A stretch of 64,000 nt of DNA, taken from assembly GCA_016868355.1 (NCBI GenBank), contig VGHB01000006.1, forward strand, positions 1 through 64,000. Direction: 5' to 3'. Shown piece after piece: positions 1 through 64,000 of this stretch (position 1 is the stretch's first letter; every line of letters begins with the position of its first letter). The notes beneath the pieces were generated by a model. It worked only from the letters and a program-made list of their open reading frames with translations. It was not told the DNA's origin and ran no database searches. A program made the position numbers and the translations under genes. The stretch is from Betaproteobacteria bacterium (GTDB lineage Bacteria; Pseudomonadota; Gammaproteobacteria; Burkholderiales; Burkholderiaceae_C).

Positions 1-27
1 GACTACATCACCGGACGATTTGGATGA
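1..27 (+). CDS. pstB: 3' end of phosphate ABC transporter ATPase PstB (partial)
   Basis: The first eight codons read DYITGRFG followed by TGA at 25-27. This is the usual C-terminus of PstB, the ATPase of the high-affinity phosphate importer PstSCAB. The stop overlaps an ATG at 24 (ATGA), the coupled start of phoU, which fits the conserved pstSCAB-phoU-phoB-phoR order. Only the tail is present, so the call rests on these residues and on the next genes. Confidence 0.85.
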   Translation, partial: DYITGRFG

Positions 28-746
28 CCAACATGAGTGACAAGCACCTTTCCACCCAATACAACGCCGAGCTCAGCGCCATTTCCAACCAGGTGCTGCA
101 GATGGGCGGCCTGGCCGAATCCCAAGTTGCACAGGCCATTTACGCCCTGACCCAGCTGAGCCCGGAAACGGCTGAACGGGTGGTGGAGACAGAGGCCAAG
201 GTCAATCAGCTGGAAGTGGAGATCGACTCCGAGCTGTCGACGATCATTGCTCGCCGACAACCCACCGCACGTGACCTCCGCCTCTTGGTGGCCATCAGCA
301 AGATGATCGCCAACCTCGAGCGGGTTGGCGATGAGGCTGCCCGCATAGCACGCACGGTCAGGCGCTTGATTGATTCGGGCATTTCCAGCAGGCTGCCCAT
401 TGGTGATTTGGCGTATGAGGCAGACTTGGCGATTATGCAGCTGCGCAAGGCTTTGGATGCCTTTGCCCGACTGGATGTCTCCCGTGCGCTGGAGGTGCTC
501 AAGCAGGACGACCAGATCGACCAGGAGTTCGACGGCTTGATGCGCAAGCTGATCACGTTCATGATGGAAGACCCACGGACGATTTCCAGTTGCATAGACT
601 TGGTGTTTGTGGCCAAAGCCATTGAGCGCGTGGGCGACCACGCTAAAAACCTGGCCGAAGTGACCATCTATGTGGTCAATGGCATCGATGTCCGCCACAC
701 GCCCGCGGCATCGCTGGAAGAAGCTTCTGTGGGCGCAACCAACTGA
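24..746 (+). CDS. phoU: Phosphate-specific transport system accessory protein PhoU
   Basis: A 240-residue all-helical protein of normal PhoU length. It has the two repeated three-helix PhoU domains, each with an E/D-rich metal-binding stretch (ANLERVGDEAARIA about residue 100 and AIERVGDHAKNLAE about residue 202). PhoU links phosphate flux through PstSCAB to the PhoR kinase and keeps the Pho regulon off when phosphate is plentiful. It acts in the cytoplasm at the inner membrane. The ATG at 24 overlaps the pstB stop; an in-frame ATG at 33 (MSDKHLS) is an equally good start. phoB follows after 8 bases. Confidence 0.97.
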   Translation: MTNMSDKHLSTQYNAELSAISNQVLQMGGLAESQVAQAIYALTQLSPETAERVVETEAKVNQLEVEIDSELSTIIARRQPTARDLRLLVAISKMIANLERVGDEAARIARTVRRLIDSGISSRLPIGDLAYEADLAIMQLRKALDAFARLDVSRALEVLKQDDQIDQEFDGLMRKLITFMMEDPRTISSCIDLVFVAKAIERVGDHAKNLAEVTIYVVNGIDVRHTPAASLEEASVGATN

Positions 747-754
747 GCCACTGA

Positions 755-1477
755 ATGAGCGCTGAAGTCCTGATCGTCGAAGACGAGGCGGCTATTGCCG
801 AACTCCTGGCTATCAATATCCGTCATGCTGGCATGACGGTGCGCGTAGCCCTGGATGCCGAGCAAGCGCGGCGCGAGGTCGACAAGCAACTCCCCAAGCT
901 GGTCCTGTTGGATTGGATGCTGCCGGGCCAGTCTGGCGTGCAATTGGCGCGACAGTGGCGAGCCGATGAGCGTACCCGTGACCTGCCGATCATCATGCTC
1001 ACGGCTCGTGCGGCAGAAGACGACCGCGTGGCGGGCTTGGACGCTGGGGCAGACGACTATCTCACCAAGCCGTTCTCGACCAAAGAGTTGATGGCACGGG
1101 TGCGGGCTGTGCTTCGACGGCGCGCTCCCGAGGCCCTGGACAAGCCCATCGAATCCGCCGGCATCCATTTGGACCCAGCCACCCGGCGTGTCACCGTGGG
1201 TGGGCGAGACATCAAGCTCAGTCCAACCGAGTTCAAGCTTTTGCATTTCCTGATGGCGCATCCCGAGCGTGTACATAACCGAACCCAGGTTCTGGACCGC
1301 GTGTGGGGCGATCATGTCTTCATTGAGGAGCGGACCGTGGATGTTCACGTTAAGCGCTTGCGGGAAGCCCTGCGCGCCGTGGGCTGTGATGCTGCTGTGG
1401 AAACGGTTCGGGGTGCTGGATACCGCTTCAATGCCCGAGCCGGAAGCCTCAGCGGGGCGGCTGCCGCCTCCAGCTGA
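755..1477 (+). CDS. phoB: Phosphate regulon response regulator PhoB
   Basis: A 240-residue OmpR/PhoB-type regulator. The N-terminal receiver domain shows the acidic pair VEDE, the phospho-acceptor Asp in LVLLDWMLPG (about residue 53) and the conserved Lys in TKPF (about 106). The C-terminal winged helix carries the recognition segment ending EERTVDVHVKRLREAL. When phosphorylated by PhoR it binds Pho boxes and activates phosphate-starvation genes; a candidate box lies before ppk1 at 4133-4150. It starts 8 bases after phoU, and its last 47 bases overlap the proposed phoR start. Confidence 0.97.
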   Translation: MSAEVLIVEDEAAIAELLAINIRHAGMTVRVALDAEQARREVDKQLPKLVLLDWMLPGQSGVQLARQWRADERTRDLPIIMLTARAAEDDRVAGLDAGADDYLTKPFSTKELMARVRAVLRRRAPEALDKPIESAGIHLDPATRRVTVGGRDIKLSPTEFKLLHFLMAHPERVHNRTQVLDRVWGDHVFIEERTVDVHVKRLREALRAVGCDAAVETVRGAGYRFNARAGSLSGAAAASS

Positions 1478-2573
1478 ACTGCAATTGAACGTGACGCACC
1501 AAGAAGCGCTGGGATCGGCCTTCGAGGCAGCTTTTGAGGCCGTGCCCAATGGCGTGGTGCTGTTAGATGCTGAACAGCGCATCGTCTGGTTGAATGCAAA
1601 CGCCTGCGTGCATCTGGCACTTGAGCCACAAAGCGACATTAGTCAACCCTTGACCAACTTGGTTCGAGACCCAGCCTTGGTGGCCGCATTGAACACGCCG
1701 CAGTCGGCAGAAGATTTTCGAATCGGCTCGCACCGGGCAGACCAGGTGCTCCTGATTCAGGTTCGAAGCTACGCACCTGGGCGCCGCATGGTGCTCACCC
1801 ACGATGTCACCGAATCTGACCGCATGGAGGCCATGCGTCGAGACTTCGTGTCCCATGTGTCACATGAAATTCGGACGCCGCTGACGGTGTTGGCAGGCTT
1901 TGTCGAAACGATGCAGACATTGGCTCTACAGGAACGAGAGCAGAACCGGGTTTTGGACCTCATGAGGCAACAGACCAGCCGGATGGAAGCCCTGGTGTCG
2001 GATCTCCTGCTGCTGGCCACCTTGGAGGGCAGCCCCAAGCCCGCTATTGCCCAGTGGGTACCCTTGATGCCATTGCTGCAGTCCGCCGTGGCCGATGGGC
2101 ACCACCTGTCTGGTGGCAAGCACGAACTCGTGTGCTCAGAAACGCCGGTCGAAGACCTGGAAGTGGCTGTGGAGGAGCCAGAGATAGCCAGTGCGCTGGG
2201 CAATCTCGTCAGCAACGCCGTCCGGTACACACCCGAGGCAGGGCGAATTGAGCTTCGGGCCCTGCTGCGCAGCGACGGCTACCTCGAGCTTCGGGTGATC
2301 GACAACGGAATCGGGATTGAGCGGCACCATCTTCCCAGAATCACCCAGCGCTTTTATCGAGTTGACAAAAGCCGGTCGCGCGCCACCGGTGGGACTGGAC
2401 TGGGATTGGCCATCGTCAAGCATGCCATTACCCGACACGGCGGCGAGCTGCTGGTGGACAGCAGCCCCGGGCAAGGCTCTTGCTTCACCTTGACCCTTCC
2501 GCCTGCTCGAGTACGGTGTGCCGTGGCTCAAGAAGAAGAGACATCAGCCTTAACGGCATCTTCACCAAGCTGA
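1431..2573 (+). CDS. phoR: Phosphate regulon sensor kinase PhoR, apparently without membrane segments
   Basis: About 380 residues. A PAS-like domain (AVPNGVVLLDAEQRIVWLN) is followed by the HisKA box SHVSHEIRTPLTVLAGF with the phospho-acceptor His, then the HATPase N box (LGNLVSNAVRYTPEAG), G1 (DNGIGIE), F (RFYRVDKSRS) and G2 (GGTGLGLAIVK) motifs. The frame is open further upstream to 1269, but that part is the antiphase reading of phoB, so the ATG at 1431 is the first sensible start. Typical PhoR has hydrophobic helices ahead of the PAS domain; none are seen here, which predicts a soluble or peripheral kinase. The kinase function is secure; the missing membrane region is the odd point. Confidence 0.93.
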   Translation: MPEPEASAGRLPPPAELQLNVTHQEALGSAFEAAFEAVPNGVVLLDAEQRIVWLNANACVHLALEPQSDISQPLTNLVRDPALVAALNTPQSAEDFRIGSHRADQVLLIQVRSYAPGRRMVLTHDVTESDRMEAMRRDFVSHVSHEIRTPLTVLAGFVETMQTLALQEREQNRVLDLMRQQTSRMEALVSDLLLLATLEGSPKPAIAQWVPLMPLLQSAVADGHHLSGGKHELVCSETPVEDLEVAVEEPEIASALGNLVSNAVRYTPEAGRIELRALLRSDGYLELRVIDNGIGIERHHLPRITQRFYRVDKSRSRATGGTGLGLAIVKHAITRHGGELLVDSSPGQGSCFTLTLPPARVRCAVAQEEETSALTASSPS

Positions 2574-2628
2574 AACGTTCGCGTCATTGAGCCCTTGCAG
2601 CATTGAGGCTGCAGATAAGGAGTTCGAT

Positions 2629-3417
2629 GTGCAACAACTGGCCCCCCGCCATGCGGTCCCTTTTGCCGCGCCCGCCGACACCAAATCCAGTGCTGAGCTC
2701 AAAGTGGCCTGGGTTCGTCATCAAGACGAACTGAGGGCTGCGCAGTGTTTGCGCCATCGCGTGTTTCATGAGGAATGGAGCGCGCATGCCTCAGCCCACA
2801 CCGATGCACTGGATGTGGACAGGTTCGACCCATACTGCGAGCACCTGATCGTTACAACAGGGGAGTCAGCCGACGGTCCCGCGCAGGTGGTGGGTACCTA
2901 TCGGGTGCTGTTGCCTGATGCCGCCCGGCGTGCCGGTGGGTATTACACCGAAACGGAGTTTGACCTGTCCAGCTTGCGGGGGCTGAGGCCGTCAATGGCC
3001 GAGCTTGGTCGCTCCTGCATTGCAGCACCGTGGCGCACGGGGGGCGTGATTCTGATGTTGTGGACCCATTTGGTGCGCTTCCTGCACGCCAATGGGGTGC
3101 AGCAGTCCATTGGCTGTGCCAGTGTTCCGATGCCCGATGGCGGCGCCAATGCTGCGCGCTTGTGGCACGAACTGCGCGGCGAGCACCTGGCGCCGGAGCA
3201 TCTTCGGGTCAACCCACGAGTAGCACTTCCGGTAGACCTGTTGCCTGCGGTGGGTGCTGCTGAATGGCCGCCACTGGTTCGGGGATACATCAAGATTGGG
3301 GCTCAGGTATTGGGTGCGCCTGCCTGGGATTCCGCATTTGGCTGCGCCGACCTGCCCATGATGCTGGACTTCAACAGCATGTCGGCCTCCTATCGTAAGC
3401 GCTTCATTGGCGCTTGA
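2629..3417 (+). CDS. OlsB-like N-acyltransferase (GNAT family, ornithine-lipid / N-acyl amino acid type)
   Basis: A 262-residue protein with the OlsB pattern: CLRHRVFHEEW, a VVGTYRVLLPDAA strand, GGYYTETEFDLS, AELGRSCIAAPWR, IGCASVPMPDGGANAA and a C-terminal PPLVRGYIKIGAQVLGAPAWD. OlsB enzymes move a 3-hydroxyacyl chain from ACP to ornithine, making phosphorus-free membrane lipids. That suits a position straight after phoBR, since phosphate-limited bacteria replace phospholipids. The frame is open from a TTG at 2587, but AAGGAG at 2617-2622 with 6-base spacing selects the GTG at 2629. No OlsA acyltransferase is next to it, so related N-acyl amino acid synthases remain possible. Confidence 0.75.
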   Translation: MQQLAPRHAVPFAAPADTKSSAELKVAWVRHQDELRAAQCLRHRVFHEEWSAHASAHTDALDVDRFDPYCEHLIVTTGESADGPAQVVGTYRVLLPDAARRAGGYYTETEFDLSSLRGLRPSMAELGRSCIAAPWRTGGVILMLWTHLVRFLHANGVQQSIGCASVPMPDGGANAARLWHELRGEHLAPEHLRVNPRVALPVDLLPAVGAAEWPPLVRGYIKIGAQVLGAPAWDSAFGCADLPMMLDFNSMSASYRKRFIGA

Positions 3418-3427
3418 CCAGATTCAA

Positions 3428-3444
3428 TATAAACGGTATAAACG
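3428..3444 (+). promoter_or_regulatory. Tandem TATAAACG repeat upstream of the H1-like gene
   Basis: TATAAACG occurs at 3428-3435 and again at 3437-3444, a 9-base period, in an AT-rich patch 26 bases before the ATG at 3470. The protein encoded next has a ribbon-helix-helix-like C-terminus, and such proteins often bind tandem repeats in their own promoters. It could equally contain the -10 element. Autoregulation is an inference. Confidence 0.4.
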
Positions 3445-3469
3445 ATTTACATTGTTTAAGGAGGCCACC

Positions 3470-3928
3470 ATGGCAACAGCCAAGAAATCCGCACCAGTAC
3501 CGCGCAAGGCACCCGCTTCGCGCAAATCCACCCCCGTCAAGGCCGCAGCGCCGTCAAAGAAGGCCTCGCCCGCACGCAAGGTCTCGGCCGCGCGCAAGGC
3601 GCCGATCGCCCTACAGGCTGCTGCACCAGGCAAGGCTGAGAAACCTTCCAAAGCCGACAAGCCTTCTAAAGCTGAAAAAGCAGCCAAGTCAGAAAAGCTC
3701 TCCCGCAAGGAAAAGCTCGTTCGTGACAGCTTCACCATGCCCGCGGCCGACTTTGGCTTGATTGCTGCGGTCAAGCAGCGGGCGCTCGGCTTTCAGCATG
3801 TGGCCAAGAAATCTGAGGTGCTGCGTGCCGGCTTGGTCGCACTTCAAGGCCTCAGCGAAGCGCAGTTGCGTGCCATTCTGGAGAGTCTGCCCGTGATCAA
3901 GACCGGGCGCCCCAAGAAGGCAAACTGA
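3470..3928 (+). CDS. Histone H1-like Lys/Ala/Pro-rich protein with ribbon-helix-helix-like C-terminus
   Basis: A 152-residue protein. Residues 1 to about 80 are a low-complexity basic tail of Lys, Ala, Pro and Ser with repeated PSKA(D/E)K units, as in bacterial H1-like nucleoid proteins. The last 70 residues form a compact domain: a strand (RDSFTMP), a helix, then KKSEVLRAGLVALQGLS and IKTGRPKK, the layout of a ribbon-helix-helix DNA-binding fold. AAGGAGG at 3458-3464 fixes the ATG at 3470. It probably binds DNA and could compact or regulate it. No specific family name is assigned. It stands alone between the OlsB-like gene and ppk1. Confidence 0.75.
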   Translation: MATAKKSAPVPRKAPASRKSTPVKAAAPSKKASPARKVSAARKAPIALQAAAPGKAEKPSKADKPSKAEKAAKSEKLSRKEKLVRDSFTMPAADFGLIAAVKQRALGFQHVAKKSEVLRAGLVALQGLSEAQLRAILESLPVIKTGRPKKAN

Positions 3929-3929
3929 T

Positions 3930-4100
3930 TCCAGCCATCGAACCTATTTCAACAGCCGAAGCGGCACCACGGGTGACCGGGGGGCCGAGGGCCTGACCCT
4001 GATTCCAGCCCACCGGTCCCCCAACGGAAAGCCGCTGCTCATCATCGGCAACGAGGTCAGTGGGACCACGGCCATTGTTCAAATTGACCTGCTTCCGTGA
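3930..4100 (+). pseudogene. 3' remnant of a choice-of-anchor-I / alkaline-phosphatase-like gene
   Basis: In the frame ending with TGA at 4098-4100 the sequence encodes GDRGAEGLTLIPA then SPNGKPLLIIGNEVSGTTA, closely like the C-terminal end of secreted choice-of-anchor-I proteins (often labelled alkaline phosphatase or phytase-like). There is no start codon or upstream domain; the frame runs back into the H1-like gene. The remainder of a gene of perhaps 500 or more residues is gone. A phosphate-scavenging protein would fit this Pho-related block, but that is inference. Confidence 0.6.
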
Positions 4101-4132
4101 TCGACATACGCTGGCCATACCAAGGTGTTGTT

Positions 4133-4150
4133 TCGTCATCATTCCGTCAC
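4133..4150 (+). promoter_or_regulatory. Candidate Pho box upstream of ppk1
   Basis: Two half-sites, TCGTCAT (4133-4139) and CCGTCAC (4144-4150), are separated by the 4-base spacer CATT. Against the PhoB consensus CTGTCAT-N4-CTGTCAC they match 5 of 7 and 6 of 7 bases with exact spacing. A plausible -10 (GCATAA) follows at about 4158-4163, and the ppk1 ATG is at 4173. This predicts PhoB control of the polyphosphate operon. Confidence 0.55.
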
Positions 4151-4172
4151 GAATGCTGCATAACCTTTGGCC

Positions 4173-6347
4173 ATGGCAAGCAACCGCGGCTCTGCAAACT
4201 CAGTGGCAGAGCCTTCTGATGGGCCGGTAAGCGATTTGTCGAAGGCACCGATTTGGCTGAGCCGGGAGTCGTCGATTCTGGCCTTCAATCGGCGAATCTT
4301 GGCGCAGTCGCGCTACCCCGATGTTCCCGTGCTGGAGCGCTTGCGCTACATCACCATCGTGTCGTCCAACCTCGACGAGTTCTTCGAGGTGCGGTTTGCC
4401 GACCTGCTGCAACAGTCGCGAGAGTCTGGCAGCCGCGCAGGCCTGGGGTCCTTGCGGGCCATTTCCGATCAGGCGTACCAGCTGATCAATGAACAGTACG
4501 CCATCTTCAACGACCAGGTGTCACCCGAGCTACGGCGGTCGGGCATCGACATCCTGACCCACGCGGAGCGCAACACGGCCCAGCGGGTATGGGTAGCCCA
4601 GTACTTTCACGAGCAGGTTCAGCCGCTGCTGATGCCTTTTGGGCTTGACCCTGCACACCCGTTCCCACAGGTTGCCAACAAATCCTTGAACTTCATCGTG
4701 GAGCTGACGGAGGGGTCGCGCGCGGGTATCGCCATTGTCCGCGTGCCCCGTGCATTACCCCGGGTCATTCGGCTGCCCGACGAATTGCAACCGGGTCGTC
4801 AGTCGTTTGTGCTGCTGTCCAGCGTGATTCGGTCTCACCTGCACGAGTTGTTTCCAGGCTCCACCGTCGGCAGCTTCTCGCAGTTCCGTGTGACCCGCGA
4901 TTCCGATCTCGATGTGGATGAGGAAGAGGTTACCAATCTACGACAGGCGCTTCGATTTGAGCTCACGCGGCGTCACTTTGGCTTGGCCATCCGGCTGGAA
5001 GTGATACAGACCTGCCCGAAGTCGCTGTCCAGTATCCTGCAGCAGCAGTTTGGCATTCCCGATGAGGCCGTCTTCAGGGTCAATGGGCCCGTCAATTTGG
5101 TGCGTTTGAACCAGTTGATCGACCAGGCACAGGGCGCGGCATTGCGGTTTCCTCGCTTTGAGCCGGCCTGGCCGCGCGACTTGGCGCCGCGAAGCCTAGC
5201 CCTGATGCCGCAGGTGCGCCAGCGAGATTGCTTGTTGCATCATCCATTTGATTCGTTCGATCCGGTGCTGCAGCTCTTACGCGAGGCGGTGGCTGACCCT
5301 GACGTCTTGGCCATCAAGCAGACCATCTACCGCACGGGCGGGCAGTCCGAGTTGATGGAGCTGTTGTTGGAGGCCGCCCGCCGAGGCAAGGAAGTCCTGG
5401 TGGTGGTGGAGCTCAAGGCGCGATTTGATGAAGAAGCCAACATTGACTGGGCCGATCGACTGGAGGCTGTGGGCGCACAGGTGGTGTACGGCGTGGTGGG
5501 CTTGAAGACCCATGCCAAGATGCTGCTGGTGACGAGGCGTGAAGCGCTTAAAGGCGCGAGGCCCGGCCGTTCGAAGGGCGACCTGGCCACGGTCAGCCAC
5601 CACCGTCATGGCAAAGCCGCTGCCTTGGGGCTGCGGCACTACCTGCATCTGTCAACGGGAAACTACAACGCATCCACGGCTCACCTGTACACCGATCTGG
5701 CCTTCATCACCTGCAACCCAGCGCTGACACATGACGCGCAGGCCTTGTTTCGACACCTTTCCAGCTTGGCCGATTTGCCGCGGCTGAGGAAGCTGTCGGT
5801 CGCACCCTTGGGCTTGCATCAGCGCATGCTTCGACTGCTGGAACGTACTGCCCAGGCTGCACGCAGTGGGTTTGCTTCGCGGGTGGTGGTCAAGTGCAAT
5901 GCACTGACCGATCAAGATCTGATGGAGGCCCTGGTACGGGCATCACAAGCTGGTGTCCAGATCGATCTCATTGTTCGCGGGGCCTGCATGCTCGCACCGG
6001 GTGTGGCCGGCCTGACGGAGAACATCCGCATTCGCTCGGTGGTGGGGCGTTTTCTGGAGCACAGCCGAATCTTCTACTTCCGTTGGGGATCAGGCCCGCG
6101 AGATGAGAGTCTGTGGCTGTCCAGCGCCGATTGGATGCACCGCAATATGCAGCGGCGCATCGAGCTGGCTTGGCCCATCGATAATGCCGAACGGCGTCAA
6201 CGGGTCATTGACGAGGCCTTAGTTCCTTACCTGTACGACCAGCGCGGTGCATGGGAGTTGGATGCCACCGGCGGGTATGCGCCCCTCAACCCGCAGGGTT
6301 TGAGTGCACAGGCCGAACTGCTGAGGCGCTACACCACATGGACTTGA
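4173..6347 (+). CDS. ppk1: Polyphosphate kinase PPK1
   Basis: A 724-residue enzyme that reversibly makes polyphosphate from ATP. It shows the N-terminal four-helix part (FLxRESSILAFNRRIL-like start, SNLDEFFEVRFADL), a head domain and the two PLD-like catalytic domains. KQTIYRTGGQSELMELL and GLKTHAKMLLV (with the autophosphorylated His) are present, as are HLSTGNYNASTAHLYTD and the C-terminal SSADWMHRNMQRRIE. The frame is open from a TTG at 4167; ATG at 4173 is the better start. sixA overlaps its end by 10 bases, indicating co-transcription. Length is close to the family norm of about 690. Confidence 0.97.
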   Translation: MASNRGSANSVAEPSDGPVSDLSKAPIWLSRESSILAFNRRILAQSRYPDVPVLERLRYITIVSSNLDEFFEVRFADLLQQSRESGSRAGLGSLRAISDQAYQLINEQYAIFNDQVSPELRRSGIDILTHAERNTAQRVWVAQYFHEQVQPLLMPFGLDPAHPFPQVANKSLNFIVELTEGSRAGIAIVRVPRALPRVIRLPDELQPGRQSFVLLSSVIRSHLHELFPGSTVGSFSQFRVTRDSDLDVDEEEVTNLRQALRFELTRRHFGLAIRLEVIQTCPKSLSSILQQQFGIPDEAVFRVNGPVNLVRLNQLIDQAQGAALRFPRFEPAWPRDLAPRSLALMPQVRQRDCLLHHPFDSFDPVLQLLREAVADPDVLAIKQTIYRTGGQSELMELLLEAARRGKEVLVVVELKARFDEEANIDWADRLEAVGAQVVYGVVGLKTHAKMLLVTRREALKGARPGRSKGDLATVSHHRHGKAAALGLRHYLHLSTGNYNASTAHLYTDLAFITCNPALTHDAQALFRHLSSLADLPRLRKLSVAPLGLHQRMLRLLERTAQAARSGFASRVVVKCNALTDQDLMEALVRASQAGVQIDLIVRGACMLAPGVAGLTENIRIRSVVGRFLEHSRIFYFRWGSGPRDESLWLSSADWMHRNMQRRIELAWPIDNAERRQRVIDEALVPYLYDQRGAWELDATGGYAPLNPQGLSAQAELLRRYTTWT

Positions 6348-6814
6348 TACTTTGGCGCCATGCTGAGGCTGTTCCCGGCAGCGAGACCTTGGCAGACTTG
6401 GATCGACCCTTGACTCCCAAGGGACAGCGCCAAGCCAAGCGTATGGGCGAGTGGCTTAACCGGGTTCTGCCGGAGAGTGCACGCATCCTGGTGAGCCCTG
6501 CGCTTCGGACGCAAGCCACGGCCGAAGCCTTGGAGCGACGATTCAAGACCGTGGCCGGCTTGGCGCCGGATGGCACGATTGAACATCTGTTGGCCGAAAC
6601 CCGATGGCCACAGGCGCGGGAGGTCACCGTGGTTGTGGGGCACCAGCCCACGCTGGGCCTGGCGGCCGCGTACCTGATGGGTGCTCAGCAAGTCACCGCC
6701 GACAATCCCTGGCGTATCAAGAAGGGCGCCATCTGGTGGATTCGGGCCAGAGCACTTGACGATGGCAACCTCGCGGTAACGACCGTGGCGGTGCGCACGC
6801 CTGACTTGCTTTAG
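6338..6814 (+). CDS. sixA: Phosphohistidine phosphatase SixA
   Basis: A 158-residue histidine-phosphatase-superfamily protein. It starts MDLILWRHAEA with the catalytic RHA/G motif at residues 7-9, followed by DRPLTPKGQRQAK, LVSPALRTQATAEAL and the second His in VVVGHQPTLG. SixA removes phosphate from phosphohistidine, classically on phosphorelay or PTS proteins. The ATG lies inside the ppk1 end (10-base overlap). Its 3' end overlaps the converging ppx by 4 bases. A role linked to PPK1 phosphohistidine is speculative. Confidence 0.9.
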   Translation: MDLILWRHAEAVPGSETLADLDRPLTPKGQRQAKRMGEWLNRVLPESARILVSPALRTQATAEALERRFKTVAGLAPDGTIEHLLAETRWPQAREVTVVVGHQPTLGLAAAYLMGAQQVTADNPWRIKKGAIWWIRARALDDGNLAVTTVAVRTPDLL

Positions 6815-8343
6815 TCGGATCCGTCGGTCCAGCGCAGGCGCAGCAGCCCGGTCTTCAACCACACCGCGACTTCCTCGCGCAGCAGGTGCTGTGTCCTGAG
6901 CTCTGCGGGCGTCAAGCGCCGCTCGCGGGTGTTGTGTCCCCAGGACATCATCACCTCGCCTTGGCGGTCGCGGTGGACATGCAGCTTCACCTTGGCTGCC
7001 TGTTGGCGGCCATGACAACACAAGACGGCCAGTCGCAGGCACAGCAGCAGCAGGGCGAAGTCTTTCCGTGCGAACCCAGCCTCAACCTTTCGCAGACCGC
7101 CCCGTTGGCCCAGTACCAACTCACCAATTCGCCGCTGTTGGCTCTGGGAAAAGCCCGCCGCGTCAAGGTGATCCAACAGATAGGCACTGTGCCGGTGATG
7201 GTCATGGTGCGAAACCATCAGGCCAATCTCATGCAGGTCGCAGGCCCAAGCCAATTCCCGAACGTACTCATCAGCAAGGTCAGGCAACAAGTGGCGTTGC
7301 AAGTTCAAGGCAAGATGCTGCACGCGCCGGGCTTGGTCGGTGTCCACCTCAAAGCGCTGTTGCAGCTGTGCCACCGTGGCATCCCGAACATCTCGGGCCT
7401 CGACGCCCAAGGACACCTTGCGGCGTTGGTGCAGATCGAAGATGACGCCCTGGCGGAGGGCGGCTCTCGAGGGTTGAATTTCCGGGATTCGAAACTGCAC
7501 CATGAGGGTGTATAGGATGGCCAGCCCACCTGCCAAGACCGGCTTGCGCTCATCCTTGAGTCCGCGCAGGTCCAAGCGATCGATATGCCCCGCCTGGACG
7601 CAACGCTCAATGCACCAGGCCAGAGCAGAAGGGGTGAGACGGCCATCGGTCACACCGTGCGCGGCCAACAAGGCCGATACGGCACCTGCGGTGCCGGAAG
7701 AGGCCAGCGCTTCGCTCCAGCGGTCAGGCGTGAAGATCTTCTCTGCCTCTTCAAATTCGGCGCCGGCGGCCACTTGAGCGGCCCGAAATGCGTCGGCCGA
7801 CAGCCGGCCATCCTCAAAGTAGCGTTGGGTGACCGATTGACTGCCGATCCCGAAAGACTCCGCAGCGCCGGGCTTGAGGCCTTGACCCATCACGAACTCG
7901 GTTGATCGCCCGCCGATGTCAATCACCAGCCGGGGTTTATCGCTGGGGTTCAGGTTCGCCACGCCGGCATAGATCAGGCGCGCCTCCTCCCGACCGGAAA
8001 TCACCTCGATCGGCACCCCCAGAACCGGCTCAGCCATGGCCAGGAAGTGGTTTCGATTGCGTGCCTCACGCAAGGTCTGGGTGGCCACCGCGCGGACCTC
8101 GCGGACGTCGTGCAGGCGCAGCAGTTCGGACATGGCCGCCAAGGTCACCAAGCCCCGTTCGGCCGCATCCGGCCGAAGGGAGCCGTTTTCATCCAAGCCC
8201 GATCCCAGCCGGACCGGTTCTTTCAGGTAATCCAGCCGCCGGTAGCGGCCATCAAGGATGCGCGCAATCTCGATCCGGAAGCTGTTGGACCCAATGTCGA
8301 TGGCCGCCAGGGGGACATCCAGGATTTGATGAGCGTCATTCAT
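6811..8343 (-). CDS. ppx: Exopolyphosphatase Ppx/GppA
   Basis: A 510-residue ASKHA-fold phosphatase. The N-terminal phosphate-binding motif AAIDIGSNSFRIEIARI and the second motif LVIDIGGRSTEFVMG mark the Ppx/GppA family. The C-terminal half has the His-rich HD-like segment HEIGLMVSHHDHHRHSAYLL. It removes terminal phosphates from polyphosphate (or pppGpp), the reverse of PPK1, which is encoded convergently next door. Length and domain order match full Ppx. Ppx and GppA activity cannot be separated from sequence alone, but the ppk1 context favours Ppx. Confidence 0.93.
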   Translation of the reverse strand: MNDAHQILDVPLAAIDIGSNSFRIEIARILDGRYRRLDYLKEPVRLGSGLDENGSLRPDAAERGLVTLAAMSELLRLHDVREVRAVATQTLREARNRNHFLAMAEPVLGVPIEVISGREEARLIYAGVANLNPSDKPRLVIDIGGRSTEFVMGQGLKPGAAESFGIGSQSVTQRYFEDGRLSADAFRAAQVAAGAEFEEAEKIFTPDRWSEALASSGTAGAVSALLAAHGVTDGRLTPSALAWCIERCVQAGHIDRLDLRGLKDERKPVLAGGLAILYTLMVQFRIPEIQPSRAALRQGVIFDLHQRRKVSLGVEARDVRDATVAQLQQRFEVDTDQARRVQHLALNLQRHLLPDLADEYVRELAWACDLHEIGLMVSHHDHHRHSAYLLDHLDAAGFSQSQQRRIGELVLGQRGGLRKVEAGFARKDFALLLLCLRLAVLCCHGRQQAAKVKLHVHRDRQGEVMMSWGHNTRERRLTPAELRTQHLLREEVAVWLKTGLLRLRWTDGSD

Positions 8344-8386
8344 AACGTAGTGGCGCGAGCCTACCCCACAGATTTGAAGATTTCAT

Positions 8387-8441
8387 GACAGATCCGAGCT
8401 CGAGTATGTCGAGCTCGGGCTCTTCTTGACACACGATCTGT
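8387..8441. other. Nested inverted repeat between ppx and the tupA-like gene
   Basis: A perfect 10-base stem, CCGAGCTCGA (8394-8403) against TCGAGCTCGG (8409-8418), closes a 5-base loop. An outer pair, ACAGATC (8387-8393) and GATCTGT (8435-8441), surrounds it. It lies downstream of the minus-strand tupA-like gene and upstream of ppx. It may be a terminator or attenuator, but no strong T-run follows on either strand. The rest of the 192-base gap shows nothing else. Confidence 0.45.
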
Positions 8442-8535
8442 GACGAACAGCAGGGGTGAATTCCCTGCGTCTGGGCCTTCGGGCCAGGCGATGGGCCACG
8501 TGAAGGGCTAGGTGAAGGCCTGGCGCCAGAACGGC

Positions 8536-9405
8536 TTAGGGCTTGGCGTTCGGGAAGAACAGCTGTTCGCCGCCAATCTTGTAGGCGGCGATGGCAGCTT
8601 GGCCGCTGGAAGACACCACCCAATCGGCAAAGGCCTGCGCCAGTTCAACCTTTACATGGGCGTGCTTGGCCGGGTTCACCACCACCACACCATATTGGTT
8701 GAACAGCCTTTGGTCGCCTTCCACCAACACGCTCAAGTCCCCTCGGTTCTTGAAGTTCAGCCACGTGCCCCGATCGGCGAGCACATAGGCGTTTTTCGAC
8801 GCCGCAATGTTCAGCGCAGGGCCCATGCCACAACCGCATTGCGCATAACCTGCGGGCTTGTTCGTGCTGACATCCACACCGGCGGTGCGCCAGTAGCGCA
8901 GCTCCGCAGCATGTGTACCGCTCTTGTCGCCACGAGAAACGAAGCCTTCTTTGCCCGTGGCCAGCTTGCGCAGCGCTTCGGCTATGTCACGCCCCTTCAC
9001 AGCGGCTGGGTCGGTCTTGGGGCCCACCAGAATGAAGTCGTTGTACATGACCGGTTGCCGCTTGAGCCCAAAGCCCTCAGCCACGAACTTTTCTTCGGCG
9101 CTTTGGTCATGAACGAACACGACGTCTGCATCGCCGCGCCGTGCGGTGTCCAGTGTCTGCCCGGTACCCAGGGCCACCACCCGAACATCGATGCCACTGG
9201 CCTGCTTGAAGGCCGGCAGCAGGTGCGCAAACAGGCCCGATTGCTCGGTCGACGTGGTGGAGGCCATCACGATGAAACGGGCGGCTTGCGCGTGGGCGCC
9301 TGTGGGCGCCAGCAAAGCCCAACCTGAACAGGCCAAAAGACCCAGCCCCATCCACACGGCACGGCGCGCGCGGGCACCATCAGCCAGCCAAGGCTGCAAG
9401 GGCAT
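8536..9405 (-). CDS. TupA-like tungstate/molybdate-type periplasmic binding protein
   Basis: A 289-residue secreted protein. The signal peptide (hydrophobic WMGLGLLACSGWALLA, cleavage after AHA about residue 39) is followed by FIVMASTTSTEQSGLF, the oxyanion-binding start typical of TupA. ALGTGQTLDTARRGDADVVFVHD and the SRGDKSGTHAAE segment also fit. TupA delivers tungstate (or molybdate) to the TupBC permease and ATPase. No TupB or TupC lies beside it, so it is an orphan here. The molybdenum hydroxylase in the island could profit from oxyanion uptake, but nothing in the sequence links them. Confidence 0.8.
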   Translation of the reverse strand: MPLQPWLADGARARRAVWMGLGLLACSGWALLAPTGAHAQAARFIVMASTTSTEQSGLFAHLLPAFKQASGIDVRVVALGTGQTLDTARRGDADVVFVHDQSAEEKFVAEGFGLKRQPVMYNDFILVGPKTDPAAVKGRDIAEALRKLATGKEGFVSRGDKSGTHAAELRYWRTAGVDVSTNKPAGYAQCGCGMGPALNIAASKNAYVLADRGTWLNFKNRGDLSVLVEGDQRLFNQYGVVVVNPAKHAHVKVELAQAFADWVVSSSGQAAIAAYKIGGEQLFFPNAKP

Positions 9406-10170
9406 ACATCCAACTCCTTGGGTTGAAACAACAGGAAGCCGGGTTGTTTGGAATCAGCCCAGACTTGACGATATGTTCAAGACTGCATAAGTGGTCATTC
9501 AACCCCGAGGGCTTTGCAAGCCAGGGCAACACCAGTCCCACGGCCGCTGCAGCTGCCAGGCCCCACCACACCCAGTTGGGCTTCGCGGTGCCCCGCGCAG
9601 CAGCTGGGCCCTCAGCGGTGTTGGCTGGCCCCTGAGCCGATCGGCTGGCCGGTTCACCCACGTGTTCACCCGCCTGTTCACCTACCGGTAGCTCGCCTGC
9701 ACCGGGTGCCACCTCGCCGGCGGCCTGTGCGTCAGCCTGCTCCGAGCATTGAATGCGGCAAAGAAATCGTTCGTGATCTTTGCCGCAGCCGCGTCCACCA
9801 GGCGCGATCCCACCTGGGCCAACTTGCCGCCGACCTGCGCTTTGGCCGCATAGCTCAGCCGCGTGCCGCCGTCGGCTGCGGCCAGTTGCACCTGCGCCGA
9901 CCCTTTACCTAAGCCCGCCATGCCGCCCTGGCCATCGAAGTGCATGGTGTAGCGGTCTGGCGCCTGCACGTCGCTGAGCATGAGCTTGCCCTTGAACCGT
10001 GCACTCACGGGCCCGATGCGCAGGGCCAGGGTGGCGGCAAAGCCACCCTCTTCGGTGCGCTCCAGGGTCTCACAACCGGGGATGCAAGACTTCAGGACTT
10101 CGGGGTCGTTGAGGGAATCCCAGGTCCGCTGTTGAGACGCGGGGATGAGCTGTTCGCCGATGAGTTCCAT
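9380..10170 (-). pseudogene. CoxG-like SRPBCC protein with C-terminal membrane helix, frameshifted
   Basis: From the ATG at 10170 the frame gives MELIGEQLIPASQQRTWDSL, CIPGCETLE, a FKGKLMLSD strand and AAAAKITNDFFAAFNA, the CoxG family of START-fold helpers of molybdenum hydroxylases. It then runs out of homology and stops at 9682. A one-base shift at about 9743-9750 joins it to a frame reading EQADAQAAGEVAP and a membrane helix WVWWGLAAAAAVGLVLPWL, the tail layout of full CoxG. A single lost base explains this best; a sequencing error is possible. The shifted frame ends at 9380, overlapping the tupA-like start. No molybdenum hydroxylase is adjacent. Confidence 0.65.
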
Positions 10171-10252
10171 GGAGTCGTGCGGGTGGTTGGGCTTGGGGCC
10201 CGAATTCTGCACCAGGCACGGGGCATCAGCTGCCAGTCCGCACGCAGCAGCC

Positions 10253-10735
10253 TCAGCGTTGCAGCGCAGAGGCTGGCGGTTGACCGCTGAACAAGGCCAA
10301 GCGCCCTCCGGGCTCCAGCAGCGCCACGTGTGGCACCGTGCCGCGCCAGCCCGGATCAACGGCGTATCGAATGGCTTGCGGAATGCCCTCAAAGCCCAGA
10401 ACACGGTCGGCGCCGCGCAGGTGCGCATGACGTGACCAGAACCGCGCATCTTCTTCACCCGGCGCCACATCCGTCAACACCGCCCACACCAAAGGCCGCT
10501 GCGGGTGTTGCCGCGCAGATCGAATCAGTTCGCTCACCACCGCTGGGCACATGGCACACCAGGTGGCGGTGAACACCACCCAGGTAGGCCGCTGCACGCT
10601 CGATCGCCATTGGCTGAACGTGCCCACCTCAAAGGGCTCAAGCTGCGCGGGGGCGCTCAGAGCCTGTGCAGGGACCACAAGGCACGAGGTCGCCATGACC
10701 AGGCCCCAAAACCAGCGGCATGCTTTACGGTACAT
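10253..10735 (-). CDS. Secreted thioredoxin-fold protein
   Basis: A 160-residue protein with an N-terminal signal peptide (MYRKACRWFWGLVMATSC, cleavage near ALS) and a thioredoxin-like core. The strand PTWVVFTATWCAMCPAVV carries a WCxxC-type CAMC motif, and a later Pro lies in GTVPHVALLEPGGRLA. It is probably a periplasmic TlpA/DsbE-like thiol protein that keeps a metal site or partner cysteines reduced. The ATG at 10735 lies inside the end of the BNR-repeat gene (11-base overlap), so it is the last gene of the metal-uptake-like operon. The partner may be the Cys-rich BNR protein (inference). Confidence 0.8.
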   Translation of the reverse strand: MYRKACRWFWGLVMATSCLVVPAQALSAPAQLEPFEVGTFSQWRSSVQRPTWVVFTATWCAMCPAVVSELIRSARQHPQRPLVWAVLTDVAPGEEDARFWSRHAHLRGADRVLGFEGIPQAIRYAVDPGWRGTVPHVALLEPGGRLALFSGQPPASALQR

Positions 10736-11975
10736 CGATGGTCTCCACGCGGGTTTGTTGTACATCACGCCAAACCACCCAGAAGCGGCCTCCATGGGTG
10801 AGCAGCCGTGGTTGATCACTGAGCTGCGTGGTGGTGGCCAGGTCGCGCAGCTCGAACTGCCGCCCGCCGTCGCGCGAGGTCCAGGCCCTGAGCACAAACC
10901 GCTGTCCATCAAAGCTCTTCCACACCACCACCACACGGTCACCCAGCGCAGCCACATCGGCGTGTTCGGCTTGCGGGTCGGGCAGCGGCCGCACCGGCAT
11001 GTAGACCGAGGGCTGGCCGCTGGCATCCAAGCGCCCGTAGCGCACCGCCGCTTGGCCTTGGTGGATGCCGAACCACACCGCGTGCCACCCGCCGTCGGAT
11101 GCGGCTGCAAGCCCAGGGCCGTGGTGAGGGCAGGCGTCCAGGGCCCAGCGGTCCAGGGTGGCCCGCACCGGCACCGCCGGTTGGGGGCTCACCCCCGAAG
11201 CCGACCACTGTGCAAAGGCATGGTCGCGTTCATTGGGGTTGAACACATGGCGCCACAAGGCCGCCACGCCGCCCCCCGGGGCCGCGGCCAAGGCAATCCG
11301 GCAGCACTCGCAGCTGTGGTCGGCCACACGGATATCGGGCCCGAAGCTCAAGCCGCCATCGCGCGACTCGTTTCGGTACACCCCAGCCCCTCGGTAGGCC
11401 TGCCCCCTGGCTTTGGCCGCTTCCTGGTCTCGTTTGTCGATCCACACCGTGTGCAGGGTGCCCTGCTCGTCGAACAGAATGGATTCGAATCGATGGGTGA
11501 TCAGCGATCGGTCGGCATGCACCGTCACGGGCGCTGCAAAGCTCGCTCCACCATCACTGGACCGCAAGAGCCGCACGTCTCCTGTGAAAGGCTTGGGCAG
11601 TGGTTTGGTGTAGGTCACCACCACCACGCCGGGCTGTGGGGAAAACGCGATCTTGGGTCGGTTCTCACCGTCAGCCGATACGGCGTCACCCACCACATCC
11701 AGCACCTGCGCAGGCGTCCAGGTTCGCCCCGCATCCGCGCTGCGTTGCAACACCAGGCGCCGCTGTGCATCCAAGCCCACCGTCCACAAGACACCGTCCG
11801 CAGCGATGGCGGCACCCACGGCCAGCGGCGGTGGGCGCTGCCGCGCCGGTTTGGCGGGTGCCTGGTCTGGCGCTTGCGCCTGTGCCGCAAGGGGCATCAT
11901 GACCAGGCTCAGTAACGCTCCAGCCACGCCGCCCAACAGCCTGCGTGAGGCCCCGATGGCCCATGAGCTACTCAT
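10725..11975 (-). CDS. Secreted BNR/sialidase-fold repeat protein with a CECC cysteine cluster
   Basis: About 416 residues with a signal peptide (VAGALLSLVMMPLAAQAQA). The body has several Asp-box-like repeats (RSADAGRTWTP, RSSDGGASFAAP, ESRDGGLSFGP, TSRDGGRQFEL), giving a six-bladed propeller as in exo-sialidases. The catalytic residues of true sialidases are not evident, so a binding or scaffold role is likelier. A DHSCECCRIAL cluster near residue 225 could bind metal or be the thiol partner of the next protein. ATG at 11975 shares a base with the receptor stop (TGATG), so the genes are coupled. Function unproven. Confidence 0.75.
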   Translation of the reverse strand: MSSSWAIGASRRLLGGVAGALLSLVMMPLAAQAQAPDQAPAKPARQRPPPLAVGAAIAADGVLWTVGLDAQRRLVLQRSADAGRTWTPAQVLDVVGDAVSADGENRPKIAFSPQPGVVVVTYTKPLPKPFTGDVRLLRSSDGGASFAAPVTVHADRSLITHRFESILFDEQGTLHTVWIDKRDQEAAKARGQAYRGAGVYRNESRDGGLSFGPDIRVADHSCECCRIALAAAPGGGVAALWRHVFNPNERDHAFAQWSASGVSPQPAVPVRATLDRWALDACPHHGPGLAAASDGGWHAVWFGIHQGQAAVRYGRLDASGQPSVYMPVRPLPDPQAEHADVAALGDRVVVVWKSFDGQRFVLRAWTSRDGGRQFELRDLATTTQLSDQPRLLTHGGRFWVVWRDVQQTRVETIDVP

Positions 11976-14176
11976 CACCAGTTCACCTCCAGTCCTGCGT
12001 AAACCGCACGCGGTAGTGCGGGCGAGAACACGGGCGTGTTCGACGACACCGATGCGCTGTCGGCATAGCGCTGGTCGGTGAGGTTCATCACGCGCAGGTA
12101 CACGCGCGCCTGCTCATGAACCCGCCGGCTCGCGCGCAGGTTGAACACGTCATGACCCGCGTAGCGTCCAAAGGCTGCACTGTTGGAGGCCTCCAGCCAG
12201 TACGGGCCGATGCGGCTCCATTCCAACTGCAGCTGCGTCTTGGCATCGGGCCGCCAGCTCAGACGCGTGTTGCCCACCATGCTGGGTGCCGACTCCATCT
12301 GCTTGCCCGAGAAGTTGGCCGTGGCGGTCACCCAGTCGATGTAGCGGTGGCTGGCCCAAGCCCAGGCGGTGTCAAGGCGCCACTGCGGGCCCAGCGGGGC
12401 TCCCAGGGACCATTCCAAGCCCTGGTGCTGCGTGTGGCCGGCATTGACCGAGGTGCTCAGGTTGGTGGCCAGGTCGCGTTGGCTGACCAGGTCGTCGCGC
12501 TTGTCCAAGCGGTAGACCACCCACTCCGAGGCCACAGCACCCCACTGTGCGCGCAGGCCCAATTCGGCTTGACGCGCCTGGATGGGCTTGAGCGCCAGTG
12601 CCAAGCGCGCCCGGTTAGCGGCTTCAGCCGCGTTGGCCGCGGAGCCTGCGCGAAACAATTGACCCTCTGAAGGTGTGCGAAAACCTTCGTTGAGCGAGGC
12701 GAACAGGCTGGCTCTGGGGCCCAATGCCCAAGTGGCGCCAAGCTTGGGGCTCAAGCGGCTGAAATCGGCCGCTGCTTGCGGCAACTGACCGTAAAAGCGC
12801 GTACCGGCCTGTGTGGTGGTTGTGGCCAGCCGGTTGCGCATTTCGAAGCCCAAAGCGTCGTGCCGCAAGCCCAAGGTGATGCGCAGCGCACGCGCGGGCT
12901 GCAGTTCCACATGGGCGTAGGGCGACAGGCTCTTGAAGTCCACCATGTAATCGTAGATGCGCGGCCCCACCGTGTAGGCCGAGAAGACCGTGGAGGCGCC
13001 GGTGCCGCTGCGGGTGACCTGCAGGGCGTCTTCCACACGGTCTCCGGTGCTGCGGTCCAGGTCCACGCCCATGATCAAGCGGGGCTTCCAGGGGCCGTCT
13101 ACATCGTGCCGAACCTTGGCCAGCAAGCCAATGGACCGGACCTGCGTGTCTTCGATGCGCGGGTCTGAGCTCAGGTTGAAGGATCCATTGAGCTTCATGC
13201 CGTTGAGCCGCGCGTAGGGCGTCACCGACCACAGGGTGCGGCCACTGTCCCACTCGAGTTCGCTGGAGGCTCTGAGCGCTTGCACCTGCCGAAATGCGAT
13301 GGCGAAGTTGTTGCGCGTGGGGTTGGCCACGTAATCGGCCAAGGGCAGTGGCGTGTTGGCCCCGGTCTGCTGGTCGATGTCGGTGCTGTTGACGATGGTC
13401 TTCACGCGAAGTCCACCCCCGGCTGCATGGTCCCAGCGCAGGCCCAGGCTGGTGCGTTCGTAGCCGGTGGCGTTTCGCCAGCCATCGGTCTGGGTGCGGT
13501 TGAGCGACACCCGCACGCCGTTGTCGCCTCCGGCGGCTTTGCCACTCCAAAGGCCTTCGGCCAGCACGCGCTGCCAGCCGAATGAGCCCCACTCGGCCGT
13601 AGCCCCCGCGCTCCAAGGGCCGGTTCCCGAAGCACGGGCTGCGCGTGTGACCACGTTCACCACACCCCCAATGGCATCGGATCCATACAGGGCAGAACCC
13701 GGCCCACGCACCACCTCAATGGCCGCGGCATCGGGCACATTGACCTCATACAGCGCGTTGTGGTTGAAGAAACCTGCAGCACGGGTGGGAATCCCGTCTT
13801 CCAGGAACAGGTACAGCGGCGCGGTGGTGAAGGGCTGGCGAATGGCGGTGGCATGGCCTTCGCCGTTGGTCACCGAAACCGCCACGCCCGGGATTTGGCT
13901 CATCACCTGCTGCGGGTGGGCCGGCGCCGTTTCACGCAAGCTGCGGCCATCGATCACACCGATAGAGGCCGGGACGTCCCACAGCCGTACGGCTTCGCGG
14001 GTGGAGGTGACGGTGATGACCTCGGCGGCGGGCGCCACGGTGGCCCACAGGCCCGTCAGCAGGCCTACGCTGGCAGCCCTGGCCAAGTGGGTGCGCTCCG
14101 CGGCGGGCGCTAAAGCGGAATTTGACGTTCTGTTCAACATCCTGATCAAGGGCGTGCGCCCATTTGTGTGCAGCAT
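11975..14176 (-). CDS. TonB-dependent outer-membrane receptor (metal/siderophore type)
   Basis: A 733-residue receptor. After a signal region (LLTGLWATVAPAAE) come a TonB box-like EVITVTSTRE and the plug domain: VMSQIPGVAVSV, LFLEDGIPTRAAGFFN, IEVVRGPGSALYGSDAIGG. A 22-strand barrel follows, ending in an aromatic residue (YAGLEVNW). It imports a scarce ligand across the outer membrane using TonB energy. Neighbours ZrgA/DUF2796 and DUF2946 suggest zinc or copper. The start may be the ATG at 14176 or, better placed for a signal peptide, the one at 14140. Confidence 0.9.
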   Translation of the reverse strand: MLHTNGRTPLIRMLNRTSNSALAPAAERTHLARAASVGLLTGLWATVAPAAEVITVTSTREAVRLWDVPASIGVIDGRSLRETAPAHPQQVMSQIPGVAVSVTNGEGHATAIRQPFTTAPLYLFLEDGIPTRAAGFFNHNALYEVNVPDAAAIEVVRGPGSALYGSDAIGGVVNVVTRAARASGTGPWSAGATAEWGSFGWQRVLAEGLWSGKAAGGDNGVRVSLNRTQTDGWRNATGYERTSLGLRWDHAAGGGLRVKTIVNSTDIDQQTGANTPLPLADYVANPTRNNFAIAFRQVQALRASSELEWDSGRTLWSVTPYARLNGMKLNGSFNLSSDPRIEDTQVRSIGLLAKVRHDVDGPWKPRLIMGVDLDRSTGDRVEDALQVTRSGTGASTVFSAYTVGPRIYDYMVDFKSLSPYAHVELQPARALRITLGLRHDALGFEMRNRLATTTTQAGTRFYGQLPQAAADFSRLSPKLGATWALGPRASLFASLNEGFRTPSEGQLFRAGSAANAAEAANRARLALALKPIQARQAELGLRAQWGAVASEWVVYRLDKRDDLVSQRDLATNLSTSVNAGHTQHQGLEWSLGAPLGPQWRLDTAWAWASHRYIDWVTATANFSGKQMESAPSMVGNTRLSWRPDAKTQLQLEWSRIGPYWLEASNSAAFGRYAGHDVFNLRASRRVHEQARVYLRVMNLTDQRYADSASVSSNTPVFSPALPRAVYAGLEVNW

Positions 14177-14247
14177 GGGCGGTGCCCATGCAGATCCCTC
14201 CCAAGGCTTTGGGCAGGGGCATCAGCGCAGCTTCGGCTGCGCGCAGA

Positions 14248-14640
14248 TCAGGTGTGGGTGGGTGGGCCGCGCGGCGCGGGCGTGAGCCACGCGTGCAGCT
14301 GTTCAGGCGCTTGCCAGTACAGCCAGGGGAAGGCCTGCAGCGCCACGGGGGCCAGGGCCAGAACCAGGCCCGCCGCAGGCGGCGGTGCGCCTGGTGTGCC
14401 GGTTTGGCAATAGCGGCAGTCCTCTTGGGCCGCAGAAGCGGGCTCACCCTCTTCACCGCTGAAGGCCTTGAGCTTGCCTTGGGCCGAGCACACTTCGTGC
14501 AAGGCGGCCCAGATGGGGTCGCTGGCCTGAAGGGCGGCTTGCGCCCGCGCCACCGTGGGCGCCAAGGCCATCAAGGCGCAGGCCAGCAGGGCCCCGAAGA
14601 GCCCCAGTCGGATCAGAACTGAACGACCGCCCATGCGCAA
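14248..14640 (-). CDS. DUF2946-like secreted/membrane protein
   Basis: A 130-residue protein with an N-terminal hydrophobic segment (LIRLGLFGALLACALMALAP), then HEVCSAQGKLKAF and EDCRYCQTG, and a second hydrophobic stretch (AAGLVLALAPVALQAF). The spaced HEVCS and CxxC pattern before a short membrane helix is the DUF2946 layout. Members often sit beside TonB receptors and are thought to handle copper or another metal. It starts 10 bases after the ZrgA-like gene, with the TonB receptor downstream. Biochemical function is not established. Confidence 0.75.
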   Translation of the reverse strand: MRMGGRSVLIRLGLFGALLACALMALAPTVARAQAALQASDPIWAALHEVCSAQGKLKAFSGEEGEPASAAQEDCRYCQTGTPGAPPPAAGLVLALAPVALQAFPWLYWQAPEQLHAWLTPAPRGPPTHT

Positions 14641-14650
14641 AAGTGTGGCG

Positions 14651-15175
14651 CTAGCGCGGCAGCCTCAGGTTCTTGGCGGCACGCCGTACGGTGGCTTTGC
14701 CTTGCCCCTTGGGCGTGACCATCTCGGCTTCAACCCGTTCCAATCGGCGAAACGAATCGAACAAGGCCAACTCCACCGAGCCCAGTTGAGCGATCTGCTC
14801 ACATTCGAAGGTCAGGCTGACCGATGCGTCGGCGTGCTGGGGCTCAGCAGGGCGCTCGGTCCCCGGCTTGGCCGTACCCTCCAACACCTGCGCCTGCACC
14901 TGTGACCCCAACAAGCGGCACTTGGCTGCAGCATCCGGCTTGACCAGGGCTGTGGCCTCACGCAAACGCGCCAGCGCCACGCGCGCGGCTTCGGTTTCCG
15001 CTGGGGTTCGCGGCGCACGCTCAAAACCCACCAAGGTGTCCAGGGGCAATTCGAAGGCCAGGTTGAGCTGAGCCGCTTCCACAGACAACTTCAGCTGTGC
15101 GACACCGTGGGTGTGCGCCTTTCCCGCATAAGCTGCTGGAGCTGCGAGCAGACAAATCGTGAGGAGCCAAAACAT
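14651..15175 (-). CDS. ZrgA/DUF2796-type periplasmic metal-binding protein
   Basis: A 174-residue protein with signal peptide MFWLLTICLLAAPAAYA and a mature start GKAHTHGVAQLKLSVE, the His-containing start of the DUF2796/ZrgA family. FELPLDTLVGFERAPRT and a C-terminal LFDSFRRLERVEAEMVTP also match. ZrgA proteins take part in zinc uptake in Vibrio. It is first in a minus-strand operon with DUF2946, the TonB receptor, the BNR protein and the thioredoxin-fold protein. Its start lies only 22 bases from the left island repeat, so the insertion has replaced its original upstream DNA. Confidence 0.8.
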   Translation of the reverse strand: MFWLLTICLLAAPAAYAGKAHTHGVAQLKLSVEAAQLNLAFELPLDTLVGFERAPRTPAETEAARVALARLREATALVKPDAAAKCRLLGSQVQAQVLEGTAKPGTERPAEPQHADASVSLTFECEQIAQLGSVELALFDSFRRLERVEAEMVTPKGQGKATVRRAAKNLRLPR

Positions 15176-15197
15176 GATGATTCAGGAGGGAGGTGGC

Positions 15198-15246
15198 TGG
15201 TGCCGGTGAAGAGAGTCGAACTCCCGACCTTCGCATTACGAATGCG
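15198..15246 (-). repeat. Left attachment repeat: displaced 3' part of tRNA-Thr
   Basis: These 49 bases are identical to 51716-51764, the 3' part of the intact tRNA-Thr gene from the anticodon arm to the CCA end, in the same orientation. Beyond 15246 the sequence diverges, so the tRNA 5' half is missing here. This is the chromosomal tRNA 3' end displaced by integration, one end of the island. Confidence 0.95.
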
Positions 15247-15376
15247 GGAAATCGGTTGTTTGCGTGCGTTCGGGGTTGTAGATACCATTCATAATAAGTC
15301 AATATGAATCAGCAACTTGGATGAATTTCTGGCCGCTGCTGCGTTGATCTCAATTCTCAAACTTTTCGTTTTTATA

Positions 15377-15396
15377 CTTACATCGGCCCTTACATC
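15377..15396 (+). repeat. Left-end paired CTTACATC motif (probable integrase arm sites)
   Basis: CTTACATC at 15377-15384 and 15389-15396 form a direct repeat with 12-base period, between the left attachment repeat and the integrase remnant. The same arrangement occurs at 51639-51658 near the right end. Short spaced direct repeats near both ends are typical arm-type sites for tyrosine integrases. Confidence 0.6.
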
Positions 15397-15424
15397 CAGC
15401 CGAACTACGGAGGCAGGGTAGCAC

Positions 15425-15525
15425 ATGGCAAAGATCAAACTCACTGCGGCGCGTGTGCAGGGATTTCGGTGCCCTGAAGGGCCACGCTGTTCAGGGATGC
15501 CCCCGTAGCCTCTACAGAGGAGTTT
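15425..15525 (+). pseudogene. 5' remnant of a phage-type tyrosine integrase gene
   Basis: From the ATG at 15425 the frame reads MAKIKLTAARVQGFRCPEG, the classic first residues of P4-like integrases, which continue with a SQAFLWD-like stretch. Here the frame stops at TAG 15506. A shifted frame continues with TLFRDAPVA, still integrase-like, until about 15525. The remaining 350 or so codons, with the catalytic Arg and Tyr, are absent. This leaves the island without a visible integrase. Confidence 0.65.
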
Positions 15526-15591
15526 GGCATGGCTCGCAGGCGTAAAGGCTGCAGCAGCAAGAGCGCCTAGAGTGATGCGACGCGTGGTCAT
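15526..15591 (-). pseudogene. Truncated 5' end of a secreted-protein gene
   Basis: An open frame on the minus strand starts MTTRRITLGALAAAAFTPAS, a convincing twin-arginine or Sec signal peptide, 60 bases after the DapA-family gene ends. Beyond about residue 22 it merely reads the antisense of the integrase remnant and looks like no protein. I read it as the cut-off last gene of the minus-strand operon, joined to the integrase fragment by deletion. It is short, so chance is possible. Confidence 0.35.
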
Positions 15592-15651
15592 ACGGGGCTG
15601 TCAACGTACCCGCTTGGCAGTTAGTCGGATTCGGCACCCAGCCGACCAGAA

Positions 15652-16593
15652 TCACAACCCTGCAGCGCGTGGGTCATGTTCGGCCAAACGCCTAAGCAGG
15701 TAGCCTACCTCCTCCTGTGCCTGCTGGCTCAACGGAGTGGCTGGTCGCCTCTGCGCATCGTGCTTGATCGCACCACGCTTCATCAGAACATGCTTGCGCA
15801 CAGCGAGACCAACACCGGTCTGATGCTCATATCGAAGCACTGGAAGGTGCGAATCGAACAGATTCTGGGCCGCCACCCAATCACCCCTGGCCTGCAACTT
15901 CACAAGCTCTACCAACATATCCGGAAAGGCATAGCCCGTCATGGCGCCGTCTGCTCCTCGAGCCATCTCGAAGTCCAGGAACAAGCCCCCGTTACCGCAG
16001 AGTATGGAGATATGCCTCATGCTCCCGTCGGCTTCAAAGTTGCGCAACGTTGAGATTTTTTCAAGCCCTGGCCACTCTTCATGCTTCAGCATGCAGCAGG
16101 ATGGATGATCCTGAATGATTTGCCTGATCACCCGTGGCGACATCACAACGGTCAAAATAAGCGGGTGGTCTTGCAACACCCATGGTACATCGCCACCAAC
16201 CGCCTCTATCGCCTGCCTGAAGTAACCAATGATTTGGTCGTCAGTGCGCAAGTTGCTTGGCGGCGCGATCATCACGCCTGCTGCGCCCAGATCCATTGCC
16301 GACCTGGACAGGGATCGCATGGCTGCGAATCCCGGTGATGACACCCCCACGACAACCGGCACCTTACCCGCACGCTTGACCACTTGACGCGTGATCTCCA
16401 AGGACTCGCTTTGGTCAAGCTTCTGCGCTTCACCCATGATCCCAAGAATGGTGATGCCATCGACTCCGGCTTCCAAGTAGAAGTCAACCATGGAGTCAAT
16501 GGAATCTCTATCGACCTGGCCATCTGGAAGAAACGGCGTTACCGCAATCGTGTAAACGCCCTTGGTTGATTCGTTGAATCCCATCGCAGTCAT
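15652..16593 (-). CDS. DapA-family (Schiff-base) lyase/aldolase, unit 1
   Basis: About 313 residues with the DapA TIM-barrel pattern: GVYTIAVTPFLPDGQVD, GITILGIMGEAQKL, PVVVGVSSPG, AGVMIAPPS and a candidate Schiff-base Lys in CCMLKHEEWPG. Family members cleave or dehydrate 2-keto acids by way of a lysine imine. The GIMGEAQ loop differs from the GTTGE of true dihydrodipicolinate synthases, so lysine biosynthesis is unlikely. It is the last intact gene of the minus-strand operon, 11 bases after the SDR. The frame is open to 16680; ATG at 16593 or 16584 is the likely start. Confidence 0.85.
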   Translation of the reverse strand: MTAMGFNESTKGVYTIAVTPFLPDGQVDRDSIDSMVDFYLEAGVDGITILGIMGEAQKLDQSESLEITRQVVKRAGKVPVVVGVSSPGFAAMRSLSRSAMDLGAAGVMIAPPSNLRTDDQIIGYFRQAIEAVGGDVPWVLQDHPLILTVVMSPRVIRQIIQDHPSCCMLKHEEWPGLEKISTLRNFEADGSMRHISILCGNGGLFLDFEMARGADGAMTGYAFPDMLVELVKLQARGDWVAAQNLFDSHLPVLRYEHQTGVGLAVRKHVLMKRGAIKHDAQRRPATPLSQQAQEEVGYLLRRLAEHDPRAAGL

Positions 16594-16604
16594 GCCCTCA
16601 TTGC

Positions 16605-17393
16605 TCAAAAGGTTCCAGGGTAGGCACCGCCATCCATCAGGATGTTTTGCCCTGTGATGTAGCCAGCGTGCACGCTGCACAAGAAGGCGCAGACCGCACC
16701 GAATTCCTCTGCCGATCCAAACCGTCCAGTCGGATTCGTCTCGCGACGCGCGGCAGTCACTTCATCCACTGTCTTTCCAGTAGCACGCGCAGCACCCGCC
16801 AGCGTAGCGCGCAAGCGATCCGTATCGAACGGGCCGGGCAGCATGGCATTGAGTGTCACGTTTCTGGATGCCAAACGCTTTTGACGAGCCAAGCCCGCAA
16901 CAAACCCCGTCAAACCTGATCGTGCTCCGTTACTCAGACCAAGTGCGTCAATAGGTGCCTTCACGGCTCCCGAGGTGATGTTGACGATACGCCCGAAGCC
17001 TTGCTGCGCCATTCCATCGACTGTGGCCTTGATCAGCTCTATGGGCGTGAGCATGTTGGCATCCAAGGCCTTCAACCAAGTTTCGCGATCCCAATCCCGG
17101 AAGTCACCCGGTGGGGGACCGCCGGCATTGTTGATGAGAATATCGACCCGCGGACAAGCAGCCAAAGCCTCTGCGCGGCCCTCCGTGGTGGTGATATCCC
17201 CTGCCACGGCACGCACTTCAACGGCTGGGTTAAGAGCCTTGAGTTCCTCTTGGGTGACCAGCAACGCTTCACTACCCCGGGCCGTGATCACGACATTCAC
17301 CCCCTCCTGGACAAGCGCTTGTGCACACCCGCGCCCCAGCCCTTTGCTGGCCGCGCAAACCAAAGCCCAACGGCCAGAGATGCCGAGATTCAT
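16605..17393 (-). CDS. SDR-family protein lacking the YxxxK motif
   Basis: A 262-residue Rossmann protein. It has a variant cofactor motif CAASKGLGRGCA, INNAGGPPPG and INITSGAVKAP with the conserved Ser, and ends GYITGQNILMDGGAYPG. Where SDRs carry Tyr-x-x-x-Lys it reads LGLSNGARSGLTGF, so the catalytic Tyr and Lys are replaced. This subgroup is widespread and annotated as oxidoreductase, but its chemistry is unclear. It sits between the HhH gene and the DapA-family gene in the unit 1 operon. Confidence 0.85.
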   Translation of the reverse strand: MNLGISGRWALVCAASKGLGRGCAQALVQEGVNVVITARGSEALLVTQEELKALNPAVEVRAVAGDITTTEGRAEALAACPRVDILINNAGGPPPGDFRDWDRETWLKALDANMLTPIELIKATVDGMAQQGFGRIVNITSGAVKAPIDALGLSNGARSGLTGFVAGLARQKRLASRNVTLNAMLPGPFDTDRLRATLAGAARATGKTVDEVTAARRETNPTGRFGSAEEFGAVCAFLCSVHAGYITGQNILMDGGAYPGTF

Positions 17394-17430
17394 GTGTCAG
17401 TTTCCATCGCAGTGGATATGCGAGATGAAT

Positions 17431-17661
17431 TCAAGTCTGAATAGCCAGACGAAGATCTAGCGCCCGCTGTAGAGCCCGTCGTCGGTTTTTCCATGATTGC
17501 GTGCCGACCCGCCGACAGATCTGCTCCAGAACTTCGTCGATGCCTAGTCGATTCAAATCGTCGAAGGACGCAACTCCAACTTCAGATAAGCGCTCCACAA
17601 CACCCTCTCCAAGACCTTGAACGGAGAGCAGGATTCGGCGCTCGTCCGCACTCCAGTTCAT
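17431..17661 (-). CDS. Small helix-hairpin-helix protein
   Basis: A 76-residue protein starting MNWSADERRILLSVQGLGEG. VQGLGEGVVERLSEVGVAS is a helix-hairpin-helix unit, followed by SFDDLNRLGIDEVLEQI, as in DNA-binding HhH proteins. Its ATG overlaps the transporter stop (ATGA at 17658-17661), so it is translated with the POT transporter. Why such a protein is coupled to a peptide importer is unknown; a nucleic-acid or protein-binding role is possible. Confidence 0.65.
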   Translation of the reverse strand: MNWSADERRILLSVQGLGEGVVERLSEVGVASFDDLNRLGIDEVLEQICRRVGTQSWKNRRRALQRALDLRLAIQT

Positions 17662-19169
17662 GACGAGAGCTCCTCGCGAAGTTGGGAGCGCGAACGCCAC
17701 CAGTGCACACCGAAGACGACGCAAATGGCAATAGCCAACCCTCCCACCATCGCGTACCAGGAAAGCCGCTGGAAGGCAACGGACATGGCAGCAGGGTCAG
17801 TGAGCACCATCTTCGCTGCAACGAGGCTCGACATCATGTTGCCCATGGCACTGAAGACGGCAGTCAACCCCATCACCATGCCCGCTCGTGAAGGAGGAGA
17901 AAGCGCCGAGATCGCGCTGAGCAGAACAGGGTAGACCAGCAGATCCGCCATCGTGATCAGGAACAGCGTCAGGACGATCCAGCCAGGCCCCGCAATGCCC
18001 TCGGTAGCAGCGGCAGCCGCAGCTGCAGACATCACCGCAAAGGCAGTTCCAAGAAGTGCAATGCCAATACCCATCTTGGAAGTTGCCGGAGGCTCAATGC
18101 CGCGCCTGCCCAACAAGATCCAGAATTGGCCCACCACGGGTGCCATGATGATGATGAAAATCGGCAGCAGCGAGAGGAAGGTTCCTGCGGGAATCTCATA
18201 GCCCAGCACAACCCGGTTAGTGAAGCGTTGAATGAAGAGGTTGATGGAAGTGCCGCCTTGCTGGTAGCCCACCAAGAACAGACACATGCAAAGACCAACG
18301 CCCCAGATGCCCCATAAGCGCTTGCGTTCATGGGGTGTGAGTTCGGGCCGCGTGATCAGATACGCGAACCCTACGAGCCCAATGACCACCATGGCGAGGG
18401 TGCTCATCTTGGCCAGCCCGACAGGATCACGGTGCAAAGCCCAGACGAACAGGCCCAAAGCCAGTGAACTGACAGCCAGCCACCCGGCCGATGACAGCCA
18501 GTACACCATGCCTTTGACCACAGGCTGAGACTCAGTCGGGTCCGCAAAGTTGACATGCTTCCTGGACCAGTACCACTGAACGAGGCCCAAGGACATACCG
18601 ACTGCAGCGGCAGAGAAGCCGGCCCACCAACCGACTTTGGTAGCGAGTATGGGAACAATCATGGATCCCAACACAGCACCAATGTTGATCCCCATGTAGA
18701 AGAAGCTATACCCCGCATCTCGGCGAGCGCCGCCTTCCGGGAATAATCGTCCAACAGCCACCGAGGCGTTCGGCTTGAGAAAGCCTGTACCAGCAGCGTC
18801 CAACGCCAATCCAGCGAACACCAGATTGGGTTCCTGCATCAACGCGCCACAGGTCATCAGCAGGTATCCGCTGATGTTCAAGAATCCCCCAGCCTCAATA
18901 CAACGCCGCCCACCCAAGCCGCGGTCCGCAGCCCATCCACCGACGATGTTCATCAGGGAGGCGCCCGCGGCATAAAGCCCAAAAATCGCCGCTGCGCTGG
19001 CGTCTGGAAGTGATAACCCCCCCTGTGAAGCCGGCGCCACTAAGAACAGCACCAAGATTGACTTCATGCCATAGAAGGCGAAACGCTCCCACATCTCCAC
19101 CATGAAAACGGCCCGAAGACCTCGCTTGGTATCGAAGGAGGAGGCAGTTGCGGGTTGCGTTGCCTGCAT
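17658..19169 (-). CDS. POT/PTR-family proton-coupled peptide transporter
   Basis: A 503-residue inner-membrane protein with 12 or more predicted helices. The family signature MWERFAFYGMKSILVLFL lies near residue 26 (ExxERFxYYG type), and FLKPNASVAVGRLF and a FYMGINIGAVLGS motif follow. POT carriers import di- and tripeptides or peptide-like molecules with protons. Its place between an amidohydrolase and an SDR, in an operon led by a TonB receptor, suggests that it carries the island substrate or an amide-linked product across the inner membrane. Confidence 0.92.
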   Translation of the reverse strand: MQATQPATASSFDTKRGLRAVFMVEMWERFAFYGMKSILVLFLVAPASQGGLSLPDASAAAIFGLYAAGASLMNIVGGWAADRGLGGRRCIEAGGFLNISGYLLMTCGALMQEPNLVFAGLALDAAGTGFLKPNASVAVGRLFPEGGARRDAGYSFFYMGINIGAVLGSMIVPILATKVGWWAGFSAAAVGMSLGLVQWYWSRKHVNFADPTESQPVVKGMVYWLSSAGWLAVSSLALGLFVWALHRDPVGLAKMSTLAMVVIGLVGFAYLITRPELTPHERKRLWGIWGVGLCMCLFLVGYQQGGTSINLFIQRFTNRVVLGYEIPAGTFLSLLPIFIIIMAPVVGQFWILLGRRGIEPPATSKMGIGIALLGTAFAVMSAAAAAAATEGIAGPGWIVLTLFLITMADLLVYPVLLSAISALSPPSRAGMVMGLTAVFSAMGNMMSSLVAAKMVLTDPAAMSVAFQRLSWYAMVGGLAIAICVVFGVHWWRSRSQLREELSS

Positions 19170-19211
19170 ACGGCTGCTCGATCAGATGATTCAATAAGAA
19201 TTGAGTTGACC

Positions 19212-20972
19212 TCAGCGGCGCAAAGATTCAGGGCAGTCGTAGGGCGAGCGTGAGTCCCTGAAAACCATCTTTCCGCCTACAAAGGTGTTCAGGGGTCGCA
19301 GGGCCAGCAGTTCCTTGTCTGTGCATTCAAGGTAATCCCCCGACAGAATCAAGAAATCTGCCAGCTTGCCCGGCTCCAAGGTCCCCTTGATGTCTTCTTC
19401 AAAAGACATATACGCACCGTTCGCCGTGTACATCCGCAAAGCTTCGGCTCTTGTGACCCGATGTTCCGGCCCAATGACGCCCCACTTCTTGGTGTCACGC
19501 GTGGTGAAGAAGTAGATCCCCTCCCATGGATTGGGCGGCATCTTGGAGTAGTCACTGCCGGCAGCCACGACGATGCCCGCGTCAATGAACTGGCGCGCGG
19601 GAAAAAGGTGGGAAGCTTCTTCAGCACCATGATATGAAGCGAAGATGGGGTAGTACATATACCCGTGGTACTGCATGGAGACACACGCACCCATCTTGGC
19701 GATCCGCGGAATGTGCCGCGCCATACCGTAGTGGCAGTGATCGACCACCCAACGCTTTCCTTTGACCGGCTCCACAGCATCAATGGCCTCAAAGGCATTG
19801 AGCACCATATCGATCGCTAGATCACCACCGGCGTGGATGACTGGCCGCCACCCCGAATTCGCCACCGCGGCAATGACTTGGTTGTAGGTGGATTGGTCGA
19901 CTCGCTGGATACCGTTGTAATTTGGGTTGCCTCGAGCGGCAGGCGGCAGAACCTTGTAGGGCCAACTGACGAGCATCCCATCCGTCGATTGATCTACACC
20001 CAACTCACCAACCCCATGAAAACGCAGCCATTCGTCACCGAAAGGCTGCGTCACTGCGAAGTGAGACAAGGCTCTCGCAATGTCTTCGGGCGGTTGGGTG
20101 TGCGGCTCAAAACCAACGTCCATGGCAACTCTCAGGGTGAGCGCCTCGTCTTCCCAGAGGCTTTGCAGTACGCGCATCTCCTGAGGCTCCGTGTGGGGAT
20201 GCCGAACCCCCGTAAGCCCTACCGCATTTGCCTGTCGCTGCCCCCAAAGTAAGGCTTCACGGAGCTGTGTGGAACTGTAGATCCGAGCCCCAGCTCCACC
20301 ACGCGATGCCGCTTCCCATATCAAAGCCGTCGCCGTGCCTGCAACCAATCCGGTCAGTTGACCGCTATCGGGGTCTCGCTCAATGGCCCCCCCGGCTGGA
20401 ACAGGGGTGTCAACCGTAAAGCCAGCCAAGTTCAACATGCGTGTGTTGACATGCAGGCCGTCTTCGAGGGTCAGAATCACCGGGTTATTCGGCGCCGCTT
20501 CGTCGAGTTCAGCAAGCGTTGGGGCACGAAGCTCATCGAAAAGCTCGATGGCATTGCCTGCGTTGCTCAGGATCAACTGGCCCGGCGCTGCCTCCCGCGC
20601 TTTCTCTGCAACGCCAGCGATGACCTCCGCCACGCTGGTGTAGTAATCGATACGAACACCGTTGTGCGCTCGAGCTGCCCGGTTGGTGAAGTGGTGGTGC
20701 GAGTCAACGAGCCCGGGGATGACGCACCGGCCCTGTAGGTTGATGACAGTCGTATCAGGCCGGCGAAGTGTCATGCAGGCTTCATCACTCCCACTGGCGA
20801 TGATCCGATCGTTGGCGATAGCCAAGGCCTGCACGATTTCAAACGACTCATTGGCCGTCAGGATCTTGCCGTTATGGAGAATGAGATCAGCTGAATCGAA
20901 AGATTGATGCCGAAGTTGTGTGTGCTTTCGGCGGTACCCCGCCTGAAAGTCCATCTTGTGAGGGATGATCAT
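19212..20972 (-). CDS. YtcJ-like metal-dependent amidohydrolase, unit 1
   Basis: A 586-residue amidohydrolase-3 type enzyme. It shows ADLILHNGKILTAN, the metal-binding PGLVDSHHHFTN (DxHxH type), RPVIHAGGDLAIDMVLNAF, VDHCHYGMARHIPRI, AAGSDYSKMPPNPWEG and the C-terminal GTLEPGKLADFLIL. Such enzymes hydrolyse amide, formamide or ring bonds. It is clearly related to the second amidohydrolase at 33392-35041 (shared YYP, IDAGIV, NGAY and LEPGKLAD stretches). It lies between the COG0523 gene and the POT transporter. The start is uncertain; ATG at 20972 or 20954. Confidence 0.9.
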   Translation of the reverse strand: MIIPHKMDFQAGYRRKHTQLRHQSFDSADLILHNGKILTANESFEIVQALAIANDRIIASGSDEACMTLRRPDTTVINLQGRCVIPGLVDSHHHFTNRAARAHNGVRIDYYTSVAEVIAGVAEKAREAAPGQLILSNAGNAIELFDELRAPTLAELDEAAPNNPVILTLEDGLHVNTRMLNLAGFTVDTPVPAGGAIERDPDSGQLTGLVAGTATALIWEAASRGGAGARIYSSTQLREALLWGQRQANAVGLTGVRHPHTEPQEMRVLQSLWEDEALTLRVAMDVGFEPHTQPPEDIARALSHFAVTQPFGDEWLRFHGVGELGVDQSTDGMLVSWPYKVLPPAARGNPNYNGIQRVDQSTYNQVIAAVANSGWRPVIHAGGDLAIDMVLNAFEAIDAVEPVKGKRWVVDHCHYGMARHIPRIAKMGACVSMQYHGYMYYPIFASYHGAEEASHLFPARQFIDAGIVVAAGSDYSKMPPNPWEGIYFFTTRDTKKWGVIGPEHRVTRAEALRMYTANGAYMSFEEDIKGTLEPGKLADFLILSGDYLECTDKELLALRPLNTFVGGKMVFRDSRSPYDCPESLRR

Positions 20973-20988
20973 GATGATCGATTGAATG

Positions 20989-22026
20989 TCAAAGTGCGCG
21001 TGGGGTGGTGTTCAGCCACGCATCGAAGCGAGACTTCACCAGGGATGGATCGAGGCCGTCCATGATGAACACGATGCGGCTGGTGCGGTCCGAGTCGGCC
21101 CATCCATCGAGTGGAACCGGAGGATGCAGGAGGTGCTGAACGCCATGCATGGCGATTGGAGCTTCGCGTCCTGCGATGGCGACCACGCCCTTGATTCGCA
21201 AGATCTGCTCGCCATGGTCCCTTACCAGATCCTCCAGGAAACTGGCCACATATCGAAGCGCAATCGACCCGGAGTAACTCACGCTCAATGAACGGATGTG
21301 CTCGTCATGGAGATGCGCGGCAGCATGAGCACTACCTTGGTGGTGCTCATCTTCAGACTCCTTGACCTTCTCCGAACGGAGCGAGGGATCACTCGACGTC
21401 TCGTTCAAGAGCGCTGAAAGGTCTGTTGCCTCATGAACATCGCAGATCCTCGCGACCCCGTTCAAATTCATGATGCGATCTGCAAGCGCTTCAACAGTCG
21501 CCGGAGGAGCAATATCAGCTTTTGTGATCAGCAAGAGATCGGCCATCGCGATCTGCCGCCTGGACTCCGCGTAACGATCTAGGGTCGATCCTGCATGCAC
21601 GGCGTCGACAGTGGACCACATTCCCCCCAACCGAAAGGACGCCGCAACCATCGGATCGCCCACAAGGGTCTGAAGGACTGGTCCAGGGTCAGCCAGACCT
21701 GTTGTCTCCAACACAATGCGATGAATGACAGGGAGTTCCCCTCTCGCAATACGAAGCGCCACATCCGAGAGTGTCTCCGCCAGATCGCTGCGCATCGTGC
21801 AGCACACGCAGCCGGAATCCATGAGAATCGTCTGCTCGTTGGTGGCCTCTACAAGTAGATGATCAAGCCCTACCTCCCCAAACTCATTGATGACCACCAA
21901 CGTGCCTTCCATTCCGTGCGAACGGATGAGCCTGGACAGCAGCGTGGTCTTGCCACTGCCCAGGAATCCGGTCAGAACGAAGACGGGGATTCGTCGTAGT
22001 TCTCGGGGCTTTTGGCCCTTTGTCAT
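20989..22026 (-). CDS. COG0523-family GTPase (CobW/ZNG1-like metallochaperone)
   Basis: A 345-residue G3E GTPase. Walker A GFLGSGKTTLLSRL, the metal-binding CxCC in SGCVCCTMRSDLAE, Walker B-like IVLETTGLADPGP and the NKxD-type ITKAD are all present. A His/Glu/Asp-rich loop (EDEHHQGSAHAAAHLHDEH) follows about residue 230, then the CobW C-terminal domain. Members load zinc, cobalt or iron into client enzymes. Tight spacing to the amidohydrolase (16 bases) and TonB receptor (3 bases) suggests that the clients are the metal-dependent hydrolases of the island. Confidence 0.92.
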   Translation of the reverse strand: MTKGQKPRELRRIPVFVLTGFLGSGKTTLLSRLIRSHGMEGTLVVINEFGEVGLDHLLVEATNEQTILMDSGCVCCTMRSDLAETLSDVALRIARGELPVIHRIVLETTGLADPGPVLQTLVGDPMVAASFRLGGMWSTVDAVHAGSTLDRYAESRRQIAMADLLLITKADIAPPATVEALADRIMNLNGVARICDVHEATDLSALLNETSSDPSLRSEKVKESEDEHHQGSAHAAAHLHDEHIRSLSVSYSGSIALRYVASFLEDLVRDHGEQILRIKGVVAIAGREAPIAMHGVQHLLHPPVPLDGWADSDRTSRIVFIMDGLDPSLVKSRFDAWLNTTPRAL

Positions 22027-22029
22027 GTC

Positions 22030-24282
22030 TTAGTCAAAGGTGTAGTTCAGGAACGCTCCGACCCACCGCGGCCGCCCGGGGAACTGTTGGGCGATGCGGA
22101 TCGATGAGACAAAACCTGTGTAGGTGAAGTACTCTTTGTTGAAGACGTTGTTGACATAAAGACCAGCCTGCCACTTCCCATTGTTGGGCGAGTAGCCAAA
22201 CCGCATATTTGTCAGGCTGTAACCCTCCACTTTCTGGACTGGATTGTTCTCAAGTTCGCCGAATGTAGAGCTTCGGTAGGTTTGGCTGAGCACATAGTAG
22301 GCATTGCCGCCAGCCATGGGCCAACTGTATTTGCCCTGAATCGACGCCGTTGTACGGGGCGCATTGTGCAACTCGGTGTCCCGGTACTCAGGAGCCGTGG
22401 CAGCGTTCGGAAGGCGGCGCTGGACGTTCTTCACGGTACCGTTGAGCAGGCCAGCGTTGGCGGAAAACTCAAGACTCGAGGTCGGCTTGGCAATCACCTC
22501 GATCTCGCCACCCGTAACAACCGCATCCTTGTTAAGTTGGAAAGACGCAATGCCAAGGAAGGCGTTGGTCTGCATGTTCCGATAGTCATAGTGATATGCA
22601 GAAGCATTCACTCGCAGGGGCATGGACTCAAAGTCCTTCTTGATGCCCAACTCGGTCGCGGTAAGCAACTCGGGCAATACCAGTGCGGGCGCTGCTGGGT
22701 TGGCAGACATTTGAGCGAATCCCGGCCGCGCGCCGCGGCTGATGCTTCCATAGATCAGAGTCCGTTTATCGGCGCGCCAGTTAAGGCCCAGTTTTCCCGA
22801 AGGATCGTCTGATCGCACACTAGCCGTTACAGGGGTACCTACGTCAAGGACCCCCGTGGCGACTCGCAGAAGCCTCGATGTATTACTGGTGTCCTCATCC
22901 TGCCGATAGGCTCGAGCTCCGGCCACGACAGAGACCTCCTTTGTCAATGCATATTCGACCTGACCAAACAAGGACAGACTGGTCGACTTCAGGAGCTTAC
23001 GATCCAGTGCTTTGTAGTTCAGCGTCGCAGGGAAGAAGCCCTTGCCGATCGCGGGCGAGAAGTCGACGCCGCCAAAGTCAAGGTCGTCACGCTTAAGATA
23101 GAAAATTCCTGCATTCCACAATAGGCTCTCGCGCTTGCCACCGGTCAGTCGAAACTCTTGCTGAAACTGCTTGGCGTCGATATCGGTCTCGAAGTAGGTT
23201 GATTGACCGGGAGCGCCAGAGCTATCCTCCTTGTAGTGCTTGAAGACCTTGCTGGCGTCGGTTACCGACGTCAGTGTCATGGATCCAAGTTCAAAGGTAG
23301 CCGTCAGACCACCGCCGCTGCGCTTAACCCGCAACTCGCTGGGCCCGGAACTGGCAATGCTCCAGATACTGCCATTGGCGATGCTTACGGGATTGCGCGC
23401 CGAATCGCAACCGGCAGGGCACGGCCCATCCACCACCGCCTCGCCCAAACCAGTTGCTGTGTTCAAGAACGCCACTCTGGGCTTCCACCCGGGCCCCGAA
23501 TTTGGAGAGTTGTCGGACGCATAGGCACGGAATAGAAGGCTCACCCCCTTGCTCGGCTCCAACAGGATCTGCCCCCGAACAGCCCGATCGTCGCGTGAGT
23601 TGCGCGCCGAGCCAATACTGTTGCTCATGAAGCCATCGTGCTGGTCGACCAAGGCGGAGAGCCGGGCGGCAGCGCCTCCCCCAATCGCTCCTCCTACTGC
23701 CGCTTCAATACGGCGAGAGTTAAAGCTTCCGATGTCAACAGCTGCAAAGCTTTCAAATTGACGGGTGGGCTTGCGAGAAATGTAGTGAATCAAGCCTCCG
23801 GTGACTGTGTTGCCGTACAGCGTTCCCTGTGGTCCACGCAGAATCTCGACGCGCTCCATGTCAAAGAGCGAGGACGTCAAACCGCTGGTGTTGGCCACAT
23901 AGATATCGTCGATGTACATGCCCACGTTGGCTTCACGCAAATTGGATGAACTGTTCAAACCCACACCGCGAATGACGACATTGGCCTTGTGTCCTTCACC
24001 GGCAGACGTCGCAAATGTGAGACCTGGCGTGAACTGCTGGATATCGACTGTGCTGATGACGCGGAGGTCGTCGAGCTTTCCAGCGCTCAGCGCGGTCACC
24101 GAGACAGGTACGTCCTGCAAACTTTGAACAATGCGTTGCGCGGTCACATTGATAGTGGCAATACCTGAGTCGGATGAACTGGAGCTTTGCTGAGCCCAAG
24201 CACTAACCGAGATCAATTGCAGGATGGCCGCAGCCGTCGCCGACAGCTTCAGACTTAGACGGGGATCAAGCTTTTTCGACAT
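22030..24282 (-). CDS. TonB-dependent receptor heading the unit 1 catabolic operon
   Basis: A 750-residue receptor. It has a signal peptide ending SVSAWAQ, a TonB box-like ATINVTAQRI, and plug motifs LQDVPVSVTALS, VVIRGVGLNSSS, GMYIDDIYVAN and VEILRGPQGTLYGNTVTGG. A barrel follows, ending in Phe-Asp (LNYTFD). The LQDVPxSV and GPQGTLYG type is common in receptors for organic substrates of catabolic clusters. As first gene of the minus-strand operon it probably imports the island substrate. The odd detail is NTVTGG where most have NATGG. Confidence 0.93.
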   Translation of the reverse strand: MSKKLDPRLSLKLSATAAAILQLISVSAWAQQSSSSSDSGIATINVTAQRIVQSLQDVPVSVTALSAGKLDDLRVISTVDIQQFTPGLTFATSAGEGHKANVVIRGVGLNSSSNLREANVGMYIDDIYVANTSGLTSSLFDMERVEILRGPQGTLYGNTVTGGLIHYISRKPTRQFESFAAVDIGSFNSRRIEAAVGGAIGGGAAARLSALVDQHDGFMSNSIGSARNSRDDRAVRGQILLEPSKGVSLLFRAYASDNSPNSGPGWKPRVAFLNTATGLGEAVVDGPCPAGCDSARNPVSIANGSIWSIASSGPSELRVKRSGGGLTATFELGSMTLTSVTDASKVFKHYKEDSSGAPGQSTYFETDIDAKQFQQEFRLTGGKRESLLWNAGIFYLKRDDLDFGGVDFSPAIGKGFFPATLNYKALDRKLLKSTSLSLFGQVEYALTKEVSVVAGARAYRQDEDTSNTSRLLRVATGVLDVGTPVTASVRSDDPSGKLGLNWRADKRTLIYGSISRGARPGFAQMSANPAAPALVLPELLTATELGIKKDFESMPLRVNASAYHYDYRNMQTNAFLGIASFQLNKDAVVTGGEIEVIAKPTSSLEFSANAGLLNGTVKNVQRRLPNAATAPEYRDTELHNAPRTTASIQGKYSWPMAGGNAYYVLSQTYRSSTFGELENNPVQKVEGYSLTNMRFGYSPNNGKWQAGLYVNNVFNKEYFTYTGFVSSIRIAQQFPGRPRWVGAFLNYTFD

Positions 24283-24592
24283 AGGAGTTCACTCGTCAAG
24301 TTGGTTGTTCAGCGCCGAAACGGATTGCGGCATGAAAGGGAGGCACAGGATCAATAGTCCTTTCCTTCCCATGAATTGATCCTATGCAGTCGATAGCATC
24401 GGCAGCAATAGCAGTATGTGCAGCGCTTGTTGCGCGGGCAGCACCTTGCAAAGCCCCCCTTAGGTGCTACCGCCCGTATCCGTGCGTTACATGCACGATC
24501 TCATGACACTGATGCTATTGAGGCATTTCTTGCCCGGAAATAGCATGAGCCATCGACTCTTTCAGTCTTGGGTTTTCCCGTAGACCCGAGCG
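24283..24592. promoter_or_regulatory. Divergent control region between units 1 and 2
   Basis: The 310-base gap separates the TonB operon from the DapA-dehydrogenase operon and holds no gene. AGGATCAAT (24347-24355) and ATTGATCCT (24375-24383) form a perfect 9-base inverted repeat with a 19-base spacer. ATAGCA-type motifs occur at 24392-24399 (GATAGCAT), 24406-24414 (CAATAGCAG), 24512-24519 (ATGCTATT) and 24539-24546 (AATAGCAT), the last two as an inverted pair. These look like operators for a dimeric regulator, perhaps the island LysR protein; no promoter could be fixed. Confidence 0.5.
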
Positions 24593-24601
24593 TTGGCTAT
24601 C

Positions 24602-25567
24602 GTGGATAGAAACACTGTTCAATGGCGCGGCTACATGCCTGCGATCACCACCCCATTTGATGCGTCGGGAGCTCTTGACCTTCCCTCCTTGGAGCGTCTT
24701 ATTGACTGGCTGGTTGCTGAGGGCATGCATGGGATCACGTTGCTGGGGACCACCGGTGAGTGGTTCTCACTGCTGCCTGAAGAAAAGCGAGATGTTTTCC
24801 GAACGGCCGCAGCGCGAGTTCGAGGACGGATACCGCTGATCGGAGGCTGCAACGCCTTTACCGCGAGGGAGGCCATCCAAACGGCGCTGGCTGCCGCCGA
24901 TGCAGGGTTGGATGGTATTCTGCTGACTCCCCCTCCGTACATCATGCCGTCCGAGCGGGAAATCCTGCAGTTCTTTCAGACGGTGTCTGACGCTTGCCCG
25001 CTGCCCATTTGTGTCTACAACTGGCCACCCGGAACGAATCTGGACATGACGCCTGACCTCTTGCGACGAATTGCTGACGTCGATAAGGTTGTGGCCTTCA
25101 AGAACTCCACCTCCAACGTAGGCGCTTTCAGCGAGGCGTTCTTTGCTCTGCGCGATCAGGTCAGGACGTTCGGCTTCACCTCGACCGGGCTGGGCAAGGC
25201 CTTGGTTCAGCACTGTGGTCTAGACGGCAGTATGGGCGCTGGCGCCCTACTGGGTGGTGAACACCCTCAGTTCTTCGAGGCCTTGTGGGCTGGCGATGAA
25301 GCAAAGGCTGATCTATTGCTGGCGCGCGATGTGGCTCTTATGCGCGCCTTCTATAAACCCACGCTCACGGCCGTCTTCGGTTCTGCACAGGCGGTTTGCA
25401 AGGAGGCACTCAACCAGATGGGCCTGCCTGGGGGCTACCCCCGCGCACCGATCCTTCCATTGCAGGAAGACGAAAAGCAGTATGTACGTGAGGTCCTCTC
25501 TTCGCTCGGAAAGCTGCCCCAGGTAAGGGCCGGAAATTGGCCACGGTACCTTGCCGCCGATGCCTAA
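24602..25567 (+). CDS. DapA-family lyase/deaminase, unit 2
   Basis: About 321 residues. YMPAITTPFDASGALD, GITLLGTTGEWFSL (GTTGE loop), PLIGGCNAFTAREAI, LTPPPYIMPSEREI, YNWPPGTN and the Schiff-base Lys region VVAFKNSTSNVG define the DapA family. Together with the next three genes it matches the composition of hydroxyproline-degradation clusters, where a DapA homologue deaminates the pyrroline product of the dehydrogenase. It could therefore act on a cyclic imine. The frame is open from TTG 24593; GTG at 24602 gives a natural start (DRNTVQWRGY), and ATG 24635 is also possible. Confidence 0.85.
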   Translation: MDRNTVQWRGYMPAITTPFDASGALDLPSLERLIDWLVAEGMHGITLLGTTGEWFSLLPEEKRDVFRTAAARVRGRIPLIGGCNAFTAREAIQTALAAADAGLDGILLTPPPYIMPSEREILQFFQTVSDACPLPICVYNWPPGTNLDMTPDLLRRIADVDKVVAFKNSTSNVGAFSEAFFALRDQVRTFGFTSTGLGKALVQHCGLDGSMGAGALLGGEHPQFFEALWAGDEAKADLLLARDVALMRAFYKPTLTAVFGSAQAVCKEALNQMGLPGGYPRAPILPLQEDEKQYVREVLSSLGKLPQVRAGNWPRYLAADA

Positions 25568-25603
25568 GTCGCAAACACTCAATCGTGAAAGCCGTAGAGC
25601 CTG

Positions 25604-26797
25604 ATGACAAATCAGCGCGAAGTGGTGGTGATCGGTGCGGGCTTGGTGGGGGCAGCAACGGCGTTCGAATTGGCTCGGCGGCGCATGCCGGTTCTGGTGC
25701 TGGACTGCGATGAAGTCAATGCCGGAGCTTCAGGTCGAAATGCAGGGTCACTGCACTTCCAGCTTGAACCACGCATGTCCGACACGCTGCGGGAAGATCC
25801 AGACCGCTTGGCTCAATTGCTGCCGGTGAGCCTTCAGGCCATTGACGATTGGCGTCGCCTGGAAACCGAGATAGGCGATGTGGGATACGCGCGCTCCGGC
25901 GGCATGCTGATTGGTGAGACTCACGCTGACGAAGCCTTGCTCCATCGGAAAGTTGAACTCGAAAACCGAAACGGGCTCAGAACCCAGTTGATGAGCGGGT
26001 CAGCGCTGGCCAAGGCCGCGCCGTATCTATCCTCGATCGTGAAAGTGGCCAGCCACTGTGGTGAAGAAGGCCACGCTGATCCCCTACGTGTAACCCCAGC
26101 GTATGTGAATGCGGGGCGCGATCAAGGAGTTGAATACTGGCTCAAGACGCGCGTCTTACGAGTCATCCAAACAGAGTTTGGATTCGACATTCAGGTCAGT
26201 CGAGCAGGCGCAAACCATGACCACACTTCCTCGTCCGTTTCGTATCTCCAGGCTCGACGCATCGTGATTGCCTGCGGAGCGTGGTCCAAGAGCTTGGTCG
26301 AGCAGCTCGGCGTTCAACTCGACATCAGGCCTGTGGCCCTGACGATGAGCGTGACTGAGCGTACCGTGCCGTTGGTTCCTCACCTGGTGCAGCATATGGG
26401 GCGAAAGCTTTCCCTCAAACAAACGGAGTCAGGGAACTTACTGATCGGCGGAGGCTGGCCGGCCGGCTTGCGCTGGTCGGGCACGAGCAAAGAACTGGAT
26501 GGAGCGGACACCGTTCCGGATTCTCTAATTGGCAACCTGCGGGTGGCTCGCGATGCTGTTCCGGCCATTTCGTCGTTGCGTCTTATTAGGTCCTGGACGG
26601 GCATTGCTTCGGACACGCCAGACCATCTTCCCGTGTGCGGTCCTGTTCCGGGAGTCAATCAGGCCTACGTGATAGGCGCCAGTTCGTCCTTCACCCTAGG
26701 GCCCACGCTCAGCAAAGCCCTGGCGGAAATCATCGTTGAAGGTCAATCCAAGCTGAATGTTCAACATTGCGATCCTTCTCGGATCGTCATTCACTGA
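25604..26797 (+). CDS. FAD-dependent dehydrogenase, beta-like subunit (HcnC/OoxB/LhpB-like)
   Basis: A 397-residue DAO-family flavoprotein with the dinucleotide motif VVVIGAGLVGAATAFELARR, GASGRNAGSLHFQ and a C-terminal TPDHLPVCGPVPGVNQAYV. It is followed by a small 2Fe-2S protein and a large FAD/2Fe-2S protein, the three-subunit set of hydrogen cyanide synthase, opine oxidase and D-hydroxyproline dehydrogenase. This subunit carries the amine-oxidising site. The electron acceptor is probably the quinone pool rather than oxygen (family knowledge). Confidence 0.88.
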   Translation: MTNQREVVVIGAGLVGAATAFELARRRMPVLVLDCDEVNAGASGRNAGSLHFQLEPRMSDTLREDPDRLAQLLPVSLQAIDDWRRLETEIGDVGYARSGGMLIGETHADEALLHRKVELENRNGLRTQLMSGSALAKAAPYLSSIVKVASHCGEEGHADPLRVTPAYVNAGRDQGVEYWLKTRVLRVIQTEFGFDIQVSRAGANHDHTSSSVSYLQARRIVIACGAWSKSLVEQLGVQLDIRPVALTMSVTERTVPLVPHLVQHMGRKLSLKQTESGNLLIGGGWPAGLRWSGTSKELDGADTVPDSLIGNLRVARDAVPAISSLRLIRSWTGIASDTPDHLPVCGPVPGVNQAYVIGASSSFTLGPTLSKALAEIIVEGQSKLNVQHCDPSRIVIH

Positions 26798-26803
26798 GAC
26801 ATC

Positions 26804-27124
26804 ATGGCTGAGCGGATTATTGTCGGGTTTAAGCGCCCAGCGTCGACCTCGATCGAAGTGGATGGGCAGGTCATCGTGGCTTATGAAGGCGAAACGGTCG
26901 CTTCAGCCGTCATGGCTGCGCACATCAACGAAATTCGCCAATCTAGACGCGGCCATCCAAGGGGTATTTACTGCAACATGGGTGTGTGCTTCGAGTGCTC
27001 CATCCTTGAGGAGAAAGTGGGCGCCGATGGAATTTCGAGATGGCTCCCACAGCGTGCTTGCCTCTTGCTCGTTCGAACCGGAATGCGGCTGCGCACCTTG
27101 GCGCCTGCAGGAGAGCAGCCGTGA
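26804..27124 (+). CDS. Small 2Fe-2S subunit of the amine dehydrogenase (HcnA/LhpF-like)
   Basis: A 106-residue protein with a beta-grasp ferredoxin-like fold. YEGETVASAVMAAHI comes first, then the cluster ligands in GIYCNMGVCFECSI (three Cys) and a fourth in PQRACLLL. This matches the gamma subunit of HcnABC-type dehydrogenases. It starts 6 bases after the beta-like subunit, and its stop overlaps the GTG start of the next gene, so the three are translated together. It probably relays electrons between the two flavin subunits. Confidence 0.88.
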   Translation: MAERIIVGFKRPASTSIEVDGQVIVAYEGETVASAVMAAHINEIRQSRRGHPRGIYCNMGVCFECSILEEKVGADGISRWLPQRACLLLVRTGMRLRTLAPAGEQP

Positions 27125-28638
27125 ACGATACCAGCCACGATTTGGATGTGGCAGTTATTGGTGCAGGCCCTGCCGGTATGGCTGCTGCATTGCGGCTATC
27201 CAAGGCCAGCCTGCGCGTGGCTGTTTTTGATGAGCAACCTCGCCTGGGCGGCCAATTGCTGCGGCAGCCGCCCCGCAGCTTCGTCGTCAAGAACTGGCTT
27301 CCCGGTCGCGCCTATCTTGAACACAAACAGCGCCTCAAAGAAGCTGAATTGACAACTGATATCGACTGGCGACTCGGTACATCGGTGTGGGGCGTCTTTC
27401 CACATCAGTCCGGAATCGGTTTTGATGTTCACATCGTAGAAGGCGATCAGAGCCGTGTAGTCAGCGCGAGGCGGCTGCTCGTGGCAGCGGGGTGCTACGA
27501 GATGCCAGTTCCCTTGCCTGGATGGACGCTACCGGGCGTGATGACAGCCGGGGCTATGCAGACGCTGCTCAAGAGTCAAGGGGTGGTGACCGGGCAACGA
27601 ATCGTGCTCTCCGGTTCACACCCCCTTCAGCTCATATTGGCTGATCAACTCCTGGATGCAGGCGCACGGGTCGAGCGCATTCTCTTCGCCCAGCCTTGGC
27701 ATCGGGTGCTTCAGGCCATTCGATCGCCCAGAACACTGATTGAAAGCCCACAGCCGTTGCTCGAGGTCGCCCGGATTGTCCTTCGGCTCAAGCGGGCCGG
27801 CGTTCCCGTTCGGTTCTCGCAGTCCATACAGAGGGTCATGGGTGAGACAAGCGTAAAAGCCGTCGAAGTACGACAAGCGGTTCAAGGCGTGCCATCTGCC
27901 GAGGAACCCGAAGTGGTGGACTGCGATTCAGTTGCGCTCTGCTACGGATTCCTTCCCTCTAGCGAGCTGGCGCGCCAGGCCGGCGCAGCGGCCAGCCCAT
28001 GCCAGGGCGGTGGCTGGAAAGTCAACCATGACGGGTCTGGGCGCACATCGAAAGTCGCTCTTTATGTGGCTGGTGAGACCGGTGGAGTCAAGGGTGGTGA
28101 CGCGGCCGCCATCGAAGGTGATCTTGTGGCCACCTCTATCCTCGCAGACCTCGGCATCGATGCGGAAGACTCCCCAAGACCTGTCGAACTGCATCGGCAA
28201 ATGGAACAGCGTCGCCGGTTCGCCGCACTGTTGGAGAACGTCAGCGCGATGGACGATGACTTTTTTCTTTCGCTCCTGGACGAACAGACCGTGATTTGCC
28301 GGTGTGAGGATGTGAGTTGGGGTGAGATCCAGTCCGCGCAGGGGCTTCACCCCATGGCCGACACGATCAGCGCCGTCAAGTTGCTGACCCGTACTGGGAT
28401 GGGTCTGTGTCAGGGTCGCCAGTGCGAACACAGCCTCAGACGGCTTCTCCGCCGCAGCCGATCCGAAGCGCCCACACCTGAATCAGCTTACACGGTGCGA
28501 GCCCCCGTTCGGCCTGTTTCTATTGAGATGCTGTGCAACACCGATCAGATGGTTTCCCACGACGCATTCGCGCTCGAGCGATCCATTGGCTCAATTCCCT
28601 CTTTACCGAACAAGGATTCAAATGAAAGACAGCTATGA
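27121..28638 (+). CDS. FAD/NAD(P)-type subunit with C-terminal 2Fe-2S domain (HcnB/OoxA/LhpE-like)
   Basis: A 505-residue flavoprotein. VAVIGAGPAGMAAALRLS at the N-terminus binds FAD, and GQRIVLSGSHPLQLILADQL lies at the second nucleotide-binding position, where the usual GxGxxG is degenerate. The C-terminal BFD-like domain has ICRCEDVSWGEI and GMGLCQGRQCE. A 60-residue tail follows. GTG at 27121 overlaps the previous stop (GTGA); the frame extends upstream only as shadow. This is the alpha-like subunit of the amine or imino-acid dehydrogenase. The degenerate second motif suggests that it does not use NAD(P)H. Confidence 0.88.
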   Translation: MNDTSHDLDVAVIGAGPAGMAAALRLSKASLRVAVFDEQPRLGGQLLRQPPRSFVVKNWLPGRAYLEHKQRLKEAELTTDIDWRLGTSVWGVFPHQSGIGFDVHIVEGDQSRVVSARRLLVAAGCYEMPVPLPGWTLPGVMTAGAMQTLLKSQGVVTGQRIVLSGSHPLQLILADQLLDAGARVERILFAQPWHRVLQAIRSPRTLIESPQPLLEVARIVLRLKRAGVPVRFSQSIQRVMGETSVKAVEVRQAVQGVPSAEEPEVVDCDSVALCYGFLPSSELARQAGAAASPCQGGGWKVNHDGSGRTSKVALYVAGETGGVKGGDAAAIEGDLVATSILADLGIDAEDSPRPVELHRQMEQRRRFAALLENVSAMDDDFFLSLLDEQTVICRCEDVSWGEIQSAQGLHPMADTISAVKLLTRTGMGLCQGRQCEHSLRRLLRRSRSEAPTPESAYTVRAPVRPVSIEMLCNTDQMVSHDAFALERSIGSIPSLPNKDSNERQL

Positions 28639-29803
28639 CGTCATCATCGCGGGTGGCGCCATCATTGGCAGTTCCATTGCACATCACCTAGCAGCGGACA
28701 AGAACTTCACGGGCAGCGTACTCGTCGTGGAAAAAGATCCCACGTACGCCAGTTCATCGACCACCAAGTCGGCCAGTTCCATCCGGCAGCAGTTCTCCAC
28801 AGAAATCAACATCAAGATCTCACAGTTCGGCATCGACCTGCTGCGCCGAGCCGAGGAGCTTCTTTCGGTCAATGGTGAGCACACTGGCATTCACTTTACC
28901 GAGCGCGGCTATCTCCTGCTGGCCAGTGAAGCGACGCTGCCCACGCTCCGTGACCGAGTCAAGTTCCAGCAGTCTCATGGAGTAGCCGTGGATGTGCTGG
29001 GCATGGATGAGCTTCTCACCCGATTTCCGTGGCTGAACCCTGAAGGCCTTGCCGGCGCCGCCACAACGCGGCAGGGCGAAGGCTGGTTCGATGCCCACAT
29101 CTTGCTTAGCGCATTTCGACGCAAGGCCATATCCAATAGCGTCACCTACACAGCGAGCGAGGTCACCGAAGTCGAACAGGCGCCCGATGGAAGGGTGACA
29201 GGTGTGGTGCTCAGTGACGGATCGCGAGTCGGCTGCGGAACTTTGGTCAACGCCACCGGCGCCTATGCCGGCCTATTCTCTGAAAAGGTCGGACTGAGGA
29301 TTCCTGTGGATCCCCGTAAGAGGACGGTCTTCGTGGTCAATTGTCCGACCGAACTGACCAACTGCACCACCGTGATTGACTCAGATGGCCTGACCTTCCG
29401 CCCTGAGGGTCGGAGTTACATCATTCACCTGGGCCCTGAGCCTGACAATGACCCCATCACGTTCGATCTGGACATCGACCACACCGACTTTGATAAACGG
29501 ATCTGGGAGCGCTTGGCGCACCGCGTTCCAGCCTTTGAGGCCCTGCGAATGGTTTCTGCTTGGGCCGGGCATTACGACTTCAATCCCTTTGATCACAACG
29601 CCTTGCTCGGTACCATGCCGCAGGTCCCCAACTTCGTTTTTGCGAACGGATTTTCTGGGCATGGCGTCATGCAGGCCCCTGCCGTCGGTCGAGGAATTGC
29701 AGAGCTGATCACTTACGGTTCTTATCGCACTCTCGATCTCTCTCCGCTGTCGGTCTCGCGTTACTTTGAAAACAGTCCTTTGCAGGAATTGAATGTCTAT
29801 TGA
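28622..29803 (+). CDS. DAO-family FAD-dependent oxidoreductase (sarcosine/dimethylglycine dehydrogenase-like)
   Basis: A 393-residue protein starting MKDSYDVIIAGGAIIGSSIA (FAD-binding GxGxxG variant AGGAIIG). SSTTKSASSIRQQFS is typical of FOXRED1 and sarcosine-dehydrogenase-like enzymes, and the C-terminal GHYDFNPFDHNALLG and ANGFSGHGVMQAPAVGRG are family hallmarks. It probably removes electrons from an N-methyl or secondary amine. The ATG at 28622 overlaps the preceding gene by 17 bases. It is a second, separate amine-oxidising activity in the operon. Confidence 0.87.
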   Translation: MKDSYDVIIAGGAIIGSSIAHHLAADKNFTGSVLVVEKDPTYASSSTTKSASSIRQQFSTEINIKISQFGIDLLRRAEELLSVNGEHTGIHFTERGYLLLASEATLPTLRDRVKFQQSHGVAVDVLGMDELLTRFPWLNPEGLAGAATTRQGEGWFDAHILLSAFRRKAISNSVTYTASEVTEVEQAPDGRVTGVVLSDGSRVGCGTLVNATGAYAGLFSEKVGLRIPVDPRKRTVFVVNCPTELTNCTTVIDSDGLTFRPEGRSYIIHLGPEPDNDPITFDLDIDHTDFDKRIWERLAHRVPAFEALRMVSAWAGHYDFNPFDHNALLGTMPQVPNFVFANGFSGHGVMQAPAVGRGIAELITYGSYRTLDLSPLSVSRYFENSPLQELNVY

Positions 29804-29904
29804 AGGATGTTGCTCTGAGCGCAAGTTAAGTGGCCAGGCGGGCTATTGAAACGGTTGGTGAAGCATCGCAGCATTGTGGCTTGTCACGTTGAGGAGCTTG
29901 CTTC

Positions 29905-30417
29905 ATGAGTCACCCTGCCCGAGGCCTATTCCGTGGACTGGATCATGTCGGTCTGACTGTTCCGGATGTCGAACAAGCCGTCGCCTATTACGCCGATGTG
30001 TTCGGCGCCAAGCGCCATTACACGATGGGTCCGCTGGACGCACGCGATATGCCGCCGTCCGAGACCGGTGATTGGACGGCGGGTCATATCAACGTCGCCG
30101 ACGCGCGCTTGACCTTTGTGGGCATGGAGTTAATGCCCGGATTGAATGTGGAGATCTACCAGTTCGACCGGGCCGATGGACCACGCAGTGGCGCTGCTCG
30201 CAACTGTGATCAGGGCTATCACCACCTGGCCTTACGGGTGGACGATGTGGCTGCGGCCGCAGATTACCTGGTGAAGAAAGGTTTCACCGCATGTGAAGGG
30301 CCGATCGTTCCGCCGGATGGGCCGCTTCTGGGCTCGCGTAACTGGTACCTTCGCGACCCTTGGGGGAACCAGTTTGAGTTGATGGAGTACAAACAAATGG
30401 CTTTCATGGCTTCTTGA
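29905..30417 (+). CDS. VOC-superfamily metalloprotein (glyoxalase/dioxygenase-like)
   Basis: A 170-residue protein with two betaalphabetabetabeta modules. RGLDHVGLTVPDVEQAVAYY gives the first metal His, YHHLALRVDDVAAAADYL the second, and NWYLRDPWGNQFELMEY the Glu. VOC proteins include glyoxalases, epimerases and extradiol dioxygenases; the class cannot be fixed here. It follows the FAD oxidoreductase after a 101-base gap in which no gene is visible, and leads directly into the Rid gene. Confidence 0.83.
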   Translation: MSHPARGLFRGLDHVGLTVPDVEQAVAYYADVFGAKRHYTMGPLDARDMPPSETGDWTAGHINVADARLTFVGMELMPGLNVEIYQFDRADGPRSGAARNCDQGYHHLALRVDDVAAAADYLVKKGFTACEGPIVPPDGPLLGSRNWYLRDPWGNQFELMEYKQMAFMAS

Positions 30418-30434
30418 GGGATTTGGGAACTTCC

Positions 30435-30845
30435 ATGCCGCGCGAAACTCTCAACCCGCCTGAGCTGTATGCCAGCACCAAATTCGGCTTCTCTCATGCC
30501 ACCCGGTCAGATGCGCCGGTCATGCTGCATCTGGCGGGTCAGGTGGCATGGGACGCCCATTACAACCTCATCGGCCCAGGCGATATTCGCGCGCAAGCCG
30601 GGCAAGCTCTTGCTAATTTGAAGCAGATCCTGGCGTCAGCCGGAGCAACGCCCGCAGATGTGGTTCGGATGAGAACCTACCTGGTGAACCACACGCCGGA
30701 CGACCTGAAGGCCATCGGTCGCCTGTTGGTCGACTTCTACGAGGGCGCGGAGCCCGCAGCGAATACCGTGGTTGGTGTGGCCAGGCTGGCCATGCCCGAG
30801 TTTCTCTGTGAAATCGAAGTAACGGCGGCCATCCACCCGAAATGA
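30435..30845 (+). CDS. Rid-family (RidA/YjgF-like) enamine/imine deaminase
   Basis: A 136-residue Rid protein: FSHATRSDAPVMLHLAGQVAWD, QAGQALANLKQILASAGATPADVVRMRTYLVN and the C-terminal VGVARLAMPEFLCEIEVTA. The Arg in RMRTY and Glu near LCEIE fit the RidA active-site pattern. Rid proteins hydrolyse reactive imines made by amine dehydrogenases or lyases, which suits the flavin dehydrogenases upstream. A TTG start at 30414 overlaps the VOC stop, but ATG at 30435 is preferred. Its end overlaps the sulfatase start (ATGA). Confidence 0.85.
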   Translation: MPRETLNPPELYASTKFGFSHATRSDAPVMLHLAGQVAWDAHYNLIGPGDIRAQAGQALANLKQILASAGATPADVVRMRTYLVNHTPDDLKAIGRLLVDFYEGAEPAANTVVGVARLAMPEFLCEIEVTAAIHPK

Positions 30846-32215
30846 AGATTTCCCGACGCCGGCTTCTGGCAGGGCTCGCAGGAGCCGGTGTCAGCACACC
30901 AGCCCTATCGGCATCGCGCCGGGTACGCCCACCCAATGTGGTCTTCATCATGGCCGATGACCTCGGTGCGCATGACTTGAGTTGCTATGGCAGACCGGAT
31001 TACAAGACGCCCAACATCGACAAGTTGGGCGCCGATGGGCTGATTCTTGACCAGGCATATGCGAACTCACCGACCTGCTCGCCAACCCGGACTGCTCTCA
31101 TCTCAGGCCAGTACCAATACCGCTACCCCGTCGGTGTCTACGACCCTCTCCCACGGGGAAACCAAGAGATCGGCTATCCGCCGGCAGCACAGAGCCTTCC
31201 AAGGCTCTTTTCAAGGGCTGGGTACCAAACGGCGCTGATCGGAAAGTGGCATTTGGGCTCCCTACCCTTGTACGGTCCCCTGCGCTCAGGATATGGGGAG
31301 TTCTTTGGGCCCATGGATTCCGCCATGGACTACATCAGCCACAGGGCGATGGGTGCAGGCCCCAAGGCACCGTCAATGCTTTTCCAGGGTGAAGAAACCG
31401 TTGAAGTATCCGGATATGCAACTGATCTCTTTTCCGATCGAGCCTGCGACCTTGTCAAGCGCTGGCGTCGTGATCCCTTCTTCTTGAGCCTGCATTACAC
31501 CGCCCCCCACTTCCCCTGGCAGGCACCGCAGGATGCACCAACCGATGAGCGCATCACGGGGAACCATGACTCGGGGTCACATGCTGTGTATGCGCGAATG
31601 GTTGCGGCGCTGGACGCCGGTGTAGGGCGCGTTCTCAAGGAGCTTGAGAGGCAGGGGCTTGGTGACGACACCATTGTGGTCTTCACGAGCGACAACGGGG
31701 GTGAACGCTACTCCTACCAATGGCCGCTCAGAGGAAGCAAGAGTGAAGTATGGGAAGGCGGAATTCGTGTCCCTGCCATCATCAGATGGCCCGGACGGCT
31801 ACCTCGAATCCGGTCGCAACTGCCCATGATGACCATGGATTGGCTTCCGACGCTACTCGACCTGGTCGAGGCCAAAACGGACGACACGCCGGTATTCGAT
31901 GGACTGAACCTCAAGGAGGCCATGAAGGCCCCAGCATCGAATCTCAATAGGGCCATGTTTTGGCGAACACATGACATGGCGGCCGTCAGACAGGGGCCAT
32001 GGAAGTACGTCCGCGAAGACAAGCGCGAGTACCTCTTTGATCTCAGTACTGACCCTGGTGAGCGTGCAAACCTAAGACGAAGAAGACCCGACATCGCTGT
32101 ATCGATGCGCGACCGGTTCGAACAATGGAATCTTGAAATGCTCCCGGTGCCCGAAGATGCCAAGAGACCGCGGGTGACGCTCCGGCAAGAGTTTGAAGCC
32201 CTCAATCGTCCTTGA
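30842..32215 (+). CDS. Tat-exported type I sulfatase
   Basis: A 457-residue arylsulfatase-type enzyme. The N-terminus MKISRRRLLAGLAGAGV is a twin-arginine signal. NVVFIMADDLGAHDLSCYG binds calcium, and SPTCSPTRTALISGQY holds the CxPxR motif whose Cys becomes formylglycine. GKWHLGS, HYTAPHFPW and TSDNGGERYSY complete the active site. It should remove a sulfate ester in the periplasm. The ATG overlaps the Rid stop. No formylglycine-generating enzyme is in the window, so maturation must be encoded elsewhere. Confidence 0.92.
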   Translation: MKISRRRLLAGLAGAGVSTPALSASRRVRPPNVVFIMADDLGAHDLSCYGRPDYKTPNIDKLGADGLILDQAYANSPTCSPTRTALISGQYQYRYPVGVYDPLPRGNQEIGYPPAAQSLPRLFSRAGYQTALIGKWHLGSLPLYGPLRSGYGEFFGPMDSAMDYISHRAMGAGPKAPSMLFQGEETVEVSGYATDLFSDRACDLVKRWRRDPFFLSLHYTAPHFPWQAPQDAPTDERITGNHDSGSHAVYARMVAALDAGVGRVLKELERQGLGDDTIVVFTSDNGGERYSYQWPLRGSKSEVWEGGIRVPAIIRWPGRLPRIRSQLPMMTMDWLPTLLDLVEAKTDDTPVFDGLNLKEAMKAPASNLNRAMFWRTHDMAAVRQGPWKYVREDKREYLFDLSTDPGERANLRRRRPDIAVSMRDRFEQWNLEMLPVPEDAKRPRVTLRQEFEALNRP

Positions 32216-32234
32216 GACGCGGAGAGACACCTCC

Positions 32235-32447
32235 ATGATGGGACTTGAACTGGTGGCCTACATCCTGGATCAAGCGCACGATGCAGAAAGAGGCCTGTCA
32301 AAGCCCGTGCAGTTGTTGCCGACACCCATGTCCAAAGAGCAGGGGCGAGGACCGGAAACGGTCACATCCCACCCTGCCGAAGGCGGGTCCCCTTCAGCAG
32401 GGAGCGATCCATCCAAGCCCGCGACTCCGCCCGACGATCAGATCTGA
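32235..32447 (+). CDS. Small hypothetical protein after the sulfatase
   Basis: A possible 70-residue protein, MMGLELVAYILDQAHDAERG followed by a Pro/Ser/Gly-rich tail. GGAGAG lies 9-14 bases upstream of the ATG at 32235, and the stop falls just before the converging FAH-family gene (32449). I recognise no domain. It might be a real last gene of unit 2 or a chance frame. Confidence 0.35.
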   Translation: MMGLELVAYILDQAHDAERGLSKPVQLLPTPMSKEQGRGPETVTSHPAEGGSPSAGSDPSKPATPPDDQI

Positions 32448-32448
32448 T

Positions 32449-33366
32449 TCAAGCAAGGACTTCGATATCACTGGCTCCAGCCAGGTCCTCTGCTTTCATC
32501 GTGTTTTGCAGTTCGCCAATCCCCGAGCCCCGAATGATCACCACATCGCCATCTTTGAGATAGACGGGAGGGGTGCGGGAGTTTCCTACCCCGCTGGGCG
32601 TGCCCGTGAGCACGACATCGCCGGCATTCAAGGTCATGCCAAATGAAAGCTCGGCAATCAGATCGGCAATCGGAAACGCCATCTGCTTGACGCTGGCGTC
32701 CTGCATGACCTCGCCATTGACCAGGCACTGAAGGCGTACCGAGTAAGGATCCAAGTCTTCTGCCGGAACGATCCACGGACCTAGAGGCATCGTGCCGTCG
32801 ATACTCTTGCCCTTGAGCCATTGCCCCCCATGTCGGCGCTGGAGATCCCGCTGCGAGACATCGTTGGCCAGGCAATAGCCAAAGACATGTCCCATGGCAC
32901 GGCTTCTCGGAATGCTGCGGCCAGTCTTGCCGATGATGACTGCCAACTCCGCTTCGAAGTCCCATTTGGGTGAGATGCGTTCGTCGTAGCCTATGGCCCG
33001 CCGTGGCCCGGTGATGGCGCTGGCCCGCTTCGTGAAGAATGTGGGAGCCACCGGGCGGGGAACATCTTGAGCTCGTTGTGCGCGGCCCTCTTCGAAGTGA
33101 TCCCAGTAGTTCCATCCCGTGCACAGGATGTCGCGCTGCCCCACGTTGATGGGCGCCAGCAATTCAAGACTGCTCAGCGGGATCTGAGTGGCCTGTGTGG
33201 AATCGCGCGCCGCTCGCGCCATGGAAAGGCCGACAGGACCTTCCTCAATCAAGGCCAGCATATCCCCATCGAATCGGTGAAGTAAGGTAGCCGTTTCGTC
33301 GTGGATAACCGCCACATCGACCGCGCCTTGGTGTCTGACTCGTGCAAGCTTCAACGGAACACTCAT
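32449..33366 (-). CDS. Fumarylacetoacetate-hydrolase-family protein, unit 3
   Basis: A 305-residue FAH-family enzyme. The metal-binding acids lie in DFEAELAVIIGKTGRSI (ExE) and YCLANDVSQRD. GKSIDGTMPLGPWIV and DVVLTGTPSGVGNSRTPPVYLKDGD are diagnostic. FAH-family enzymes hydrolyse or decarboxylate diketo or oxo acids with Mg or Mn. The frame extends upstream, but AAGGAAG about 7 bases before the ATG at 33366 and the amidohydrolase stop at 33392 favour this start. It forms a pair with the amidohydrolase. Confidence 0.88.
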   Translation of the reverse strand: MSVPLKLARVRHQGAVDVAVIHDETATLLHRFDGDMLALIEEGPVGLSMARAARDSTQATQIPLSSLELLAPINVGQRDILCTGWNYWDHFEEGRAQRAQDVPRPVAPTFFTKRASAITGPRRAIGYDERISPKWDFEAELAVIIGKTGRSIPRSRAMGHVFGYCLANDVSQRDLQRRHGGQWLKGKSIDGTMPLGPWIVPAEDLDPYSVRLQCLVNGEVMQDASVKQMAFPIADLIAELSFGMTLNAGDVVLTGTPSGVGNSRTPPVYLKDGDVVIIRGSGIGELQNTMKAEDLAGASDIEVLA

Positions 33367-33391
33367 GACTGCTTCCTTGATGATTGAAGGA

Positions 33392-35041
33392 TCAAAGCTC
33401 GATGCCGAGGTCGGCAGCGCGGTAAACGACTTCTCCGCCAACCATCGTGGCCAGGGCCCTCAAACCTTTGAGGCTTTCATCCCCAATTTCGAGTATGTCG
33501 TCTGACAAGACCACCAAGTCGGCTAACTTGCCCGGCTCCAGGGATCCCTTCGCCGCCTCCTCGAAGGTCGTGTAGGCACCATTGATCGTCATGGTTCTGA
33601 GCGCCTGTTCACGGCTAAGACCTTCGCCTGGGTTGGCGGGCCCCCACCGCAGCGTGTTTCGTGTGACGGTGAAGTAATAGCCCGGGAAATAATTCAACGG
33701 GATCGTCGACACATCGGTTCCCTGGGCCAACACAATGCCGGCGTCGATCAGCGACTTGTAGGGTTCAGTCGATTGAGCCTTTTGCCGACCGTGATAGAAC
33801 TCCTGGGTGGGGTAGTAGTAGTAGTGATGCCACATGGGTGTGACCACGCACCCCAGCCGAGCGATGCGCTCAATCTGATCAGGGCGTGGATAGATCACGT
33901 GCGCGAGCACCCAACGCTTATCACGAATTCCGTATTCGGCATCCGCTGCCTCAAGCGCTTCCAAGGCAATATCTAGCCCCTGGTCCCCCGCAGCCATGAT
34001 GCTGCCGGTGAAGCCCATCTGCGCCATGCCCATCACGATCTCAGTCAAAGATTTGACGTTTTGCTCAAGCTCGAAGTGTGGTTTCCCATCGTTGGGAATC
34101 CCCGGAACTGAATTGGCATAGGGCGTACTGATCTTCATGCGGTGGTAGCCGCCATCGGTGTAGAAGTACCCTGCTCTGTCAATGCGGAAACGATGGTCAC
34201 CCAAGGGAGTGAAGGGAGACTGCTCGCGCAGCAGATCAAGGACCTTTTGCGGCGTTCCCTGCGAGGGAATGAACCGCTGCACCGAAAGACGAAATGGGAT
34301 CTGCCCCTGTCGATGCATTCGCTGATAAAGACGGATTTCAGCAGGCGTACGCTTGGGGTCTCTGAGACTCGTGATGCCCATGGAGAGCATCTGCTTTGAT
34401 GCCCATCGCAATGCTTCTTCGCGCTGGTCATCGGTGTAGGTTTTCCAGCCCGGGTGTGCCAAGCCAATCGCCGCTCCATACAGAACACCGTCAGGCTCGC
34501 CACTTTCATCCTTGCCGATCCAGCCGAACTCAGGTTGTGGCGTATCGCGGGTGATTCCGCTGACTCGAAGCGCTTCAGAGTTCAAGTAGTGAAACTCTCC
34601 CCAAAGCACCACGGGATGATCGGGCGCCGCGGCATCCAGCTCTGCGCGTGTGGGCGGACGAAACTCACGCAACATGTGGGGGTACCAACCAGGGTTGCAT
34701 GTGATGAAGCTTCCCTTTGGAAGCCTTGCAGCGGCCGCCCTGACAGCGCGCAAGACGTCTTCCACACAATCGGGAAGCTCGACATGTGCTCCAAAGTACT
34801 GCGCCGCTGCACGATCGAAGAACTGAAAGTGCACATCGATCAGGCCGGGAATGATGGTGCGACCGCCCATTGATACCTTGCGCGTATTTTTTCCTGCAAG
34901 AGCGAGCATCTCAGCATCGCTCCCGACACCCACGATCCGATCACCACGAATGGCGATGGCCTGGGCGATGCTGAAGGCGGCGTCAACGGTGACAACCTTG
35001 GCGCCGTGAAGAATCAGGTCAGGTTCAAGTATGTGTGGCAT
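33392..35041 (-). CDS. YtcJ-like amidohydrolase with altered first metal motif, unit 3
   Basis: A 549-residue paralogue of the 19212-20972 enzyme: PDLILHGAKVVTVD, TIIPGLIDVHFQFFDRAA, AAGDQGLDIALEALEAAD, RWVLAHVIYPRPDQI, AQGTDVSTIPLN and a GSLEPGKLADLVVLSDD end. The first metal motif reads DVHFQ where the family, and its paralogue (DSHHH), have DxHxH, so one metal-binding His is replaced by Gln. It may use one metal or have lost hydrolysis. ATG at 35041 fits the domain start; the longer frame to 35185 has no supporting homology. LysR lies upstream on the same strand. Confidence 0.85.
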   Translation of the reverse strand: MPHILEPDLILHGAKVVTVDAAFSIAQAIAIRGDRIVGVGSDAEMLALAGKNTRKVSMGGRTIIPGLIDVHFQFFDRAAAQYFGAHVELPDCVEDVLRAVRAAAARLPKGSFITCNPGWYPHMLREFRPPTRAELDAAAPDHPVVLWGEFHYLNSEALRVSGITRDTPQPEFGWIGKDESGEPDGVLYGAAIGLAHPGWKTYTDDQREEALRWASKQMLSMGITSLRDPKRTPAEIRLYQRMHRQGQIPFRLSVQRFIPSQGTPQKVLDLLREQSPFTPLGDHRFRIDRAGYFYTDGGYHRMKISTPYANSVPGIPNDGKPHFELEQNVKSLTEIVMGMAQMGFTGSIMAAGDQGLDIALEALEAADAEYGIRDKRWVLAHVIYPRPDQIERIARLGCVVTPMWHHYYYYPTQEFYHGRQKAQSTEPYKSLIDAGIVLAQGTDVSTIPLNYFPGYYFTVTRNTLRWGPANPGEGLSREQALRTMTINGAYTTFEEAAKGSLEPGKLADLVVLSDDILEIGDESLKGLRALATMVGGEVVYRAADLGIEL

Positions 35042-35199
35042 TGAAGAGCAATCGTCTAAGTTCCCCGAGGCTTTTTTTGGCCCGCGAGGCTTCCAGTGGT
35101 GAAGGCCTGAGCGTAGTGCGCGATGCAAATCTGTTCGAGATCCGGACACGCACAACTTGTTGCGCCGCATGCAACCCAAGCCCAACGTCTACAGACTTG

Positions 35200-36120
35200 T
35201 CAAGCTGAGCTCAAACTGCGCCGCAAGCTGTCAAGAATCAACTGCGCGCCTGATGGCATTTGCCGTCCCAATCGCGTAATCACATCAGCTGTCGTCCCCT
35301 TCAGGATGGGGTTGTCGATGGAAACACCGACGAGCTCGCCGCTGGTGATTTGCCGCGACACCGGTAGCTCCGACATCACGGCAACGCCGAGTCCACGCAT
35401 CGCACACTCCGTCATCAGGAGTATCGAATTGGTGGTGATCAGCGGCTGCAAAGACACCTTTTCTTCGCGCTCTGCAATTTCCAGGAGACTGCGGATCCGA
35501 AAGCTCGGGCGTGTCAGGATCAGCGGGTACTTGGACAACTCAGTGAGGGACAGCGCCGATCGGCTTGCCAGCGGATGGTCCGCCCTCAGAATCGCCTTGA
35601 GCGGCTGAGGTACTGAAAGTTGAACCCTCAACCGTGGGTCTGGCGCCGGTGAGAAGACAAAGCCAATATGTGCGTGATCTTCGGTCACCATGGAAATCAC
35701 TTCAGGTGTGTTGGCCGTCGTGACTTCCAACTCCACCTTCGGATACTTCTGAGAGAAACGCTCCAAGCAAGAGAGCAATACCGTGCTGATGAAGCCCTCG
35801 CCTACAGCCAGCGAATATCGCCCTGACCTGACCCCTCTCAAGTCATCAAGTCGGGACAGCAGTACTTCCTTGTGCGCAACCCGCTCTTGGTAGTGGGCCA
35901 CCACGAGTTCCCCCGCCGGCGTCAAGCGCACTTTATGAACGCCCTTTTCCACCAAGGACTGGCGCAGATATCGCTCGAGCTGAGCGATCTGTCTGCTCAC
36001 GGAGGAGGGTGCCACGCCGAATGCGTCTGCCGCGGCCCGCATCGTGCCCAAGCGGGCCGCCATGTACAGGTACTTCAGGCGCTCATCACTGAAGTCTCCA
36101 GGTATGACATCAACCTTCAT
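35200..36120 (-). CDS. LysR-family transcriptional regulator of the island
   Basis: A 306-residue LysR protein. The N-terminal winged helix (RLKYLYMAARLGTMRAAADAFGVAPSSVSRQIAQLERYL) is followed by the periplasmic-binding-like effector domain (RYSLAVGEGFISTVLL, VELEVTTANTPEVISMV). It is the only regulator seen in the island. It lies divergent to unit 4 and upstream of the amidohydrolase and FAH pair, so control of units 3 and 4, and perhaps of the 24.3-24.6 kb region, is likely. The ATG at 36120 follows a GAGG stretch; the longer frame to 36213 is not supported. Confidence 0.92.
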   Translation of the reverse strand: MKVDVIPGDFSDERLKYLYMAARLGTMRAAADAFGVAPSSVSRQIAQLERYLRQSLVEKGVHKVRLTPAGELVVAHYQERVAHKEVLLSRLDDLRGVRSGRYSLAVGEGFISTVLLSCLERFSQKYPKVELEVTTANTPEVISMVTEDHAHIGFVFSPAPDPRLRVQLSVPQPLKAILRADHPLASRSALSLTELSKYPLILTRPSFRIRSLLEIAEREEKVSLQPLITTNSILLMTECAMRGLGVAVMSELPVSRQITSGELVGVSIDNPILKGTTADVITRLGRQMPSGAQLILDSLRRSLSSA

Positions 36121-36181
36121 GGGGGTGCCTCTATTGCGACGTGACGATTCTGCACCGGTAAAGCAACGAGTTCCAAATATC

Positions 36182-36262
36182 GTGCATTCAGCGCAACAAG
36201 TTTGGCGCCGCACCTCATTGAGCTGACCCCACCTGCGCCTGAAACTGAGGCTCCGGTCTTAA
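36182..36262 (+). repeat. Imperfect direct repeat A flanking the galK remnant
   Basis: This stretch resembles 36843-36924. Shared blocks in the same order are CGTGCA, GCAACAAGTT, CGCCG, CTCATTGAG, GAAACTGA, CTCC and TCTT-AAC. It lies in the LysR upstream region. The two copies flank the truncated galactokinase gene and suggest a duplicated control region or an old insertion footprint. Confidence 0.5.
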
Positions 36263-36351
36263 CTTCAGATTCGAAATCCGCGTGTAGGCCCGTGTCGCAC
36301 AGGCGGATGGGCAACAGCCCCGGGGCAGCCGGTCCAGGCGATTTCAGCCAG

Positions 36352-36804
36352 ATGAACCCATCGCTTCTGTCAACCACATTCCAAGAACGATTCGGGTGCA
36401 CGCCACAGGTGGCCGGCAAGGCACCGGGTCGCATCGAGTTCATAGGGAATCACACCGACTACAACGGCGGCGCCGTGCTCGGAGCTGCGATCGACCGACA
36501 TGTCTGGGTGATCGCTGCAGAGCGTCACGAGTCGGGTATCCGGTTGGCAACTTCCCAGAACGAGACGATTGTGTCAGTGCCGGAGGGCGTTTCGATACCT
36601 GTGTGCGGATCCGAATCCTGGGTGAACTACCCGCTCGGGGTTTGGCGCTCGCTGCAAGATTTCGGGCTGCCGGTTCCACTCACTTTTGATTTGCTGATCA
36701 TGTCTGACTTGCCGGCTGGCGCAGGGCTCAGCAGCAGTGCAGCTTTGGAACTCGCAGTTGCGATCGTGCTTCTGAAGCTTGGAGGGCATCCGGGGACAAG
36801 TTGA
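36352..36804 (+). pseudogene. galK: Truncated galactokinase gene (N-terminal part only)
   Basis: From ATG 36352 the frame encodes 150 residues. APGRIEFIGNHTDYNGGAV (galactokinase signature) and the ATP-binding PAGAGLSSSAALELA are followed by a stop soon after VLLKLGG. Complete GalK is about 380 residues; the last 60% including the catalytic Asp region is missing and is not found downstream. It appears to be debris caught between the LysR gene and the unit 4 operon, and it lies between two imperfect direct repeats. Confidence 0.85.
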
Positions 36805-36842
36805 ATACCCACAGTGCGCGACGATGGCCTGATCGCGGCGAC

Positions 36843-36924
36843 CCGTGCACGGTTTGCAACAAGTTCGACGCCGTATCTCATTGAGACCTTTTCGCGGTCG
36901 CCAGAAACTGACTCCATCTTGAAC
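36843..36924 (+). repeat. Imperfect direct repeat B flanking the galK remnant
   Basis: Partner of 36182-36262; see the shared blocks listed there. It lies 50-130 bases upstream of the unit 4 SDR start and so probably within its control region, where LysR would be expected to bind. In both copies the same frame would read PxLIE...PET, so an ancient coding duplication is an alternative. Confidence 0.5.
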
Positions 36925-36975
36925 AAGCGCCGCTATCCGTCGATTGCGGGCCGGCTCAAAAAAAGGAGATGGGCG

Positions 36976-37821
36976 ATGTCCTGGGGAACCGTTGCAGGCA
37001 GTACTTCAGTAGATGGCGAAATTCGCTGGAACCGGCGCAAGACCCCACCTGGCCGACGTTTGGAGGATCAAGTTGTCGTCGTTACCGGCGCCTCCAGAGG
37101 CTTTGGGCGGCTGATCGCCTTAGCGGCGGCCGAAGAAGGCGCCGACTTGGTCATCACCTACGTGAAGAACGAACAAAAAGCGCAGGATGTGGCAACTGCC
37201 ATCCGGCAGATGGGCCGGCGGTGTGAAGTCTCACAGGCTGATATTGCCAGCTTGGCAGATGTCACGCGTTTGGCCGATGAAACGTGGCGCGCCTATGGCC
37301 GCTGCGATGTTCTCATCAACAACGCTGGCGAGACGGCAGCCTCGAAGATGTCTTGGCGCGATCTTCAGGAGTCGGTGATCGATCACATCCTGGACATGGA
37401 CATCAAGGGCACGATGTTCTGCACGCATGTGTTTGGTGAGCGGATGCTTGACCGTCAGAAGGCCGGCAATATCGTCAACATCGGATCCAACGTAATCGCC
37501 ACCGGAAGCCCGCGTGCGCCGGAATATGCCGCCGCCAAGTACGGGATTCTGGGTATCACCAAGTCCTATGCCCTGGCTTTTTCACCTTATGTCAGGGTGA
37601 ATTTTGCTGCACCGGGCTATATGGATACCGAGTCCCTGAACGAGCGCAAGGACTGGACTCCAGCGCGGCGGAAGTTTGTCGTAGACAACACGCCTCTGAA
37701 GTCCATCGGAGATCCGGCCAACCTCGTGCCGGTCGTGCTGTTCCTGGCCAGTGAGGACTCTCTGCACATGACAGGCAACACGGTCACCTGCGACGGTGGC
37801 TTCAGCATGCCTGGGGCATAA
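36976..37821 (+). CDS. SDR-family oxidoreductase, first gene of unit 4
   Basis: A 281-residue classical-type SDR with an N-terminal extension of about 30 residues. VVVVTGASRGFGRLIALAA binds the cofactor, LINNAGE follows, and the catalytic set is Ser in NIGSNVIATG with Tyr and Lys in APEYAAAKYGILG. It ends MTGNTVTCDGGFSMPG. AAAAGGAG before the ATG at 36976 fixes the start. It probably oxidises a secondary alcohol. It is tightly followed (24 bases) by the FAH-family gene. Confidence 0.9.
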   Translation: MSWGTVAGSTSVDGEIRWNRRKTPPGRRLEDQVVVVTGASRGFGRLIALAAAEEGADLVITYVKNEQKAQDVATAIRQMGRRCEVSQADIASLADVTRLADETWRAYGRCDVLINNAGETAASKMSWRDLQESVIDHILDMDIKGTMFCTHVFGERMLDRQKAGNIVNIGSNVIATGSPRAPEYAAAKYGILGITKSYALAFSPYVRVNFAAPGYMDTESLNERKDWTPARRKFVVDNTPLKSIGDPANLVPVVLFLASEDSLHMTGNTVTCDGGFSMPGA

Positions 37822-37845
37822 GACTTCATTGATCAAAGGTCTGAC

Positions 37846-38922
37846 ATGAGAAAGCAACTGGCCACATTTGTGGAGCCTAATTACCAACAGGATCGCCTGG
37901 GGGTCATCGCCGGCGATTGGGTCGTGGATGCATCCCTCGCTTATGCATCCATCCTCGCTCAGCGCACAAGCGCGAATGCCTATGAGCGGGCTGCACTTGA
38001 ATTGCCCCCGGACATGCTCAAGTTCCTACAGGGCGGCGACCACTGCATGGCAGCCCTCAAGGAGGTCTTTCATCTTCTGCTCAATGTGAGCGATCCGACC
38101 GTCCTCAAGGGTGCGCGCGGTGAATGCATGGCCTTTCCGCTGAAGTCCGTCCGGTTGAAAGCTCCGGTACCCCGTCCCGGAAAGATCATCCATACGGCTG
38201 GCAACTTTCGCGAGCACGCGCGGGAAGGTAGCGAAGGAAAGTGGGCGTTTCAGATTCCACCTTGGATCTCCTTCTTGAAGTGCACCTCTTCAATCGTTGG
38301 CCACGAGGACACGATCACACACCCAAGGTTGACAGCCAAGCTCGATCACGAGATCGAAGTGGGCATCATCATCGGAAAGGCTGGCCGATATATCCCTGCA
38401 GAAAAGGCCTGGGACCACATTGCCGGGTTCACCATCTTCAATGACATCACGGCTCGAGATATCCAGGCCCGCGAAATGAAGAGCGGCCTGCTCAATCTTG
38501 GGAAGAACCTCGACACCTTCGCTCCCTTTGGACCGGTGATGACGCTTCGCGATGACATTGGGGACGCGCACAACCTCAAGATCGAACTCAGGGTCAACGG
38601 TGACCCGCGGCAGGTGTCCTCAACCTCGCACCTGTCAGTCTCTATCCCAGAAATCGTCTCGCACTGGTCGGTGATGCGGCTTGAACCGGGCGACATCATT
38701 TCGACGGGCACTGTGAGCGGCGTGGCTGCATTTCGCCCTGACCCAACAGCCTACTGGCTTAAGCCCGGCGATGTGGTGGAGTGTGAGATCGAAAACATTG
38801 GCTTGCTGCGCAACCATGTTCGTGCTGATGAACTAACGGTGGAACAACTGGCATGGCTCGCCAAGCGGGAATCCCTCTTCGCGACCGATCAGGTTGATGA
38901 ATACAAACCGCCGGCCAAATGA
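37846..38922 (+). CDS. Fumarylacetoacetate-hydrolase-family protein, unit 4
   Basis: A 358-residue FAH-family enzyme. PGKIIHTAGNFREHAREG, metal ligands in LDHEIEVGIIIGKAGRYIP and FTIFNDITARDIQ, and GDIISTGTVSGVAAFRPDPTAYWLKPGD are present. TGTVSGVA replaces the usual TGTPxGVG. It probably cleaves or decarboxylates a diketo or hydroxy-keto acid. It is distant from the unit 3 FAH protein, suggesting a different substrate rather than a simple copy. Confidence 0.88.
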   Translation: MRKQLATFVEPNYQQDRLGVIAGDWVVDASLAYASILAQRTSANAYERAALELPPDMLKFLQGGDHCMAALKEVFHLLLNVSDPTVLKGARGECMAFPLKSVRLKAPVPRPGKIIHTAGNFREHAREGSEGKWAFQIPPWISFLKCTSSIVGHEDTITHPRLTAKLDHEIEVGIIIGKAGRYIPAEKAWDHIAGFTIFNDITARDIQAREMKSGLLNLGKNLDTFAPFGPVMTLRDDIGDAHNLKIELRVNGDPRQVSSTSHLSVSIPEIVSHWSVMRLEPGDIISTGTVSGVAAFRPDPTAYWLKPGDVVECEIENIGLLRNHVRADELTVEQLAWLAKRESLFATDQVDEYKPPAK

Positions 38923-38959
38923 GCGTGGCTCAGATGGCACTACAACAGGCACATCGCAG

Positions 38960-39886
38960 ATGAGTTCGGGAATCGAACGTATTGCCGTGGTCGGCGGAGG
39001 CCTGATCGGGTCGAGCATGGCCCGACTGTTCGTTGAGAACGGTTTGAAGGTGACGATTTACGAACCGGACAAGGCTGCGCGGGGACGTCTTGATCAGACC
39101 ATGAGGGGCTGGGCGCTGGGGTCACGAGTTCCAGCCATACACGCCGAGCTCGAAGCAGCGTTGTGCGGTGCGCAATTTGTATTGGAAGCTGCTCCTGAAA
39201 GGCTTCCCCTCAAGCAGGCACTCCTGAAGGAGATGGAGATATTCCTTGCCAAGGATGTCGTCATCGCCACGGCAACGTCCTCTCTACTGGTCAGCGACAT
39301 GCAGGTGGGCATGGTGCATCCGAATCGACTGGTCGCTGCTCACCCCTTCAATCCGCCGCACTTGATTCCATTGATCGAGGTGGCGGGCAGTGAGTCCACT
39401 TCCGAGGAAGCTCTTGCAACAACATATGGCCTTTTTAAGGCCATCGGACGTAGGCCTGTTCGCTTGAAACGCGAGGCCATTGGACACATCGCCAACCGCT
39501 TGACTTCGGCGCTTTATCAGGAGGCAGTCCACATCGTGTCCTCTGGAATCGCCAGCGTGGCTGATGTTGATGATGCCGTTCGATATGGGCCTGGAATTCG
39601 CTGGGCGGTCATGGGGCCGCACATGCTTTATCACCTCGGTGCGGGCGAAGGCGGATACGCCAAATATCTAAAACACCTTGGGCCTACACAAGAGGCTCGG
39701 TGGGCGAGCCTGGGCAAGCCCCGCCTAGACGACAGTACTCGTCAGATGCTCATCGACGGCGTGAACCAAGAGGCCGCTGGTCGAGATATTGAGCAGCTCT
39801 GCGCGGATCGCGATCAGGGTCTCTTGGCGATCCTCCAAGCGCTAGCAGCGTTGAACAACGAACCATTGAATGAAGGAATCCAGTGA
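38960..39886 (+). CDS. 3-hydroxyacyl-CoA-dehydrogenase-type NAD-dependent dehydrogenase (L-carnitine/L-gulonate DH-like)
   Basis: A 308-residue protein. IAVVGGGLIGSSMARLFVENGLKVTIYEPD binds NAD, HPFNPPHLIPLIEV is the family signature, and the C-terminal YGPGIRWAVMGPHMLYHLGAGEGG resembles L-carnitine and lambda-crystallin/L-gulonate dehydrogenases. These oxidise free beta-hydroxy acids without CoA. The better start is ATG 38960; the frame from 38894 overlaps the FAH gene. Its stop shares a base with the M20 start (TGATG). Confidence 0.87.
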   Translation: MSSGIERIAVVGGGLIGSSMARLFVENGLKVTIYEPDKAARGRLDQTMRGWALGSRVPAIHAELEAALCGAQFVLEAAPERLPLKQALLKEMEIFLAKDVVIATATSSLLVSDMQVGMVHPNRLVAAHPFNPPHLIPLIEVAGSESTSEEALATTYGLFKAIGRRPVRLKREAIGHIANRLTSALYQEAVHIVSSGIASVADVDDAVRYGPGIRWAVMGPHMLYHLGAGEGGYAKYLKHLGPTQEARWASLGKPRLDDSTRQMLIDGVNQEAAGRDIEQLCADRDQGLLAILQALAALNNEPLNEGIQ

Positions 39887-41187
39887 TGTCTGCACAAGAT
39901 GAAATGAAGACGCGAATCCTTGCCGCCATTGATGAGGATCAGCTGGTTCAAGACGTTATCAACATGGTCAATGTCCAGAGCCCCACTGGCTCCGAGCAGG
40001 ACATGGGTGACTACATGGCCAACCGTTATGCCGATCTTGGACTGCAGGTCATCCGTCAGGAGGTGGAACCCGGACGCCCGAATATCTTCGGCATCCTGCG
40101 CGGCTCGGGCGGCGGTCCCATGCTGCAATTTGATGGCCATTTGGATGTCTCCTTCACCGGTAAGGAGGCCTTCATGCGCGGCGCCACCTCGGGTGTCGGC
40201 GCGCGTGTGGGTGAAGCAGATGGCCACAAGTGGATATTTGGGGCCGGCAGCTACAACATGAAGGCGGCGCACGCAGCCTATATCGCAGCCGTCTCAGCCC
40301 TGATGAAGGCAGGTGTCAAGCTCAAAGGTGACATTCTGCTGTCGGCTACGTCTGGTGAAATCGAAGCTTCTCAAGTGGACGATTTCCAAGGGGCCTACTA
40401 CCGCGGAAACGGCGCTGGCGCTGCGCATGCAGCTTCTCATGGCATCGTGCCCGACTTCGCCATCCTTGGTGAGCCCACGGGCCTGAAGCTGATGCTTGGT
40501 CACTTTGGCTCCTTCTGGAGCAAGATCACGTTGACCGGCGGCACCGTCATCCATACCGCCTACACCAGGGACCTGCCGAACAAGATTGAGCAGTTGCCTC
40601 GTGTGATCGAGCGGTTGACCGCGTTCAAGAAAGAGTTTGAAGCACGCACGGAATACAAGGGCTATCGGGGACTGGTGAACATCGCCGCTGTTCAGGGTGG
40701 GCGCCCGTGGAAGGCTTCGCGCAGCCCAGATTCGGTGAGCATCTATATCGATGTCAGGTATCCCCCGGGCTGGACGCCGCTGAAGGTCAAGGCCGCAGTG
40801 GACGAGGTCGTCTGGGAGCTGAACCGCAAGCATCCTGAACTGGGACTGGAACACCAGCCCTACTGCACCAATCCGCCCACCGAGATTGACGAAAGCGACT
40901 ATGTGGCCGAGGCCGTGTCCCGCGCCCATGCACAAACCTTCGGCATGCCAGTGGAAACACTCTACGAGCTTTGGTACTCCAACGCACCGCCACTGAACTC
41001 AATGGGCGCCAAGGCGCTGAACTACGGATCAGCAGGTAGCCGAAAGATCAAGGGACTCACGCTGTCGGATCGTGACCGTGAGTATGTGCATATCGGTGAC
41101 TTGGTCGATTGCGCCAAGGTGTATGCCCTGGCGGCACTTGACATCTGTTCCAGGAACCGCACGGAGGTGCGGCCCGATCTCTTCTGA
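39886..41187 (+). CDS. M20/ArgE-family hydrolase with altered metal ligands
   Basis: A 433-residue M20 metallopeptidase-type protein. LQFDGHLDVSF supplies the first His and catalytic Asp, ILGEPTGLKL a further acidic ligand, and EYVHIGDLVDCAK the last His. The bridging Asp of GxGxxDMKG is Asn here (GAGSYNMKA), and the DEE motif reads GEI (SATSGEIEAS), so two of the usual five dinuclear-site ligands are changed. Members cleave N-acyl amino acids, dipeptides or allantoate. Either one metal suffices here or the chemistry differs. It lies between the hydroxyacyl dehydrogenase and the deacetylase genes. Confidence 0.85.
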   Translation: MSAQDEMKTRILAAIDEDQLVQDVINMVNVQSPTGSEQDMGDYMANRYADLGLQVIRQEVEPGRPNIFGILRGSGGGPMLQFDGHLDVSFTGKEAFMRGATSGVGARVGEADGHKWIFGAGSYNMKAAHAAYIAAVSALMKAGVKLKGDILLSATSGEIEASQVDDFQGAYYRGNGAGAAHAASHGIVPDFAILGEPTGLKLMLGHFGSFWSKITLTGGTVIHTAYTRDLPNKIEQLPRVIERLTAFKKEFEARTEYKGYRGLVNIAAVQGGRPWKASRSPDSVSIYIDVRYPPGWTPLKVKAAVDEVVWELNRKHPELGLEHQPYCTNPPTEIDESDYVAEAVSRAHAQTFGMPVETLYELWYSNAPPLNSMGAKALNYGSAGSRKIKGLTLSDRDREYVHIGDLVDCAKVYALAALDICSRNRTEVRPDLF

Positions 41188-41270
41188 GTTTGCACGAGAC
41201 GCGCGCAGCCGCCGCCTGTGGTGAGCGCAAGCCTTAGTGCAAAACCACCGTCTCTGTACTCGGAGCCAAT

Positions 41271-42149
41271 ATGAAGCAGCCGCAAGATCGTTTCGACTTC
41301 TCACCCATCAACAGCCGCTCAACCATTCAGCTGCCAGGAGATGCCCGGGTGGGGGTTTATCTCGTCGTCAATGTCGAGGACTGGGACTTCAACAAGGCAG
41401 TTCCGCGCCAGTATGTGACCTCGCCTGCTGGTGTGGCCACGGTTCCTGATGTTCAGAACTGGGGTTGGCATGAGTACGGCATGCGTGTGGGCATTTGGCG
41501 CATCTTGGAGGCACTGACCCAGCGCAAGCTGTTGGCGTCTGCCCCGGTCAATGCACGGATGTGCGAGACCTATGAGCCCGTTGCGCGCGCCATGCTTGAT
41601 GCCGGATGGGAGTTCATGGGGCACGGTGTTGTGCAGGGCGCCATGCACACCGTGCCGGATCAACGGGGTGCCATCTTTCAGTCGATGGAACTTCTCAAGC
41701 GATTCACCGGCACAGCGCCCCGCGGTTGGCTTGGCCCGGGGATGCACGAAACCTACGAGACCTTGGACTATCTGGCCGAGGCCGGATTCCGCTACGTATG
41801 TGACTGGGCGATGGACGAACAGCCCTGTCGTATCCGCACCGACACGGCCGACATGGTTTCGATGCCCTACACCCTTGAGTTGAGTGATCTTCCCATGATG
41901 GTTGTGCATCACCATGAGTCTGAAGCCTGGTTGCGAAGGGTCAAAGACCACTTCGATCGGCTTTACCAGGACGGCCAACGCAACCCGCGGATGATGTCCA
42001 TGAGCATCCATCCATACATCACGGGTGTTCCTCACCGAATCAAGTACTTTGAGGCTGCCATCGACTATATCCAGAGCCATCCGAATGTTTGGATGACAAC
42101 AGGCGGCGGAATTTGTGACTGGTTCGAGTCACAAACACAGAAAGCCTAA
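41271..42149 (+). CDS. Polysaccharide-deacetylase-fold hydrolase (PuuE allantoinase-like)
   Basis: A 292-residue NodB/PuuE-fold protein: VGVYLVVNVEDWDF with the metal-binding Asp, YGMRVGIWRILEAL, WEFMGHGVVQGAMH with the His motif, RGWLGPGMHETYETLDYLAEAGF, and a C-terminal MSMSIHPYITGVPHRI with a second His. This set marks the clade including PuuE allantoinase and cyclic imidase-like enzymes that open C-N bonds in rings rather than sugars. It precedes the molybdenum hydroxylase genes by 2 bases, pointing to hydrolysis of a hydroxylated N-ring. Substrate not proven. Confidence 0.85.
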   Translation: MKQPQDRFDFSPINSRSTIQLPGDARVGVYLVVNVEDWDFNKAVPRQYVTSPAGVATVPDVQNWGWHEYGMRVGIWRILEALTQRKLLASAPVNARMCETYEPVARAMLDAGWEFMGHGVVQGAMHTVPDQRGAIFQSMELLKRFTGTAPRGWLGPGMHETYETLDYLAEAGFRYVCDWAMDEQPCRIRTDTADMVSMPYTLELSDLPMMVVHHHESEAWLRRVKDHFDRLYQDGQRNPRMMSMSIHPYITGVPHRIKYFEAAIDYIQSHPNVWMTTGGGICDWFESQTQKA

Positions 42150-42151
42150 GG

Positions 42152-43048
42152 ATGTATCCGGCGCCGTTCAATTACAGCAGGGCGGCCACTCTGCAGGATG
42201 CTGTGGCCGCGCTGGAGCGCATTGGTCCCGACGCGAAGGTCATCGCGGGCGGCCAAACGCTGATTCCTTTGCTCAAGCTCCGCCTCGTGCAACCCGTTCA
42301 TCTGGTGGACATTGGTGGAATCGCGCAGCTCAAGGGATTGTGCTTTCAGGGCAATCAGATCGTCATCGGAGCTTTGACGACCCACGCGGCCAGTGCGCGT
42401 TCCACGGTGGCCGACTCATTCCCCATCATCAAAGACTGCGCAATCGGTATTGCGGACGCGCAGGTTCGCAGCATGGGAACGGTGGGCGGATCGCTGGCCG
42501 AGTGCGATCCCAGTTCATGCTGGCCGACCCTTCTTGTCGCTCTGGACGCCAAAGTGACCTGCGTCAGTCCTAGGGGAAGGCGAGAGCAGTTGGTGCGAAC
42601 CCTTCTGAGAGATGCCTACAGCCCTGCTTTACTGGACTTTGAATTGATCGAGTCAGTCCATGTGGAAGCCTCCGCTTTGGCGGGCCATGGCGCCTTTGTT
42701 GCCTTCAAACGGGCCGCTCCTGCCTACCCCACGGCCAGTGCGGCCCTGCAGGTCAGCTATAGCGGCGTGGAAATCGAATCGATTCGACTTTCGCTGGGTT
42801 GTATGGGCTCCACGCCAATCGCCGTTGACGCTGCCACGGTCGCGGTCCGGGGTGAACCCCTTGATGCACGCGCGATTGCCAAGCTTCAACACTGTGCCAA
42901 TGAAGTTGCAGATCCGGTCACCGACAACAAAGGAAGTGCCGACTACAAGCGATCTTTGTTAAAGGGCCTGATCAAGCGGGCTTGCATGATCGTTGAGGCT
43001 CGACGTACCGGAGCATCTGTACCCAAGACCCACACCTACTATGGATGA
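42152..43048 (+). CDS. Molybdenum hydroxylase FAD-binding medium subunit (CoxM/CutM-like)
   Basis: A 298-residue FAD subunit of the xanthine-dehydrogenase family. AKVIAGGQTLIPLLKLRL and VRSMGTVGGSLAECDPSSCWPTLL are the two flavin-binding motifs, slightly changed from AGGQSL and TIGGxxAHxDPxAD. The C-terminal CO-dehydrogenase flavoprotein domain follows. It passes electrons from the Fe-S subunit to an acceptor. It overlaps the small subunit gene by 8 bases. Confidence 0.92.
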   Translation: MYPAPFNYSRAATLQDAVAALERIGPDAKVIAGGQTLIPLLKLRLVQPVHLVDIGGIAQLKGLCFQGNQIVIGALTTHAASARSTVADSFPIIKDCAIGIADAQVRSMGTVGGSLAECDPSSCWPTLLVALDAKVTCVSPRGRREQLVRTLLRDAYSPALLDFELIESVHVEASALAGHGAFVAFKRAAPAYPTASAALQVSYSGVEIESIRLSLGCMGSTPIAVDAATVAVRGEPLDARAIAKLQHCANEVADPVTDNKGSADYKRSLLKGLIKRACMIVEARRTGASVPKTHTYYG

Positions 43049-43517
43049 GATCACCCCCCTGACCATCTCAATTGATCTCAATGGCTCTCCCGTGCAAAGC
43101 ACGGTGCAGCCCCGAATGCTGCTGGTGGAGTGGATTCGCGGCGTTGCCGGCCAAACCGGCACCCATATTGGCTGCGACACCAGCTATTGCGGCGCCTGCA
43201 CGGTTTTGCTCAACGATCAGCCTGTCAAGAGCTGCACGGTATTGGCCGCTCAGGCCGATGGAGCGCGAGTGCGCACAGTTGAAGGCCTTGAGATCGACGG
43301 CCAACCCTGCCGCTTGCAGCAATGCTTTTCCAAGCAGCACGCGCTTCAATGTGGCTATTGCACACCGGGGATGCTCATGGCCGCTACTGCACTCCTCGAA
43401 CAGGGCGGCATGGTTGATGAAGCCTCAGTGCGAAAAGCACTGTCAGGCAATGTATGCCGCTGTACCGGCTACCAAAACATCGTCGCAGCCGTGCTGACCG
43501 CGGCACAAATCAATTGA
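43041..43517 (+). CDS. Molybdenum hydroxylase 2Fe-2S small subunit (CoxS/CutS-like)
   Basis: A 158-residue iron-sulfur protein. The plant-type cluster ligands are in HIGCDTSYCGACTVLLNDQPVKSC, and the second cluster in QCGYCTPGMLMAA and GNVCRCTGYQNIV. All eight expected Cys are present. ATG 43041 overlaps the medium subunit end. It carries electrons from the molybdenum site to FAD. Confidence 0.95.
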   Translation: MDEITPLTISIDLNGSPVQSTVQPRMLLVEWIRGVAGQTGTHIGCDTSYCGACTVLLNDQPVKSCTVLAAQADGARVRTVEGLEIDGQPCRLQQCFSKQHALQCGYCTPGMLMAATALLEQGGMVDEASVRKALSGNVCRCTGYQNIVAAVLTAAQIN

Positions 43518-43527
43518 TCGGAAGGCC

Positions 43528-44100
43528 ATGAAGCTGGACCTTAGTGGCGAATTCGAAGTGCAGGCAAACCCAACGGCTGCCTATGACTTCCTGATGGATC
43601 CGCATCGCATGGCGCCCCTTTTGCCAATGTTCAAAGAGCTCAAAGCGGTAGACAGCTCGGGATTCACCGTGGTGCTTGAAGTCGGTGTTCCTCAGATCCG
43701 GGGTCGGGTAGAAACCGTCGTCAAACGCCTGGACTGCCTTCCCAACAAAAAAGCGCAATTTGACTGCCGTGGACGGCATACGCTTGGCATGGCGGACACC
43801 CTCCTTGGGTTCGAACTTACGCCCTCAGGTAATGGGAGCCGCGTGAGCTGGCAATGTCAGAGCATTGTTCGGGGTACTTTGGCCTCGCTGGCCAATGGCG
43901 TACTTGCGCCACTGGCAAAGAGAAACATAGCCTCGATGATCGAGGTGCTCCAGACCGAACTTGGTCACCCGATTCCTTCCCCGGGCATACCGGCCGGCAT
44001 GGAGCCACCCTATCCTGCACCTACTTTTGGGGCCGTGGCCAATGACGGATTTTTGGACACCCTGCGACTTTGGTTCCGCAAACTCCTTGGAAGGGTCTGA
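43528..44100 (+). CDS. CoxG-like SRPBCC maturation/accessory protein
   Basis: A 190-residue START-fold protein beginning MKLDLSGEFEVQANPTAAYDFLMDPHRMAPLLP, with GVPQIRGRVETVVKRL and ANGVLAPLAKRNIASMIEVLQ, as in CoxG. CoxG helps recruit or mature CO-dehydrogenase-type molybdenum enzymes at the membrane. It lies between the small and large subunit genes, 10 and 2 bases away. The C-terminus is polar with a short basic end (LRLWFRKLLGRV), without the membrane helix of other CoxG proteins. Confidence 0.85.
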   Translation: MKLDLSGEFEVQANPTAAYDFLMDPHRMAPLLPMFKELKAVDSSGFTVVLEVGVPQIRGRVETVVKRLDCLPNKKAQFDCRGRHTLGMADTLLGFELTPSGNGSRVSWQCQSIVRGTLASLANGVLAPLAKRNIASMIEVLQTELGHPIPSPGIPAGMEPPYPAPTFGAVANDGFLDTLRLWFRKLLGRV

Positions 44101-44102
44101 CC

Positions 44103-46514
44103 ATGGCAGTCACTACCCGAAAGGAAGATACGCGACTGATCCGTGGGAAAGGCCGCTTTGTCGATGATGAGCCGGGTGGCCGCGATCTTCACCTCAAGTT
44201 GGTGAGGTCTCCTTACGCGCATGCCCGCATCATTTCGATCGATGTCAGTGAGGCAGCCGCTAAGCCTGGGGTGGTGTGCACACTCACAGGCCAGGAGGTG
44301 GCCGGGCTGAGTCAACGGTTTCCCCAGATGGCGCCTGCGCCTGCCAATCAAATCGTGGATCTTTGCCTGGCGGTTGACAAGGTTCGATTTCAGGGTGAAC
44401 CAGTGGTCGCGATTGCAGCCACATCAGCCGCCATAGCAGCCGACGCAGCTGAGTTGGTTCGAATCGAATACGACCCCCTACCAGCCGTGCAAGATGCGGT
44501 GCAGTCGCTGGATGACCAGATCCTTTTGCATGAGGAAGTCGGCACCAATCAAGTCTTCTCTGATGTCTTCGAGTGGGGCCAAGTTGAGGAGGCTTTCGCG
44601 CAAGCCGATGTGGTGGTTCGGATCGACCAACTGAAGTTTCATCGATTTTCCAGCACACCCTTGGAGGGCTATGCCGCAGTGGTGACCTGGGAGGCAAGCG
44701 GCCGGGTTGACATGCTGTGCAATCTGATCCAACCAGGCGTTGCGATGAAGTTCATTGCCCCGGCGCTCGGTGTCTCGCCTGAGCAGCTGCGAATCCGAAC
44801 ACAAGATATCGGTGGCGGATTTGGCATCAAGCAAAACCTCTATCCCTACCTCGTCACCGCTGCCCTGATCAGCCGAAAGGCTGGCAACCGGCCGGTGCGT
44901 TGGATCGAGAGCCGTACCGAGCACCTGCAGGCCAGCGCTCATGGCAATGAGCGCACATTCCTCGATACCGAGGTGGCCCTGAAAAGTGATGGCGAGGTGC
45001 TCGCCGTACGATCCCGGCACGTCGACGACTGCGGGGCCTACCCTCGGTATGAGCCCCTGGGCTGCGTGATCTGGTCCCAGGTCGCGCCTGCGGCGTACAA
45101 GCTGCAAAACATCCGTATCGAGATGCAGCAGGCGGTCACCAACAAGTGCCCGGTCGGCCCCAACCGAGGATTCTCGCGGATGCAGCATGTCTGGTTCTTC
45201 GAGCGCTTGATCGACATCTGTGGTCGGGAGTTGGGTATTCCAGCCGACCTCATGCGCCAGCGGAACTACGTCCCCTACTTTCCTTGGACCACGCCCAATG
45301 GATGCGTGTACGACTCGGGCGACTATTTCAAGATGCTCGAAATGGCCAAGGACATGATCGGTTGGGATCACTGGCAGGCTCGCCTAGCCGCCATGAGGGA
45401 CGAGAGGCGCTTGGTCGGCATTGGGATCGGGACAACGCTGGACTCGGGCACAAACAACTTCGGGCAAAGCCGGATCATCAATCCGAACTCGCCGTTCACC
45501 GGGAACTCGGAAGCGGCCAACGCACGCGTCGGTGTCGATGGCCGAATCACAATAGCGGTCGGATCGGTGCCTCAGGGCCAGGGACATGAGACGGTAGCTG
45601 CTCAAGTCGTGGCGGAAGATCTCGGAATTTCACCGGACTGGATCTTGGTTCAACCGGGTTTTGATACCGACCGAAACACGCACACCTCTCATTCGGGCAC
45701 TTACGCCAGTCAGTTTGCGGTCACAAGCCTGGGAGCAATCCACGGTGCCACCCAGAGTTTGAAGAAGGAATTGCTTCGTTTGGCTTCGGCCGAGCTGAAT
45801 CTTCCCGAGGTGAATCTCCACTTTGGCATGTGTGGAGGTTCACCTGCAGTGATGAGCCGTGACAGTCAGAGTTTCAAAACCTTCGCGGATCTGGCTGCAC
45901 GGGTGAATACGCAAACGGCAGGGCTTTCGCCTCATCTGGCCGACATCACACTCAATGTCCGCCATGTCTACCGTGCACCTTTTGAGCTGCCAGACACGGC
46001 TCGAAAGTTCGGCAACTTGACACTGACTTATGCCTCGCAACTGCACATCGCAGTGATTGAAATTGATCAGGACACGCACAACCTCTCCGTACTTGACTAC
46101 GCCATCGTCGACGACTGCGGAAAGGTGGTGAACCACACCATCGTAGAGGGTCAGGTCCATGGTGCGGCAGCGCACGGTCTGGGCGCTGTTCTGATGGAAC
46201 ACCTTCGGTACGACGAGTACGGCAACTTGGCCACTTCAACGTTCAGCGACTACTGTCCGATCACATCGATGAACATGCCGGCCTTGAAGTACCAAAACCT
46301 GCAGTCACCGTCACCATTCACATTCAATGGTGCCAAGGGAATGGGTGAAGGGGGCGGCGGGCCACTGCACGCTTTGGCTGCCGCCGTTCAAGATGCAGTG
46401 TGGGCCAATGGTGCGGTTGTTTCCCATTCGCACCTGCCCCCCGAAAGCCTGTTTGAACTTTCGAGAACCGATGACCGATCGTCTCGGGTGAACGTGGAGC
46501 GCCGAAATGGCTGA
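44103..46514 (+). CDS. Molybdenum hydroxylase large (Mo-binding) subunit, CoxL/XdhB-like
   Basis: An 803-residue large subunit. It begins KEDTRLIRGKGRFVDD and shows the Moco-binding QDIGGGFGIKQNLYPY, VGPNRGFSRMQHVWFFERLID, GSVPQGQGHETVAAQVVAEDLG, and near the end FNGAKGMGEGGGGPLHALAAA with the base Glu. The active-site loop reads GPNRGFSRM and lacks the VAYRCSFR of true CO dehydrogenase. It therefore probably hydroxylates an N-heterocycle or aldehyde. ATG 44103 is 2 bases after coxG. Its end overlaps the permease start. Confidence 0.93.
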   Translation: MAVTTRKEDTRLIRGKGRFVDDEPGGRDLHLKLVRSPYAHARIISIDVSEAAAKPGVVCTLTGQEVAGLSQRFPQMAPAPANQIVDLCLAVDKVRFQGEPVVAIAATSAAIAADAAELVRIEYDPLPAVQDAVQSLDDQILLHEEVGTNQVFSDVFEWGQVEEAFAQADVVVRIDQLKFHRFSSTPLEGYAAVVTWEASGRVDMLCNLIQPGVAMKFIAPALGVSPEQLRIRTQDIGGGFGIKQNLYPYLVTAALISRKAGNRPVRWIESRTEHLQASAHGNERTFLDTEVALKSDGEVLAVRSRHVDDCGAYPRYEPLGCVIWSQVAPAAYKLQNIRIEMQQAVTNKCPVGPNRGFSRMQHVWFFERLIDICGRELGIPADLMRQRNYVPYFPWTTPNGCVYDSGDYFKMLEMAKDMIGWDHWQARLAAMRDERRLVGIGIGTTLDSGTNNFGQSRIINPNSPFTGNSEAANARVGVDGRITIAVGSVPQGQGHETVAAQVVAEDLGISPDWILVQPGFDTDRNTHTSHSGTYASQFAVTSLGAIHGATQSLKKELLRLASAELNLPEVNLHFGMCGGSPAVMSRDSQSFKTFADLAARVNTQTAGLSPHLADITLNVRHVYRAPFELPDTARKFGNLTLTYASQLHIAVIEIDQDTHNLSVLDYAIVDDCGKVVNHTIVEGQVHGAAAHGLGAVLMEHLRYDEYGNLATSTFSDYCPITSMNMPALKYQNLQSPSPFTFNGAKGMGEGGGGPLHALAAAVQDAVWANGAVVSHSHLPPESLFELSRTDDRSSRVNVERRNG

Positions 46515-47475
46515 GCAGACGAGACAACGATTTCCGATCAGCCTGCCCCGGGGTGTCAACTGGGGTGAGTGGATCGTGCCGTTGGTATTCGTGGTGATCG
46601 CACTGGTGTTCACCATCATGGATCCACGATTCATGTCGGCCACAAACATCGGGAATGTACTTAATCAGGTATCTATTCTGGCCGTCGTGACGATCGGCGC
46701 CACCGTGGTGATCTTGGCAGGAGGCTTTGATCTATCTGCTGGTGCCGTCGTAGCACTGGCGGGCGTTTGCGCTGCCTTGGTCGTGGAATCCACCGGCAAT
46801 GTCGGCTTGGGCCTGACGGCGGGCATTGGAGTTGGCGTACTGGTCGGGATCCTCAACGGCGCAGCGATTGGGTACTTGAAGATTTCCCCACTAATCGTGA
46901 CGCTCGGGGCACTAAATGCTGGTCGCGGCTTAGCGCTCGTTGCCGCTGATGGTGCGGCCGTCTACAGCTTTCCATCATGGTTCTCGGAAATTGGAACCCT
47001 GCGATTTCTCGGGCTGCCAGTACTCACATGGTTTGCATTCGCTCTCTTCTTGGTTATCGCCGGAGTACTGAGGCATACAACTCTTGGGCTCGATATCTAT
47101 GCAGTTGGAGGTAACCCGCGAGCAGCTCGACTAAGCGGCGTTGATGTAGCCAGGACACGACTGATCGCATTCACCATCTCAGGGGCATTAGCGGGGATCG
47201 CCGGAATGATGCTGTGTGCTCGGACCGGTGGCGGCGAGCCCACAGCGGGATATCTGTACGAGTTAGAGGCTATCGCAGCCGTCGTCCTTGGGGGAGCAGC
47301 TTTGGCCGGCGGCGAGGGAAAGCTGTGGCGTTCCATGCTGGGAATTCTGCTGCTGACCATCATCGGCAATGGCCTCAACATCGTCGGGGTTCACGCTCAC
47401 TGGAAAGGCGTGTTCATCGGCGTGATCCTGGTCGTAGCAGCGGCAATCGATGCCGCACGTCGTCGACATGACTGA
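46507..47475 (+). CDS. Ribose-type ABC transporter permease (RbsC-like)
   Basis: A 322-residue membrane protein with about ten helices: NVLNQVSILAVVTIGATVVILAGGFDLSAGAVVALAG is the RbsC hallmark, followed by GIL(N)GAAIGYLKISPLIVTLG and a late GGAALAGGEGKLWRSMLG. A single permease with the following binding protein and double ATPase makes a complete importer of the carbohydrate-uptake-2 class, which also takes purine-like and other organic compounds. It overlaps the molybdenum subunit gene by 8 bases. Confidence 0.92.
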   Translation: MAEQTRQRFPISLPRGVNWGEWIVPLVFVVIALVFTIMDPRFMSATNIGNVLNQVSILAVVTIGATVVILAGGFDLSAGAVVALAGVCAALVVESTGNVGLGLTAGIGVGVLVGILNGAAIGYLKISPLIVTLGALNAGRGLALVAADGAAVYSFPSWFSEIGTLRFLGLPVLTWFAFALFLVIAGVLRHTTLGLDIYAVGGNPRAARLSGVDVARTRLIAFTISGALAGIAGMMLCARTGGGEPTAGYLYELEAIAAVVLGGAALAGGEGKLWRSMLGILLLTIIGNGLNIVGVHAHWKGVFIGVILVVAAAIDAARRRHD

Positions 47476-47501
47476 AATCTTTCACTAAAGGAGTGTTAAC
47501 C

Positions 47502-48470
47502 ATGAACGATCGTCGCCAGTTCGTAGTCTCTACAGCGGCTCTGTTGGCTCTGGCCGGAGCCACAGGGAATGTTCAAGCACAGCGCAAGCTGAGGATCGGC
47601 ATCTCGATGCCTGAAGCGCAAAACTCATTCTTCAATGCCTTGGGTAAAGCGCTTGTCGACAACATTCGAGAGTCCGGTGCCGATGCAGTTCTGCTAGCAG
47701 CCAACGGCGACGCCAATGAACAGATCAACAACATCAATGATCTCGTCGCACAAAAAGTGGACGCCTTGATCGTAAATCCGCTCAACACAGAAGGCCCTGC
47801 GCCGGGCGTCAAGCGCGCGTTTGAAGCGGGAATTCCAATCTTCATGGTTGCGCGCACACTAGACCCAAAGTACTCGAGTTGGTGGAAGACCTTCATTGGT
47901 ATCGACTTTGTTCAGATCGGTACGGCGAAAGGTCGCTGGGTAATCGAGAACACTAAACCTGGGAAGGTGGGCATGCTGCTCGCCACATCGGGTGCAATCT
48001 CGATGATGGAGCAAGAACGAAGTTTCCGCGCCGTGGTTGAGCCTGCGGGCTATAAGGTGGTGTTCGCACAGCATTCGCCGCAAACTCGTGAGAGAGGCCT
48101 CAAGCTAAGCGAGGATGCACTGGTCGCCAACCCAGACATCTCGATCATGTACGCCGGCAGCGACGATCTAGGACTTGGTGCGGCGCAGGCAGCAAAGGCT
48201 GCTGGTCGAGAGGGGAAAGTTGCCATTCTTGGGCTTAACGGGACCCCGCCAGCCCTGGCGGCTGTGCACAACGGCGAGATGGCTATGACGGTATTGTTGG
48301 ATGCTGCAACCTGGGGTAAGACCGTTACCGGAACTGTGATGGACTTCCTCCGCGCCAAGAAGGAGCCGGCGAGGTTTATCCCCCTGGACTTTGTAATCGT
48401 GACGCAGAAGAACGCGTACGACTACATACCAGTTGCATTGCGCGAAAGGCTCGGAGTCAAGCCTCGATGA
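47502..48470 (+). CDS. Periplasmic substrate-binding protein (RbsB-like)
   Basis: A 322-residue type I periplasmic-binding protein. Signal peptide MNDRRQFVVSTAALLALAGAT ends near VQA. The core KLRIGISMPEAQNSFFNALGKAL, INDLVAQKVDALIVNPLNTEG and IMYAGSDDLGLGAAQAAKAAG match the RbsB family, though with Ser-Asp-Asp where sugars are usually contacted by Asn/Asp-Asp. AAAGGAG before ATG 47502 sets the start. It determines importer specificity. Confidence 0.92.
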   Translation: MNDRRQFVVSTAALLALAGATGNVQAQRKLRIGISMPEAQNSFFNALGKALVDNIRESGADAVLLAANGDANEQINNINDLVAQKVDALIVNPLNTEGPAPGVKRAFEAGIPIFMVARTLDPKYSSWWKTFIGIDFVQIGTAKGRWVIENTKPGKVGMLLATSGAISMMEQERSFRAVVEPAGYKVVFAQHSPQTRERGLKLSEDALVANPDISIMYAGSDDLGLGAAQAAKAAGREGKVAILGLNGTPPALAAVHNGEMAMTVLLDAATWGKTVTGTVMDFLRAKKEPARFIPLDFVIVTQKNAYDYIPVALRERLGVKPR

Positions 48471-50023
48471 ATACACAAGCGCGCTTGCATGCGCGCTGCA
48501 TTAGCGTTCGGTACGGAAACTTCCACGCGCTACATCAGGTCAGCGTGGAGTTTCGTGCTGGTGAGGTGCATGCGGTGGTTGGGCAGAACGGGGCAGGGAA
48601 AAGTACGCTAATGCGCGTGCTTGCCGGCGAAGAGAGGCCCCTTGAGGGCGAACTTGCCCTCGATGGCCGGGTTATGCCCCTGCGCTCGCCCATGCACGCA
48701 CGCGAGTGCGGCATCAGTATCGTCCATCAGCACTTCGAGCTGGCTCAGGCCATGACCGTTGCCCAGAACATGTCACTGGGTCAAGTGCCGACACGCGGCC
48801 GATGGCTTGTGGACCATGAGGCCATGAAACGCCGTGCTCGCGAACGATTGGCGCCATTTGGACTTTCTGATCAAGTAGATACGTTGGTGCGCGACCTGCC
48901 AATGGCAGAGCGACAGCTCGTCGAGATCTCAAGAGCACTTGGCGAGCAGGCGCAAGTGCTGATTCTGGATGAGCCCACCGCTGCGCTAAGCCATGAAGAA
49001 GCTGAGCGGCTCTTTGAAACGGTGAAAACCATCAGAAAGAGCGGTGGCTGCGTGATCCTCATCGCGCACAACCTCGACGAGGTGCTCGATATCGCCGATC
49101 GAATCACCGTACTTCGCAGTGGCAAGCTTGTCGCGACTGTTGATCGGCATGAGGTGGATCGGTCGCAGCTGGTACGCCTGATGATTGGCCGCGAACTCGA
49201 TGGCAACTTCCCAAGCCGCGGTAATGCGTATGGATCCACTACAGCAACTTTGGCTGTAGGGGGGGTGGTTAAACGCGCCGACGGTGAGTACGTTGATCTG
49301 TCGCTGCGACCCTCTGAGATCCTCGGCGTTCCTACTTATGTGGGCTCGGCAGTGGAGGAGATCATCGATGTGATCAACGGAGAAAGACTGCCCGATGGTG
49401 CCAAGGTGACCTATCGAGGAGTCAATATCTCCAGCGACGGCTCACGCCAGCGCATCTTGAATGGAATTTGCACCGTTCCAGGCGACGCTCTCAAGGACGG
49501 TGTGATCCCGCAGATGAGCATCGCCGAAAACATCGCCTTGGCCAACCGACGCCGTTTAGGCCGGGCAGGCTGGCTGGACCGAAGCGCGATGAGGCGGCTG
49601 ACACAGGACTTGATACAAGAATTGGACATTCGACCTGCCAATGAAGACTCGCCCGTGGGTCTGCTTTCAGGAGGCAATCGACAAAAGGTGGTCATCGCAA
49701 AGTGGATGGCCAGCAGCGCAAAAGTCTTGCTGATGGATGATCCAACGAAGGCCGTCGATGTGGCAGCAAAGGCGGACATTTACCGCCTCACGCGTCGTGT
49801 GGCCTCCGATGGGGCTGCGGTCCTGTTCCTGTCGACCGATATGGACGAACTCCTGGGCCTCTGCGATCGCACAGTCCTCCTGCATCAAAGACGCCTTCTG
49901 GGATCAATGGATTACCCCCCGTTCGATAAGGCCGAGTTGATGAAGTTGATCACCGCACGACGGCGTAATCCCCCTCCACCGCATCACACAACCAAGACAC
50001 GCCTGCAAAATCATGATGGGTAA
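48467..50023 (+). CDS. Sugar-type ABC transporter double ATPase (RbsA-like)
   Basis: A 518-residue protein with two ABC domains. Domain 1 has Walker A GQNGAGKSTLMRVLAG, LPMAERQLVEISRAL and Walker B LILDEPTAALS. Domain 2 has LLSGGNRQKVVIAKWMAS and VLLMDDPTKAVDVAAK, but its Walker A is degenerate (VPTYVGSAVEEI) without Lys, more extreme than the usual RbsA second site. Domain 1 therefore probably does the hydrolysis. Its ATG overlaps the binding protein stop (ATGA), and its end overlaps the next gene by 11 bases. Confidence 0.92.
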   Translation: MNTQARLHARCISVRYGNFHALHQVSVEFRAGEVHAVVGQNGAGKSTLMRVLAGEERPLEGELALDGRVMPLRSPMHARECGISIVHQHFELAQAMTVAQNMSLGQVPTRGRWLVDHEAMKRRARERLAPFGLSDQVDTLVRDLPMAERQLVEISRALGEQAQVLILDEPTAALSHEEAERLFETVKTIRKSGGCVILIAHNLDEVLDIADRITVLRSGKLVATVDRHEVDRSQLVRLMIGRELDGNFPSRGNAYGSTTATLAVGGVVKRADGEYVDLSLRPSEILGVPTYVGSAVEEIIDVINGERLPDGAKVTYRGVNISSDGSRQRILNGICTVPGDALKDGVIPQMSIAENIALANRRRLGRAGWLDRSAMRRLTQDLIQELDIRPANEDSPVGLLSGGNRQKVVIAKWMASSAKVLLMDDPTKAVDVAAKADIYRLTRRVASDGAAVLFLSTDMDELLGLCDRTVLLHQRRLLGSMDYPPFDKAELMKLITARRRNPPPPHHTTKTRLQNHDG

Positions 50024-50549
50024 CTCAGACCGGCTTCCCCCGATTCCACAAGAGAAATGGACGCAGGACCAGCGCCGCTACGCGCAGGAGATCATTGCTG
50101 GACCGCGCGGTCAGCTGATTGCACCGTTCATCCCACTGATGCGCAGTGCTGAGTTGATGGGCCACGCCCAGCGGATGGGCGAATATCTCCGATACCGCAG
50201 CGCAATCGGCCATCGACTTTCCGAGTTGGCGATCCTGATCGTGGCTCATCAGTGGAACCAGCAGGTGGAGTGGGCTATTCACGCGCCGATCGCCATGAGA
50301 GCGGGTATTTCCGAAGCCTCGATTGAATCGCTTAAGCAAGGGCGCGAGCCGACAACGCTTCTTGACGATGAGGTTTTGGTCTACCAGTTCTGCCGTGAAC
50401 TTCAAGCGACGCAGCAGATTAGTGATAAGACATGGAACGATGCGGTTGGTCTTTTGGGAGATAAGGGCATCATCGACCTGCTGGGAATCGTCGGCTACTA
50501 CACCTTCTTGGCCATGGTCATGAATGCAGCTCGAACCCCGTTTCCCTGA
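50013..50549 (+). CDS. Carboxymuconolactone decarboxylase-family protein, last gene of unit 4
   Basis: A 178-residue helical protein. RSAIGHRLSELAILIVAHQWNQQVEWAIHAPIAMRAGIS is the CMD core with the catalytic-type Glu-His pattern (QVEWAIH), and there is no CxxC, so it is unlike AhpD peroxidases. Members act in ring-cleavage pathways or as unknown hydrolases or decarboxylases. Overlapping translation with the ABC ATPase shows it belongs to the operon. After it, 50550-50702 holds no gene. Confidence 0.83.
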   Translation: MMGNSDRLPPIPQEKWTQDQRRYAQEIIAGPRGQLIAPFIPLMRSAELMGHAQRMGEYLRYRSAIGHRLSELAILIVAHQWNQQVEWAIHAPIAMRAGISEASIESLKQGREPTTLLDDEVLVYQFCRELQATQQISDKTWNDAVGLLGDKGIIDLLGIVGYYTFLAMVMNAARTPFP

Positions 50550-50702
50550 CCGGGTAGTTCTATTTGCGCCTTTCGGCGCGGGCGATGAGCTCAGCTCGCT
50601 CAACCGGCGGGCAGCCAAGAACCGTTCCGAGATGCACGGCTTACCGCTTACTTCTGCGGCGTCTTGACCGCCTCGTCCATCCGCTGCCGTCATGTCACCT
50701 TG

Positions 50703-51101
50703 TCACTTGGAAATACGGTTTATTTTCTCTGCAGTTCGATACGCCCCCAGCCCCAGCATCCCGAACAGCAGCGGCAACATCGTCCCCAGATCCATCTGCG
50801 GGAACTTCACCGGATGCCCTGCGAGCGTCGCGATCCACTGCCCCAACGGCCCGACGACTAACTGCAGCGCAAAGCCAGCGCCACAGACCCAGCCAATGAA
50901 CGGCCGCCAGCCGGAGGTAAACGGATTGGGATTGGCCGCTTCAGCCTTGTTGATCTCCAACTGACCGGCGATCTGGATCAGTTCACCGGATTGCTGCAGC
51001 TTGATGAGCTCCAGCTTGGCTTGCGCTGCCTGCACTGGATCGGGCCACAACCGATCGATGACCTTGCCGCTCATGTCGAGCAAGGTGGTCACGGGATCCA
51101 C
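50703..51101 (-). CDS. Phage 3TM-type holin (prophage remnant)
   Basis: A 132-residue protein: VTTLLDMSGKVIDRLWPDP, QAKLELIKLQQSGELIQIAGQLEINKAEAANPNPFTSGWRPFIGWVCG, a helix ALQLVVGPLGQWIATLAG and a final MLPLLFGMLGLGAYRTAEK. This closely matches phage and gene-transfer-agent 3TM holins that make lysis holes. AGGAGGT at 51112-51118 points to GTG 51101 as start. No endolysin, capsid or tail gene is adjacent, so it is a leftover of a prophage at the right end of the island. Confidence 0.85.
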   Translation of the reverse strand: MDPVTTLLDMSGKVIDRLWPDPVQAAQAKLELIKLQQSGELIQIAGQLEINKAEAANPNPFTSGWRPFIGWVCGAGFALQLVVGPLGQWIATLAGHPVKFPQMDLGTMLPLLFGMLGLGAYRTAEKINRISK

Positions 51102-51638
51102 AGCAATTTAGACCTCCTGCAGTAAAGCGGCAATGCTCCACGCCCGCCCTCTGGAAAAACTTCCCCAACTCAGCAGGTTCTTCGGGATAGGGTCAACCGT
51201 TGCAACACATCGCGAGAACCTATCGATGCTCTTGCAGGAAATCGTTGCGTGGCGATACCGACCAAACTCCATACGCGTCAAACTCATGTACTCGGTATGG
51301 TCGTTCACAAGAAGCGTTAGGGCTGGTAGCTTGGTGGTCGACTGTTCTGCCACCTACGGCTTACAACCACTCGGCTGGCCGACCCACTGAACCAGCGCTT
51401 GGGGCTGGTGAGGTGGCCCGAGCCATAGCAGTCTGTTGCAGAGTGTGCAGATTAGTGTGTACCCTGTGCAGTGGGGTCCCAAAGCAAAGTTGGGAGGTGG
51501 GGGTACGGTGGGGGTCAATGATCCGCGAAATCCGAGACCCCCGGGGGGGCTAGCGAGGCGCCTATCGATGAGGGGCGGCGCATGTCGGGGCAGAGGCTTA
51601 GCACCCGGTGCTGACCCAGATCGGACTAACCAACAGCG

Positions 51639-51658
51639 CTTACATCTCCCCTTACATC
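51639..51658 (+). repeat. Right-end paired CTTACATC motif (probable integrase arm sites)
   Basis: CTTACATC at 51639-51646 and 51651-51658, 12-base period, with two C-rich spacers. It is the same as the motif at 15377-15396 and in the same orientation, 57 bases from the right attachment repeat. Confidence 0.6.
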
Positions 51659-51672
51659 ACTCTGCAAAGAAG

Positions 51673-51710
51673 AACGGGTGTTAGCAGTTACTCACTGGCT
51701 AACACCCGTT
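51673..51710 (-). terminator. Rho-independent terminator downstream of tRNA-Thr
   Basis: AACGGGTGTTAGC (51673-51685) and GCTAACACCCGTT (51698-51710) form a perfect 13-base stem with a 12-base loop. On the minus strand it lies 5 bases after the tRNA 3' end and is followed by a T-rich stretch (CTTCTTTG). It is inside the island, so the tRNA now uses a terminator brought by the element. Confidence 0.75.
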
Positions 51711-51715
51711 TTCAT

Positions 51716-51764
51716 TGGTGCCGGTGAAGAGAGTCGAACTCCCGACCTTCGCATTACGAATGCG
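51716..51764 (-). repeat. Right attachment repeat within tRNA-Thr
   Basis: The 49 bases are identical to 15198-15246 and cover the tRNA 3' part, from the anticodon stem through the T arm to the encoded CCA. Integration here restored an intact tRNA whose 3' half came from the element. Confidence 0.95.
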
Positions 51765-51791
51765 CTGCTCTACCAACTGAGCTACACCGGC
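51716..51791 (-). tRNA. tRNA-Thr (anticodon CGU)
   Basis: A 76-base gene read on the minus strand: acceptor GCCGGTG pairs with CACCGGC, the D arm is GCTCAGTTGGTAGAGC, the anticodon loop is TTCGTAA giving CGU (reads ACG), the T arm has GTTCGA, and CCA is encoded. The anticodon stem region is the same as in E. coli thrW, a well-known island insertion site. Confidence 0.97.
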
Positions 51792-51860
51792 CTGGAAAAA
51801 TCAGTGTAGCACCCGAGCTCTGATCCTGCGCACATGCGGGGCGCATGACGATGTGGGCGT

Positions 51861-52385
51861 TCAGCGCGGGTCGTCGGTATGGATCGCCAGGGCCTCCAGG
51901 AACCGCGACACCATATTGTAGGCCGCCACTGTGGCCACCAATTCCACCGCCTGCCGCTCGCCCAGGTCCTGTTTCACCGCGTCCAGCAAGGCGGGGTCAA
52001 AGTGGATGTCGCGGGTGATGGCGTCACACAGGGCCAAAACCTGGCGCTGGCGCGGGCTGTAGTGGGGCGAAGCCTTCCAATTACCCAAGTCATCCAACTG
52101 AGCTGGGCTCACCCCTTCCTTTAACGCATAGGGCACATGCTGCGCAGCCTCGTACGGCGCGCCGTTAAGGTGGGCTACCCGCATGATCACGAGTTCGCGC
52201 AGATCACCGGGCAGGTCCAGCCGCTGGCGTACTGCTGTGAAAAAGCCCAGCCAGCCTTCGGCCAGGGGCGGGCTGTGCAGCAGCATTTGATACAGGTGCA
52301 GCACGCCACCGCGCTCGGCAGTGATGCGTTGCACCAGCGGTGTCAGCTCAGGGTTGTCCAGGCGGGCGTAGGTCAGGCGGGCCAT
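51861..52385 (-). CDS. Carboxymuconolactone decarboxylase/AhpD-like protein
   Basis: A 174-residue helical protein: GVLHLYQMLLHSPPLAEGWLGFF, DLRELVIMRVAHLNGAPYEAAQHVPYAL and RQRQVLALCDAITRDIHF match the CMD family. There is no CxxC pair in the CMD core, so AhpD-type peroxidase activity is unlikely. It stands just outside the island on the intact tRNA side and is not closely similar to the island CMD protein. Confidence 0.83.
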   Translation of the reverse strand: MARLTYARLDNPELTPLVQRITAERGGVLHLYQMLLHSPPLAEGWLGFFTAVRQRLDLPGDLRELVIMRVAHLNGAPYEAAQHVPYALKEGVSPAQLDDLGNWKASPHYSPRQRQVLALCDAITRDIHFDPALLDAVKQDLGERQAVELVATVAAYNMVSRFLEALAIHTDDPR

Positions 52386-52503
52386 GCGGGTTTAACAGCC
52401 AGATCAGGAGCTCACCAGTATGGCAGCGCGGCGCCGGGGGCAAAAACCCCTGGCCGCGCCAGACCTCTGCCCGCTAAGCGCGATACTGCGCCACACTGCA
52501 ACG

Positions 52504-53565
52504 ATGAACCTCTCTACCCGCCCCCTGCAGTACCGTACCAGTGCCCCGCAGCTGCAGGGCCTGGCTCAGCCCACGCGCCGCCCCCTCTTGTCGAGTGCAC
52601 TGGCGGCCCTGGCAGCCCTGATGGCCAGCGCGGTGTTGGCGCCACTGGCTGCATCGGCGCAGCCGGTGGCTTGGCCTAAAGCCCAGCCCATCAAGCTGGT
52701 GGCGGTATTTCCGCCGGGCGGGTCGGTGGACCAGGTGGCGCGCATCCTTCAACCCGCACTGCAGCAGCATCTGGGCCAGGCGGTCGTGGTGGACAACCGT
52801 GGCGGTGCCTCAGGCTCCATCGGCACCGGGCAGGTGGCCAAGGCCGAGCCGGACGGATACACCTTTGCTGTGGTGTTCGACACCCATGCAGTAAACCCGG
52901 CCGTGCTGCCAGCCATCCCCTTTGACACGCGCAAAGATTTGGCGTCGGTGGCCATCATCGGCACCGGTGCCATGCTCATAGCCGCGCACGTCGACTCGCC
53001 CTACAAGACCCTTGGTGATGTGGTCAGCGCTGCGCGCACGCGCAACGGCGTGCCCTACGGCACTATAGGTAACGGGAGCCTGGGCCACCTGGCAGTGTCG
53101 CTGCTGGGCAGAGCCCACAACCTGAACTTCCAGCACGTACCCTACCGTGGGGGTGGCCCCCTGGTGAACGACGCAGTGGCGGGCCATGTGCCTGTGAGCA
53201 TCGGGTCGGTCTTCCTGCTCAAGCCCCATATCGACAGCGGCAAGCTGCGCGCCTTGGCGGTCACCACCAGCCGTCGCGTGGCGGCGTTACCCCAGGTTCC
53301 AACCGTGGCTGAAAGCGGTTTCGTGGGATTTGATTCACCCGCTTGGTGGGCGGTGGTAGCACCTGCGCGCACCCCCGCTGATGTGCTTCGCCAAATGAAC
53401 GAAGCCCTCAACGCCGCACTGCGTCAGCCCGATGTGGCGGCTCGACTGGCGGGCCAAGGCATCGAGGTGCGCGGTGGGTCGATGGAAGCAGCACGCAGCT
53501 TCATTGAAGGCCAGATCGACACCTGGGCCAAGGTGGTGAAGGACAACGATATCAAGGCTGACTGA
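52504..53565 (+). CDS. Bug/TctC-family periplasmic solute-binding protein
   Basis: A 353-residue binding protein. The signal peptide (LLSSALAALAALMASAVLA) ends near ASA, then IKLVAVFPPGGSVDQVARIL and VVVDNRGGASGSIGTGQVAKAEPDGYT, the standard Bug pocket segments, with YGTIGNGSLGHLAVSLLGR and VPYRGGGPLVNDAVAGHV. Bug proteins bind carboxylates for tripartite TctAB carriers or sensing; they are abundant in Burkholderiales. ATG 52504 is chosen for the signal peptide. It converges end to end with the next Bug gene. Confidence 0.92.
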   Translation: MNLSTRPLQYRTSAPQLQGLAQPTRRPLLSSALAALAALMASAVLAPLAASAQPVAWPKAQPIKLVAVFPPGGSVDQVARILQPALQQHLGQAVVVDNRGGASGSIGTGQVAKAEPDGYTFAVVFDTHAVNPAVLPAIPFDTRKDLASVAIIGTGAMLIAAHVDSPYKTLGDVVSAARTRNGVPYGTIGNGSLGHLAVSLLGRAHNLNFQHVPYRGGGPLVNDAVAGHVPVSIGSVFLLKPHIDSGKLRALAVTTSRRVAALPQVPTVAESGFVGFDSPAWWAVVAPARTPADVLRQMNEALNAALRQPDVAARLAGQGIEVRGGSMEAARSFIEGQIDTWAKVVKDNDIKAD

Positions 53566-54570
53566 TCACTGCGGTACGAAGCCGCTGGCCTTGATCACCT
53601 GGGACCATGCCAGAGCGTAGCTGCGTTCGCGTTGGGCCAGCTGCTCCCCGCTCATATGTCCCACGGTGATACCCATGGCGCTGAGCTTGTCTTGCATATC
53701 GGCGCGTGCCAAGACCTTGGCTAAGGCTTGAGACCATTTGTCCAAGGCCGCCCGTGGAGTGCCGGCGGGCGCGAACAGACCGTAGTAAGGAACCTCTTCG
53801 AATCCCTTAACCCCCAGCTCGGCGAAGGTCGGCACCTCAGGCATGGTCTTGTCGCGCTGGCTGCCCATGACCGCCACCACCTTCAAGCGCCCAGCCTTGT
53901 GGTGCTCAATGAAATCGGGGATCGAGCCGGTGCCGGCGGTGATCTGCCCGCCCAGCAAGTCTGCGATCATGGGCGCGCTGCCGCGGTAGGGCACCGTCAC
54001 CAAGTCGAGCTTGTAACGGTCGGCCAGCGCCTTGACCGAAAACTCGGGCAGCGAAGCCGGCGCGGGAACCCCCACCGCCCCCTTGCCACCGGCCGCACGC
54101 ACGCTGCCCAGGTAGTCTTGAAACCCACCGGCGGAGCCTGTGCGTGTCGAAAGCGCCAGCGCATTCACAAAGGTACCCATGCCTGCTACAGCCACGAAGT
54201 CTCGGGCGGGCTCAAAGCCGGGGTTCTTGATCGTCAGCGGGATGATGCTGACCGTGTGGTCGTGCGACAGCATCACCGTCAGACCGTCTGCAGGGGCGGC
54301 CTTCAGCGCCTGCGCTGCCAGCTGCCCGCCAGCCCCGGGTTTGTTGTCCACGATAACGGCTTGCCCCAACTCGTCCTTGAGCCGTTCGGCCAAGAGGCGT
54401 GCAATGGCGTCGGTACCACCGCCGGCGGGAAAGCCCACCAGGATGCGGGCGGTCTGTTGCTGCGCCTGTGCTTCAGTGGGCAGCCCAAGCCCAGCCCAGG
54501 TGGTGCAGATGGCCAGCGCCAGCAGGCCAGCCAGCGACCGGCGGCGCGCCTGTGATGCCTTGGCTGGCAA
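53566..54570 (-). CDS. Bug/TctC-family periplasmic solute-binding protein
   Basis: A 334-residue protein with signal peptide RRRSLAGLLALAICTTWAGL (Tat-like RRR), then ILVGFPAGGGTDAIARLLAE, VIVDNKPGAGGQLAAQALKAAPADG and VPYRGSAPMIADLLGGQI, the Bug family hallmarks. No TctA or TctB membrane partner is nearby, as is common. Its stop touches that of the preceding convergent Bug gene (53565/53566). Confidence 0.92.
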   Translation of the reverse strand: MPAKASQARRRSLAGLLALAICTTWAGLGLPTEAQAQQQTARILVGFPAGGGTDAIARLLAERLKDELGQAVIVDNKPGAGGQLAAQALKAAPADGLTVMLSHDHTVSIIPLTIKNPGFEPARDFVAVAGMGTFVNALALSTRTGSAGGFQDYLGSVRAAGGKGAVGVPAPASLPEFSVKALADRYKLDLVTVPYRGSAPMIADLLGGQITAGTGSIPDFIEHHKAGRLKVVAVMGSQRDKTMPEVPTFAELGVKGFEEVPYYGLFAPAGTPRAALDKWSQALAKVLARADMQDKLSAMGITVGHMSGEQLAQRERSYALAWSQVIKASGFVPQ

Positions 54571-54676
54571 GTGGGCCGATGCAGTGGGTTTGCAGAGCAG
54601 GCCAGACGCCTGGGCGCGCAGTAGATTCTTATTGAGCTCCTGTTCCTTGGGTTATGCGTTGGGGAGATGCGTGGGG

Positions 54677-55201
54677 TCAGTGTTCATGCATCCACGCGGC
54701 GTGGCGCGGGGCGCGCTTGGTATGGGCCCATGCATCCAACATCGCCCACTTCACTTCATCGAGCTTTTGCAGCATGTCCGGGGTGCTGGTGTCGCAAGCC
54801 AACTCAAGCCGATGGCCATTGGGGTCGAAGAAGTAGATGCTTTGGAACAGAGTGTGGTTGGTGGGGCCGATCACCTCGATGCCGGCAGCCTGCAGCTGGG
54901 CTTTGCGGGCCAGCAGTTCATCAATGGAGCCCACTTTCAAGGCGATGTGCTGCACCCAATTCGGCGTGTTGGGGTCGCGTCCCATTTCCGGTGAATTGGG
55001 CAGTTCAAAGAAGGCCAAGACATTGCCGTTACCGGCATCCAGGAAGACATGCATGTAGGGGTCGGGCGCCTTGGTGGAGGGCACCTCGTCTTCGGAAATG
55101 GCCAGCATGAAGTCCATGCCCAGGTGCTGCCGGTACCACAACACGGTTTCACGGGCATCCCTGCAGCGGTAGGCCACATGGTGAATTTTCTGGATGGACA
55201 T
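54677..55201 (-). CDS. VOC-superfamily protein (glyoxalase-like)
   Basis: A 174-residue protein: IQKIHHVAYRCRDARETVLWYR (first metal His), MHVFLDAGNGNVLAFFELP, NWVQHIALKVGSIDELLARKAQ (second) and YFFDPNGHRLELAC (Glu). Its use is unknown; many such proteins are annotated dioxygenases. The frame extends to 55252, but ATG 55201 is the natural start. It stands alone between a Bug gene and the divergent PPi-PFK gene. Confidence 0.85.
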   Translation of the reverse strand: MSIQKIHHVAYRCRDARETVLWYRQHLGMDFMLAISEDEVPSTKAPDPYMHVFLDAGNGNVLAFFELPNSPEMGRDPNTPNWVQHIALKVGSIDELLARKAQLQAAGIEVIGPTNHTLFQSIYFFDPNGHRLELACDTSTPDMLQKLDEVKWAMLDAWAHTKRAPRHAAWMHEH

Positions 55202-55359
55202 GGCGCCGGCTCCTTGAGCGTACCTTCCGCGTGCCTTCTTAGGAATTTGCACGCTGCAAATTCACTTGCATTTACCCGATGCTTCTATTCTAGGCCGCCG
55301 TAAGCGATTAGAGTAGCGCAACACCAAACACCCCGCCACCGACTTCAGGAGCCAGCCGT

Positions 55360-56601
55360 ATGTCGCAGATCAAGGTGCTCGTCGCCCAGGGGGGAGGCCC
55401 CACGGCCGTCATCAACCAGTCCTTGGTGGGGGCGGTGTTGGCGGCCCGAGCCTTTACAAAGGTGCAAGCGGTGTACGGTGCACGCCATGGGGTACGCGGT
55501 GTGTTGCAGGAAGACTTCGTTGACCTCACCAGCGAAGATATCAACCACCTCGAGCGCGTGGCGGCCAGCCCGGCTTCGGCCTTGGGGTCTACCCGTGACA
55601 AACCCGATACCGCCTACTGCCTTCAGATGCTGGAGGTGATCAAGGCACACGGCATCACCCATTTCTTCTACATCGGCGGCAATGATTCGTCCGACACGGT
55701 GCGTATTCTGATGGAAGAATCCCAGCGTGCGGGCCACGCGCTGTCGGGCTTGCACATTCCCAAGACCATCGATAACGACCTGATGGGTAACGACCACACA
55801 CCGGGCTTTCCCTCGGCCGCCAAGTTTGTGGCGCAGGCCTTCGCAGGGGCAGACTTGGACAATGCAGCCTTGCCTGGCGTGTATGTGGCGGTGGTGATGG
55901 GCCGCCATGCGGGGTTCTTGACGGCCGCTGCCGCCCTGGCCCGCCAGGGTGTGGACGATGGCCCGCACCTCATCTACTTGCCTGAACGGGTGTTCGACAT
56001 TGACCGCTTCTTGGCTGACGTGAAGTGCACCCACGAACGTCTGGGCCGTTGCGTGGTGGCGGTCAGCGAAGGCGTGCACGATGCCAGTGGCCAGCCCATC
56101 ATTTCGCAGCTGGCGCAGCGCAAAGGCGGCTCAGCCGAACGGGATGCGCACGGCAATGTACAACTCTCGGGCACCGGAGCGCTGGCCGACCTGTTGTGTG
56201 AGGAAATCAAGAACCGCCTGGGCATCAAGCGAGTGCGGGGCGACACCTTCGGCTATCTGCAGCGCAGCTTTCTGGGGTGTGTGAGCGATGTGGATGCCCG
56301 CGAGGCGCGTGACGTAGGGGCTGTTGCAGTGCGGATGGCGCTTACGCATGGCGCCAGCGGCTCGGTGGCCATTCGGCGCGACGCCTCAGCGCCGGGCTAT
56401 GTGAGCGAATACGCCCTGCAGCCCTTGGAAGCCGTAGCGGCCAAGACACGCGTGATGGATGCCAGCTTCATTCACGAAGCGGGTAATGACGTGACGCCGG
56501 CTTTTGTGGAGTACCTGCGGCCTCTGTTGGGCAGCAACCTGCTGCAGGCCGCGCGGCTGAGGAGCCGGCCAGTGGCCAAGCGGCTGAAGCCCCAGGGCTG
56601 A
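55360..56601 (+). CDS. pfp: PPi-dependent 6-phosphofructokinase
   Basis: A 413-residue PFK-family enzyme. [30 protein letters not shown] and [19 protein letters not shown] are the substrate motifs; GGNDS with Asp in the second glycine-loop position is the PPi-dependent signature, where ATP enzymes have Gly. [16 protein letters not shown] and [16 protein letters not shown] follow. It reversibly phosphorylates fructose 6-phosphate with pyrophosphate, so it can serve glycolysis and gluconeogenesis. The neighbouring fbp gene is decayed. Confidence 0.93.
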
Positions 56602-56626
56602 GGCGGTACGCTTCGGGCGTGCTTCG

Positions 56627-56882
56627 CTATCGGGCTGGTACCGATGCTCACGTTCACATTTATGTTGGACGAGCCATCCAAAGGGTCGAACAGCAAGAGG
56701 TACTCGCCCTTGGGGGTATCGGTCGGGCACCGGGTGGATGCTGTCCAGCTCCTCGCTGGTCGTGGCAGCGAGATGCCCGCCCCACTGGTTAGCTTCGATC
56801 ATCAGGCGCAAAGGGCGGGGATGTTGCCCTCATGGCGCTACTGCTCCACCAGGTATTGGGTCAGCCTGATGCGCTTGCTCAT
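56627..56882 (-). pseudogene. fbp: Decayed fructose-1,6-bisphosphatase (class I) gene
   Basis: From an ATG at 56882 the minus strand reads MSKRIRLTQYLVEQ, a TAG stop, then RHEGNIPA, the normal start of fbp. A shifted frame continues [21 protein letters not shown] and [12 protein letters not shown], with about 50 residues missing between the two. Another shift gives [19 protein letters not shown], the metal-binding core. After that homology ends; about two thirds of the gene is gone. It lies just behind pepN, as an intact fbp does in relatives (family knowledge). Confidence 0.88.
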
Positions 56883-56886
56883 GATT

Positions 56887-59580
56887 TCAGCGCTCCACCA
56901 GCGCGCGGCTGACGATTTCCCGAACATCTGCACTGAGCTCGCTGCGCGCCGCCACGCGCGACAGGGCCTCGCGCGCTGCGCTGCGCCAGGGTTCGGCCAG
57001 GGGCTGCCAACGCTCCATCACCCGCGCAATCCGGGACGCCAGCTGGGGATTGAAGCTGTCGAACTCCACCACGCGATCGGCCCAGAAGACATAGCCTGCC
57101 GCATCACTGCGGTGAAAGGCACCGGGGTTGGCCATGGCGTAGGACGCCACCAGGCTGCGTGCACGATTGGGGTTACGCGCCGAATAGTCCGGGTGATGCA
57201 GCAGGGCCTTGACCCGCTCGAAGACGCGGCCATCGCGCTCGGGTGCCGTGGCTTGCACACTGAACCACTTATCGATCGCCAGCGCTTCGTCTGAGAAGCG
57301 CGCATGGAATTGGGCTAGCGCCGCATCGGCCAGCTCGGCATGGCCGTGCACCAGGGCTACCAGGGCGCCCATGCGTTCGGTCATGTTGGCAGCGTCCTTC
57401 ACCTGTTGGTAGGCGCGCCCGGGCCATAAGCGGTCGCCGGTGGTGCCGGCGTGGCGCACCAGCATGTACAGGGCCAGGTTGGCCAGGGCACGTTGGCCGC
57501 TTTGTCGTGCATCGGGGCGGTAGCCTTCCCGGTGCTGCATGGCCTGATAGGTAGCGGTCCAGTCTTCGTGCAGCGCTGCGGACAGCTGGCTGAGCATCGA
57601 CTCGCGTGCGCGGCTTACGTGCTGCGGGTTGACGCTCTGGAGTTGCTCGTACAGCAGCTTCTCGGAGGGTACCTGGAGGGCCAGTTCCTTGAAGGCAGGG
57701 TCTAGCTGGGGGTGTTGCAGCAGGCTGCGCAGGGCTTGCAGGAAGTCGGCACCCAAGGCCACGTCGCGGCCTTCGGCGATGGCCGGCAGCAGTTGCGCCG
57801 TCATCAGGCGCTGCCCTGCTTCCCAGCGGTTGAAGGCGTCCGTGTCGTGTGCCAGCAGTACCGTCAACTCGGCCTGGGCCAGGCCATCCTCCAGCACCAC
57901 CGGTGCAGACAAGCCGCGCATCAGCGAAGGCACGGGTTCTTGCGTCACACCGGTGAAGGTGTAGTGGGCTTGCGCCTGGTCCAGCACCAGCACCGTTTCC
58001 AGGCCACGGTCGGCCGCATCGCCTTCGAGCTGCAGGGGCAGGGCGGTGCCATCGAGGCCCACCAGGCCGATGGCCACGGGGATCACGAAGGGCTGCTTGT
58101 GGTCTTGGCCGGGTGTGGCGGGGCAGTTTTGGTTCAGGGTGAGGGTGTAGCGCTGCGCATCAGCGTCGTACCGACCCTGGGCTTGAACCCGGGGCGTTCC
58201 AGCCTGTGCGTACCAGCGCTTGAAGGTCTCCAGGCGGGCGCTCAACTCACTGCCTGGGTTGGCATCGGCCACGGCTTGTGCGAAGTCGTCGCAGGTGACC
58301 GCCTGGCCGTCGTGGCGCTTGAAGTACTCGGTCATGCCGCGGGCAAAGCCCTCGCGGCCCACCAAGGTCTGCATCATGCGCACCACTTCAGCACCCTTGT
58401 TGTAGACCGTGGGCGTGTAGAAGTTGTCGATGGCTTGGTACTGGTCGGGGCGCACCGGGTGGGCCATGGGGCCGGAATCTTCAGGGAACTGCGCCTCGCG
58501 CAGGGCGCGCACATCCCCAATGCGGCACACCGCACGCGCGCTGGCGCTGCCGGCCATGTCCATACTGAATTCCTGATCCCGGAACACCGTCAGGCCTTCC
58601 TTGAGCGACAGCTGGAACCAGTCGCGGCAGGTGATGCGATTACCCGTCCAGTTGTGGAAGTACTCGTGGGCCACCACGCTTTCGACGTTGAAGAAGTCGG
58701 TGTCGGTGGCAGTGGCCGGGCTGGCCAGAACAAACTTTGTGTTGAAGATGTTCAGGCCCTTGTTCTCCATCGCGCCCATATTGAAGTCGCCCACGGCCAC
58801 GATCATGAAGCGCTCCAGGTCCAGCGGCAGGCCAAAGCGCTGCTCGTCCCAGATCAGCGAGGCCACCAGGGAATTCATCGCGTGTTCGGTCTTCTCCAGG
58901 TCGCCCCGGCGTACGTAGACCTGCAGCAGGTGGTCTTTACCTGCGCGGGTGCGGATGTGCTGTTCACGGCACACCAGGTCTGCGGCCACCAAGGCAAACA
59001 GGTAGCTGGGCTTGGGGAAGGGGTCATGCCACTTGGCGTAGTGGCGGCCGCTGTCCAACTCGCCTTGCTCCACCAGGTTGCCGTTGGACAGCAGCACCGG
59101 CAGCAAGGCCTTGTTTGCACGCAGCGTGACGGTGTAGACGGCCATTACATCGGGGCGGTCCAGGAAGTAGGTGATTCGTCGAAACCCTTCGGCCTCGCAC
59201 TGGGTGAAAAAGCCACCGCCCGAGGTGTACAGGCCACTCAAGTGGGTATTCTTTTCCGGCGCCACCGTGTTGCGGATTTCCAGCGTGAAGCGCTCGCCCT
59301 TGGCCACGTTCGGTGGCGTGTCGATGACGAGCATGCCGTCCTCGTGGCGAAAGCTCACGCTCTCGCCGTTGGCCAGCACCCGCAGCAGGTTCAGATCTTC
59401 GCCGTGCAGGCGCAGGGCCGGAGCGGTCTCTCCCGCGGCGTTACGCTCGATCTCGAGTTTGCTGGCGACGATGGTCTTGGCCGGGTCGAGGTCAAACGTG
59501 AGGTCCACGCTGCGGATCCAGTAGTCGGGTTCGCGGTAGTCCAGTCGGTTGACAGTGATGGGGGCGGTACCTTCTCGCAT
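56887..59580 (-). CDS. pepN: Aminopeptidase N (M1 family)
   Basis: An 897-residue M1 metallopeptidase. The exopeptidase motif GDFNMGAMENKGLNIFN and the zinc site VVAHEYFHNWTGNRITCRDWFQLSLKEGLTVFRDQEF (HExxH-x18-E) are intact, and the C-terminal superhelical domain is complete. It trims N-terminal residues from peptides in the cytoplasm. Length matches PepN (about 870-900). A 669-residue frame on the opposite strand is only its shadow. Confidence 0.97.
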   Translation of the reverse strand: MREGTAPITVNRLDYREPDYWIRSVDLTFDLDPAKTIVASKLEIERNAAGETAPALRLHGEDLNLLRVLANGESVSFRHEDGMLVIDTPPNVAKGERFTLEIRNTVAPEKNTHLSGLYTSGGGFFTQCEAEGFRRITYFLDRPDVMAVYTVTLRANKALLPVLLSNGNLVEQGELDSGRHYAKWHDPFPKPSYLFALVAADLVCREQHIRTRAGKDHLLQVYVRRGDLEKTEHAMNSLVASLIWDEQRFGLPLDLERFMIVAVGDFNMGAMENKGLNIFNTKFVLASPATATDTDFFNVESVVAHEYFHNWTGNRITCRDWFQLSLKEGLTVFRDQEFSMDMAGSASARAVCRIGDVRALREAQFPEDSGPMAHPVRPDQYQAIDNFYTPTVYNKGAEVVRMMQTLVGREGFARGMTEYFKRHDGQAVTCDDFAQAVADANPGSELSARLETFKRWYAQAGTPRVQAQGRYDADAQRYTLTLNQNCPATPGQDHKQPFVIPVAIGLVGLDGTALPLQLEGDAADRGLETVLVLDQAQAHYTFTGVTQEPVPSLMRGLSAPVVLEDGLAQAELTVLLAHDTDAFNRWEAGQRLMTAQLLPAIAEGRDVALGADFLQALRSLLQHPQLDPAFKELALQVPSEKLLYEQLQSVNPQHVSRARESMLSQLSAALHEDWTATYQAMQHREGYRPDARQSGQRALANLALYMLVRHAGTTGDRLWPGRAYQQVKDAANMTERMGALVALVHGHAELADAALAQFHARFSDEALAIDKWFSVQATAPERDGRVFERVKALLHHPDYSARNPNRARSLVASYAMANPGAFHRSDAAGYVFWADRVVEFDSFNPQLASRIARVMERWQPLAEPWRSAAREALSRVAARSELSADVREIVSRALVER

Positions 59581-59597
59581 GAGAGTCTCCGAAAAAT

Positions 59598-60702
59598 TTA
59601 CAGGCCTTGCTTTAGGCTGGCCGTGATGAAGCTGTCTAGGTCGCCATCCAACACCCTTTGCGTGTTGGAGATTTCCACGCTGGTGCGCAAATCCTTGATG
59701 CGGCTTTGGTCCAGCACGTAGCTGCGGATCTGGTGACCCCAGCCCACATCGGTCTTGCTGTCCTCGAGCTTTTGCTGCTCCTCGCGCTGCTTGCGCATCT
59801 CGTGCTCATACAGGCGTGAGCGCAGCATCGCCCACGCCTCATCGCGATTGCGGTGCTGCGACCGGTCGTTTTGACACTGCACCACGATACCGGTAGGGAT
59901 GTGTGTGAGGCGCACTGCCGAGTCGGTCTTGTTGATGTGCTGGCCGCCTGCGCCGCTGGCGCGAAAGGTGTCGGTGCGCACATCGGCGGGGTTGATCTCG
60001 ATTTCGATGGAGTCGTCCACTTCGGGGTAGACGAACAGTGAGGCAAAGGAGGTGTGGCGCCCACCAGCCGAATCGAAGGGGCTCTTGCGCACAAGGCGGT
60101 GCACACCGGTTTCGGTGCGCAGATGGCCATAGGCATAGTCGCCTTCAACCTTGATGGTGGCGCTGCGGATACCAGCCACGTCCCCTTCAGTTTCCTCCTT
60201 CACCTCGGCCTTGAAGCCCTTGCGCTCGCAGTATTTCAGGTACTGGCGCAGCAGCATCGAGGCCCAGTCGCAGGCTTCGGTGCCGCCAGCGCCGGCCTGG
60301 ATATCGATGAAGCAGTTCAGAGGGTCGGCTTGATTGGCAAACATGCGACGGAACTCGAGTTGCTCCACGATCTCACGCAGCTTTTCGGTCTCATCCGAGA
60401 TGGCCTTGAGGCCGTCGAGGTCAGCCTCTTCCTTGCTCATGTCGTAGAGCTCGGAGTTGTCGCGCAGGTTTTGCGCCAGGTGGTTGATCGCCTCCACCAC
60501 CGTTTCCAAGGACTTCTTTTCGCGCCCGAGTTCCTGGGCCCGCTTGGGTTCATTCCACACGGCCGGGTTTTCCAGGGCCGCATTCACTTCGTTCAGTCGT
60601 AGCGATTTACGGTCGTAGTCAAAGATACCCCCTGAGTTGTTCAGTGCGCTCAGAGAGGTCTACCAAGGCGTTACCGATGGAATTGATTTGTTCGATGTCC
60701 AT
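59598..60702 (-). CDS. prfB: Peptide chain release factor 2, with programmed +1 frameshift
   Basis: ATG at 60702 opens [20 protein letters not shown] and ends in LRGYL at a TGA (60621-60619). A +1 shift at CTT TGA C resumes with [16 protein letters not shown] and runs to 59598, giving 367 residues. AGGGGG upstream of the slip site is the internal Shine-Dalgarno stimulator. The GGQ motif ([17 protein letters not shown]) hydrolyses peptidyl-tRNA at UGA and UAA stops. RF2 level controls its own translation through the shift. It precedes pepN by 17 bases. Confidence 0.97.
60618..60624 (-). promoter_or_regulatory. prfB +1 recoding site
   Basis: On the minus strand the slip sequence CTTTGAC has the AGGGGG stimulator a few bases upstream. 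When RF2 is scarce the ribosome slips from CUU at the UGA stop, allowing full RF2 synthesis. Sequence and spacing match the E. coli site. Confidence 0.95.
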
Positions 60703-60985
60703 GATGTGGGTGCTGTGTGGCGCCTGTGTGGAGTGTCAGGTAAGCGCGCCGGGATCGGCGACGGCCCTTGCAGGGTTCGAGCCCTGCCGCCCCTGAAGTG
60801 ATTCCATTGATTTTCGCATGCTCAGTTGCACTCGGCGCAGAGCTCACTTGGGTTTTCCCCGGCGCGCGATTTGAAGGGCGGCCGGTAGTATGGGTGGTTG
60901 TGCACGCTGGGATCGGCGTAGTATGGGATGCAGATCGGCTGCAGGGTGCGCACAGGCGTGCCGCTGGAGCCAAGAGGAGTTGTCC

Positions 60986-62122
60986 ATGGACATGGGTTAT
61001 TCGACCGCTGGCCTGGGGGTGTTCTCGGGTGTGCGCTTGGCACGCCCTGATAGCGCGTCCTCACGCGAGGTGGCCGACTACCTGGATGGATCCCTGGGCC
61101 TATCCCACCAGCTTTGGCACGAGCTGCCGGGCTCGCAAGGCGCCAACTGCCTGACGCTGACGCCCGAGGCGCGTGGCTCGCTGATGCCTGGCCACGACAC
61201 TTTGAAGCTGCGCGAGGGTCTGGATCCGCTGGTCCGAGACCTGGACCGTGCCTTGGAACGCGAGATTGCGGTGGCGCTGCTGGGCGGGCCACGGTTGATG
61301 GCCTTCGACAGTGTGGCCGCTTTTGCTTCGCATGTGCGGGTGCAGCGGCGCATCTGCCGTGCGGCAGCGCGTACCGCCGTGGCCTTCAAGACCCAGGCGG
61401 CCGAGCGCCCTGAGCAGTTCTGGACTTACCACGAGGAGGCGGGCTTCCTGCTGCAGCCGGGGCAGGCCTTGTCCGATGCCCTGCGCGCGGCCACTCAGCC
61501 CTCGGTCACCGGGCAGCTCTACGATTTTTCTTGCTACCGCGCCAGCGAGTATGTGATCTTGTTGGGCTTGGCTGAGGAGCTCGAGCTGGTGAACCCGCTC
61601 CAATTGGCGCAGCTGGAAACGCGCTGCCGCCGGCGCGCTATCCGTTCGCGCGAGTTCCACGACGTGTTCCTAGACGAGTTGGGCTCGCATGACAGTCCCT
61701 TGCCCGCACGCTACTTTGTGCCTGGTGACCGCCTATGGTTTCGCAACCCTGACGCGCGTTCTTCGGATGCACTGGGCTATGAGGGATCTTGGGTCATTTA
61801 CCTGGGCGGCGGCCTGTTCAGCAACTTTTGGAAGCATGAGCAGCCCTACACCCTTGAGGATAAGTGCATCGAGATCTTCCACTGGCGCGATGGGGCCTAC
61901 CAAGATGACCATCAAGAGTGGCAGATGGATGAGGCCCGGGTGGAGGCTTGCGTGGCGATCACCCAGGCCGATGAAGCGGCTCGCGCCCGCGTGCTGCAGC
62001 GCATGATGCGCATGCGAGATCCCCAGGGTGTATATGCAGACGGGGGGTGCCTGGACGCCTCACGAGAAGTGCCCAAGAGCGTTTGGCCGCAAAGCGGCGG
62101 CCTTCAAGTGCTGCCGGCCTGA
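60986..62122 (+). CDS. Uncharacterised protein, faintly like Tgl-type protein-glutamine gamma-glutamyltransferase
   Basis: A 378-residue protein with no signal peptide. A candidate nucleophile lies in YDFSCYRASEYVILLGLAEEL. Later come PGDRLWFRNPDARSSDALGYEGSWVIYLGGGLFSNFW and DKCIEIFHWRDGAYQDDHQEW. The GDxxxFxNP...W.GxxVIYLGxGLF order resembles the Bacillus spore transglutaminase Tgl, an NlpC/P60-like Cys enzyme that crosslinks proteins. The resemblance is from memory and weak. AGAGGAG before ATG 60986 supports the start. It is divergent from prfB; 60703-60985 holds no other gene. Confidence 0.5.
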   Translation: MDMGYSTAGLGVFSGVRLARPDSASSREVADYLDGSLGLSHQLWHELPGSQGANCLTLTPEARGSLMPGHDTLKLREGLDPLVRDLDRALEREIAVALLGGPRLMAFDSVAAFASHVRVQRRICRAAARTAVAFKTQAAERPEQFWTYHEEAGFLLQPGQALSDALRAATQPSVTGQLYDFSCYRASEYVILLGLAEELELVNPLQLAQLETRCRRRAIRSREFHDVFLDELGSHDSPLPARYFVPGDRLWFRNPDARSSDALGYEGSWVIYLGGGLFSNFWKHEQPYTLEDKCIEIFHWRDGAYQDDHQEWQMDEARVEACVAITQADEAARARVLQRMMRMRDPQGVYADGGCLDASREVPKSVWPQSGGLQVLPA

Positions 62123-62123
62123 T

Positions 62124-63089
62124 TCAGTCCAGGAACGATTCGATCAATCGCGCCAAGACCTGCGGTTGGTCATGGTGCAGCATGTGCCCGCAGTCCTCGA
62201 TCCATTCGCTGCGAACCTGTGGCACCACGGTTAGACGCTGCTCAAATTCCGCCAAGGTGTAGCGTTCGCCCCACCACTGCGCCATGTTGGTTTGGCGGCC
62301 CACCACCGACAACACCGGTGCGGTGATGCGCTTCCAGCAGGCCAACACTTCGGCGACCCGGTACAGCGTGGGGTTGACACGCTTATGCGCTGGGTCACCC
62401 ATGATGTGCCAACGGCCTTCGTGGTCGGCTTGCGCCCAATGGCCCGCCAGCCAGGTGGCTTTGTCGGGGCTCAAGCGGGGGTTGTTTTTCATCAAGCGCC
62501 GCGCCACACCCTCGGCGTTTTCATAGGGTCGCAGTTCTTGCGGCACAGCCAGTTCATCGAGCCATTTGGCGTACTGCGCGGGTGCGTGTTCGGGCGGCCG
62601 TTCGGGCAGTCCAAACCCTTCTAGGTTGATCAGGCGACGGATGCGCGAGGGGCGGATGCCGGCATACATCATCACCACATTGCCGCCCATGCTGTGGCCC
62701 AAGAGGTCAATGTGAGGCAGTGCCGGCCACGCGACTTCAGGTGCGCACAGAAAGGCTTCAAGGTCGGCTAGGTAGTCGGGAAACCAATAGCTGTCGGTGT
62801 GTGCAGCCACTCGGCTGTGGCCAAACCCGCGCCAGTCGGGCGCCACGATGAAGCGGTCTTGCGCCATTGCGTCGACCAGGAACTGCCACGACGCCGCCAC
62901 GTCCATCCAGCCGTGCACCAACACCAGGGCCGGGCGTTGTGCGGTGCACCAGCCTGGGTCGCCCCAAAGCCGCAGGTGGTAGTTCACACCCCGGATCGGC
63001 AGGTGCAGGCTGCGGCTGTGGCGGTGGGGGCGGTAGGGCGGCGTGGCCGCATCAAGCAAGGGCAGTGGCAGGCTTGGGGCTTCGTTCAT
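62124..63089 (-). CDS. Alpha/beta hydrolase
   Basis: A 321-residue cytoplasmic alpha/beta-hydrolase. LVLVHGWMDVAASWQFL is the oxyanion-hole HGW motif, IDLLGHSMGGNVVMMYAG holds the nucleophile Ser, and the C-terminal ECGHMLHHDQP-like DCGHMLHHDQ supplies the His. The Asp lies probably near ITAPVLSVVGRQTN. It hydrolyses an unknown ester or similar bond. Its start abuts the broken TetR gene. Confidence 0.92.
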   Translation of the reverse strand: MNEAPSLPLPLLDAATPPYRPHRHSRSLHLPIRGVNYHLRLWGDPGWCTAQRPALVLVHGWMDVAASWQFLVDAMAQDRFIVAPDWRGFGHSRVAAHTDSYWFPDYLADLEAFLCAPEVAWPALPHIDLLGHSMGGNVVMMYAGIRPSRIRRLINLEGFGLPERPPEHAPAQYAKWLDELAVPQELRPYENAEGVARRLMKNNPRLSPDKATWLAGHWAQADHEGRWHIMGDPAHKRVNPTLYRVAEVLACWKRITAPVLSVVGRQTNMAQWWGERYTLAEFEQRLTVVPQVRSEWIEDCGHMLHHDQPQVLARLIESFLD

Positions 63090-63393
63090 ACCCGCATCCT
63101 AGCGCTGAGGTGAACAGCCCTTCGATGAGCACCAGCCGTTGGGTGAGGGCTTCGGTGGCGCTGGCGCGCTAGGCGTGCAACACCCAAGACAGAAACTCTT
63201 CACGGTCCTTGAAGTGCCAGTAAAGTCTGCCGCGGGTCATCCCCAGTTCTTGCGCCAGGACGTCCACACGAACCCGGTCGATGCCCCGGTCCACCAGCAC
63301 CTCGGCCGCGGCTGGTACCCAGGCCTCGGGCGCGCAGGGGGCGCGGGGGTGCTGACGCTTCGAGCTTTGGTTATTGTTGGTGGACTGCATCAT
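63090..63393 (-). pseudogene. TetR-family regulator gene interrupted by a stop codon
   Basis: From an ATG at 63393 the protein reads to the helix-turn-helix VLAQELGMTRGRLYWHFKDREEFLSWVLHA (HTH core GMTRGRLYWHF) and then TAG at 63169-63171. Past the stop the same frame goes on RASATEALTQRLVLIEGLF, like the LLxxWRxRATExxxxRL segment that follows the HTH in TetR proteins. One base change (TGG to TAG) and loss of the ligand domain explain this. The hydrolase gene begins at 63089. Confidence 0.75.
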
Positions 63394-63536
63394 CCATGCG
63401 TTTCTGTGTGGCAATGCGAGAAACCCCGTTTTTTTAGTTGAACCGTGCTTAAGATTCAGCTTCAAATATAGGCAACTGCACGGCAATGGCTTGGCCCTGG
63501 TGCGTGAGCCATCTGGAGCACGGCAGAGCTTGGAAT

Positions 63537-63701
63537 ATGCATTTGACGACCCCCTGTATCAGAGGCCACCGGCATGACGCCGAGCAGATCGAACAGGCTA
63601 GTCAGGGCTTGCAGGCCCTGCAAGCTGCCGCGCGTCAGGGCGAAGGCGCCGTGCTAGTCCGAAGCTCGGCGCGTGCCTTGCTGCTCGGTCTGGCCTGTTG
63701 A
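63537..63701 (+). CDS. Possible small hypothetical protein
   Basis: A 54-codon frame, MHLTTPCIRGHRHDAEQIEQ then ASQGLQALQAAARQGEGAVL, ending at 63701, 17 bases before the GNAT start. No motif is recognised. Its closeness to the next gene hints at a leader or small gene, but chance is as likely. Confidence 0.2.
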   Translation: MHLTTPCIRGHRHDAEQIEQASQGLQALQAAARQGEGAVLVRSSARALLLGLAC

Positions 63702-63718
63702 GTTTGGGCTGGTGCACT

Positions 63719-64000
63719 GTGTCCATTCGCAAAGCTCAAGCCGCCGACACGCCAACGTTGGTGGAACTGATCCGCGAACTCGCGGCATTTGAGCAACTCA
63801 GTCACTTGGTTCAGGTCACACCGGAAAGCCTGGCGCACCACCTCTTCGGGCCCCGGCCTGCTGCCCAGTGCGTGGTGGTGGAACAGGGCACCGACATCGT
63901 AGCCTTCGCCTTGTTCTTCCACAATTTTTCGACCTTCCTCGGCCAGCCTGGGCTATACCTGGAGGACTTGTATGTGCGCCCCGCCCATCGTGGCCAGGGT
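63719..64000 (+). CDS. GNAT acetyltransferase (partial; runs past the window end)
   Basis: From GTG 63719 the frame is open to the end: SIRKAQAADTPTLVELIREL, AFEQLSHLVQVTPESLAHHLF, FALFFHNFSTFLGQPGLYLEDLYVRPAHRGQG. The last stretch is the acetyl-CoA-binding motif A (LYVRPxHRGxG), and the whole resembles diamine/spermidine N1-acetyltransferase-type GNATs. The C-terminal third lies outside the window. Confidence 0.85.
   Translation, partial: MSIRKAQAADTPTLVELIRELAAFEQLSHLVQVTPESLAHHLFGPRPAAQCVVVEQGTDIVAFALFFHNFSTFLGQPGLYLEDLYVRPAHRGQG

What the first reader, a model, noticed from the sequence alone, without database searches (positions are those of the whole stretch)
55360..56882. fbp decayed beside a PPi-dependent phosphofructokinase
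The fructose-1,6-bisphosphatase gene behind pepN has a stop codon, shifts, an internal loss and no 3' part, while an intact reversible PPi-PFK lies next to it. PPi-PFK can replace FBPase in gluconeogenesis, so enzyme replacement may be frozen here in mid-decay.
Basis: partly seen in the sequence, partly recalled or inferred. Interest (0 to 1): 0.65.

Follow-up and report, generated by a model that had tools for sequence, protein, structure and literature searches.

The report
Decaying FBPase gene beside PPi phosphofructokinase
A betaproteobacterium is losing its everyday fructose-bisphosphatase gene next to a reversible pyrophosphate-dependent enzyme, while a leftover Calvin-cycle copy of the same enzyme stays intact; many relatives have lost the same gene from this very spot.

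Summary
Observation confirmed: between pepN and an intact PPi-phosphofructokinase (PFP) lies a dead class I FBPase gene with a TAG stop, 1-nt shifts, a ~144-nt internal deletion and no 3' part. Three congeners carry intact fbp in this slot. But RuBisCO is deleted from that operon (cbbL and cbbZ debris remain), so cbbF is stranded; it keeps the hallmark motifs and evolves under constraint. Congener G002, whose operon also lost RuBisCO, shows the reverse: fbp intact, cbbF without key residues and without detectable constraint. Best reading: after autotrophy was lost, one of two FBPases became redundant; here the housekeeping copy is decaying. PFP is at least permissive: in 266 good family genomes, 26 of 28 lacking housekeeping fbp carry PFP, against 69 of 238 others. 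In all 21 genomes found with pfp directly beside pepN (chosen subset), fbp is gone; 11 good genomes have no class I FBPase, 10 with PFP. Replacement by PFP is thus supported family-wide but not needed to explain this genome. Whether PFP alone carries gluconeogenesis is an open question these genomes make testable.

The parts
55360..56601 (+). intact PPi-dependent phosphofructokinase (PFP, type A)
   Evidence: NCBIfam NF010675 diphosphate--F6P 1-phosphotransferase 471 bits vs cut-off 273; motifs GGNDS and PKTIDND
56811..56882 (-). fbp remnant, codons 1-24, with an in-frame TAG at 56840-56838
56683..56805 (-). fbp remnant, codons 75-115, after the internal deletion
56634..56726 (-). fbp remnant, codons 101-131, shifted frame, end of homology
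   Evidence: PF00316 match 31.7 bits at 56637-56714, below that family's cut-off of 34.8
56887..59580 (-). pepN (aminopeptidase N), 897 aa open frame, upstream neighbour in the pepN-fbp order
54677..55252 (-). VOC family gene next to pfp, same neighbour in G002 and G003

Best explanation
The housekeeping class I FBPase gene is a pseudogene that died on this species' own branch, probably not long ago. It became dispensable because two other enzymes can convert fructose 1,6-bisphosphate to fructose 6-phosphate: CbbF, left over from a Calvin operon whose RuBisCO has been deleted, and the reversible PFP next door. CbbF is most likely the FBPase now in use, since it is kept intact by selection; PFP works as the only PfkA-family phosphofructokinase and can take part of the reverse flux. 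Shown: the lesions, intact fbp in three congeners, the RuBisCO loss, integrity of and constraint on cbbF, and the family-wide link of fbp loss with PFP. Inferred: enzyme activities, which enzyme carries the flux, and that RuBisCO was lost before fbp.
For: Intact fbp in the same slot in G002, G003, G004. Only two PF00316 places in this genome: the remnant and cbbF. cbbF is followed by prk and preceded by a cbbR-like LysR gene. No RuBisCO match in the genome; in the cbbR-cbbF gap an 81-nt cbbL piece is fused to broken cbbZ, and cbbS and cbbX are gone, while G001, G003 and G004 have the full operon. Branch counts: cbbF-unique amino-acid changes 6 of 273 invariant columns in this genome, 2-3 of 269-270 in G001, G003 and G004, 45 of 312 in G002; N/S ratio 0.12 here, 1.29 in G002. 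G002 cbbF lost [16 protein letters not shown] and QKKLD, all kept here. Remnant: changes unique to the window 10 of 68, 3 of 72, 8 of 44 at codon positions 1, 2, 3, i.e. relaxed but not fully neutral, hence rather recent (small numbers).
Against: cbbF and prk are probably under CbbR control (inferred from position) and might not be expressed during gluconeogenesis. cbbF in this genome has a slightly higher N/S ratio (0.12) than in the RuBisCO-bearing congeners (0.055-0.078). The strong family link between PFP and fbp loss suggests that PFP rather than cbbF is the usual enabling factor. Bifunctional FBP aldolase/phosphatase (PF01950), PfkB kinases and inositol-phosphatase side activity were not tested. 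Trees disagree on the branching of G000, G001 and G002: four of six join G000 with G002 (52-74% support), the two prk plus cbbR trees do not, so the order and number of losses are not fixed. G002 is 76% complete.
Confidence: 0.68

Rival explanations
1. PFP run in reverse has replaced FBPase; cbbF is only a relic that has not yet decayed.
For: 26 of 28 good genomes lacking housekeeping fbp carry PFP vs 69 of 238 others; 10 of 11 good genomes with no class I FBPase carry PFP, and 0 of the 18 FBPase-less genomes has GlpX; all 21 genomes found with pfp within 150 bp of pepN lack housekeeping fbp. In G009 fbp is gone, RuBisCO is gone and cbbF has lost hallmark residues, while PFP sits behind pepN.
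Against: cbbF here is intact and constrained, unlike in G002 and G009 (constraint in G009 not measured). PFP coexists with intact fbp in G002-G004, G063, G174 and in 11 further genomes; 69 of 95 good PFP genomes were not shown to lack fbp.
Confidence: 0.2
2. The cell no longer needs gluconeogenesis through FBP (sugar-fed or otherwise dependent life), so any FBPase can go.
For: Modest 2.70 Mb genome and loss of autotrophy.
Against: cbbF stays under constraint; congener G004, which keeps fbp, has 2.6 Mb at 90% completeness.
Confidence: 0.08
3. Assembly or sequencing artefact.
For: None found; reads were not available.
Against: Several independent lesions plus excess changes at codon positions 1 and 2; flanking genes are open; genome 99.99% complete in 40 contigs.
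Confidence: 0.02

Closest known systems
PPi-PFK as a possible two-way enzyme (review PMC12203962, passages seen)
   Same: Reversible PPi-PFK next to a lost FBPase; the review says one might expect FBPase genes to be inactivated or lost in such organisms.
   Different: The two bacteria it names there, Amycolatopsis methanolica and Porphyromonas gingivalis, still carry an FBPase gene; here fbp loss is seen in progress and repeated across a family. A Calvin-cycle FBPase survives in this genome.
Xylella fastidiosa, FBPase gene absent without deleterious effect (PMC7112962, passages seen)
   Same: Missing FBPase with the reaction carried by an unidentified route.
   Different: That paper proposes an inositol-phosphatase side activity; the words phosphofructokinase and pyrophosphate do not occur in its main text.
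FBPase copies in Calvin-cycle operons (PMC7895386, passages seen)
   Same: FBPase genes next to RuBisCO and prk, with raised copy number in Calvin-positive genomes.
   Different: Here RuBisCO is lost afterwards and either copy may then decay.

Membership tests
class I FBPase pseudogene (window 56634-56882) | homology to class I FBPase in the pepN-fbp position of congeners | tested here: met
class I FBPase pseudogene (window 56634-56882) | no open reading frame able to give the full enzyme | tested here: met
   TAG, shifts, deletion, about 200 C-terminal codons absent
PPi-dependent phosphofructokinase | over the family score cut-off, and PKTIDxD signature with Lys | tested here: met
   NF010675 471 bits vs 273; PKTIDND and GGNDS; meaning of Lys from PMC12203962
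PPi-dependent phosphofructokinase | PPi-dependent, reversible activity | not testable with these tools
   needs enzyme assay
CbbF, Calvin-cycle class I FBPase (G000:C9, outside window) | class I FBPase next to prk and cbbR | tested here: met
   NF006779 484 bits vs 349, prk NF011997 497 vs 362; order. The CbbR model scored below its cut-off, 285 vs 450 bits, so 'cbbR-like'
CbbF, Calvin-cycle class I FBPase (G000:C9, outside window) | hallmark residues [16 protein letters not shown] (catalytic roles recalled) | tested here: met
functional Calvin cycle in this genome | RuBisCO large subunit | tested here: not met
   0 PF00016 matches in the genome; cbbL debris only

The most novel reading that the evidence does not exclude
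In this bacterial family PFP repeatedly and in place displaces the housekeeping FBPase at the pepN locus (pepN-fbp-pfp to pepN-pfp), giving species that run the F6P/FBP step in both directions with one PPi enzyme; the window shows that displacement halfway. In addition, stranded cbb operons without RuBisCO are put to new use: cbbF as housekeeping FBPase, and prk kept perhaps to make RuBP as a signal for CbbR.
Probability: 0.35. Interest if true: 0.75.

Novelty: new variant of a known kind. Interest (0 to 1): 0.55.

Why it matters
[quoted passage not shown] The family examined here gives a natural series: intact pepN-fbp-pfp, remnant, clean excision, and genomes with no class I FBPase and no GlpX but with PFP. 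It also gives a reciprocal-loss pair of congeners that shows how a pathway relic can become the only intact copy of a central enzyme.

Tried and rejected
Considered and rejected: (1) PFP as sole FBPase substitute in this genome: rejected as the leading reading because cbbF is intact and constrained. (2) GlpX as substitute: none in the genome and none in 23 genomes tested. (3) ATP-PFK of the PfkA family: no second PF00365 match. (4) Recent acquisition of pfp as trigger: rejected, the same pfp is in congeners with intact fbp. (5) One shared RuBisCO loss in G000 and G002: left open; four of six trees join them (52-74%), two do not, and the debris differs. (6) A distant search of plasmids with the locus (5 of 20 records seen) gave VOC-gene matches in 4 rows and a match without annotated feature in the fifth; none covered 80% of the query. 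(7) Orphan-prk candidates set aside: G151 has a cbbS piece at its contig end; G173 has only a weak partial RuBisCO match. (8) Literature searches listed no paper whose title or abstract start told of fbp loss beside pfp in this group; this is an open-access library only and only the rows shown were seen.

Limits of counts: genome lists were typed by hand from the tables; 'PFP present' means best E below 1e-40. Six genomes (G104, G194, G201, G206, G251, G267) were at first counted as having fbp and moved, where identity to housekeeping fbp falls into two groups, 80-84% (fbp) and 44-62% (cbbF-like). The other genomes among the 238 were, apart from the controls, not rechecked in this way. G104 and G267 (and G048, G115, G165, G282) are below the quality limit and not in the 28. 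Fisher tests ignore relatedness; the 28 lacking genomes fall in 18 genera, 16 of them with PFP (counted by hand). Flanks of pfp were read in 47 of 109 PFP genomes (plus G003 and locus L087, whose genome was not searched for fbp), chosen because they lacked fbp or as controls, so 21 of 21 is not a random sample; 6 of the 21 had been picked as controls with an FBPase match and proved to lack housekeeping fbp. Four of the 21 (G048, G104, G267, G282) are incomplete or contaminated assemblies.

Full report
What is there. The window (G000:C6:1-64000) belongs to a 2.70 Mb genome in 40 contigs, 99.99% complete. On the + strand an open 413-aa PFP runs from 55360 to 56601; on the - strand pepN runs 59580 to 56887. 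Between them, from the ATG at 56882 to about 56634, lies an fbp remnant. Against intact fbp genes of congeners G002, G003 and G004 it shows a TAG, a 1-nt loss, an internal deletion of about 144 nt, a 1-nt gain, and no homology beyond about codon 131-139 of 334. In G002 two CTGAT-type repeats lie 144 nt apart, near the ends of the deletion, which suggests (inference) loss by recombination between short repeats.

The state in congeners. So PFP predates the loss and lives with intact fbp. G001 could not be scored: its pepN-fbp region was not found and it is 78% complete.

When fbp died. Among positions where the three intact relatives agree, changes unique to the window are 10 of 68, 3 of 72 and 8 of 44 at codon positions 1, 2 and 3; the functional pair G002-G004 differs at 5 of 75, 0 of 74 and 19 of 75. 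The numbers are small but lie between constraint and neutrality, so the gene probably worked for part of the time since the split from G002.

The other FBPase. PF00316 finds two places in the genome: the remnant and an intact gene at G000:C9. The latter is followed by prk and has a divergent cbbR-like LysR gene: it is cbbF. GlpX is absent and PFP is the only PF00365 match.

A broken Calvin operon. G001, G003 and G004 have cbbR, cbbL, cbbS, cbbX, cbbZ, cbbF, prk; G000 and G002 have no RuBisCO match (G002 is 76% complete, but its cbbR and cbbF lie side by side on one contig). In G000 the cbbR-cbbF gap holds a 27-codon piece of cbbL fused to broken cbbZ; in G002 only a weak 47-nt cbbZ trace is left. 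The branching of G000, G001 and G002 is open: four of six trees join G000 with G002 (52-74% support), while the prk plus cbbR trees give other groupings with 34% and 58%.

Reciprocal fates. G002 kept fbp, and its cbbF, though an open frame, has SEG for SEE, DALDGASN for [13 protein letters not shown] for YEANP and no QKKLD, with 45 unique amino-acid changes in 312 columns (N/S 1.29). G000 lost fbp and its cbbF keeps all these motifs, with 6 in 273 (N/S 0.12). prk shows the same tendency: G002 11 of 274 (0.65), G000 3 of 266 (0.15). Catalytic roles of these residues in FBPase are recalled, not from a call.

The family. The PFP query was matched strongly in 109 of 299 family genomes (80 type A, 68% identity or more; 29 type B, 37-41%). 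Class I FBPase was found in 281 of 299, or 255 of 266 good genomes. Of the 11 good genomes without it, 10 have PFP, against 85 of 255 (p 2e-4). Counting genomes that lack housekeeping fbp (no class I FBPase, or only cbbF-like), 26 of 28 have PFP against 69 of 238 (p 4e-11; without G000 25 of 27, p 1e-10). GlpX was found in 0 of the 18 FBPase-less genomes. Genomes were treated as independent. The two lacking genomes without PFP are G016 and G018.

The slot behind pepN. In G063 and G174 the order is pepN, fbp, type B pfp on one strand; in G251 of the same genus pepN is followed by pfp after 59 bp and fbp is gone. In G121 fbp stands between pepN and type A pfp; in G213 and G282 of the same genus pfp and pepN are 53 and 120 bp apart without fbp. 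With the window this makes three within-genus contrasts. All 21 genomes found with pfp within 150 bp of pepN lack housekeeping fbp (17 type B, 4 type A). Of 19 genomes fetched as controls because they had an FBPase match, 6 had pfp beside pepN and all 6 proved to have only cbbF-like FBPase; 2 had fbp between pepN and pfp; and 11 of 11 with pfp elsewhere have housekeeping fbp. Against a strict rule, nine lacking genomes (G035, G241, G160, G207, G165, G064, G175, G252, G077) have pfp without pepN in the stretch read, so adjacency is not required; one more, G115, has pfp at a contig end and could not be judged. Flanks were read in a chosen subset (47 of 109 PFP genomes).

A third case. G009 has PFP behind pepN, no housekeeping fbp, cbbX debris and no RuBisCO match, and a cbbF with SEA, DALDGVSN and no QKKLD but with YEANP kept. 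If that cbbF is dead, PFP is the candidate for the step; GlpX was not tested in G009.

Conclusion. Shown: a dead fbp with intact orthologues in three congeners, an intact constrained cbbF in a RuBisCO-less operon, the reverse outcome in a congener, and a strong family-wide tie between PFP and loss of fbp. Inferred: CbbF is the working FBPase here, and PFP made or makes the loss tolerable. The idea that PPi-PFK could make FBPase dispensable is in print, and so is the statement that its use as main enzyme in both directions is undetermined (PMC12203962, passages). PMC7112962 (passages) reports absence of FBPase in Xylella with an unidentified route. PMC7895386 (passages) reports raised FBPase copy number in Calvin-positive genomes. 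Other papers were seen only as search listings with the start of their abstracts.

Noticed in passing
L166 (G148), L167 (G231), L168 (G084), L169 (G187), L165 (G009), L171 (G251), L004 (G000), L128 (G002): Phosphoribulokinase without RuBisCO: of 106 family genomes with strong prk, 9 have no PF00016 match and one a weak partial match; G151 is a contig break and G173 is unclear. prk is constrained between RuBisCO-less pairs: G148-G231 dN/dS 0.065, G084-G187 0.091, so orphan PRK probably has a use outside carbon fixation.
   Followed up: partly
L128 6128-7229 (G002) and L165 8609-9660 (G009): Two genomes without RuBisCO match carry open but apparently inactive cbbF genes with parallel changes in the [11 protein letters not shown] and QKKLD motifs.
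   Followed up: partly
L124 1-1914 (G003 pepN): pepN of G003 has 65 unique amino-acid changes in 391 columns (N/S 0.99), against 2-11 in its congeners: relaxed, chimeric or transferred.
   Followed up: no
L048 3219-7221: In one Burkholderiales MAG pepN and a type A pfp lie in tandem on one strand about 100 bp apart without fbp between them.
   Followed up: no
window 52420-54570: Two convergent genes that look like Bug/TctC-type periplasmic binding proteins (judged by eye from the ORF translations).
   Followed up: no
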